Assembly: GCA_903831005.1 (NCBI GenBank)
Contig: CAIKWA010000151.1
Coordinates: forward strand, 1-35,698
Origin: an uncultured Opitutia bacterium
GTDB taxonomy: Bacteria > Verrucomicrobiota > Verrucomicrobiia > Opitutales > UBA953
Length of the DNA stretch: 35,698 nucleotides
Reading direction: 5' to 3'
How positions within the stretch are numbered: position 1 is the first letter of the stretch; each line of letters starts with the position of its first letter. The translations under genes and the position numbers were made by a program. The notes under the pieces are model-generated. The model was not told where the DNA came from, ran no database searches, and saw only the letters and a list, made by a program, of their open reading frames with translations. Positions 1 through 35,698 of the stretch are shown piece by piece.

Positions 1-67
1 CGTAATCGAGCCGGGCCGCGGTGACCTCGGCTCGGAGAAGTTTGGTGCGCAACAGGTGTACGAGCAT
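1..67 (-). CDS. panD: Aspartate 1-decarboxylase, N-terminal fragment (cut by window edge)
   Basis: Only the first 22 codons are in the window; the gene continues past the left edge. The minus-strand peptide starts at the ATG at 67 and contains LLRTKLLRAEVT followed by AARLDY. This matches the PanD N-terminus, where a K-hydrophobic-HR-x-x-VT stretch is followed by x-A-x-L-x-Y and then the self-cleaving Gly-Ser (just outside the window). PanD makes beta-alanine from aspartate for pantothenate synthesis, and a panE-type gene occurs at 14976-15890. It is divergent from lpxK, with 66 bases between the starts. No Shine-Dalgarno sequence is visible. The call rests on 22 residues, so it is good but not certain. 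Confidence 0.75.
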   Translation of the reverse strand, partial: MLVHLLRTKLLRAEVTAARLDY

Positions 68-82
68 GGCGCTGGGTCGTCC

Positions 83-111
83 TTCTCAATCGGGATGGTT
101 GCCTTCGTCAA
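83..111 (-). promoter_or_regulatory. Candidate panD promoter
   Basis: TTGACG (111-106), a 17-base spacer and TGAGAA (88-83) lie upstream of the panD ATG at 67. The predicted leader is under 10 bases. It overlaps the candidate lpxK promoter on the other strand. Read by eye only. Confidence 0.3.
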
Positions 112-127
112 ACAACTTTGCATCAAT
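99..127 (+). promoter_or_regulatory. Candidate lpxK promoter, start codon at or near +1
   Basis: TTGCCT (99-104), 17 bases, ATCAAT (122-127), then 6 bases to the ATG at 134. With normal promoter geometry transcription would begin at the start codon. No Shine-Dalgarno sequence is present. Same spacing as other unit-heading genes in this window. Confidence 0.45.
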
Positions 128-133
128 TCGTCC

Positions 134-1348
134 ATGGCCGCCAAGCATAGAGGGTTCTTTTCCTCCCTTGGAGAGGCCGTGGCCAGTTATGCCGTAGACG
201 TAGTCTACGAACGTCGCAAGGGGGGCGGAGCGACGATCCTTGGGGCCTTTCTGAAGGTGCTTTCATGGATTTTTGAGGTCTTAGTCCGCCTGCGCCTCTG
301 GCTCTATCGTAACCGACTCTTCCGTGATACGCCGCTCGGCTGTAAGGTCGTGGTCGTGGGCAATCTGACCGTCGGCGGCACCGGTAAGACACCGATTGTC
401 CTAAAGATGGCGAAAGTCCTCACCGCCCGCGGCCGCAAGGTTGCCATCCTTTCCCGCGGATACAAGGGCGCGTCTGATTCGATGCTCAAGCGTTTCTGGC
501 GTTGGATGACGCAGGGTAGTCGCCCCGATCCACTGGTGGTTTCGGACGGCAAGACAGTCTTGGTCGGACCTGATGAAGCTGGCGACGAGCCCTATATGCT
601 CGCTCAGAATCTCTGCGGCGAAGGCGTGGTCGTCATCGTCGACCGCGATCGCGTGGAGGGCGGACGTTTCGCTTTGCGGCGCTTTGGAGTGGACACAATC
701 CTACTCGACGACGGTCTGCAGTATCTTCCGTTACGAGGTCAGATTAATTTATTGCTGGTCGATAGTCGCGACCCCTTCGGCAATGGTTCGCTACTGCCTC
801 GCGGCGTCCTGCGCGAACCGATCTCCAATCTGAGCCGTGCATCTTATGTCTTCGTGACGAAGTCGGTCGGCCCGCCCGACCCGGCCCTGGTAAGCCTCAT
901 CCGTAAGCATAACGCCAAGGCGGAGATCATCGCCTGCTCGCACAGCGCCTGCGAGTTGGTCGAAGTCGACGGCCCGAAGCGCTTGCCGATGGCGGACCTC
1001 AAGGGCCGGCGGGTTGCGGCGTTCTCTGGTATCGCCACGCCGGAACGCTTTGAGGAAATCCTGATCAATCAGGGTGCCAAGATCGTCGCTAACCGCCGTT
1101 TCCTTGACCACCACGCCTTCGCGGACGAAGACCTCGACGAGGTGCTTGAGCAGGCGATGCAGGCCAAGGCCGAGATGATCGTGACTACCGAGAAGGATGC
1201 GGTCCGGTTGCAGTCGCGCTTCCGTCCCCCGATTCCCCTGATGTTCGTGCGGCTAGAGGTGGAAATCCTCGGTGATGCCGACGGCTTCAATGCCGCCGTC
1301 GAACGGATCTGCCTCGGCCCGTCTACTTCTTCTCCGTCTGTTCGTTGA
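134..1348 (+). CDS. lpxK: Tetraacyldisaccharide 4'-kinase
   Basis: Inner-membrane kinase that phosphorylates the 4' position of the lipid A disaccharide, so it marks an LPS-bearing outer membrane. The 404-residue protein has a hydrophobic N-terminal segment (VLSWIFEVLVRLRLWLY) for membrane attachment, then the LpxK P-loop GNLTVGGTGKTP at residues 76-87. Further family motifs are LSRGYKG, GDEPYMLA, DDGLQY, LLPRGVLREP, FLDHHAF and VTTEKDAVRL. It is longer than the usual ~330-350 residues. The frame is open to the window edge, but starts before 134 are rejected because panD begins on the other strand at 67 and the protein resembles LpxK only after the ATG at 134. Its last 26 bases overlap the end of convergent ppk1. 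Confidence 0.93.
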   Translation: MAAKHRGFFSSLGEAVASYAVDVVYERRKGGGATILGAFLKVLSWIFEVLVRLRLWLYRNRLFRDTPLGCKVVVVGNLTVGGTGKTPIVLKMAKVLTARGRKVAILSRGYKGASDSMLKRFWRWMTQGSRPDPLVVSDGKTVLVGPDEAGDEPYMLAQNLCGEGVVVIVDRDRVEGGRFALRRFGVDTILLDDGLQYLPLRGQINLLLVDSRDPFGNGSLLPRGVLREPISNLSRASYVFVTKSVGPPDPALVSLIRKHNAKAEIIACSHSACELVEVDGPKRLPMADLKGRRVAAFSGIATPERFEEILINQGAKIVANRRFLDHHAFADEDLDEVLEQAMQAKAEMIVTTEKDAVRLQSRFRPPIPLMFVRLEVEILGDADGFNAAVERICLGPSTSSPSVR

Positions 1349-3362
1349 GTCGGGCCTGGGCGAGCTTCGCCGCAAGCTGCAGGAAGGTATCCTGGGCGCA
1401 GGGCGCAAGTCGACCCATCGGTTCACAAGCGACATAGGCCCCCTCGGGCGTGAGTGCCTTTGCGTCGCCTTGGCGGTCACGGTAAACCACGAGAATTTCT
1501 TCTTCGATACGGCGACGGACGTGCGCAGAACGGAGCGGGAAGACGCATTCAATGCGACGCTGGAAATTGCGCGGCATCCAGTCGGCGCTGCCCATCAGGA
1601 GGATCGGCTGGCCGTCGGCGTTCTCGAAGCGGAAGAGGCGGCTGTGTTCGAGGAAGCGGCCGAGGAAGCTGCGCACGCGGATGTTGTCGCTCTTGCCGGC
1701 GATGCCCGGCTTAAGGCAACAGATGCCGCGAACGACGAGTTCAATCCGGACGCCGGCCTGGGATGCCTCGTAGAGGGCACTGATGACCTCTGGGTCCACC
1801 AGGCTGTTGATCTTAGCGAAGATGGTGGCGGTCTTGCCGGCCTTCGCATTGGCGGTCTCCGCCTTGATCAGCTCCACGATGCGCCGCGCGAGGTCGAAGG
1901 GCGCGACGAGGAGGTGCTTGAACTTGGGTCCGGCGAGATTGCCGGTGAGCACGTTGAAGAGCAGGCCGACGTCAGCGGTGATCTCTTCGTTGCAAGTAAG
2001 TAGCGAGAAATCGGTATAGATGCGGGCGGTCTTGGGGTTATAGTTACCCGTGCCGAGGTGGGCGTAGCGGCGCAGGCCGTCCTTCTCCTGGCGCACGACC
2101 AGACATGCTTTGCAGTGGGTCTTGAGTCCGGCCAGTCCGTAGACGACGTGGGCACCGGCTTCCTCTAGCTGTCGGGCCCATTCGATGTTGTTGAGTTCAT
2201 CGAAGCGGGCGCGTAACTCGACGAGCGCCGTGACCTGCTTGCCGTTACGCGCGGCTTCCTTGAGGGCTTCCACCACGGGCGAATCGCCGCTCGTGCGGTA
2301 AAGCGTGAGTTTGATGGCGACGACGCTTTCGTCCTTGGCGGCCTGTCGGATGAAGTCGACTACCGGGGAGAAGGATTCGTAGGGATGGTGCAGGATGATA
2401 TCCTGCTCAGCGATGCGGTCGTAGAGTTTGGAAGGGTCAGCGCATTCGGAAGGAACAACCGAGGCGAAGCTAGGGTAGAGCAGCTCTGGGCGCTGAATCA
2501 GGTCGATTAGGCTGCCAAGGCGGAGCATGTTGACCGGGCCGGGAATGCGGAAAGCGTTATCGGAAGTAAGGTGGATTGAGCCCAGCAGCCACTGCATCTC
2601 GCCTTCGGGCACGTCGGCTTCAATCTCGAGGCGTACGGGCGCCCCTTTGCGCAGGTTGCGGATCTCCTCTTCGATAGCCTCGAGCAAGTTGCCAGCTTCT
2701 TCCTCGTCGACGTAAAGATCGCTGTTGCGGGTGATTCGGAAGGCCCAAGAGCCTTGCAGCTCGAGTCCGGGGAAAAGCCGGTGGATGAACAGCTGGATGA
2801 CGTGGCTGAGGAAGGTGAAACTCTTGCGATCGGACAGACCCAGGATGCGCGGTAGGATGCGGGGCACCGGGACGACGGCGCGACGGAGCTCGCCAGAAGC
2901 CGGGTCTCTCAGCAGGGCCAGCAGGTAGAGACCCTTGTTGGTCAGGACGGGGAAGGGGTGCGACGGATCGATGGCCAGCGGGGTAAGCGCCGGTAGGATG
3001 TCGCGATCGAACCGCGGGGAAAGTTCGGCCCGGGCGGTGTCACCGAGTTGCTCTCTCGCCAGGACTTCGATGCCTTGAGCGGAAAGCGCTGGCAGCAGTT
3101 TCTGTTTCCAGCAGCGCTGCTGGTCCTCGACCAAAGCGCGGGCGCGAGCGAGGACGTCGGCAAGGAACTCTTTGGTCGCCGGGTGGCTGGCGGACTCTTC
3201 CTGTTGCATGATTCCGGCGACGCGAATCTCGAAGAACTCGTCGAGGTTGGAGCTGACAATCGAGAGAAAGCGAACGCGCTCGAGGAGGGGGACGGAATCG
3301 TCCTCCGCGAGTTCGAGGACCCGACGATCAAAACTTAGCCAACTGAGTTCGCGATTAAACAT
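1323..3362 (-). CDS. ppk1: Polyphosphate kinase 1
   Basis: Reversibly transfers the gamma-phosphate of ATP to inorganic polyphosphate. The 679 residues fit the usual ~680-720. The start MFNRELSWLSFDRRVLE is the canonical PPK1 N-terminal domain, followed by SSNLDEFFEIRVAG and the head domain. The two phospholipase-D-like catalytic domains carry the phosphorylated-histidine motif AHLGTGNYNPKTARIYTDF (about residue 430) and the second histidine in FLEHSRLFRF (about residue 580). The ATG at 3362 is certain from homology. Its leader has no Shine-Dalgarno sequence and is pyrimidine-rich, with an inverted repeat and three direct repeats further up. Its 3' end overlaps lpxK tail-to-tail by 26 bases. 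Confidence 0.96.
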   Translation of the reverse strand: MFNRELSWLSFDRRVLELAEDDSVPLLERVRFLSIVSSNLDEFFEIRVAGIMQQEESASHPATKEFLADVLARARALVEDQQRCWKQKLLPALSAQGIEVLAREQLGDTARAELSPRFDRDILPALTPLAIDPSHPFPVLTNKGLYLLALLRDPASGELRRAVVPVPRILPRILGLSDRKSFTFLSHVIQLFIHRLFPGLELQGSWAFRITRNSDLYVDEEEAGNLLEAIEEEIRNLRKGAPVRLEIEADVPEGEMQWLLGSIHLTSDNAFRIPGPVNMLRLGSLIDLIQRPELLYPSFASVVPSECADPSKLYDRIAEQDIILHHPYESFSPVVDFIRQAAKDESVVAIKLTLYRTSGDSPVVEALKEAARNGKQVTALVELRARFDELNNIEWARQLEEAGAHVVYGLAGLKTHCKACLVVRQEKDGLRRYAHLGTGNYNPKTARIYTDFSLLTCNEEITADVGLLFNVLTGNLAGPKFKHLLVAPFDLARRIVELIKAETANAKAGKTATIFAKINSLVDPEVISALYEASQAGVRIELVVRGICCLKPGIAGKSDNIRVRSFLGRFLEHSRLFRFENADGQPILLMGSADWMPRNFQRRIECVFPLRSAHVRRRIEEEILVVYRDRQGDAKALTPEGAYVACEPMGRLAPCAQDTFLQLAAKLAQARLNEQTEKK

Positions 3363-3385
3363 GGAGAGAAGGAAAGGAGGGGATC

Positions 3386-3401
3386 TGTCTGAAGGCAGAC
3401 A
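3386..3401. repeat. Perfect 16-base inverted repeat in the ppk1 leader
   Basis: TGTCTG-AAGG-CAGACA, 6-base arms and a 4-base centre, lies 24 bases before the ppk1 ATG. It could be an operator or a small RNA hairpin; there is no following T-tract in either direction, so it is not a terminator. Confidence 0.5.
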
Positions 3402-3451
3402 AAAGCCCGTTAAGCAAATACCCGGCAGAGGAGGCAGGCAAACAAATGCCC
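3394..3451. repeat. Three imperfect 15-base direct repeats upstream of ppk1
   Basis: On the plus strand the units are ggcagacaaaagccc (3394-3408), gttaagcaaataccc (3409-3423) and ggcaaacaaatgccc (3437-3451). The first two are directly adjacent and the third follows 13 bases later. They fill most of the 105-base gap between ppk1 and the next gene, so they are candidates for binding sites of a ppk1 regulator. No known box (for example a Pho box) was matched with confidence. Confidence 0.4.
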
Positions 3452-3467
3452 GCCCCGTTTTGTTACA

Positions 3468-4637
3468 TTATGGTGCCCAGCCGGACTCCGGCGTCCAAAA
3501 GACCTCTAATTCTTCATGATTGGTCAGCCGTAACTTAGGCATCGGCGCATGGGGGTGGCGGACGATGTCGCCCCGACCGAAGCGAGCCGCCAGTTTCTTG
3601 ACCTCATGTTTCGAGAGGCCGCGGGTCGGGACCTCGACGGACTCGATTCGACCTGCGCGTATCGTGATGAAGCGGAGCAGGCCCTTGATGATTTGTACGT
3701 CGGAGATCAGGCGGCTTAAACCGGCTGGTAGAGGCGTCAGGGGTGCGTCGGAAAAGGCCGCGAAGGAAAACCTAACCTCACGTAGGTCACGGTGAAGGTG
3801 GCGGTTGATGAATTCGGTCGAAGCGGGCGCTTCCCAGTCGCGCGTCTCATGGCTCCAGTGTTCGCCCGCGCCGAGCTGCGGATCGGGCAGTGCGTCGAGC
3901 TCGGGGGCAACGCGAGTCATGATGCCGGAGGCTGCATCATCGCTTACTTTCTGGAGTCGCTCGGCGGTGACGCGCAGCGCCGGCTCCAGGATGAGGATCA
4001 ATCCACCGGGGGCGAGTTTGGCCTTCAGCTCGCCGAACCAGCGTAGCAGGGCGGCGTGATCGAGCTGGGGCATCTCGTTCATCACGAAGCCGGCGACGAT
4101 GAGGTCGAACGGACCTTCCGGCCAGGTTTCCGGCCGGGAAGCATCTCCGATGCGCGTCTTCGTCTCGACTCCGTCTCCGAGGGTGGCTTGCGCGAAGGAT
4201 TCCATTGACGCCAAGGCGCTCGGGGACTTGTCCACGCCGTGCAAGGCGAGTTTCATGAAGCCAGCTTGGCGTAGGCGATAAGCCGCCGCCACGCCGCAAG
4301 ACCCGGGGCCGGAACCGAGGTCGAGAATCGCCGGGACTTGGCTGGAAGGTTTCCAGCCGCGGAGTCCACAGATCTGGGACAGGGCAAAAGAGGTGCGCGT
4401 GAAACTCTGGGGCAGGAAAAAGACGCCGTAGGCCGCCAGCAGGCGGGGGTCGGCGAAGTAGTCGGGGAATTTCTTGTCGGGTCGCTCGGTCGTGAAGAGG
4501 TCCGAAAGATGCGCGACGGCGGGAGTCAGGCGCTCGAGGGCTTCGTCGCCGACCTTCTCGGTGACGAGTTCAGCCTGGCTGACCCAGAAGGCTTCGGCGG
4601 CGGACGGATATGTGAGGCGGGAATCAGTTGGCGACAT
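3468..4637 (-). CDS. Rsm22-like SAM-dependent methyltransferase
   Basis: Predicted class I methyltransferase of the Rsm22/METTL17 type (small-ribosomal-subunit associated). The SAM motif I, ILDLGSGPGSCGVAA, sits at about residues 105-119. It follows a helical N-terminal region with the family-like YFADPRLLAAYGVFFLPQSF, and a post-I GVDKSPSA and motif IV-like VAGFVMNEMPQ come after. The protein has only two cysteines and lacks the C-terminal Cys cluster of typical Rsm22 proteins. Overlapping GTG (4640) and ATG (4637) starts are possible; ATG is chosen because GAGGG lies 8 bases upstream. It overlaps the end of recR by 14 bases and is last in the ebfC-recR unit. Substrate not provable from sequence. 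Confidence 0.65.
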   Translation of the reverse strand: MSPTDSRLTYPSAAEAFWVSQAELVTEKVGDEALERLTPAVAHLSDLFTTERPDKKFPDYFADPRLLAAYGVFFLPQSFTRTSFALSQICGLRGWKPSSQVPAILDLGSGPGSCGVAAAYRLRQAGFMKLALHGVDKSPSALASMESFAQATLGDGVETKTRIGDASRPETWPEGPFDLIVAGFVMNEMPQLDHAALLRWFGELKAKLAPGGLILILEPALRVTAERLQKVSDDAASGIMTRVAPELDALPDPQLGAGEHWSHETRDWEAPASTEFINRHLHRDLREVRFSFAAFSDAPLTPLPAGLSRLISDVQIIKGLLRFITIRAGRIESVEVPTRGLSKHEVKKLAARFGRGDIVRHPHAPMPKLRLTNHEELEVFWTPESGWAP

Positions 4638-5226
4638 CACGACGTCCCTCTAGCGCGCTGCGCAGCGTGGCCGGGTCGGCGAAGGTCAGGCCGCTACCGC
4701 TGGGTAGGCCGAAGCCGATGCGGGAGATCTTGATCGTCGAACGGACCCCGTGGATAGCCTCGCTGATGTAATGGCAAGTCGCTTCACCTTCGATATCGTT
4801 ACCTAAGGCCAAGACGACTTCTGTGATGGGTTCGTCCTTTAGTCTTTGTTCAAAACTGGCGAGATTGAGTTGCTCGGGGCCGACTCCGTTAATCGGCGAT
4901 AGTCGGCCGTGGAGGACGTGGTAAGTGCCTCGGTAAGCTGCGGAGCGCTCGATCGCCATCAGGTCGGGAACTTGTTCGACGACGCAGATCGAGGAGGGCT
5001 CACGTTTGACGTCGAGGCAGATGGGGCAGAGTTCGGCCTCGGCCAAGCTTCCGCAGCGAGCGCAGCGGCGGACCGCGGCGGCGGCGGCCTGTAATGACTC
5101 AAGCAGAGGAGCAAGCTTACCGGGCCTTTCGACTAGCAGGTGAAGGGCGATGCGTTCGGCGGACCGGTGCCCCATGCCTGGAAGCATCTTGAGGAGTTGG
5201 CGGACCTTGTCGAAGGAAGGAGTCAC
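4624..5226 (-). CDS. recR: Recombination mediator protein RecR
   Basis: Works with RecO (and RecF) to load RecA at gaps. The 200 residues are the normal length. Order: helix-hairpin-helix (LLKMLPGMGHRSAERIALHLL), a C4 zinc finger (CARCGSLAEAELCPICLD), then the Toprim domain beginning ICVVEQVPDLMAIE and ending with GFGLPSGSGLTFADP. The start is GTG at 5226, 6 bases after the ebfC stop; homology to RecR begins at once, so no other start is likely. The ebfC-recR pairing is the classic arrangement; dnaX, often upstream, is not here. Confidence 0.97.
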   Translation of the reverse strand: MTPSFDKVRQLLKMLPGMGHRSAERIALHLLVERPGKLAPLLESLQAAAAAVRRCARCGSLAEAELCPICLDVKREPSSICVVEQVPDLMAIERSAAYRGTYHVLHGRLSPINGVGPEQLNLASFEQRLKDEPITEVVLALGNDIEGEATCHYISEAIHGVRSTIKISRIGFGLPSGSGLTFADPATLRSALEGRRDVAN

Positions 5227-5232
5227 GGGCGA

Positions 5233-5538
5233 TTACATCCCTGGCAGGGAGAAACCAGCCGTAGCCTTCGACATCGTCGCTTCATGAAGTTCGCGTGCTT
5301 TGGCCGAGGCTTCCTGTAGAGCGGCGACGAGGGCCTGTTCGACCACCGTCTTGTCCTCTTTCAGGAATTCCGGGTCAATTACCAGGGCGAGGACCAGCCC
5401 ATGGCCGTTGACCGTAATCTTGATCGCACCGCCACCATGGGAGACCTCGACTCTCTCTGCGGTGAGCTGTTGTTGGGCCTCAGCGATGCCACGCTGCATC
5501 TTTTGGGCTTGTTTGAGGAGTTTGCCTACGCCTGCCAT
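5233..5538 (-). CDS. ebfC: YbaB/EbfC family nucleoid-associated protein
   Basis: Small DNA-binding protein of the YbaB/EbfC family, 101 residues (usual ~100-110). The N-terminal helix KLLKQAQKMQRGIAEAQQQL leads into the core VSHGGGAIKITVNGHG and the conserved acidic-helical second half VIDPEFLKEDKTVVEQALVAALQEA. It ends in the typical Gly/Met-rich tail (GFSLPGM). First gene of the ebfC-recR-methyltransferase operon, and divergent from the DUF971 gene. ATG at 5538; no Shine-Dalgarno sequence, but a TTGACT box lies 37 bases upstream. Confidence 0.93.
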   Translation of the reverse strand: MAGVGKLLKQAQKMQRGIAEAQQQLTAERVEVSHGGGAIKITVNGHGLVLALVIDPEFLKEDKTVVEQALVAALQEASAKARELHEATMSKATAGFSLPGM

Positions 5539-5546
5539 AATGCTCT

Positions 5547-5575
5547 CAGGCTTCCGAGCAGGGCGGGGGAGTCAA
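5547..5575 (-). promoter_or_regulatory. Candidate ebfC-recR promoter
   Basis: TTGACT (5575-5570) begins 37 bases upstream of the ebfC ATG, with a weak -10 region (AGCCTG, 5552-5547). The implied leader is at most a couple of bases. Confidence 0.35.
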
Positions 5576-5602
5576 GGTAGACCCGCCGTTTCTGCTCCCT
5601 GC

Positions 5603-5631
5603 TTGCCACCTTGGCGGGCGGGTTCACTTTG
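5603..5631 (+). promoter_or_regulatory. Candidate promoter of the DUF971 gene
   Basis: TTGCCA starts exactly 35 bases before the ATG at 5638; ACTTTG (5626-5631) follows after 17 bases and leaves 6 bases to the ATG. No Shine-Dalgarno sequence. Confidence 0.4.
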
Positions 5632-5637
5632 TTGCGT

Positions 5638-5940
5638 ATGCGGCCGCCTCGCGACCTACAGATAATTGGAGATTTCGTTGCCATCACCTGGGAAGACGGC
5701 CGCGAGCAATGTCTCCGAGCCGAACTTCTTCGTGAGCTTTCGCCGAGCGCCGAGAACATGGGTGAGGTCGACATCCTCGGCCAGCGTTGGGGTGGTGACG
5801 GCCCTCGACGATTCCCCGGGGTCATCGTCACCGGATTGAGTCGCGTCGGCAACTATGCCGTCACCTTGGAGTTCAGCGACGGACATCGTACTGGTATCTA
5901 CAGTTGGGATTACTTAAGCGCCATCGACGGCACGAAATAA
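5638..5940 (+). CDS. DUF971 (GBBH-like N-terminal domain) protein
   Basis: A 100-residue single-domain protein of the DUF971 family, the fold found at the N-terminus of gamma-butyrobetaine hydroxylases and as stand-alone or ApbC-linked proteins. Visible family features are ITWEDGREQCLRAELLRELSP at the N-terminus, the central RFPGVIVTGLSRVGNYAVTLEFSDGH, and the terminal GIYSWDYL. Stand-alone members have been linked to iron-sulfur cluster assembly, but nothing nearby supports a specific role. The ATG at 5638 is preferred to upstream TTG codons (5611, 5632) because the candidate promoter is placed for it. Upstream of phoH on the same strand. Confidence 0.85.
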   Translation: MRPPRDLQIIGDFVAITWEDGREQCLRAELLRELSPSAENMGEVDILGQRWGGDGPRRFPGVIVTGLSRVGNYAVTLEFSDGHRTGIYSWDYLSAIDGTK

Positions 5941-5950
5941 TTTTTACGGG

Positions 5951-5979
5951 TTGCCCTCTCTCCGATTTCGGTCACGTAA
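5951..5979 (+). promoter_or_regulatory. Candidate phoH promoter
   Basis: TTGCCC (5951-5956) begins exactly 35 bases before the GTG at 5986; ACGTAA follows after 17 bases. AAGGAG (5978-5983) ends only 2 bases before the GTG, unusually tight for a ribosome binding site. Confidence 0.35.
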
Positions 5980-5985
5980 GGAGAT

Positions 5986-7521
5986 GTGAAAAAGACTTAC
6001 GTCCTGGACACCAACGTACTGATTCACGATCCCGAGTCCCTGTTTAAGTTCGATGAGCACATCGTCGCTGTGCCTGTCGAGGTCTTGTCTGAGCTCGATC
6101 GTCTCAAGACGCAACAAGGTCAGCTCGGCGCCAGCGCGCGCCGCGTTAACCGCTCGATCCGGAGTCTCTTTGAGAACCGGCCGCTTAAGGAGATTGCTGA
6201 AGGCGATCCGACGAAACCAGGTGCCCTGCACGCGAAGCTCCGTGACGGCGGCGAACTCCGCATCGTCATCAATGAGTCCTTAATCCGCGACCACTTCAAC
6301 GGTGCCAAGGCTGAGCGCGTTCGTGCGGTCTTCATGCAGGTCGACGCCCCAGACCATCGCATCATCGCTTCCGCGATCTATCTACGCGACACCTCAAAGG
6401 GTCCGGTAATCCTCGTCACCAAGGACGCCTGCATGGCGCTCAAGGCCCAAGCCCTCGGGGTGGACGTCCAGGATTATCGAAACGATCGCGTCGAGACCAG
6501 TGACGAGGGGGAATACCGCACGATCAAGGTGTCTGCCGCGGCCATGCGTGACTTCCGTGAGCTCGGCCAAGTTCAGGTGAAGGTGAAGGAAGAACCGCCC
6601 CTTATCCTGAATGAGTACGTGATGTTTACTTCTGACTCTTGGACCGAACCAGCCCGCCATGTTGGCGAAGGCGCTTTCGTGCCACTCGGACTCTATCGCG
6701 AGTTTATGTCTTCCGAAAGTGGCTCCCGCAAGGGCCTGCAGATGCCCCGCGGTATGCGGGTCATCCCGAAGAACTTCGAACAGTGGATCTTCCTCGACGC
6801 TCTCTTGAATCCGGAAATCCGACTCGTCACCTGCTTCGGTCGCGCCGGTACGGGTAAGACTTTCCTTTCCATTGCGGCCGCTCTTTCTCAGGTGCTCAGC
6901 GATTTCTCTCCTTACAAGAAGCTCTACGTTTCTCGTCCGGTGGTGCAGATCGGCAAAGACATCGGCGCGCTTCCCGGCACTAAGGAGGAAAAGCTTTCGC
7001 CTTACATTCAGCCTTACTTCGACAACCTCGAGGTACTGTTTTCCAAGAATGGAACCGCCGCCCCGACGCCGACCGCCAAGGAGGCCGTGGCTACTGATTC
7101 GCAGCGTCGACAGAAGAAGGCTCAGGCGATGAAAGCGCCGCAACCGATCTTCGGGTCGCAGTTCCAGGCCGTCAACCAGCCGCGCAAGCCCTATCAGTGG
7201 CTCATTGATTCGGGTCTGATTGAAATCGAAGCGATGACCTTCATTCGCGGTCGCTCCATTGGTCATGCCTTCATGATCGTCGACGAGGCTCAGAATATGA
7301 CCCCGCACGAAGCGAAGACGGTCATCACGCGCATCGGCGAAGGCTCCAAGGTCGTCCTGATTGGCGACTTGGATCAGGTCGACACCCCTTACCTCGACGG
7401 CAAGTCCAACGGCCTCATCCACACCCATGAGCGCATGAAAGGCCACGCCATCATCGCCAACGTGAGACTGATCAGTGGCGTCCGTAGCGCTCTGTCCGAA
7501 CTTGCCGCCCAGCTGATGTGA
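5986..7521 (+). CDS. PIN domain-PhoH family ATPase (PhoH2-type)
   Basis: Fusion of an N-terminal PIN ribonuclease domain (TYVLDTNVLIHDP at residues 4-16) to a PhoH ATPase. The Walker A motif GRAGTGKT is at about residue 285 and Walker B FMIVDEAQNMTP at about 429, followed by GDLDQVDTPYLD. This is the PhoH2 architecture, for which RNA unwinding coupled to RNA cleavage has been shown in mycobacteria. 511 residues; a low-complexity Ala/Pro/Lys insert (about residues 355-385) separates the ATPase motifs. The GTG at 5986 gives the canonical N-terminus. mutS follows on the same strand. Confidence 0.92.
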   Translation: MKKTYVLDTNVLIHDPESLFKFDEHIVAVPVEVLSELDRLKTQQGQLGASARRVNRSIRSLFENRPLKEIAEGDPTKPGALHAKLRDGGELRIVINESLIRDHFNGAKAERVRAVFMQVDAPDHRIIASAIYLRDTSKGPVILVTKDACMALKAQALGVDVQDYRNDRVETSDEGEYRTIKVSAAAMRDFRELGQVQVKVKEEPPLILNEYVMFTSDSWTEPARHVGEGAFVPLGLYREFMSSESGSRKGLQMPRGMRVIPKNFEQWIFLDALLNPEIRLVTCFGRAGTGKTFLSIAAALSQVLSDFSPYKKLYVSRPVVQIGKDIGALPGTKEEKLSPYIQPYFDNLEVLFSKNGTAAPTPTAKEAVATDSQRRQKKAQAMKAPQPIFGSQFQAVNQPRKPYQWLIDSGLIEIEAMTFIRGRSIGHAFMIVDEAQNMTPHEAKTVITRIGEGSKVVLIGDLDQVDTPYLDGKSNGLIHTHERMKGHAIIANVRLISGVRSALSELAAQLM

Positions 7522-7569
7522 GCAACTTCCCGCCCCGCTGGGGTGGGGGAGGGTAGTCCGTTCTTGCGC

Positions 7570-10143
7570 ATGCGTTTGCGGGGAGTTTCCCTGCATCCAG
7601 TGGAAAAGGAAACCCCGATGCAGCGGCAGTACCGCGAGTTTCGTGAGAAGCTCGCGACAGGGACGATCCTGCTTTTTCGCTTAGGTGACTTCTATGAGGT
7701 TTTCGGCGAAGACGCCGTTGTCGCGGCCAAGGTCCTCGGGCTGACGCTTACGAAGCGACACGAGACACCGATGGCCGGCTTGCCGCACCATGCCGCGCCG
7801 GCCTATGTGAACCGGCTTCTGGCCGCTGGCTGGAAGGTCGCTATCTGCGATCAGCTCGAAGCGCCGGTCGCTGGTAAGCTGGTGCGCCGAGGCCTGACGC
7901 GTATTCTGACTCCGGGTACGGCACTTGAAGATTCTCAGCTCGATTCGCGTCGGGGTAACTACCTGGCGGCGATTTCCTGGGATAAGCAGGGCTGGCATGC
8001 TTCCTGGCTTGATGTCTCAACCGCTGATTTCCGACTGGCGACGGACGTCTCTCCTTCGCGCCTGCTGCCGTTGCTGCACTCAGTCTCGCCCCGTGAGATT
8101 ATCCTTCCCGAGGGCCTCGAACCTCCCGCAGAGCATCGGGAAGCACTGGAGGTCTTCCTGCAGGGTAGGGCCGTTTCCCGTTTGCCGGGGTGGAATTTCG
8201 ATGGCATCGCCGGTGCTCGGCTTGTCGCTCAGACTCTCTCCGTTCATGGCCTCGCGGGTTTTGGTCTAACCGAAGAACACCCGGCCTTGGGCGTGGCAGG
8301 AGCCGTGCTCGGTTACGTCACCGACTCGCTTTGCGATCGCCCGAAGAATCTCTTCCGCCTGATTGAGACTAAACTAGGTTCGTCCGTGCTGCTGGATGCG
8401 GCCTCCTCTCGTAACCTTGAGCTCTTCGTTTCCTCCAATGGTTCGCGTGAAGGTTCGTTGCTTGAGACCATCGACCGCACCGAGACACCCTCAGGGGCTC
8501 GCTTGTTGGCGTTGTGGCTAGCTGAGCCGTCGACCGACCTCACCCGTATCGCCCAGCGCCAGAATACCGTCGGGGAATTCTTTAAGCACCCTGGTGCCTC
8601 GTCTCGTGTGGGCGAAGCCCTGCGCGGCGTCCGCGACATCGCGCGCATCCTTGCCCGGTTGCAAAACCGGCTGCGCAATCCGCGTGAACTCGGCGGGGTC
8701 CGTGACACCCTCCGCACTTTGCCTCCGATCCGCGAAGAACTCTTAGCGCTTCCGGGCGGCGCCCTCGCTGAACAGGCTGGCCGAATCAATCTGGAGCCGG
8801 AACTGCTCGTGCGTCTGGAAGCGGCCTTGGGCGACGAGCTTCCGGTCGACTTGAGTGAAGGGGGTGCCCTGCGCACGGGTTTCGACGCTGAACTGGATCG
8901 CCTCCGCTCGCTCGCCTCGGACAGCAAAGGCTGGATTGCCGAGTTCGAGCGTAATGAACAGAGCCGGACCGGTATCAAGTCACTGAAAGTCCGTTACAAC
9001 GGTGCCTTTGGCTACGCCATCGAGATCACCAAGGCCAACCTCGCCGCCGTGCCGGCCGATTATATCCGTAAGCAAACTATGGTGAACGCCGAGCGCTTCA
9101 CCACCGAAGAACTCCGGACCAAGGAACGCGAGGTCCTGCGGGCCGACGAACAGGCACTCGCCCGCGAAACTGAACTCTTCCAAGCCCTGCTCGTCGAAGT
9201 GATTGCTCGAACAGAGTCTTTGTTGGCCACCGCCCAAACGGTCGCCGAGGTTGATATCGTCCGCGGCTGGGCGGAGCTCGCTCGCGAGGCTAACTGGACC
9301 AAGCCCGTCGTTGATGATTCGGATTCCCTAGAGATTGAGCAAGGACGCCATCCGGTTGTGGAACGTATGCTGCAAGCCCGTCCAGGTGCCGGATCATTCG
9401 TCCCTAACGACACACGCCTGAGCAGCACCGGCGAGCAGATTGCCTTGCTCACCGGGCCAAACATGGCCGGTAAGTCCACCTACATCCGCCAGGTTGCGTT
9501 GATCGCCTTGCTCGCCCATCTTGGTTGCTGGGTGCCGGCCGCCACTGCGCGGATTGGCCTTGTCGACCGGATTTTCTGCCGTGTCGGCGCTTCCGACGAA
9601 CTCTCGCGCGGCAACTCGACCTTCATGGTTGAGATGAATGAAACGTCTAACATCCTTAACAATGCCACGACCTGTTCCTTGGTGGTGCTGGATGAGATTG
9701 GTCGCGGCACGAGCACCTACGATGGGATCAGTATTGCTTGGGCTGTGGCCGAGCATCTCCACGGCGGAGCTCAAGCTGGGCCGCGTACGCTTTTCGCAAC
9801 CCACTATCACGAGCTGACCAAACTGGCCGACTCTATGCCGCGCCTCCGCAACTGGTCGGTCGCCGTCAAGGAGTGGAAGGATGAGATCGTCTTCGTGCGT
9901 CGGGTAGTCCCGGGGGCCGCTGACCGTTCTTATGGGATTCAGGTCGCCCGTCTGGCTGGTATGCCGCCAGCGGTCGTCCAGCGAGCCCGGGAAATTCTGG
10001 CTGGCCTCGAGGCAGGCTCAGGCTTGCCGGCTAAGGCCTTACCGATGGGGGGAGTATCCATGCCAGCCGCTGAGCCCAAGAAGCCCGCTGCGCCCAAGCC
10101 ACGGGCTCAGGAAGCTGGTCCAGAACTCGATCTGTTCGCTTAG
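7570..10143 (+). CDS. mutS: DNA mismatch repair protein MutS
   Basis: Recognises mispairs and small loops. The mismatch-binding domain has LLFRLGDFYEVFGEDA with the Phe-x-Glu wedge. Connector, lever and clamp domains follow, then the ABC-type ATPase with Walker A TGPNMAGKSTYIRQ (about residues 628-641), EMNETSNIL and DEIGRGTSTYDG. The C-terminus ELDLFA looks like the beta-clamp-binding motif. The start is uncertain: GTG 7543, TTG 7564, ATG 7570, GTG 7600 and ATG 7618 are in frame. ATG 7570 is chosen because family homology begins just after it (near ETPMQRQY) and it is the best codon; no Shine-Dalgarno sequence decides. It ends in a 4-base convergent overlap with the next gene. Confidence 0.96.
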   Translation: MRLRGVSLHPVEKETPMQRQYREFREKLATGTILLFRLGDFYEVFGEDAVVAAKVLGLTLTKRHETPMAGLPHHAAPAYVNRLLAAGWKVAICDQLEAPVAGKLVRRGLTRILTPGTALEDSQLDSRRGNYLAAISWDKQGWHASWLDVSTADFRLATDVSPSRLLPLLHSVSPREIILPEGLEPPAEHREALEVFLQGRAVSRLPGWNFDGIAGARLVAQTLSVHGLAGFGLTEEHPALGVAGAVLGYVTDSLCDRPKNLFRLIETKLGSSVLLDAASSRNLELFVSSNGSREGSLLETIDRTETPSGARLLALWLAEPSTDLTRIAQRQNTVGEFFKHPGASSRVGEALRGVRDIARILARLQNRLRNPRELGGVRDTLRTLPPIREELLALPGGALAEQAGRINLEPELLVRLEAALGDELPVDLSEGGALRTGFDAELDRLRSLASDSKGWIAEFERNEQSRTGIKSLKVRYNGAFGYAIEITKANLAAVPADYIRKQTMVNAERFTTEELRTKEREVLRADEQALARETELFQALLVEVIARTESLLATAQTVAEVDIVRGWAELAREANWTKPVVDDSDSLEIEQGRHPVVERMLQARPGAGSFVPNDTRLSSTGEQIALLTGPNMAGKSTYIRQVALIALLAHLGCWVPAATARIGLVDRIFCRVGASDELSRGNSTFMVEMNETSNILNNATTCSLVVLDEIGRGTSTYDGISIAWAVAEHLHGGAQAGPRTLFATHYHELTKLADSMPRLRNWSVAVKEWKDEIVFVRRVVPGAADRSYGIQVARLAGMPPAVVQRAREILAGLEAGSGLPAKALPMGGVSMPAAEPKKPAAPKPRAQEAGPELDLFA

Positions 10144-10835
10144 ATCCGCTCGTTCCACTCGCGCGACGCAAATTTCCCCCACGTACCTTCGTGGTCGAAC
10201 TGATTGTAGGTCGGTTCTGGTACGGGGACGGCTGGGCTTTGCAGGACGGTGCCCAGGGTCTGCACGAAGTCCTTCTCGAAGCGCCGCCAATCGCAGCCAG
10301 GTAGGAAAGGACGCCAGATATAGCCTTCGATGAGTAAGCCGTTGCGGGTGCGTTTCTGGGCGGCTCCGGCCACCTTGCGAGCGTCGTCGCTCCGGACCAG
10401 GTCGTTCGGTTCGGCACGTCGCGCGCAATCGTCGGGCGACTGGAAGTCACGGTTACCCGCTGGCATGGGTGCCAGCTTTACCGGCTGACCTTGAAGCAAG
10501 AGGGTCTGCAGTAGGGCTTCGTGCACGGCGGCATAGCTGGCCATCGCATCGGCTTTAAAGAGAGGATGGCCCGCAGGGATTACCAAGGCAAAGGTCCAAT
10601 CGTCTAAATGAGAAACCAGACCGCCTCCGGTACAACGACGGACCAGCGGGTAGCGAGCAGGGACGATTTCGCGATACTTGGCCCAAGACTGTGACACGCC
10701 GAAGGTGAAGGCGGGGGCCGACCAAGCATAGGCGCGAAAGCGGATATTCTTGGGGGCGGGATAGGACTCCAGCAGCATCAAGTCCGCCGCCATGTTGGCG
10801 ACGGCGTCGGCGGCTTGGCGTGGGAGAACGTCCAT
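10140..10835 (-). CDS. Lipoyl/octanoyl transferase family protein (LipM/LplA-like)
   Basis: A 231-residue BPL/LplA/LipB-fold protein that attaches lipoate or octanoate to lipoyl domains. Motifs: RRCTGGGLVSHLDDWTFALVIP (residues 66-87, the RRxSGGGxVxH motif) and KVAGAAQKRTRNGLLIEG (154-171, the K-x-x-G-x-AQ motif). Cys137 in SPDDCARR lies at the position of the catalytic Cys of LipM octanoyltransferases, just ahead of the Lys motif. That favours a LipM-like transferase over an ATP-using ligase, but the two cannot be separated by eye. ATG at 10835 is 2 bases after the RmlD-like gene stop, so the two form one unit. Confidence 0.82.
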   Translation of the reverse strand: MDVLPRQAADAVANMAADLMLLESYPAPKNIRFRAYAWSAPAFTFGVSQSWAKYREIVPARYPLVRRCTGGGLVSHLDDWTFALVIPAGHPLFKADAMASYAAVHEALLQTLLLQGQPVKLAPMPAGNRDFQSPDDCARRAEPNDLVRSDDARKVAGAAQKRTRNGLLIEGYIWRPFLPGCDWRRFEKDFVQTLGTVLQSPAVPVPEPTYNQFDHEGTWGKFASREWNERI

Positions 10836-10837
10836 AC

Positions 10838-11803
10838 TTAGAAGTCTATGCCCTTTTCCAGCCGACGCACGACCTTTCGGCCGGTCTCTTTTTCATACCA
10901 TTCCTCACAGCCTCGGGGAATACGCAGTGACGCGAGTTGTTCCTCAAAGGATTGGGCGGCGGTGCGGAGCTTGCCCGCTAAGGGGTGCAGACGCAGGCTG
11001 AGGTCTCGCGGTCGAGTCGCGGCGGAGGGGACTTCCGCTCGGCTAATCGCACGTACGAAAGTGTCGATATCGAGTCCGAAATGCCGGGCGATCCGGACGC
11101 CAATCTCGTGCCGACTCATCGCTTCGGTGCCTGCCCAGTGGTAGAGTCCGGAGAGGTTGGCGCGCTCGCACAACTCGATGGTCACGTCGGCGAGATTCGA
11201 CACCTCGACGGGCTGGCGAATCTCGTCGGTAAATAAAGTGGCCGGCTTACCTTCCTTCCACGAAGCGAAGAGACGTTCATGCAGTCCGCGATCTCCGCCG
11301 GGCGAGTTGCCGATAATCGGTGACGTACGTAGGACAGCGGCATGCTCACGACCATAACGGAGAACCTCGATTTCGGCGGCCGCTTTGGTTTCGCCGTAGA
11401 GGTTGAGCGGGGCGGGCTGATCGGTATGCTGATAGCTACCCGCGATGCCGTCGAAGACGGTATCGGTCGAAAGGTGGACGAGTTTCGCGCCGAGGTGGAA
11501 GCATAGCTGGGCGAGCTTTCTGGGCACCTCGGTGTTGAGGGCCTTCGCGTGCGCGGGGTCGGCCAGGCAGGCTTCGATCGTCGGCTTAGCAGCGCAATGC
11601 ACGACCGCTTGTGGAAACTCCTCCAGTAGGAGGGCTTCGAGGGCGGCCTCGGAGCATAGGTCGAACGTCCTTGCCTGCGCCACGCCCGGAATCGTCGGTG
11701 CGCGCGACCCGCCGAGCGCCACGACTTCGTGTCCGCGTCGCAAAGCGGCGAGGCAAACCTCACGACCAAGGAATCCGGAGGCGCCCGTGACGACGAGTTT
11801 CAT
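10838..11803 (-). CDS. RmlD-like NAD(P)-dependent sugar-nucleotide reductase
   Basis: Extended short-chain dehydrogenase of the RmlD substrate-binding type, 321 residues. The Rossmann motif GASGFLG is at residues 7-13, then LSTDTVFDG (111-119) and the catalytic YGETK with Tyr136 and Lys140. The closest named functions are dTDP-4-dehydrorhamnose reductase and MAT2B-like proteins; no other rml genes are nearby, so the substrate is open. It heads a two-gene unit with the lipoyl-transferase gene and is divergent from hisC. It has a TTGCCA box exactly 35 bases upstream of its ATG and no Shine-Dalgarno sequence. Confidence 0.82.
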   Translation of the reverse strand: MKLVVTGASGFLGREVCLAALRRGHEVVALGGSRAPTIPGVAQARTFDLCSEAALEALLLEEFPQAVVHCAAKPTIEACLADPAHAKALNTEVPRKLAQLCFHLGAKLVHLSTDTVFDGIAGSYQHTDQPAPLNLYGETKAAAEIEVLRYGREHAAVLRTSPIIGNSPGGDRGLHERLFASWKEGKPATLFTDEIRQPVEVSNLADVTIELCERANLSGLYHWAGTEAMSRHEIGVRIARHFGLDIDTFVRAISRAEVPSAATRPRDLSLRLHPLAGKLRTAAQSFEEQLASLRIPRGCEEWYEKETGRKVVRRLEKGIDF

Positions 11804-11809
11804 GGTGCA

Positions 11810-11838
11810 CGCTTAAACTTCGGCAGTGCCTGTGGCAA
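11810..11838 (-). promoter_or_regulatory. Candidate promoter of the RmlD-like gene
   Basis: TTGCCA (11838-11833), 17-base spacer, TAAGCG (11815-11810), then 6 bases to the ATG at 11803. Clear example of the start-codon-at-+1 geometry. Confidence 0.45.
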
Positions 11839-11861
11839 GCGGGGAGGGCGGTCGCTCACGC

Positions 11862-11890
11862 TTGCAAATCTCGCCAACACTTGCATTGAT
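11862..11890 (+). promoter_or_regulatory. Candidate hisC promoter
   Basis: TTGCAA (11862-11867), 17 bases, ATTGAT (11885-11890), then 10 bases to the ATG at 11901. The predicted leader is only about 4 bases and has no Shine-Dalgarno sequence. Confidence 0.4.
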
Positions 11891-11900
11891 TGCCTTATTC

Positions 11901-12989
11901 ATGGCTTCCTATTCAGACCTAGCCAATCGGCCTGTCCTCACCCAGCCCGTCTATGAGGCCGGCCGTCCCATCGAGGTCGTCGCCCGTGAGTTCGGCCTAG
12001 ATCCCACGGCCGTCATCAAGCTCGCGTCCAATGAGAATCCGCTAGGACCGTCTCCTCTTGGCTTGGCCGCGGCCCACAAGGCCCTCGATCACTGTCACCT
12101 CTATCCTGATGGCGGTTGCACCTTCCTGCGCGAGAAGCTGGCCAAGAAGTGGTCGTTGGAGCCGACCAACTTCGTCATCGGTAACGGTTCGAACGAGGTG
12201 ATGATTCTGCTCGCGCAAGCCTTCCTTCGCCCGGGTGATGAAGTCGTCTTCGGTTCCCAGGCCTTCATCGTCTATAAGCTCTCGACGATGCTTTTTGGGG
12301 CGACGGCGGTCGAAGTCCCGATGCCAGGTTATCGTCATGATCTTCAGGCCATGCGCGCCGCGGTCACCTCTAAGACCCGCATCGTTTTCCTGGCTAGCCC
12401 GAATAATCCTACCGGAGGCACCGACGAACCGGCCGACATCCTGGCCTTCGCCGAATCATTGCCGGAGGATGTGATCTTCTGTCTCGACGAAGCCTACACG
12501 GAATACCTCGAAGCCTCGGCCGATCTCCGCCCACTCATGAAGGCTGGTCGCAAGGTCGTGCTCTCCCGCACCTTCTCCAAGGCCTATGGCCTCGCGGGCC
12601 TGCGCGTAGGCTACCTGATGGGCTCGCCTGAGGTCTGCGGTTTGCTCAATCGCGTCCGCCAGCCTTTCAATGTCAACCTGCCTGCCCTTGCTGCCGCTGA
12701 AGCCGCCCTTGATGACGATGCGTTCGTGCGTCGAACGCGGGAGGTCAACGCTGCCGGAATCGCCCAGTTGTCCGCCGGACTTAAGAAACTCGGTTTCGCC
12801 TATATCGACGGTAAGGCCAACTTCCTCGCTACGCAGGTCCCGAAGGCCGAAGAAGCTTTTACCGTCCTGCAGAAAGCGGGCGTCATCGTCCGACCTCTCC
12901 GCGGTTACGGCATGACCGGCTGGCTGCGTCTCACTGTCGGTACCGAAGCCCAGAACGCCCGCCTGCTGGCTGAACTCGCCAAGCTCTAA
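11901..12989 (+). CDS. hisC: Histidinol-phosphate aminotransferase
   Basis: PLP-dependent class I/II aminotransferase for the seventh step of histidine synthesis (imidazole acetol phosphate to histidinol phosphate). Family motifs: IKLASNENPLGPSP near the N-terminus, LYPDGG, GNGSNEVM, ASPNNPTGG, DEAYTEY, and the PLP lysine in SRTFSKAYGLAGLRVGY (about Lys227). It ends with the substrate-loop arginines in RGYGMTGWLRLTVG. The frame is open further upstream to 11826, but the ATG at 11901 gives the normal N-terminus and 362 residues. It is 2 bases from the Minf_1886-type gene, so they are co-transcribed. hisF is at 18890-19648; the his genes are scattered. Confidence 0.93.
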   Translation: MASYSDLANRPVLTQPVYEAGRPIEVVAREFGLDPTAVIKLASNENPLGPSPLGLAAAHKALDHCHLYPDGGCTFLREKLAKKWSLEPTNFVIGNGSNEVMILLAQAFLRPGDEVVFGSQAFIVYKLSTMLFGATAVEVPMPGYRHDLQAMRAAVTSKTRIVFLASPNNPTGGTDEPADILAFAESLPEDVIFCLDEAYTEYLEASADLRPLMKAGRKVVLSRTFSKAYGLAGLRVGYLMGSPEVCGLLNRVRQPFNVNLPALAAAEAALDDDAFVRRTREVNAAGIAQLSAGLKKLGFAYIDGKANFLATQVPKAEEAFTVLQKAGVIVRPLRGYGMTGWLRLTVGTEAQNARLLAELAKL

Positions 12990-12991
12990 CC

Positions 12992-13384
12992 ATGGATTTC
13001 GACGAAGCTGTCCGCCTCATCCGCCAGAAGGATTCCCGTTATCAGCCTCAAGCGTATGACGTTGTGCGCGTGGGACTCGATCACGCGCAGAAACTCATCC
13101 ATGGTGAGCCGAAGAAAGGCAAGAGCACCGTGAACCGCCATGTGAGCGGCCCGCAGTTGCTTGAAGGGTTCCGACAGCACGTTCTGGAGACGTATGGCCC
13201 GATGGCCTATCCGCTCCTGCATAACTGGGGGCTGCGCAAGTCGGCCGACGTCGGTAACATCGTCTTCAATATCATCGAGACAGGGCTGTTCGGTCGTTCG
13301 CCTGAGGATAACCTCGAGGACTTCAAGGAAGTCTACGACTTTAAGGACGTCTTCCAGAAGCCGTTCGAACCGAAGTCGAATTAA
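12992..13384 (+). CDS. Minf_1886 family protein (function unknown)
   Basis: 130 residues, recognised as the short conserved protein of planctomycetes and verrucomicrobia named after Methylacidiphilum Minf_1886. Family features: FDEAVRLIRQKDSRYQPQAY, then a central HVSGPQLLEGFRQHVLETYGPMAYPLLHNWGLRKSADVGNIVFNIIE. No signal peptide, membrane segment or catalytic signature is visible; it is predicted cytosolic. It begins 2 bases after hisC. It ends immediately next to the end of the convergent HAD-DciA gene, with no base between the two stop codons. Confidence 0.85.
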   Translation: MDFDEAVRLIRQKDSRYQPQAYDVVRVGLDHAQKLIHGEPKKGKSTVNRHVSGPQLLEGFRQHVLETYGPMAYPLLHNWGLRKSADVGNIVFNIIETGLFGRSPEDNLEDFKEVYDFKDVFQKPFEPKSN

Positions 13385-14440
13385 TCACGCGTTCACAAAG
13401 CTGATGGATCGGACTTCCTGGCATCCGCGCAGGAGTCTAATCTTGGCCAGCATTGCCCGCTCGTGGAAGCGGATCTCCGACTTAATCACGGAGTTCTCGC
13501 ACTGGACGACGAGCTTACCTCCCTCCAGGACCCTCAGGGGGGCTGAGCGCTTGGCTAACTTGACCGGTAGTAGTTCCAGCCAATGGGCTACGATGGCCGT
13601 CTCTGGTACGGGCTTGTCGAGGCGCAGCTTCTTGAAAGCGTCCTGCACCGCGTCGTCGATCGTCTTCATCGCGCGATCGGTGGAGCGCCCGCGGTCCTCC
13701 GGCAGGCCGCGCAGGTTGGCCAGGAGATTCTGGACAGTCCGTGAGAACTTTCCTTTGAGTTTTCCTTCGGTCAGTAAAGCCCGAATCGCATAGGGCGCTT
13801 CAGAAATCTTCTCGTTGCGCAGACAGCGATCGGGAGCGTGCGCACCGCCGACGACCACACCAGTGGCGCCGGCATCACGAGCCCCTTCGCCGTCTTCCGT
13901 CGGGCTATCGCCAAAGTGCACGAGGCCAGAGACCGATCCGCCGAGCGCCCGGGCCGCCTGTCCAAAGGCCTTGGGGTCAGGTTTGGAATGCCCGGTGTCT
14001 TCGGAGAGGAAGATGCCATCTAGGTGTCGCGTCAGTCCATGGCCTTCGAGGACCTTACGCATCCGGCCGTCCGCGTTGGAAAGTACCCCGACCTTCACGC
14101 CGAGGAAGCGGATGGCGGAGATTGCCTGCAGTGATCCTGGGGCTAGGCGCCAGGATTCGGGGCGCGCGAAGGCTTCCCAGCATTCCTTGAAGACGGCGTC
14201 TATTTTAGAAGACGGGAGGGCCGGCCCGAAGCAACGCTGCACGACTTCCTTCCAGAAGACTTCGGGTTTGGCGTTCTTCGGTCCACCCTTGAACGCCAAC
14301 GGGAACGACGCATCAAGCACGGCGGACTCAATCTCGATACCGTGTCGCTTCGCGCAGGCCGCATACACCGCGCCGACCGAAGGGTGCGGGAAGAGCAGGG
14401 TGCCTGCTAGGTCGAAAGTGACGGCTTGGACGCGGGCCAT
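13385..14440 (-). CDS. HAD-like hydrolase fused to a DciA (DUF721) domain
   Basis: One 351-residue reading frame with two parts. Residues 1-225 are a HAD fold of the REG-2/HDHD3-like subclass: motif I FDLAGTL (Asp10, but Ala12 in place of the second Asp), motif II VLSN (Ser121), motif III GHSKPDP (Lys153) and motif IV HFGDSPTEDGEGARDAG (Asp178, Asp183). Residues ~231-351 match DUF721/DciA, the replicative-helicase loader found in bacteria without DnaC: LLANLRGLPEDRGR, HWLELLPVKLAKRSAPLRV, GGKLVVQCENSVIKSEI. No ATG, GTG or TTG lies at the domain junction, so separate translation of the DciA part is not evident. ATG at 14440. The HAD and DUF721 calls are firm; what the fusion means is open. Confidence 0.82.
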   Translation of the reverse strand: MARVQAVTFDLAGTLLFPHPSVGAVYAACAKRHGIEIESAVLDASFPLAFKGGPKNAKPEVFWKEVVQRCFGPALPSSKIDAVFKECWEAFARPESWRLAPGSLQAISAIRFLGVKVGVLSNADGRMRKVLEGHGLTRHLDGIFLSEDTGHSKPDPKAFGQAARALGGSVSGLVHFGDSPTEDGEGARDAGATGVVVGGAHAPDRCLRNEKISEAPYAIRALLTEGKLKGKFSRTVQNLLANLRGLPEDRGRSTDRAMKTIDDAVQDAFKKLRLDKPVPETAIVAHWLELLPVKLAKRSAPLRVLEGGKLVVQCENSVIKSEIRFHERAMLAKIRLLRGCQEVRSISFVNA

Positions 14441-14446
14441 TGGGTG

Positions 14447-14475
14447 AAGGGAGTCGTGCTGACCTCAAAGGTCAA
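14447..14475 (-). promoter_or_regulatory. Candidate HAD-DciA promoter
   Basis: TTGACC (14475-14470) starts exactly 35 bases before the ATG at 14440; the -10 region is weak (TCCCTT). The -35 box is one arm of the inverted repeat at 14460-14474. Confidence 0.35.
14460..14474. promoter_or_regulatory. Perfect inverted repeat, possible operator
   Basis: TGACCT-CAA-AGGTCA, 6-base arms and a 3-base centre, lies in the divergent region between HAD-DciA and the lipoprotein gene and covers the candidate -35 box of HAD-DciA. A dimeric regulator could bind here; short palindromes also occur by chance. Confidence 0.3.
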
Positions 14476-14496
14476 CTGGTCCCATCATGTCCCTGC

Positions 14497-14523
14497 TTGT
14501 CCCGGAGCGAGAACGGGTAATAA
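14497..14523 (+). promoter_or_regulatory. Candidate promoter of the small lipoprotein gene
   Basis: TTGTCC (14497-14502), 15 bases, TAATAA (14518-14523), then 7 bases to the ATG at 14531. No Shine-Dalgarno sequence. Confidence 0.4.
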
Positions 14524-14530
14524 ACAAGTT

Positions 14531-14968
14531 ATGCACCGACTGAGGCCGTCCGTCTTAAGCATCTTGGGCTGTCTTTGGCTAGGCCTGGTCGCTTGTTCCG
14601 TCGGCCCCCCTAAGCCCATGCTCATCCGAAGTATCTACGTCGAAGAGGCTCCCGGAACCTTGGTGCCTGATTTGGCACAGTACTCCGCCGTCATTCATGA
14701 CACATCCGTGCGGGTTCTGGAAGATCTCGGCTATGTCGCTGCCATGGAGCCAGCTCGCGCCGATGCGATCCTTCATGCCGTTTGGATGATCAGACCACCC
14801 GCCACGGGAACGCCTCCCGGCCACGTGACACTCAAGCTGACCATCATGGCTCGCGACGGAAAAACCCTGCACGTCGTCGAAGCTGTCACCGATATGCCTG
14901 CCAGCTTCCTGAGTCAGGCAAGGCTCGCGGATCTCATTCGGACCAAGCTCGGAATGATCACGCGTTAA
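14531..14968 (+). CDS. Small predicted lipoprotein, function unknown
   Basis: 145 residues with a lipoprotein signal peptide: positive MHRLRPS, hydrophobic core LSILGCLWLGL, and lipobox LVAC with Cys22 followed by Ser, so probably an outer-membrane lipoprotein. The mature part holds a small alpha/beta-looking domain (DTSVRVLEDLGYVAAMEPARADAILHAVWMI then VTLKLTIMARDGK). It resembles small periplasmic lipoproteins that build a variable part from a nucleated domain, but I cannot name a family. The ATG at 14531 is chosen because it starts the signal peptide; the frame runs back to 14426 into the divergent HAD-DciA start. It ends 7 bases before the end of panE. Confidence 0.7.
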   Translation: MHRLRPSVLSILGCLWLGLVACSVGPPKPMLIRSIYVEEAPGTLVPDLAQYSAVIHDTSVRVLEDLGYVAAMEPARADAILHAVWMIRPPATGTPPGHVTLKLTIMARDGKTLHVVEAVTDMPASFLSQARLADLIRTKLGMITR

Positions 14969-14975
14969 CTGATGA

Positions 14976-15890
14976 TTACCCGCGGGCTGCGATGCGTGAC
15001 TTAATCTCCGCGACCAGCTTTTCGGTCTCCGGCATCTTCACGCCTGCGGCGAGGCCACGGCGGAGCGGTTCGCCCCAGATTCCTTCCACTTCGACGTCAC
15101 GTCCTTCGATGAAATCAATCAGACTCGAAGGACGGTAGGGGCCCATGCCCACCGTGACCATGAATTGCCTTTTGATATGGGAGTCGTCGAAGCCATGGCT
15201 ACGGGCGATGGCCGCCGCCTGCACTTCTTTCATTAGGAGGTAGGCCCGATCGTTCAATGAGGGATTGGCGAGAATGAGGTCGGTCGTGATGCTGCCTCCG
15301 GCGATGGAGAGACCATTGAAAGGTATATTCCAACAGAGCTTTTTCCAGAGTACGGATTCAAGCGAGGTCTCGGCCTGGCAATCCACTCCGGCTCCGATAA
15401 AGGTGGCGACGCAGGTTTCGACGGCTGCATTGATTGAGCCGGAGGCGGCGGCCATTCGGACGTAGCCAGCGAGTGTCGTGTCGATCACGGCTGGGGCGAT
15501 ACGATTGATGCAAACGAAGCAAAGTCCGGCGACGATGCGCTCGTTCGTGTGTAAACATGCCAAAGCTTCGACGTTCCCCATGCCATTCTGGAGGGTCACC
15601 ACGATTGTGGTGGGACCGAGTAATGGCGAGACTAGCGCGGGAAGGGCGCGGTTGGAGGTTGATTTAATCGTGACGACGACAAGATCGCACGGGCCGATAG
15701 TCCCTGCATCGGGCGTTGCCGACGCGATGCGGACGACGCGTTCCGTGCCTTTATTCTTAATCGTCAGGCCATGAGCGCGGATGACTTCAAAGTCGCTCCG
15801 GGCGAGGCAGTGGACTTCGTGCCCAGCTTCGGCAAGCAAGGCGGCGTACCATCCTCCAATGGCCCCAGTGCCGACGATTGCAATCTTCAT
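14976..15890 (-). CDS. panE: 2-dehydropantoate 2-reductase
   Basis: NADPH-dependent ketopantoate reductase of the PanE/ApbA family, 304 residues. The N-terminal nucleotide motif is IVGTGAIGG, then VVVTIKST, LQNGMGN, and the catalytic-lysine region LWKKLCWNIPFNGLS. The C-terminal PYRPSSLIDFIEGRDVEVEGIWGEPLRRG is the family's substrate-binding end. It gives pantoate, complementing the beta-alanine route from panD at the left edge. It overlaps nadB by 4 bases (ATGA), so the two are translationally coupled. Members of this subgroup are often annotated only as putative, so the exact substrate is likely but not shown. Confidence 0.88.
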   Translation of the reverse strand: MKIAIVGTGAIGGWYAALLAEAGHEVHCLARSDFEVIRAHGLTIKNKGTERVVRIASATPDAGTIGPCDLVVVTIKSTSNRALPALVSPLLGPTTIVVTLQNGMGNVEALACLHTNERIVAGLCFVCINRIAPAVIDTTLAGYVRMAAASGSINAAVETCVATFIGAGVDCQAETSLESVLWKKLCWNIPFNGLSIAGGSITTDLILANPSLNDRAYLLMKEVQAAAIARSHGFDDSHIKRQFMVTVGMGPYRPSSLIDFIEGRDVEVEGIWGEPLRRGLAAGVKMPETEKLVAEIKSRIAARG

Positions 15891-17497
15891 GGGCGACCCT
15901 GGGGACGACGAACCGAGGTGTGACGGGCTTCCGCTAGTTTCGCCGGGTAATCGAGGGTGAAATGGAGGCCACGGCTCTCGCGGCGTTGCAACGCGCAGTC
16001 GATGATAAGTTCGGCGACCTGGATCAGGTTACGCAGTTCAAGGAGCCGTGGCTCGACGCGGAAGTTCCAGTAGTACTCACGCACTTCGTCAGACAGGGTG
16101 CCGATGCGCGTGCGCGCACGTTGGAGGCGCTTGGTCGAACGGACGATACCGACATAATCCCACATCGTGCGGCGAAGCTCGTCCCAGTTATGCGTCAGTA
16201 CCACCCGTTCGTCCGGATCGCCGGCTGAACCGTCAATCCATGCGGGTAAGGTCGTAGCATTGTCTTTCTTGGCCAGGATTACGTCGTGGGCGGCGGCAGC
16301 GCCATCATGGGCCAAGACGACCGCTTCGAGCAGGGAATTGGAGGCCAGCCGGTTGGCGCCGTGCAGTCCGGTGCAGGCGGCTTCACCGACGGCGAAAAGA
16401 CCGGCGAGGGAAGTCTGACCGCGAAGGTCCGTGGCGACCCCGCCGCAGAGGTAGTGTGCGGCTGGAACCACGGGAGCCGGTTCTTTGGTGAGATCGAAAC
16501 CAGCCTTGAGGCAGGTGGCGTAGATATGTGGGAAGCGCTCCGCGAAGTGCCCCTTGGCGACCTGGGTGGCGTCGAGGAGGACATGAGGGGCGCCGTCGCG
16601 TTTCATTACCGAGTCGATGGCACGGGCGACGATGTCACGCGGTGCGAGGTCACCGAGGGGATGGAAGTCCTTCATGAATGCCCGCATCGAGACATCGCGC
16701 AGGATAGCGCCCTCGCCGCGGACGGCTTCGGAAATCAGGGCGCGGCTTCCGTCCGGAGCTTTGAGCGCCGTCGGATGGAACTGGACCATCTCCATGTCGC
16801 GTACTTCGGCACCCGCACGATAGGCCATCGCAATACCATCGCCAGTAGCGATGTCTGGGTTCGTGGTGAACTGGTAGACCTGACCGGTCCCACCAGTGGC
16901 TAGGACCACGGCGTTGGCGGAAAGCGTTTCTACGCGCCCGGCATTAGTGTTGAGTACATGGAGGCCGAGGACGCGATCTTCGGGCGAACCGATCGGGCAG
17001 GTTCCGAGTTTGGCGCGAGTGATGAGGTCGATGGCAAGGTGGTGTTCGAGCATCACGACCTTGGGCGACCGGGCGATGGCACGCAGCAGGGCGGATTCGA
17101 TCGCACGTCCAGTCATATCGCGAGCATGCAGGATGCGCCGCTTGGAATGTCCACCTTCGCGACCGAGGTCAGGCTTACCATCCGTGCCATTCTCGAATTC
17201 CACCCCCCATGCAATCAGCTCGTCGACGCGGGCTGGACCGGACTCGATGATATGGGTCACGGCGTCGAGGTCGCATAGCCCGTCTCCCGCAATGAGGGTA
17301 TCCTTCACGTGGCTATGGAAATCGTCGGTTTGATCAGTCACGCAGGCGATGCCACCTTGGGCCCAGTTCGTATTGGATTCCGAGCTGGTCTTCTTGGTGA
17401 CGATGGCGACGGCATGGCCGCGCTGGGCGAGATTAAGTGCAAAACTCAGCCCGCCGATGCCGCTACCGACGATGATTGCCTCGAAATGGGACGCCAT
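15887..17497 (-). CDS. nadB: L-aspartate oxidase
   Basis: FAD enzyme that oxidises aspartate to iminoaspartate, the first step of de novo NAD synthesis. Motifs: FAD-binding IIVGSGIGGLSFAL, SNTNWAQGGIA, GREGGHSKRRILHARDMTG, ATGGTGQVYQFTTNP, EMVQFHPTAL, ISEAVRGEGA, HYLCGGVATDLRGQTS, and GLHGANRLASNSLLEAVV. 536 residues, normal length, with the C-terminal helical domain of the succinate dehydrogenase/fumarate reductase flavoprotein family. nadA and nadC are not in the window. First gene of a two-gene unit with panE and divergent from the CNNM gene. The bases before the ATG (cttca) contain no Shine-Dalgarno sequence. Confidence 0.96.
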   Translation of the reverse strand: MASHFEAIIVGSGIGGLSFALNLAQRGHAVAIVTKKTSSESNTNWAQGGIACVTDQTDDFHSHVKDTLIAGDGLCDLDAVTHIIESGPARVDELIAWGVEFENGTDGKPDLGREGGHSKRRILHARDMTGRAIESALLRAIARSPKVVMLEHHLAIDLITRAKLGTCPIGSPEDRVLGLHVLNTNAGRVETLSANAVVLATGGTGQVYQFTTNPDIATGDGIAMAYRAGAEVRDMEMVQFHPTALKAPDGSRALISEAVRGEGAILRDVSMRAFMKDFHPLGDLAPRDIVARAIDSVMKRDGAPHVLLDATQVAKGHFAERFPHIYATCLKAGFDLTKEPAPVVPAAHYLCGGVATDLRGQTSLAGLFAVGEAACTGLHGANRLASNSLLEAVVLAHDGAAAAHDVILAKKDNATTLPAWIDGSAGDPDERVVLTHNWDELRRTMWDYVGIVRSTKRLQRARTRIGTLSDEVREYYWNFRVEPRLLELRNLIQVAELIIDCALQRRESRGLHFTLDYPAKLAEARHTSVRRPQGRP

Positions 17498-17503
17498 TGA
17501 AGG

Positions 17504-17532
17504 GTAGAACCTAGGCTTAGTGTCGATGTGAA
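17504..17532 (-). promoter_or_regulatory. Candidate nadB-panE promoter
   Basis: TTCACA (17532-17527), 17-base spacer, TTCTAC (17509-17504), then 6 bases to the ATG at 17497. A TTG-based alternative (TTGTTC and TAGGTT, 16-base spacer) overlaps it. Confidence 0.35.
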
Positions 17533-17541
17533 CAAGCGGAT

Positions 17542-17570
17542 TTGACTGCCTTCCCCCCGCCCCCTACGCC
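17542..17570 (+). promoter_or_regulatory. Candidate promoter of the CNNM/CBS gene
   Basis: TTGACT (17542-17547), 17-base C-rich spacer, TACGCC (17565-17570), then 6 bases to the GTG at 17577. The sequence before the start is almost purine-free, so no Shine-Dalgarno sequence is possible; one of the clearest leaderless candidates here. Confidence 0.5.
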
Positions 17571-17576
17571 TGTTTT

Positions 17577-18893
17577 GTGGAATTATTCGTGATATTGGCC
17601 TGCTGGGCGACCATCGGTGTTTTCGAGTTATCGGAAATGGCGCTGGTCTCCTCTAATCGTCGTCGCCTGACCCGTCTGGCAGAAGACGGCAGTAAGGGCG
17701 CGAAGGCCGCCTTGGAGCTCCTGGCCAACCCCTCGAAGTTCCTCTCGACCGTCCAGGTCGGACTGACATTCGGTAGCATTATTGCCGCAACCTTCGGTGG
17801 TGCCCCCTTAGCGGCTCATATTAAGCCTTACCTGGAGGCCAGCAACTGGACGTGGCTGCACGACAACGCCGACGTCATCTCCCGCACCGGCGTTTCTTTC
17901 GTGATTGGTTCGTTGACCATCGTCCTGGCCGAAATCGTGCCCAAGCGGCTCGGGCTCTCAAATCCAGAAGGCTTGGCGGTATTACTGTCCCGGCCGATGA
18001 TCGCGGTCTCGTTCCTCGCCTCGCCACTGGTTAGCACGTTGGGTTTCTTTGCCGACATCATCCTGCGTCTCTTCGGCCGTAAGCGTACGCCCGAAGATAC
18101 GATGTCCGAAGACGAGCTCCGCATGATGGTTGACCAAGGCATGGCCTCCGGCGTGCTTCACGCGGCGGAGCATCGCATGGTGCATGGCGCCTTGTCCTTG
18201 GACCTAGTTACCGCGGAACGTCTCATGACGCCGAGCAATCGCGTTGTCTGGCTAAACCTCGAGGATTCCGACGAGGTCAACTGGCGTAAGGTGGTCGCCT
18301 CCGGCCATACTTGGTTCCCAGTCTACCGAGGATCACCTGACCGCCCTCTGGGGGTCGTCTCGGTGAAACGTCTCTGGGCTAATCTGTCTCTTGTCGGTAC
18401 GGCCTCGATTAAGGACCTGCTGACCGAGCCTCCGATCGTGTCGACCCACTGCACGGGCACGCAGTTGCTGGAGATGTTCCGCAAGGATAAGATCCACATC
18501 GCCCTGGTCACCGACGAGTTCGGCCGGGTCCGCGGTGTCGTCTCCTTGAACGATGTCCTTGAATCCGTCGTCGGGGAGCTCCCGAACGAAGGTTCGCCCA
18601 TCGCCCAGCCGAAGCTGGTACGACGTCGCGAAGACGGCAGTTGGATCGTTGATGCGGTCGTCTCGTTGGACGATTTCCGGGAAGCCACCGGCATCATCGG
18701 ACGATTCCCCGGCGAAGGCTCCGGCCGATTTACGGCTATCTCGGGCTTTATTATGCGCACCCTTGGGCGTATTCCGGTCGAAGGGGATCGCGTCGAGGCC
18801 TTGGGCCACGTGTTCGAGGTCGTCGACATGGACGGTCACCGACTGGACAAAATCCTGGTGATGCCTAAGGCCGTCCCGCCGATCGTCGCTTAA
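17577..18893 (+). CDS. CNNM domain/CBS pair/CorC-HlyC transporter-like protein
   Basis: Integral membrane protein of the hemolysin-C/CorC/YtfL group, linked to Mg2+/Co2+ or other cation transport. Order: N-terminal CNNM (DUF21) membrane domain ([83 protein letters not shown]); CBS pair (about residues 210-330, [30 protein letters not shown]); and C-terminal CorC_HlyC domain ([42 protein letters not shown]). 438 residues, normal. GTG is the first possible start after the in-frame TGA at 17529. It overlaps the hisF stop by 4 bases, tail-to-tail. Confidence 0.92.
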
Positions 18894-19648
18894 AGGCGCA
18901 CGGGTAGGCCGGCGGCACGCAGGTGCTCCTTGGCTTGACGGACGGTATAGGTGCCGAAGTGGAAGATGCTGGCCGCGAGGACGGCGCTAGCGCCGCCTTG
19001 CTTGAGGACGTCAGCCATGTGGTCGAGGTTGCCTGCGCCGCCAGAGGCGATGACGGGGACCTCCACGGCGGAAGAGACGGCCAGATTGAGCGGGATATCG
19101 TAACCGGCAGCGGTACCATCGCGATCCATACTAGTTAGAAGGATTTCGCCGGCGCCAAGGGAGTGTGCTTTGCGGGCCCATTCAATGGCGTCGAGTCCGG
19201 TCGGATTACGGCCGCCATGCGTGAAGACCTCCCATTTGCCAGGTCCGACGTTCTTAGCGTCGATGGCGACCACGATGCATTGGCTGCCGAATTTACGTGC
19301 AGCCTCGAGGACAAGGTTCGGGTCCTTGATGGCGGAGGTATTGAGCGAGACCTTGTCGGCGCCGGCGTTGAGCATCGTGCGAATGTCTTCGACGGAACGA
19401 AGGCCGCCGCCGACGGTGAGCGGCATGAAGACTTGGTCGGCGGTGCGTTCAACGACGTCGACCATGGTTCGTCGTTCGTCGCTGGACGCAGTGATATCGA
19501 GGAAGACCAGTTCGTCGGCTCCTTGCTTCTCATAGGCCGCGGCGACGGCGACAGGGTCGCCGGCATCACGTAGTTCCTCGAACTTGACGCCCTTGACCAC
19601 GCGTCCGCCATGGACGTCGAGGCAAGGAATGATGCGGACGGAAAGCAT
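18890..19648 (-). CDS. hisF: Imidazole glycerol phosphate synthase, cyclase subunit
   Basis: TIM-barrel subunit that, with HisH, makes imidazole glycerol phosphate and AICAR. 252 residues. Family motifs: [20 protein letters not shown] (catalytic Asp in CLD), [61 protein letters not shown] (second catalytic Asp), [10 protein letters not shown]. hisH and the other his genes are not adjacent. Last gene of the long minus-strand run in this window; dtd is 48 bases upstream. Confidence 0.97.
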
Positions 19649-19696
19649 GAGCGGACTTCAGAGGTAGGGACGGCGGGACCAGAGGTTAAGCCTAAA

Positions 19697-20134
19697 CTAT
19701 TCGAGTATGATCGTCGCCGGTCCGTCGTTCACGAGTTCAATCCGCATGTCTGCCCCGAAGACTCCGGTCGGCACGGGCTGTCCAAGCAGGTTGGAAAGCT
19801 CTTGGACGAAGAGGTCGAACAGTGGTTTGGCGACTTCCGGCTTGGCGGCCGCATTGAAGGAAGGTCGATTTCCTTTGGTAAAGTCCGCCAGCAAGGTGAA
19901 TTGACTGACCGCGAGGGCCTGACCGTTGGAGTCACGGAGACTGACCCCCATCTTGCCTTGGGCGTCGGACATCAGTCGAGCTTTAGAGATGTCCGTGGCT
20001 AACCTCCGCACGGTAGCTTCGTCATCGCCGGCGCCCAAGCCGACGAACAGGAGATAGCCTGGACCGATCTTACCAGTGGTGCTTCCGTCTACGGACACGG
20101 AGGCTGAGAGTACGCGCTGAAGTACCACCTTCAT
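19697..20134 (-). CDS. dtd: D-aminoacyl-tRNA deacylase
   Basis: Removes D-amino acids mischarged on tRNA. 145 residues, the usual length. The two family signatures are present: AVSQFTLLADFTKGNRPSF (SQFTL motif) and VNDGPATIILE (the GPxT-type motif near the C-terminus). The start MKVVLQRVLSASVSVDG is canonical. It begins 2 bases after the isochorismate-synthase stop, so it is in that operon. Confidence 0.95.
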   Translation of the reverse strand: MKVVLQRVLSASVSVDGSTTGKIGPGYLLFVGLGAGDDEATVRRLATDISKARLMSDAQGKMGVSLRDSNGQALAVSQFTLLADFTKGNRPSFNAAAKPEVAKPLFDLFVQELSNLLGQPVPTGVFGADMRIELVNDGPATIILE

Positions 20135-20136
20135 CC

Positions 20137-21513
20137 TCAGATGAGCGCCTCAAGGATGGTCCGGAGCTTCATCTCGGTTTCCGTCGCTTCGGCCTCTGGA
20201 TTCGAGCCGGCGACGATGCCGGCGCCGGCGAAGGCGCGGGCTTCCGAACCTTTGAGTCGGGCACAGCGAAGAGCGACGAAGAGTTTCCCAGAGGCACCAT
20301 CCGAACGAACCCAGCCGACCGCACCGGTGTAGAGGCCGCGCTGGTGAGGTTCGAATCCGGGGATGAAGGGAAGGGCCAGCGCACGCGGCTTACCGCCAAC
20401 GGCCGGAGTCGGGTGAAGTTCGCCGGCGACCTCCAAGAAGCGGCGGTCGGCAGGCATCGTCCCTTCGATGGGTGTCCGCAGGTGCATTACGTTGCCGAGA
20501 CGAAGGAGTTCGGCGTTACGCGAGGTCGCTGCAAGGACGCCGACCATACGGAGACGTCGCAGAATCGAGGCGGTAACGGCGCTGTGTTCGCGGAGATCCT
20601 TTTCGCTGGTGAGTAACGCCTCAGCTAGGCTGGCGTCTTCGGATGCGGATTCTCCACGACGGGTCGTGCCGGCCACAGATTCGGAACGGACGGCGCCATC
20701 GAATAGCGAGAGGAGCGTCTCTGGGGTAGCGCCGACGAGTGCACCCTCGGCCTCGTCGACGAGGAACGTATGGCAAGGCGGATTGCCGCGACGCAGGCGG
20801 TGCAATGTCGCATAAATGCTGAAGGGCTCGGCCCGCCGCCAATCGAAGGCACGCGAAAGCACAATCTTCTCAAAAGAACCTTCCTTGATCAGTTCGGTGG
20901 CTCGGATGACCGCGGACGGGAACCAGGAGCCGCCTACTTCCGAAAGAACGGTTGGAACCGGGGCCCGAGGTGGGCTGGGGTTGGATCGATAGGTGAACTT
21001 ACGGAAGCTTTCCGCCCTGATGGCCAAGCGGGCGGCGCAGCCAGTTGCGGCAGGTTCGCAGAGGGTGACGGTTGTCAGGCCGTCTTCGCTGACGACCTGC
21101 CAGCCAGGAAGGAAGAGTTTGGCCTCCGCGCCATCATTCTCATTCCCTGGGTAGAAGGGGAACGTTGCGATGACCCGTGGACGCGGGCCGACGCAGGTCA
21201 GGCTGGCGTCGAGTTGACGAAGCCAGCGGTCAGCATCGACAAAGCGTTGCTCGCCGCGTCCGGACCATTGACGAAGCGGAGAGCCGGCTGCATGAGAACG
21301 CTTGCGGGAAGGGTTCTCAAAGTAGCCACGGGGTGCCGGTTCATCCAGGGTTTCCAGAACGGCAAGCGGATCGAGTTCGGGTGTGGGAAAGGTGTAACAG
21401 ACAATCCCCTCACCTGCGGCGCGTTTTTCCGCGTCAGCTAGTAAAGCAACTTCGTCGATGGTCTTGACGGAATCCACGGCGGTGAAGGTAAGGTCTCCGC
21501 GCGAAATGTCCAA
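20137..21513 (-). CDS. menF: Isochorismate synthase (MenF-like)
   Basis: Chorismate-utilising enzyme of the MenF/EntC/DhbC group, 458 residues. Motifs: SFEKIVLSRAFD (catalytic Lys region), FLVDEAEGALVGATPETLLSL, AGTTRRGES, EHSAVTASI, HLRTPIEGTMPADRRFLEVAGELHPTPAVGGKPRALALPF in successive stretches, GLYTGAVGW, and GAGIVAGSNPEAEATETEMKL. The LHPTPAVGG stretch is the isochorismate-synthase hallmark. Menaquinone synthesis is the likely pathway; no other men genes are in the window. The start is TTG at 21513, directly after the metG TGA; a GTG at 21477 is an alternative. Neither has a clear Shine-Dalgarno sequence. Confidence 0.87.
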   Translation of the reverse strand: MDISRGDLTFTAVDSVKTIDEVALLADAEKRAAGEGIVCYTFPTPELDPLAVLETLDEPAPRGYFENPSRKRSHAAGSPLRQWSGRGEQRFVDADRWLRQLDASLTCVGPRPRVIATFPFYPGNENDGAEAKLFLPGWQVVSEDGLTTVTLCEPAATGCAARLAIRAESFRKFTYRSNPSPPRAPVPTVLSEVGGSWFPSAVIRATELIKEGSFEKIVLSRAFDWRRAEPFSIYATLHRLRRGNPPCHTFLVDEAEGALVGATPETLLSLFDGAVRSESVAGTTRRGESASEDASLAEALLTSEKDLREHSAVTASILRRLRMVGVLAATSRNAELLRLGNVMHLRTPIEGTMPADRRFLEVAGELHPTPAVGGKPRALALPFIPGFEPHQRGLYTGAVGWVRSDGASGKLFVALRCARLKGSEARAFAGAGIVAGSNPEAEATETEMKLRTILEALI

Positions 21514-23055
21514 TCAGGCCGAAGGAGTTTCAGTCGGAGTCTCGATTGGGGGAAAAAGGATGCACTTTTCGGCGACCTTTGAGCCCGTGCAGACGGTAGA
21601 CCAGGTCAGCTGTCCTTCGAAATGGGTGGCGACGGGGCGACCGATATTGGTCAGGAGCTTGTCACAGGTCGCGGGCATCACCGGGGTAAGGATTGTCCCG
21701 ACGAGTCGCAGGCCTTCCGCGACGTGCGCGAGGCAGGAATCGAGGCGTGCTCGATCGGCGGCCTCAGCGGATTTGGCAAGTTTCCAGGGCGCCCGCGCCT
21801 CGATGTAGGCGTTCATGGCGCTGATGAAGACCCAGAGGGCTTCCAGGGCATGGCTGACCTGGTACTCAGCGAACGCTTCGTCGTATTTCTTGATTGAATC
21901 ACTCCAGAGCTGACGGAGGTTCTTTTCGAGTTCTTCGTCGGCCGCGGCGGCCGGGATTGCGCCCGCATAACTGCGGCCAACCATATTGAGGAGTCGGTTG
22001 ACGAGATTGCCGAGATTGTTGCCGAGGTCTGCCTTGTAGCGGTTCTCGAAGGTGGTCGACGAGAAGTCGGCGTCTTGGCCGACGACCATCTCGCGGCAGA
22101 GGTAGTAACGGAACGCATCGGCACCATGGGAGGCGGCGAAGCCAAGTGTGTTGGTGGCGTTACCGGAGCTCTTGGAGGCTTTCTGGTTATTGACGGTCCA
22201 CCAGCCATGGACGAGCAACTGCCGTGGGGGCTCAATGCCGAGAGCCTTGAGCATGCAGGGCCAGTAGACGGCGTGGGGCGGTGACAGGATGTCCTTACCG
22301 ATGACATGGACGTCGGCGGGCCAGAGTCCCTTGTCGGCCACGGCGGAGTAGTAGTTGGTCAGCGCGTCGAACCAGACGTAGGTGACGAAAGCGGTATCGA
22401 AAGGGAGCTCGATGCCCCAGGTCAATCGGGACTTCGGACGCGAGATACAGAGGTCATTCATCGGCTCCTTCAGGAACTCAAGGACTTGGTTTTGCCGGAA
22501 ACGCGGTGTGATGAAGTCGGGGTGCGACTTGATGTGTTCGACAAGCCAAGGTTGGAACTGGGAAAGCTTGAAGTAATAGTTCTCCTCGGTTGATTGCGTG
22601 ACCTCGCCGTAGATCTCAGGCCAGGATCCGTCCGGGGCGCGATCCTTGTCAGTGAGGAACTGTTCCTGGCGCGTGGAGTACCAGTCGGTCTTCTGTCCCT
22701 TGTAGATCAGCCCTTGATCGAAGAGTTTCTGCAGGAACTGCTGTACAACCTTTTTATGGCGCGGTTCGGTCGTGCGGATATAATCGTCGTGCGAGATATT
22801 AAGGTCGCCGAGCATGCCCTTAAAGACTGCAGCGATCTCGTCGACGAGGACCTGGGGTGCAACGCCACGCTTGAGGGCGGTCTGCTGGACCTTCTGGCCG
22901 TGCTCATCGAGGCCGGTGAGGAAGTGTACTTTGCGGCCGCTCATGCGCATGTGGCGCGAGATTACGTCAGAGAGGACTTTCTCATAGGCGTGGCCAAGGT
23001 GCGGCGAGCCATTGGCGTAGTCGATGGCCGTGGTGATGTAGAACGGACTGGGCAT
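21514..23055 (-). CDS. metG: Methionyl-tRNA synthetase
   Basis: Class I synthetase, 513 residues from the ATG at 23055, where SPFYITTAIDYANGSPHLGHAYEK begins with the HIGH-type motif HLGH at 19-22. Other motifs: LTGLDEHGQKVQQTA, WYSTRQEQFL, AVYWPCMLKALG, and the KMSKS loop as KASKS at 292-296. The cysteines of zinc-knuckle MetRS forms are absent, and so is a C-terminal tRNA-binding (Trbp) domain. A 15-residue upstream extension to a TTG at 23100 is unlikely because it is not family-like. It abuts menF with no intervening base. Confidence 0.95.
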   Translation of the reverse strand: MPSPFYITTAIDYANGSPHLGHAYEKVLSDVISRHMRMSGRKVHFLTGLDEHGQKVQQTALKRGVAPQVLVDEIAAVFKGMLGDLNISHDDYIRTTEPRHKKVVQQFLQKLFDQGLIYKGQKTDWYSTRQEQFLTDKDRAPDGSWPEIYGEVTQSTEENYYFKLSQFQPWLVEHIKSHPDFITPRFRQNQVLEFLKEPMNDLCISRPKSRLTWGIELPFDTAFVTYVWFDALTNYYSAVADKGLWPADVHVIGKDILSPPHAVYWPCMLKALGIEPPRQLLVHGWWTVNNQKASKSSGNATNTLGFAASHGADAFRYYLCREMVVGQDADFSSTTFENRYKADLGNNLGNLVNRLLNMVGRSYAGAIPAAAADEELEKNLRQLWSDSIKKYDEAFAEYQVSHALEALWVFISAMNAYIEARAPWKLAKSAEAADRARLDSCLAHVAEGLRLVGTILTPVMPATCDKLLTNIGRPVATHFEGQLTWSTVCTGSKVAEKCILFPPIETPTETPSA

Positions 23056-23132
23056 GAAAAGGTACCCTAGGGAATAGGGCACCGAAAGGGGCGAGGACAA
23101 CCCCGAAGGCTGGGTGGACCGGGAAACCGACC

Positions 23133-24917
23133 TTAGACCGCGTCCCCGGCCCGCACGACGTGGGGCTGGTAGGCGATTTCAAAGGCGTAGGTCATGCCGG
23201 CGCGCAGGGGCATGGACTTATCACGCTGGAGGGTCTGGTAGAAGTGGACCTTACCCCAGCATGTGCGGTGCTTGGGGTTGTCGCTCACGACCTTCGTCTC
23301 GGCCCAAGTGCAATGGAAGTCATCCTTGATGACTTCGCAGCGATGCGACTCGGCACCGAGCACCAAGGCGTTGCCGGGAGTCATGCGCGAATGCGTGGCA
23401 GCAATCGGGAGCACGAGGCGGAAATCCTCGAGCATGACAGCGGACTTCGCGGTCAGGGTGAACCGGGCGACGATACGGCCGCCGTTGAATTCCCAGTCGA
23501 CTTTCAACGAGGCAATATTGGACGAAAGCTTTTCGTCGCGGTCGATCAGGTCAGGCTGGTCGTAGCGGAAGTGATAGGTCCCCGCCTTGGAACCCATGGC
23601 GACTTGTGCGTTCTTGCCGTAAAAGGATGGCGTGTAGACCTTGCCGGCGATGGTGAACTCCGGAATGAACGGGCTGGTCTGCTGATTAGACGGCCAGTCG
23701 AAAACGCCAGGCATGTGCGGGAAAGCCAACGAGTCCGAGAAACGATGGGAGCCAGACGACACCAGCGGCAGAATGATGTGCAGGCCAGAGGCAGGATCCT
23801 GATACGAGAGCAGGCCCTGTTCTTTACGAGGGGACTTATCGAAAGAGAAGAAACGGCAGACCGGTAGGCGGCTGGCAGGTTTGACGACTTCGAGGTCGCC
23901 GCCGATGGTCTTGGCGAGGCGCGACCACTGGGAAAGGTAACGTGCCGCGTCGAAGTTGGCCATGCGGGTCGTATGGCCCGGGATGGTGTCACGTTCGGCG
24001 TCGCGGACGATAATCAGGCCGTGTTCGGCGTCGAAGAAGGTCGTGAAGAAATTGGCGTAAAGACGACGGACGAGGTCACGAGCCAAGGCTTCCTTGTCGA
24101 CTGGTACCCAGCGATCGCGCAGCGCCTGGAGGAGGAGGGTGATGCAGTGCATCTGGCCGTAGGCGCCGATACCACGACCATAGGACCAGCCTAGGCCGTC
24201 TTCGCGGACGGTGTCCATAATCACACGGATGTACTTCTCGGCTAGCGAGCGGAGCTTCGGTAGCTTGGAGTCGCGGAGCTGGATGTTGGCGTGCAGCTGG
24301 AGCGACTGGCGGATGAAGATCAGGGAGACGACGCCGTAAAGGTCGAAAGTTCCGCCGAAGTTATCGATGTTCGCGGCCTTGCTGGCATCGTCATGGAATC
24401 CGCCGGTGGAAGCCGCGGCGATGCGGTCCATGAAGCGATCGACCAGCGGGCCAGTTTCGTCTTTCTTGGTCAAGCCGAAGGAGAAACGGCAGACTGCCTT
24501 GGCGATGTCGAAAGCCTGGACGTGGTCATGATGGTCGTTCTCGATGGCGAGACGCTCGTCGATGAGCGCGCGGGTGGCTTCGTCGAGGATTTCCCAGACG
24601 GGGTTGCGTTCGCGGGTCGGGCCGAAGGCGAGGAGCCCGAGACAGGCGAAGGCCATGCCGTTATCGGAGCCTTTGCTGACGCGGACCTGGGCGGTGATCG
24701 TCCGGGCGACAATCTCAGCGATGTTCTGGCGGTCGAGGTGCAGCTCGCCAGTCGCACGGAAGTATTCCCCGAAGGCGAGGGCGGCGTGGCCGGGTTCATC
24801 AGCCCGTGAAACTTCCCCGGCGACCGGCACGACAGTGCCATCGGCTGAAAGGGAATTGAAGTTGAGTTTGAGGAGGGCCTTGGTCTGGTCCAGGCACTGG
24901 CTCGCGAAATTCTGCAT
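23133..24917 (-). CDS. Large conserved-looking protein, function unknown; alpha/alpha-barrel plus beta domain predicted
   Basis: 594 residues, not recognised as a named family. Residues ~1-310 are helical with repeated patterns (NIAEIVARTITAQV, AIENDHHDHVQAFDIAKAVCRFSFGL, GLGWSYGRGIGAYGQMHCITLLLQALRD), typical of an alpha/alpha toroid. Residues ~340-594 are beta-rich (GKVYTPSFYGKNAQVAMG, GGRIVARFTLTAKSAVMLEDFRLVLP). This layout is shared by several polysaccharide lyases and heparinase-like enzymes, and conserved His, Tyr and Asn residues are present. There is no signal peptide, so it would act in the cytoplasm. It lies between metG and the S9/deoxysugar genes. A carbohydrate role is only inferred. 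Confidence 0.7.
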   Translation of the reverse strand: MQNFASQCLDQTKALLKLNFNSLSADGTVVPVAGEVSRADEPGHAALAFGEYFRATGELHLDRQNIAEIVARTITAQVRVSKGSDNGMAFACLGLLAFGPTRERNPVWEILDEATRALIDERLAIENDHHDHVQAFDIAKAVCRFSFGLTKKDETGPLVDRFMDRIAAASTGGFHDDASKAANIDNFGGTFDLYGVVSLIFIRQSLQLHANIQLRDSKLPKLRSLAEKYIRVIMDTVREDGLGWSYGRGIGAYGQMHCITLLLQALRDRWVPVDKEALARDLVRRLYANFFTTFFDAEHGLIIVRDAERDTIPGHTTRMANFDAARYLSQWSRLAKTIGGDLEVVKPASRLPVCRFFSFDKSPRKEQGLLSYQDPASGLHIILPLVSSGSHRFSDSLAFPHMPGVFDWPSNQQTSPFIPEFTIAGKVYTPSFYGKNAQVAMGSKAGTYHFRYDQPDLIDRDEKLSSNIASLKVDWEFNGGRIVARFTLTAKSAVMLEDFRLVLPIAATHSRMTPGNALVLGAESHRCEVIKDDFHCTWAETKVVSDNPKHRTCWGKVHFYQTLQRDKSMPLRAGMTYAFEIAYQPHVVRAGDAV

Positions 24918-24928
24918 GCGAAAGGTTG

Positions 24929-24957
24929 GGATTGGGGCAGGGCTCCCCCCCAGTCAA
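24929..24957 (-). promoter_or_regulatory. Candidate promoter of the 594-residue gene
   Basis: TTGACT (24957-24952) with a weak -10 (CAATCC, 24934-24929) 17 bases later. The predicted leader is about 5 bases, without a Shine-Dalgarno sequence. The rest of the 109-base gap shows nothing clear; an AT-rich stretch (about 24970-24985) follows a weak CGGCC/GGCCG stem. Confidence 0.35.
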
Positions 24958-25026
24958 TGCATCTCGTTAAAAATTCGTTATTTCGGCCTGTCTCATCAAG
25001 CCCATAAGGCCGGGGAGAGCCTGTCT

Positions 25027-25557
25027 TTAGGGCTCGAAAACGACTTCGACGGGGCAGCCAGAAAGCCTCGATAAGAGCCTCCCGTGGGCCTGCAGGGGCC
25101 ACCAGCGGTAGAGGTGGATGTCGATGGGCTTCCACAGGCCCACCCACCCGCAGATGGTCAAGCCTTCACGGATGAAGTCACCCAGCCGCTGCCCAGGGGT
25201 GATGAGATCTCGAAGCACCAAGGTCGCACCGAGGAACAGGAGCCCAATGACGAGCGCAGTCCGGCCTTCGCGGAACAGTTCGCCGAGGTCGCGGCGGGCG
25301 ATGCGGGCACGATACCCAAAGTAATGTTGCAGTGACTCCTGGACGAGCCGGGCGGCTTCGGCATCGGCGGGCTGCCGAAGCACAACCCGGATGCGTAGGT
25401 CGGAATCTTTCTCATGCTCTCGGGCCCAACTCAGAATAAATTCCTCGGCGTCATGGTCCAAGTCGCGTTCATGAAACGGCGACGGATCCATGGTGTTGAA
25501 CAGCTGACCAACGTTGTTAAGTCTGAGTTCAATCAGGCCAGGAGTTGTGGTGGTCAT
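25027..25557 (-). CDS. Small conserved-looking membrane protein, function unknown
   Basis: 176 residues. The soluble N-terminal part (ELRLNNVGQLFNTMDPSPFHERDLDHDAEEFIL) precedes two predicted membrane segments at about 97-117 (ALVIGLLFLGATLVLRD) and 131-150 (EGLTICGWVGLWKPIDIHLYRWWP). The GWVxLWKPIDIxLYRWWP motif and the DPSPFHERDLD stretch look like a widespread uncharacterised family, but I cannot give it a name. ATG at 25557, 2 bases after the S9 peptidase stop, so it is probably co-transcribed with the peptidase gene. Confidence 0.7.
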   Translation of the reverse strand: MTTTTPGLIELRLNNVGQLFNTMDPSPFHERDLDHDAEEFILSWAREHEKDSDLRIRVVLRQPADAEAARLVQESLQHYFGYRARIARRDLGELFREGRTALVIGLLFLGATLVLRDLITPGQRLGDFIREGLTICGWVGLWKPIDIHLYRWWPLQAHGRLLSRLSGCPVEVVFEP

Positions 25558-25559
25558 GT

Positions 25560-27776
25560 TTAGAGGGGGAGGGGCTGGCCAAGGGCGGACTCGAAGAAAC
25601 GCACGCGCTTCTCCCGCATTTCGTTGGCTTCCCCCGCTCCGTGATTGGCGCCCGGAACGACATGGAACTCGAACTGATCCTTCTTGCCAGCCGCGAGTAA
25701 TGCGTCGCGGAAATCATAACTACACTTTACGTCGACGTTGGTGTCGGCTTCGCCGACGGACAGGAAGAGCCGTCCACGCAGGTTACCTGCGTAACGTGCG
25801 CAGGAGTTCTCTTCATACCAAGGGCCGACGGGGTAGCCGAGCCATTGTTCATTCCACCAAAGCTTATCAATACGGTTGTCGTAGCAGCCGCAGTCGGCGG
25901 CGCCGGCCTTATAAAAGTCACCGTGAAGGAGGACGGCATGGGCGGTATTCTGGCCGCCAGCCGACCCGCCGAAGATACCGACTCGGCTGAGGTCCATGTT
26001 AGGTTCAATTTTGGCGAGGGAACGCATCCACGCGATACGGTCAGGGAAGCCGCCGTCCTTGAGGTTACGCCAGCTAGCTTGGTGGAATTCTTTACCACGG
26101 TTGTTGGTCCCTCGGCCGTCCAACTGCACGACGTAGAAACCTCGCAAGGAGAGTTCGCGGTGATTGCGATTCCACCAGTTAAAGGATCGGGGTGCGAAGG
26201 AGCCATGCGGTCCGGCGTAGATGTTCTCGATGACGGGATACTTCTTCTTTGGGTCGAAGGGGTGTGGGCGCGTCACGACGCCCCAGATGTCAAACTTGCC
26301 TTCGCGGTCTTTGGCCACGAACGGAGTGGTTGGCGTCCAGCCTGCTTTCTTTAGAGGCCCGAGGTCACCCTCGCCTAATTTGGCGATGACACGCCCATTG
26401 ATGCCGCTGCGCAAGGTATAGGTCGGCGGTTGGTCGACCGTTGAGGCGGCATCGATGAGGGTGCGACGATCGGGTGAGAATGTCGCCTCATGATGACCAT
26501 TCGAAGGGGTGAGGTCGATGATGCCCTGCCCGTCGAGGCCGATTCTGCAGAAATGCTGATGATACGGATTTTCGCCGGGATTACGACCGAGGGCGATGAA
26601 GGTAACTGTGCCAGCTTTCTCGTCGACTTTAAGGACTTCCTTCATGACCCAACGACCTGAAGTGATGGCAGTGACTGTCTTACCGTTCAGGAGGTCGACG
26701 CCATAGAGGTGGAGCCAGCCGCTGCGCTCCGAAAGCCAAAGGGTACGGGCCTCGCTGAGGTCGTATCGATAGCGGGTGGCGAAGGAATAGACGAACTTCG
26801 GATCTTCTTCAGAGAGGAGTCGTCGCCAGAACTTACGAGAGGTGTCGTATTCGATGACGCCATGCCCAGTGAAACCGCGGTGGATAAATTCCGTGAGGAG
26901 TCGGCGTGAATCGCCTGACCAATCCAGTCGCTCGGTGCTGTAGCTCTGCGGCAGGACTTCCGCAGGTGGTCGACTCCCAGATTTACTTTCGATGGAAAAG
27001 ATCCAAGGGGTGCGCTCAGTCCGGTCATCGCCAGGTTTGTCGTAGTTAATCAGTTTCTTCGTCTGTTTAAGTGTGTCGGTGACGCTGTACTGACGAACGG
27101 GCACAGTACGCTCCCGCCAGAGTGCGAAGTGTCGACCATCCGGGGACCAAGAGATTGGCCCGACCCAACCATCCTTTCCGGCGACACCATCCTGGGTGAG
27201 TTTGGTTTCGGTGTCGGACTTCTTTCGCTCAATCAGCACCACGTTACCCGTACGCAGCTCGACCCTAAAGTCGCCAGTAGGCGAATCAGCCCCCGTTTTG
27301 GAAAAAGAGAGGCGTTTGGATTCGCCGGGACCTCTCCCGGTGCGCTCGGGGGTTGCCGCTTCCATCTTCTTTCCTACCGCCACTGCCGTCAGTCGTTGGT
27401 TGGTCTCAAGAATCCATGCCGCGTCTTCGGCCTCTAGGCGGAGGCGCCCATCGTCGAGCGCAATCACGTGGGTGAAAGGCCACTTACGAGGCGTGACGGT
27501 ACGTTTTGTAAGGACCGAAAGAACCGCCGCTACCTTCGGATGATCAAAGGCAGGTTTAGTCTCGCCGGTGGCACAATCGACCAGTCTCCAAGAAATGGCC
27601 GGGCCTTCTTTCCAGGAATAGACCAAGAGCCTTCCAGACTCTGACCAGCGGACGTTCTCGGGTCGGCTTAGTTGGGCGGGCCAATACCAAGCGTCATACT
27701 GTTTCTGCCATTCAGCAGCGAGGTTAGCCTGGGCTAAGGCGAACAGGGGCGCCAACAGTAGGAGGCGAAGCAGCAT
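25560..27776 (-). CDS. Prolyl oligopeptidase/DPP IV-type S9 serine peptidase
   Basis: 738 residues. An N-terminal signal peptide (MLLRLLLLAPLFALAQANLAAE) points to a periplasmic or secreted enzyme. A DPP IV-like beta-propeller follows (WSPDGRHFALW, RLDWSGDSRRLL, ATFSPDRRTLIDAAS), then the alpha/beta-hydrolase domain with VQLDGRGTNNRGKEFH and the nucleophile motif GIFGGSAGGQN (Ser605). The predicted Asp is in VGEADTNVDV and the His in PGANHGAGE. It would cleave oligopeptides, perhaps after proline. It has a possible own promoter and lies 45 bases after the cytochrome gene. Confidence 0.9.
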   Translation of the reverse strand: MLLRLLLLAPLFALAQANLAAEWQKQYDAWYWPAQLSRPENVRWSESGRLLVYSWKEGPAISWRLVDCATGETKPAFDHPKVAAVLSVLTKRTVTPRKWPFTHVIALDDGRLRLEAEDAAWILETNQRLTAVAVGKKMEAATPERTGRGPGESKRLSFSKTGADSPTGDFRVELRTGNVVLIERKKSDTETKLTQDGVAGKDGWVGPISWSPDGRHFALWRERTVPVRQYSVTDTLKQTKKLINYDKPGDDRTERTPWIFSIESKSGSRPPAEVLPQSYSTERLDWSGDSRRLLTEFIHRGFTGHGVIEYDTSRKFWRRLLSEEDPKFVYSFATRYRYDLSEARTLWLSERSGWLHLYGVDLLNGKTVTAITSGRWVMKEVLKVDEKAGTVTFIALGRNPGENPYHQHFCRIGLDGQGIIDLTPSNGHHEATFSPDRRTLIDAASTVDQPPTYTLRSGINGRVIAKLGEGDLGPLKKAGWTPTTPFVAKDREGKFDIWGVVTRPHPFDPKKKYPVIENIYAGPHGSFAPRSFNWWNRNHRELSLRGFYVVQLDGRGTNNRGKEFHQASWRNLKDGGFPDRIAWMRSLAKIEPNMDLSRVGIFGGSAGGQNTAHAVLLHGDFYKAGAADCGCYDNRIDKLWWNEQWLGYPVGPWYEENSCARYAGNLRGRLFLSVGEADTNVDVKCSYDFRDALLAAGKKDQFEFHVVPGANHGAGEANEMREKRVRFFESALGQPLPL

Positions 27777-27782
27777 ACACGA

Positions 27783-27810
27783 GTTGATGGCCGGTCTCGG
27801 GCAGACTCAA
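27783..27810 (-). promoter_or_regulatory. Candidate S9 peptidase promoter
   Basis: TTGAGT (27810-27805), 16 bases, ATCAAC (27788-27783), then 6 bases to the ATG at 27776. No Shine-Dalgarno sequence. Resembles the lpxK promoter (ATCAAT, 6 bases). Confidence 0.35.
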
Positions 27811-27821
27811 CCTCGCAAACT

Positions 27822-30800
27822 TCATTTCTTCGATTTCTCTGGTTTGGCTTTGGTGGCTTTGGGCTTCAGACCAGAGAGATAGGCCACCACATCTCGGATT
27901 TCCGTGGGCGTCAGGATGCCGAGCATCGGCGGCATGATGGAGACAGGGGGCGTACGCGAGCTAATGGCCGCGACGGCGACTTTCTGTGTTTTGCCGTCTG
28001 GTAGCCTTAAATCGAGGGACTTTACGCCTTCCTTCAGGACGCTACCTGCCAGGATCGTCCCGTCCTTGAGGACGACGGTCTCGATGCCATAGCCAGTCAC
28101 GATTTTAGCGGAGGGTTCGACCAGTGATTCGACGATTTCGTCCTTCGTGCGTTGGGCGCCGATGGTGCGGAGTATCGGACCCACTTCGCTGCCTTCGTCA
28201 GAATCGACGCGATGGCAGCCGATACAGTTGGCACCAAGATGCCCGTTGATGACGGCCTTACCCCTGAGTACATCGCCCCCCTCGGTGAGGAGCTCGTAGG
28301 GAATCTCCGCGGTGGCCATCTTGAGTCCACCCTTGGTCCCATTGGCGAGGTACTTCTGTAGGTTCTGGGTGAGTTCGGTGGAGTCAGCTTCCTTCGCTAG
28401 GAGGAAGACCTCAAGTTTGAGTCCGGCGTCCAATTTGCGGGCGTTGAGGCGTTCGACTAGTTCGCGCAGGAGCTTGGTTGAGGCGGCGTCGGTGCGACCG
28501 CGCAGCGCCATCACCACGGCCTGCTTTTCGGGCATCTTGGCGACTTTGGAATCAATCACCGCACGTGCCACCTCGAGGGCGATGCCGGTGTCGCGGCTGA
28601 AAATCTGGTGGAACGCTTCGATACGGACCGACGATGGATTACCTTCGCCGGCCGCAGCGCGAAGCGTGCGCAAAACGGTTTCGTGGTCGGTCGTCTTTCG
28701 GCCTAGGAGTCGGAGAGTCTGAAGGCGCACACTGGGGGCCGCCTTGAGGTCTTCGGCGAGTGCCAGCAGGACGGGGAATGGCAAGTTTAACTCATATTTA
28801 ACCATCAACTCCAAGACCGCAGTGCGTTCGGAGGGGTGGACGATGGCGAGGAATTCGTCTTGGCGTCTCTGTAGGCTCTGCCTGATGGCTTCCGTGTCTC
28901 GAGGAGCGTACGGCTTGGCGGTGCCATCGATGAGATCAAGGATGGGCGGACGATCAAAGAAGAGCAGAGCCTTCAAGGCTTCGGCGCGAAAGGGGGCCGC
29001 GGCAGGTTGCTGTAAGGTCCAGCTCACCAGTCGTTCGAGCGACGCGGCGTCACCTTGGCGAAGGTTGGCGTTAAGGGCTCGGCGTGCGGCCTGCTTAGGT
29101 AGCTTCGGGTTTAAGAAGGCCTGGGCGAGAGCTTCTTGGGCGGCTAAGACGCCTTCATCATCGTGGATACCTCGGGCGGCTTCATTGACGACGTCTGGAT
29201 TGGGGTGGTCGAGTAGCTTGCCTAGCAAGGGGGACTGTTGACGTGCGAGTGCGAGGGTCGCGAACGTGGCCTTGGCGCCGCTCTCACGTAACGCCAGAGC
29301 CAGAAGTTCCGCAGAAGTCTGAGTGCCCGCTAGACCGCTGACGAGACCATGTCGTAGCCAAGGTCGGCGGAGGTCCGCTTCAACATCACGCCAGAAGGCG
29401 CTAGCCTCCGTTTTGCCACCTAATTTACCTAGCGTGATACCCGCCTGGGTGCGGACCCGCAGGTCCTCATGGCCGAGCTGCTCGGTGGCCTTGGCGACTA
29501 AGCCATCGGTCGGCCGTGCTTCACTGAGCACTTTAAGGGCCTGCACGCGAATCTCTCCGTCATGGTCGTCCAGCAGGGTTAAGCACGGCGCGGCATCCTG
29601 AATCTTACCGAGGCGTAATCCCATCCCGTAACCCCAGATGGCATGAATCCGGGCGAAGCGGGGAGCATCTGTTTTTTTCGCCAAAGTGAGTAGATCATCC
29701 CAAGCACTCAGTCGGTGAAGACGAATCGAGGCGTTCACCCGAACGCGTTGGTCTCGGTGACTGAGGAGGCTGAGAAGTTCCTCCTTGGGGACCGCGACCG
29801 AAAAAGGTTTCGCAAGGATTCCTTCGGAGGACTTATCCACGTTCGGGGCTACATCGAATCGCCAAATTGCGCCTTTTCCGTCCAGCGGGTAACCACCGAT
29901 CCAGTCGGCGAGGTAAGCTTTACCGTCGATCCCCCAGGCCATGCCAATACCCATGATACCGGTGCTGACAGTTCGGAGATTCGTCTGTCGGAAGGAATCC
30001 CGCTCCGACTCTAAGGTGAAGGCGTCCATCTTGCCTTTGGGGAACTGATTGAGAAAGAAGTGGCCGCGCTGTTCTCCATCGATGGCATGACCAGGTTCGT
30101 ACAGGAAACCGGCGGGACCATCGGAGTAATTGGCGATGGGCGGGATGATGGCCAGAGGTTGGTCTGGCTGACCTTTCGGCATCCATAGGTTCTCTTTCAT
30201 CCAGCGGCTCTCGGTCTTCTGATATTGATGTTGGTTGCGCCATCCTGAGTCGGAGCCTTCTAGTAAATAGACAAGGCGCTCCCGCTCCTTGGGTTGGTCG
30301 GCATCGTTGTCGACGCCGATGACGTTGCCCAGATCATCGAAGGCAATCTCTTGGATATTCCGCACGCCGTGGGCGAAGACCTCGAAGTTTGTGCCATCGG
30401 GTTCGCAGCGGACGACGGCACCTTGGTGGGGGTAGGAGAAGCGCTTCCGTTCCTTGCTGGTGACGTTCAGCCCTTTATCTCCGATGCTCCAATAGATGCG
30501 CCCATCAGGTCCGAGTCGGAGTCCGTGCATGTCATGACCAGCATAGGCGATGTGAACGCCGAAGCCGGTGGCGACGAGTTCCTTGAGGTCGGCCACGCCA
30601 TCACCGTCGGTGTCCTTCAGGCGCCAGACATCAGGGATTGCGGTCAGGTAGACCCATCCGTCGAAGTAAAGCACGCCGGCGGCGATACCAGAAATAGGGG
30701 AGTTGAAGCCTTCGGCGAAGACAGTGATTCTGTCGGCGATACCGTCATGATCAGTGTCGGAGAGCTTGTAGATACGTTCTTTGTGGAAGGTGAGGTCCTG

Positions 30801-31133
30801 CCAGTCGATCGAACCGTCCTTATTGTGATCCTTGAGGCCTCCCCGTGCTTGTTTCATTACCCCAGGCGCCAGCATGCGTTGGTAGAAGGCCAGTTTTTCT
30901 TCGATTGAGGTCAGAGCGACGTCATCGGTTGTCCACGTGGCGTGTTCGCGGATATCGAGGTCTCCAGCTTTGCGCCGGGTCGTCGATGAGACGTAAACGT
31001 TGCCCGCTTCATCCACGGTGCAGGCGGTGGGGTCGGGGACGTTAATCTCGCCCGACCACTTGAACGGCTTCACCTCGGCGCCGAGTACGGCGATTGAAGC
31101 GACGAACAACGCGAAAGCGGAAGCGAGGGGCAT
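27822..31133 (-). CDS. PVC-type heme-binding CxxCH protein with HEAT-like repeats
   Basis: 1103 residues with signal peptide (MPLASAFALFVASIAVLGAEV). N-terminal part (about 20-420): the Piru_Ver-type beta-propeller, related to sugar/sorbosone dehydrogenases, with AGHDMHGLRLGPDGRIYWSIGD, FEVFAHGVRNIQEIAFDDLGN, GSDSGWR and AYLADWIGGY. It also holds Ca2+-binding EF-hand-like loops DHNKDGSIDWQD (102-113), DTDHDGIAD (126-134) and DTDGDGVAD (174-182). Middle (about 440-900): HEAT-like helical repeats. C-terminus: cytochrome c domain with ANCIGCH (Cys970, Cys973, His974) and a late MPPM axial-Met candidate. It probably feeds electrons from an oxidised sugar or alcohol. The ATG at 31133 is preferred to a GTG at 31181 because it starts the signal peptide. 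Confidence 0.92.
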   Translation of the reverse strand: MPLASAFALFVASIAVLGAEVKPFKWSGEINVPDPTACTVDEAGNVYVSSTTRRKAGDLDIREHATWTTDDVALTSIEEKLAFYQRMLAPGVMKQARGGLKDHNKDGSIDWQDLTFHKERIYKLSDTDHDGIADRITVFAEGFNSPISGIAAGVLYFDGWVYLTAIPDVWRLKDTDGDGVADLKELVATGFGVHIAYAGHDMHGLRLGPDGRIYWSIGDKGLNVTSKERKRFSYPHQGAVVRCEPDGTNFEVFAHGVRNIQEIAFDDLGNVIGVDNDADQPKERERLVYLLEGSDSGWRNQHQYQKTESRWMKENLWMPKGQPDQPLAIIPPIANYSDGPAGFLYEPGHAIDGEQRGHFFLNQFPKGKMDAFTLESERDSFRQTNLRTVSTGIMGIGMAWGIDGKAYLADWIGGYPLDGKGAIWRFDVAPNVDKSSEGILAKPFSVAVPKEELLSLLSHRDQRVRVNASIRLHRLSAWDDLLTLAKKTDAPRFARIHAIWGYGMGLRLGKIQDAAPCLTLLDDHDGEIRVQALKVLSEARPTDGLVAKATEQLGHEDLRVRTQAGITLGKLGGKTEASAFWRDVEADLRRPWLRHGLVSGLAGTQTSAELLALALRESGAKATFATLALARQQSPLLGKLLDHPNPDVVNEAARGIHDDEGVLAAQEALAQAFLNPKLPKQAARRALNANLRQGDAASLERLVSWTLQQPAAAPFRAEALKALLFFDRPPILDLIDGTAKPYAPRDTEAIRQSLQRRQDEFLAIVHPSERTAVLELMVKYELNLPFPVLLALAEDLKAAPSVRLQTLRLLGRKTTDHETVLRTLRAAAGEGNPSSVRIEAFHQIFSRDTGIALEVARAVIDSKVAKMPEKQAVVMALRGRTDAASTKLLRELVERLNARKLDAGLKLEVFLLAKEADSTELTQNLQKYLANGTKGGLKMATAEIPYELLTEGGDVLRGKAVINGHLGANCIGCHRVDSDEGSEVGPILRTIGAQRTKDEIVESLVEPSAKIVTGYGIETVVLKDGTILAGSVLKEGVKSLDLRLPDGKTQKVAVAAISSRTPPVSIMPPMLGILTPTEIRDVVAYLSGLKPKATKAKPEKSKK

Positions 31134-31137
31134 CGAC

Positions 31138-31269
31138 TTAACCGATGAGCAACAGATGGAGTTCCTTTGGTCCGTGGGCACCGATGCGCTTCAATACCTT
31201 GGCCGTCGCCAAGCCGACCTTGGGGGTCAACTGGTCGACGAAGCAAGGGACGAAGAGAGAGACGAGCAC
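31138..31269 (-). pseudogene. Fused remnant of lutA (start) and lutC (end): deletion scar
   Basis: A 43-codon GTG-started frame lies 4 bases after the rhaDE stop and ends 4 bases before the cytochrome ATG. Its first ~30 residues (LVSLFVPCFVDQLTPKVG then LATAKVLKRIG) match the N-terminus of LutA, the Fe-S lactate-oxidation protein (B. subtilis LutA begins with a similar VSLFVTCLVD stretch). Its last 13 (AHGPKELHLLLIG) resemble the C-terminus of LutC (LUD family), where HGP is followed by a short hydrophobic strand. All of LutB and most of LutA and LutC are missing. I infer an in-frame deletion inside a lutABC cluster, possibly through a shared GGT/GGC. Matches are from memory of these families; a chance small ORF is less likely. 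Confidence 0.72.
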
Positions 31270-31273
31270 GGGA

Positions 31274-33466
31274 TCAGCGCAGGAACGCTTCGTGGAGGCC
31301 GCCGTCGACGGTGATGACCTGTCCGGTCGTCTTGCTGAGGCGGTTGGTCACGAGTAGGAAGTAGGCTTCAGCCTGGTCGGCGGGGGTGATGGGGTTCTTC
31401 GTCAGGGTGCGATCGGCGTAGAAGCGGGAGAGCTTCGTGGTCAGTGAATCGGTCGCCTCATCATCGGTGTAGGGAATATTGTACTTCGCAAGTGACGCGA
31501 TCACTCGGTCGCGTGGGAACATCGCCGAACCCTGCACAACGGTGGCTGGGGCCACGCCGTTGACGCGGATAAGGGGGGAAAGCTCCATGGCCATCTCGCG
31601 GACGAGGTGGTTGGCGGCAGCCTTGGAGGTATCGTAGGCGACGGAACCCTTCTTAGCCACGGCGGCGTTGGCGCTGGTGGTCAGCACGAGGTTGCCGCGG
31701 AGACCCTGTTCCTTCCAGGTCTTGAAGGCTTCGTCGGCGACGAGGTAGCTGCCGGTGACGTTGAGGGCGAAGGTGAGGGCCCACTTGTCGTCCGGGATGT
31801 GGCCAGTGGTGTCCGGAGAGACGAAGATCCCGGCGGTGACGCAGATGGAGTCGAAGCCGCCGTAGGCGAGCGCGACCTGGTCGAGCATCTTGCGGATTGA
31901 GGAGCGATCCATGATGTCACCCGAGAGACCGATAGCCGGACCGCAGTTGGAGAGACCCGTGCCAGCGACGCCGATGCCAGAGCCGAGCTTGTCGGTGATT
32001 TCCTTGGCGGTGCCTTGGGCCGCTTCGACGTTCTTGTCGACGCACACGATATGGGCGCCTTCCTTGACGAGGCGATGGGCGGTCTCCTTGCCGATGCCGG
32101 AACCAGCGCCGACGACGATGATGACCTGTCGGGCGAGTTCCTTCTCGGCCGGCATGCGCTTCAGCTTCGCTTCCTCGAGCAGCCAGTACTCGATGTCGAA
32201 GGCTTCCTGCTGAGGCAGGGCGATGTACTGGTCGATGGCTTCGGCGCCGCGCATGACTTCGACGGCGCAGTTGTAGAACTCGGCCGTGACGCGGGATTCG
32301 GACTTATCCTTGCCCCAAGCAATCATGCCGAGGCCGGGGATGAGAACGACCGTCGGGTTAGGGTCGCGCATCGCCGGGGAGTTCGGGCGCTTGCAGGCAT
32401 TATAATAAGAGGCGTAGTCCTTGCGGTATTGTTCGAGCGCGGCGGCCAGCTTGGTCTGCAGTGCGACGGCGTCTTCGGTCTGAGGATTCCAGTTCACGTA
32501 GAGCGGCTTGATCTTCGTGCGGAGGAAGTGGTCAGGGCAGGAGGTACCGAGCTCAGCGAGGCGAGGGGCGTCCTTCGAGTTCACGAAGCGAAGGATCTTC
32601 TCGTCGTCCTGGACGGTGCCGATGAAGCGCTTCTCCTTCGAGACCTGGCCACGGAGCCAAGGCAAGATGGCGGCGAAGGCCGCATGGCGTTTATCCGTGT
32701 CGAGGGTCTGATAGAGCGCGCCGCCGAAGGCCTTGGCGTCGCCGCCTTTGGCCTGGTACTTGGCGTCGATATAGGCCGCGGCCTGCTCGATCATCGAGAG
32801 GGTCAGTTCATAGCAGACCTTGTCGTCGTCGTCCCAGGAGATGAAGCCATGCTGGCCCATCATGATGGCCTTGATGGCGGGCTGCTGGCGGGAGATGTCC
32901 TGCATGGCGAGGCCGAGCTCGAAGCCTGGACGCATCCACTTCAAGTAGGCCATCTTACCGGCGAAGATCTCCTTGGTCAGCGCTTCGCAATTCTTCGAAG
33001 CGGCGATCGAGATAATCGCGTTGGGGTGCATGTGGTCGACATGCTTGCCGGGAAGGAAGCTGTGAAGAGGGGTGTCAATCGACGACGCGCGCGGGTTCAG
33101 GTTGAAGGTGGCGTGGTTATACATCGCGACCATGTCGTCTTCGGCCTGGGACTTGAGGCCCTTGTCGGTGCGAGCCGCATAGGACTTCTGAAGGCCGACG
33201 AGCTTGTCCTGATAAAGGGAGGAGAAGTTCTCGCGGTTGCTGGTGCGGAGGTCGCCGCCGGAACCTTTGACCCAGAGGACTTGGGTGTCGGTACCGGTCA
33301 GGGGGTCCTTCTCGATAATCTTGGAGGAGGTATTGCCGCCACCGGTATTCGTGATGCGCTGGTCGGCTCCGAGTTTGTTGGAGCGATAGACCAGACGGCC
33401 GACCGGATCGAGCTTCGCAGCTTCGGCATCGTTCCAGAGGTGAGAGACGTACTTGTAGTTGGACAT
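31274..33466 (-). CDS. rhaDE: Bifunctional rhamnulose-1-phosphate aldolase/L-lactaldehyde dehydrogenase
   Basis: 730 residues in two domains. Residues 1-~430: class II aldolase (RhaD-like) that cleaves rhamnulose-1-P to DHAP and L-lactaldehyde, with metal-ligand region HVDHMH (His142, His145, His147) and GQHG (His206). Residues ~445-730: short-chain dehydrogenase with VVGAGSGIGKETA (453-459), Tyr611 and Lys615 in AYDTSK, and C-terminal TGQVITVDGG; it oxidises lactaldehyde to lactate. This is the RhaD/aldolase-ADH fusion known from several bacteria. rhaB lies 39 bases upstream and the lut scar 4 bases downstream. The gene symbol is descriptive. ATG at 33466 with no Shine-Dalgarno sequence. Confidence 0.95.
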   Translation of the reverse strand: MSNYKYVSHLWNDAEAAKLDPVGRLVYRSNKLGADQRITNTGGGNTSSKIIEKDPLTGTDTQVLWVKGSGGDLRTSNRENFSSLYQDKLVGLQKSYAARTDKGLKSQAEDDMVAMYNHATFNLNPRASSIDTPLHSFLPGKHVDHMHPNAIISIAASKNCEALTKEIFAGKMAYLKWMRPGFELGLAMQDISRQQPAIKAIMMGQHGFISWDDDDKVCYELTLSMIEQAAAYIDAKYQAKGGDAKAFGGALYQTLDTDKRHAAFAAILPWLRGQVSKEKRFIGTVQDDEKILRFVNSKDAPRLAELGTSCPDHFLRTKIKPLYVNWNPQTEDAVALQTKLAAALEQYRKDYASYYNACKRPNSPAMRDPNPTVVLIPGLGMIAWGKDKSESRVTAEFYNCAVEVMRGAEAIDQYIALPQQEAFDIEYWLLEEAKLKRMPAEKELARQVIIVVGAGSGIGKETAHRLVKEGAHIVCVDKNVEAAQGTAKEITDKLGSGIGVAGTGLSNCGPAIGLSGDIMDRSSIRKMLDQVALAYGGFDSICVTAGIFVSPDTTGHIPDDKWALTFALNVTGSYLVADEAFKTWKEQGLRGNLVLTTSANAAVAKKGSVAYDTSKAAANHLVREMAMELSPLIRVNGVAPATVVQGSAMFPRDRVIASLAKYNIPYTDDEATDSLTTKLSRFYADRTLTKNPITPADQAEAYFLLVTNRLSKTTGQVITVDGGLHEAFLR

Positions 33467-33505
33467 GTTTGTTACGTGGAAAGTGAGAGGTGTGAGTAAG
33501 GGGTT

Positions 33506-34975
33506 TTATGATTTCTTTAAACCATTAAACTTCGCGTGAGCGGCGGCCCATGTGGACGTCGGATTAGGTTTGTAAGTCACTACCTCAAAGGAGTTTCTGA
33601 CGACCTTACGTAATTCATCCAGGTTCTTGAGCTCCTTCATGGCGATGGCTTGGACGAGAATGTTCCCGGCGGCCGTGGCTTCGACCGGTCCAGCAATCAC
33701 TGTGCGACCTGTGGCGTCTGCCGTGGCTTGGTTGAGCAGCGCGTTGCGGCAGCCGCCGCCGACGATGTGGAGTCGCTTGAGCTTACGGCCGGTCAGTTTC
33801 TCCATGCCGTCCAGCTCGACGCGATAGAGGAGCGCGAGCGACTCGAGCACGCAACGGGCGATCTCGCCGTGTGTCTTCGGTACTGGCTGCTTAGTCTCGC
33901 GGCAGAAGGCTTGGACCTTCGCGACCATGTCCCCGCGCTTGGCGAAGCGAACGTCGTCTGGACGGATGAACGAGCGAAGCGATGGAGCTTTGAGCGCAAG
34001 CTTCACGATTTCACCGTAGTCGGAGACTTCACCTTTCTCCATCCATTCGCGACGGCATTCCTGCAGCACCCAAAGACCGACGAGATTCTTGAGGAAGCGC
34101 GAAGTACCACCGAAACCGACTTCATTGGTATACTTGGCCTTACGGACGGTCTCATTCACGAGCGGCTTGGGGAGTTCGAGTCCGATGAGCGACCAGGTGC
34201 CCGAGGATAGGTAAGCCCAATCGTCGCCCTTGGTAGCCGGGACGGCGGCGACGGCGGCGGCGGTGTCGTGGGCACAGGTCGTTACTATCTCTGCCTTGCC
34301 GAGTCCGGTTTCCTTGGCGAGATACGGCAGCAACTTGCCCAGCTTCACGCCAGGAGCGACAGGCTTGGGGAAGATGTGCTTCGGGATGCCGAGCTTCTTC
34401 AGCACCGGCCAAGCCCAATCGCGCTTACGGGTATCCCAGCACTGACTGCCGGAGATCAGGGTCTCTTCGGCGCGAGCCTTGCCGGTCAGAAGCCAGGTGA
34501 TGTAGTCGCCGATGAGGAGAAATTTGTCCGCGAACTGGAGCATCTCGGGGCGGTTCTCGGCGTCGTCGAAGAGCTGGTAGAGAGTATTGATTGAGATCGA
34601 GGCGATGCCCGTACCTTCGAAGATCTCCTTCTGGGAGAAGCGGCGCATGGCCAGTTCGTAGGATTTGAAGCTGCGTTCGTCGCGATAAGTGAAGGGGAGC
34701 GAGAGCAAGGGGCCATCACCTTTGAGCAGGACATAGTCGACGCCCCAAGAGTCACAGGCGATGGACTTGATTGGGCCGAGCTTGGCGCCCTTGGCCAGAC
34801 CGATACGGATTTCGCGGAAGATGCGGATGATGTCCCAGCGGAGGGTGCCGTTGGCGGTGATGGCACCGTTGGAGAAACGATGGATCTCCTTCATGGTGAA
34901 TTTCCCGGCCTTAAGCTGGCCGAGGATAACGCGGCCAGATTCGGCTCCGAGGTCGATGGCGAGGTAATTGGACAT
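33506..34975 (-). CDS. rhaB: Rhamnulokinase
   Basis: FGGY-family sugar kinase phosphorylating L-rhamnulose at position 1. 489 residues from the ATG at 34975. Motifs: YLAIDLGAESGRVILGQL (RhaB-type phosphate-binding start), SIACDSWGVDYVLL, LPFTYRDER, SISINTLYQLFDD, CAHDTAAAVAAVPA, YLSSGTWSLIGLE, HIVGGGCRNALLNQATADATGRTV (FGGY C-terminal), AGPVEATAAGNILVQA. A TTG two codons upstream (34981) is possible but not family-like. The leader is pyrimidine-rich with no Shine-Dalgarno sequence. It sits between the class II aldolase and rhaDE in the rhamnose operon. Confidence 0.95.
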   Translation of the reverse strand: MSNYLAIDLGAESGRVILGQLKAGKFTMKEIHRFSNGAITANGTLRWDIIRIFREIRIGLAKGAKLGPIKSIACDSWGVDYVLLKGDGPLLSLPFTYRDERSFKSYELAMRRFSQKEIFEGTGIASISINTLYQLFDDAENRPEMLQFADKFLLIGDYITWLLTGKARAEETLISGSQCWDTRKRDWAWPVLKKLGIPKHIFPKPVAPGVKLGKLLPYLAKETGLGKAEIVTTCAHDTAAAVAAVPATKGDDWAYLSSGTWSLIGLELPKPLVNETVRKAKYTNEVGFGGTSRFLKNLVGLWVLQECRREWMEKGEVSDYGEIVKLALKAPSLRSFIRPDDVRFAKRGDMVAKVQAFCRETKQPVPKTHGEIARCVLESLALLYRVELDGMEKLTGRKLKRLHIVGGGCRNALLNQATADATGRTVIAGPVEATAAGNILVQAIAMKELKNLDELRKVVRNSFEVVTYKPNPTSTWAAAHAKFNGLKKS

Positions 34976-35006
34976 GGTCAAAGGGGGTAGGGGAGGGGTA
35001 AGAAGG

Positions 35007-35698
35007 TCACATTCCTAGCATCTTCTGGCGATAATGCTCATCCGGGCGTCCCGCGATGCGTTCACACTGGGCGGCGGTCAGGAACACCGGACCGCCGAGG
35101 GCGGCGGCACCGACGAAAATCTCAGCGGCTTTCTCGGCCATGAGCAGGGAACCTAGGACAGCCTTGGGGGAGGAACCGACGGCGATAATGCCATGGTTCT
35201 GAAGCAGGATAATCTTAGGGTCGCGTCCCGTGCGTTTGACGAACGAGACGACTTCACGACGGATGGCCTGAGAGAGACCAAGGCCAGGTTCGGCGTAAGG
35301 CACGAAGACGGACTCGACGCCGCACATCACGATTTCGTCCGGGCACGTGCGTTTCTCGGCGAACTCGCGGGCCCGCGGCGAACAGAGAATCTGGTTCACC
35401 GCGATGGCGTGCACATGACCGACGCAGTGGACGTGGGGAAGGGTGAGCAGGTAGGCGTGAAAGAGGGCTTCAATCGAAGGCTTCTTGTCGGCCGGCTCAA
35501 ATCGTGACGCCAATAAGGCTTGGTCGATCTCAACGTCGGTCGCAGCAGTCGCGTCCAGCAGAGGGAGCAGTCGGTCGAAGGCACAGCGGGTGACATCGGA
35601 CTCCTTGAGCGATGCGAGGTTGGAACCAGAGGCTTTGACCGCAAATGAATGGTCGTCCAGCCGGACGGAAGTATTGCCTTCGCCCAGGATTGTCATGC
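35007..35698 (-). CDS. Class II aldolase/adducin family protein (N-terminus outside window)
   Basis: Zn-dependent sugar-phosphate aldolase or epimerase of the FucA/RhaD/AraD fold. 229 residues are visible from an internal Met; the true start lies past the right edge, because LGEGNTSVRL is normally preceded by ~20 residues. Visible features: substrate phosphate-binding GEGNTS and KASGSNL, KPSIEALFHAYL (Glu), the metal-ligand pair in VGHVHAIAVN, and NHGIIAVG (His). It is probably the first of the rhamnose operon genes in this window, 31 bases before rhaB. It is separate from the aldolase domain of rhaDE, so it may act on another 6-deoxysugar such as L-fuculose-1-P, but substrate is not shown. 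Confidence 0.87.
   Translation of the reverse strand, partial: MTILGEGNTSVRLDDHSFAVKASGSNLASLKESDVTRCAFDRLLPLLDATAATDVEIDQALLASRFEPADKKPSIEALFHAYLLTLPHVHCVGHVHAIAVNQILCSPRAREFAEKRTCPDEIVMCGVESVFVPYAEPGLGLSQAIRREVVSFVKRTGRDPKIILLQNHGIIAVGSSPKAVLGSLLMAEKAAEIFVGAAALGGPVFLTAAQCERIAGRPDEHYRQKMLGM

Follow-up and report, generated by a model that had tools for sequence, protein, structure and literature searches.

DciA, the ancestral and most widespread of the bacterial helicase loaders, is usually a small protein that stands alone. What, then, is to be made of a gene in which DciA forms the C-terminal end of a haloacid dehalogenase-type (HAD) protein? The gene lies within a window of 35,698 nucleotides (the whole stretch of DNA analyzed here) from an uncultured bacterium of the Opitutales. 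We consider whether the two parts truly constitute one protein, how they came to be joined, and what a HAD domain might contribute to the loading of a helicase.

The fused gene and its surroundings

The gene is a single open frame encoding 351 amino acids (Table 1), with HAD at the N-terminus and DciA at the C-terminus, as the original prediction had it. Both Pfam families are readily recognized: PF00702 covers residues 5-191 (78.2 bits, E = 1.4e-21) and PF05258 (DciA) residues 261-348 (49.6 bits against a cut-off of 24, E = 4.6e-13). The likeness to DciA extends beyond the Pfam match, as residues 232-253 (FSRTVQNLLANLRGLPEDRGRS) resemble the N-termini of stand-alone DciA proteins, for example that of L016 (MAFSRKIENLIANLRGLPEDTSRS). 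Since homology to DciA begins near residue 232, the linker between the two parts is short, about 15 residues.

An AF2 model of the fused protein has a mean pLDDT of 68.8, a moderate value owing to an alignment that held close relatives only. Confidence is low in the C-terminal (DciA) part, where a KH-like fold would be expected, and the model does not define how the two domains are arranged. Foldseek searches with the model gave only HAD folds among the matches listed, HDHD3 the best of them.

Adjoining the stop codon of the fused gene is a convergent gene of the Minf_1886 family (TIGR04138), whose function is unknown. The surroundings are kept throughout the genus, with MutS, LplA, RfbD, HisC, and TIGR04138 on one side of the fusion and PanE, NadB, CorC, and HisF on the other. 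Farther off in the window, a cluster judged by eye from the list of open reading frames resembles one for the use of L-rhamnose, with a rhamnulokinase-like kinase, a class II aldolase-like protein, and a 730-amino-acid protein that looks like a fusion of aldolase and dehydrogenase.

Table 1. Positions in the window of the fused gene, its parts, and other genes mentioned in the text
Feature	Position	Strand	Remarks
Fused HAD-DciA gene	13385..14440	-	ATG start, 351 codons plus stop
HAD domain, REG-2/HDHD3-like	13796..14440	-	Residues 1-215; PF00702, TIGR02252, 3k1z
Codon of nucleophile Asp10 (motif I, TFDLAGT)	14411..14413	-	Invariant in alignments A1 and A3
Codon of Ala12	14405..14407	-	Site of the +2 acid/base Asp in HAD phosphatases
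Junction/linker	13742..13795	-	Residues 216-233; dN/dS 0.071, no conserved start codon
N-terminal DciA segment (FSRTVQNLLANLRGLPEDRGRS)	13682..13747	-	Residues 232-253; aligned to stand-alone DciA of other families
In-frame ATG (Met258)	13667..13669	-	Not conserved; inside the DciA part
DciA/DUF721 domain, with conserved Trp287	13397..13660	-	Residues 261-348; PF05258; profile match to 7ykm
TIGR04138 gene	12992..13384	+	131.7 bits
Sugar-catabolism cluster	31274..35696	-	

Conservation of the fusion within the family

The window belongs to the UBA953-type family of Opitutales (f1), a family of freshwater bacteria. Of the 79 genomes of this family that were searched, 67 gave a match to DciA. Complete fused frames were read in 54 genomes covering all five genera (g1, g22, g23, g24, and g25), and none was split: the two-domain architecture was present in all, with no stop codon and separate start between the domains. 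HAD is intact in 50 of these and a remnant in four. The short frames seen in G023, G201, G640, and G637 run off the ends of contigs.

An independent gene for DciA, which would have spoken against the fusion, is likewise absent from the family. The genome containing the window (a metagenome-assembled genome, or MAG, 62% complete and in 193 contigs) has one DciA, and in each of three members of the genus that are 97-99% complete, no second DciA was found beside the fused copy. The same is true of all matching genomes of the family except G282, with an additional 59-amino-acid piece at the edge of a contig, and G021 (Verrucomicrobiota bacterium BS8). The latter carries two fused copies (L055/L072 and L054/L092), 96% and 64% identical to that of the window, most likely because the bin is mixed and not because the gene was duplicated. 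On a separate matter, two MAG records titled Akkermansia muciniphila (L085) and Polynucleobacter meluiroseus (L089) contain the Opitutales locus and so represent mislabeled or contaminated bins.

The fusion is evidently old, as the identity of fused proteins to that of the window falls to 27%. Among 27 species of the genus, dN/dS is 0.130 for HAD, 0.070 for the core of DciA, and 0.071 for the junction (the last over 73 pairs). A value at the junction as low as that of the DciA core shows that the junction is translated in the fused frame, and these ratios mark it as a region under strong purifying selection. One frame kept open and conserved in five genera goes well past anything chance would produce. 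Judged by comparison of sequences, the fusion is real, inherited, and ancient.

Probable origin from a pair of adjacent genes

Outside the family, DciA frames are short, and the gene is separate from that of HAD. Several long frames at first sight suggest otherwise (394 codons in G092, 425 in G570, 775 in G545, 276 in G484, 291 in G527, 291 in G434, 264 in G433, and 331 in G223). These were read one by one and rejected as HAD fusions, for a HAD domain was found in none of them; the stretches that precede DciA seem to be open only spuriously, the DNA being GC-rich. The length of a frame is therefore no evidence in itself, and what counts within the family is the match to HAD.

Eighty-three other genera were tested with a profile of HAD (A3), and 25 gave an orthologue, with the limit set at about E = 1e-60. 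In nine of the 25 (G040, G043, G068, G050, G053, G055, G164, G192, and G140), spread over six families (f5, f8, f15, f18, f20, and f21), it is the gene immediately before dciA, with both on one strand; in the other 16 the two are not adjacent. The pair is also adjacent in G173 (f20), from outside the 83-genus sample. In three families (L034, L145, and L160), the stop codon of HAD overlaps the start codon of dciA in the sequence ATGA, the usual arrangement for translational coupling, from which one frame-changing insertion or deletion yields a fusion. It is most likely, from these sequences, that the fusion arose in just this way, by a change of frame in a translationally coupled gene pair.

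A single event would be the simplest reading of the trees. That of HAD has one branch (support 90/99) separating the fused forms from the unfused (together with one remote HAD). The tree of DciA likewise has one branch that parts fused from separate forms, with support of 43/24, and that weak support makes a single origin likely but not proven. As for what the pair says about function, most other genera either have the HAD orthologue at another place in the genome or lack it, and this speaks against taking a strong functional link between HAD and DciA as proven.

State of the HAD domain

The HAD part is most closely related, among solved structures, to human HDHD3 (3k1z, E = 9e-44, profile A3 against PDB). 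It also matches the REG-2-like family TIGR02252, with 137.5 bits, below the curated cut-off of 155.2. The nucleophile, Asp10, is invariant in 15 diverse fusions (alignment A1) and 14 HADs (A3). Motifs II-IV are present as well (Ser121-Asn122, Lys153, Gly177-Asp178, and Asp183), and apart from Ser121 these residues are also invariant among the diverse fusions. The motif IV GD is replaced by GN in three members of the genus g1 (L024, L066, and L067), perhaps a sign that the constraint on catalysis is relaxed in a second place as well.

At the +2 position of motif I, phosphatases and phosphomutases of the HAD type use an aspartate as acid/base. The fusions have Ala, Ser, Thr, Val, or Phe, and Asp is never found, even in the unfused orthologues. 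A classic phosphatase mechanism is thus doubtful, and was so already before the fusion.

HAD has decayed altogether in part of genus g25. In G232, G627, G629, and G263 the fusion is kept, but what lies in frame with DciA (loci L134, L135, L136, and L179) is a degenerate HAD that has lost its cap, motifs II and III, and the nucleophile, the only cases in which Asp10 is missing. Three other members of the genus (G256, G278, and G628) have an intact HAD. Three of the remnants were included in the tree of DciA, where they group as a supported clade (98/88). Since a dead, capless HAD is still fused in this sub-clade, catalysis by HAD is dispensable there for the loading function of DciA. The lineage offers a natural control by which catalytic roles of HAD might be separated from structural ones.

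The DciA part and helicase loading

The DciA part of the window's protein had no match by phmmer in PDB; a profile of Opitutales DciAs does match a solved DUF721 domain, 7ykm (E = 4e-5). Trp287 is invariant in alignments A1 and A5 and probably corresponds to W113 of Rv0004. Each of the three members of the genus that are 97-99% complete has a single DnaB, as does the genome containing the window. No DnaC/DnaI-like loader was recognized in a search of eight genomes with PF01695, which matched only AAA+ frames the size of DnaA (by frame length) and one broken IstB of IS21 (in G278).

In Caulobacter, the DUF721 domain of DciA binds single-stranded DNA together with an N-terminal extension, whose length and structure vary widely between bacteria, and a C-terminal extension binds DnaB (PMC12547741). 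The Opitutales DciAs that were read (L034, L047, L016, and others) end at DUF721 and seem to have no C-terminal extension of the Caulobacter type, so their contact with DnaB may differ from that in Caulobacter.

What the fusion may do

The gene is a vertically inherited fusion, and its product is probably the sole helicase loader, with HAD an accessory N-terminal module. According to this account, dciA was directly preceded in ancestral Opitutales by the gene of a REG-2/HDHD3-like HAD (with the ATGA overlap in some families). The two would have merged into a single frame before the UBA953-type family diversified, in its ancestor, and the product would serve as the cell's only DciA loader, with HAD as a large N-terminal extension. 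To judge from its family, the DciA part presumably continues to recruit DnaB and to help load this helicase onto single-stranded DNA. HAD is most likely an accessory module, placed where other DciAs have the variable extension that supports binding of single-stranded DNA. Perhaps it binds a ligand or retains some HAD side activity, given that most lineages retain Asp10, Lys153, Asp178, and Asp183 under purifying selection. The chain, we infer, stays uncut and loads DnaB, with HAD modulating the loading.

The main rival to this account is that a small insertion or deletion joined two cotranslated genes and was fixed because it did no harm, HAD keeping a metabolic job of its own with no effect on loading. 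This is possible, if not probable. In its favor are the ATGA overlap in three families, the separation of HAD and dciA in most genera, and the g25 clade in which HAD decays while the fused DciA is kept. Against it stand the position of HAD just before dciA in nine genera of six families, a junction as constrained as the DciA core, and 54 genomes without a gene that has been split again.

HAD might instead be a switch that gates DnaB loading in cis in response to a ligand or to phosphorylation. The signal would be an aspartyl-phosphate on Asp10, whose turnover might be slow for want of the +2 Asp, or else the binding of a phosphometabolite. This more specific proposal is doubtful, but if it were true, the loader itself would couple replication to metabolism. 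The original prediction thought of a link between helicase loading and a phosphate- or nucleotide-sensing domain; such sensing is a conjecture, the +2 Asp being absent from fused and unfused HADs alike and one sub-clade keeping a catalytically dead domain in the fusion.

It is decidedly improbable that the one frame gives rise to two proteins, with DciA also made alone by initiation within the frame or released from HAD by cleavage after translation. The original prediction held that there is no start codon at the junction, and indeed no ATG, GTG, or TTG is conserved at residues 222-234 among the relatives compared. There is, however, an in-frame ATG at residue 258, within DciA, which might serve such a purpose, but it is missing in many relatives, and a protein begun there would lack the N-terminal segment that DciA proteins conserve. 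Moreover, the frame stays open through the decaying HAD of g25. Finally, the notion that a sequencing error, a chimeric contig, or readthrough of a stop codon joined separate genes, raised in part by the original prediction and made conceivable by the fragmentary source MAG, is refuted: independent assemblies of 54 genomes, from five genera, all show the fusion, synteny is kept across the genus, and the junction contains no stop.

How the loading activity of DciA is controlled is an open question. The permanent covalent link, along with genes that often lie side by side in relatives, makes HAD a candidate for partnership with the loader, a proposal that can be tested. No paper naming haloacid dehalogenase together with either DciA or DUF721 was found among the freely available papers searched, and within that scope the architecture, its conservation across the family, and the ancestral gene pair appear to be undescribed. 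Both domains are themselves members of known families.

Comparison with known systems

With REG-2-like HADs (TIGR02252 and HDHD3), its best matches in NCBIfam and PDB, the HAD part shares the lack of a +2 Asp, motif I of HDHD3 being TWDVKDT. It differs from them in scoring under the TIGR02252 cut-off and in being joined to DciA. With the DciA family (Caulobacter, Vibrio, and the mycobacterial Rv0004), the fusion shares PF05258, the conserved Trp, and a setting in which it is the only DciA, beside a single DnaB and no recognized DnaC/DnaI. Elsewhere, however, DciA is small and stands alone, whereas here it makes up the C-terminal third of a HAD protein, one that stops at DUF721 without the C-terminal DnaB-binding extension of Caulobacter. 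Another parallel is the unfused pair in the six other Opitutales families, with the same HAD orthologue in the same order and on the same strand, in three cases with the ATGA overlap. There the pair encodes two separate proteins, while in the UBA953-type family it encodes one chain.
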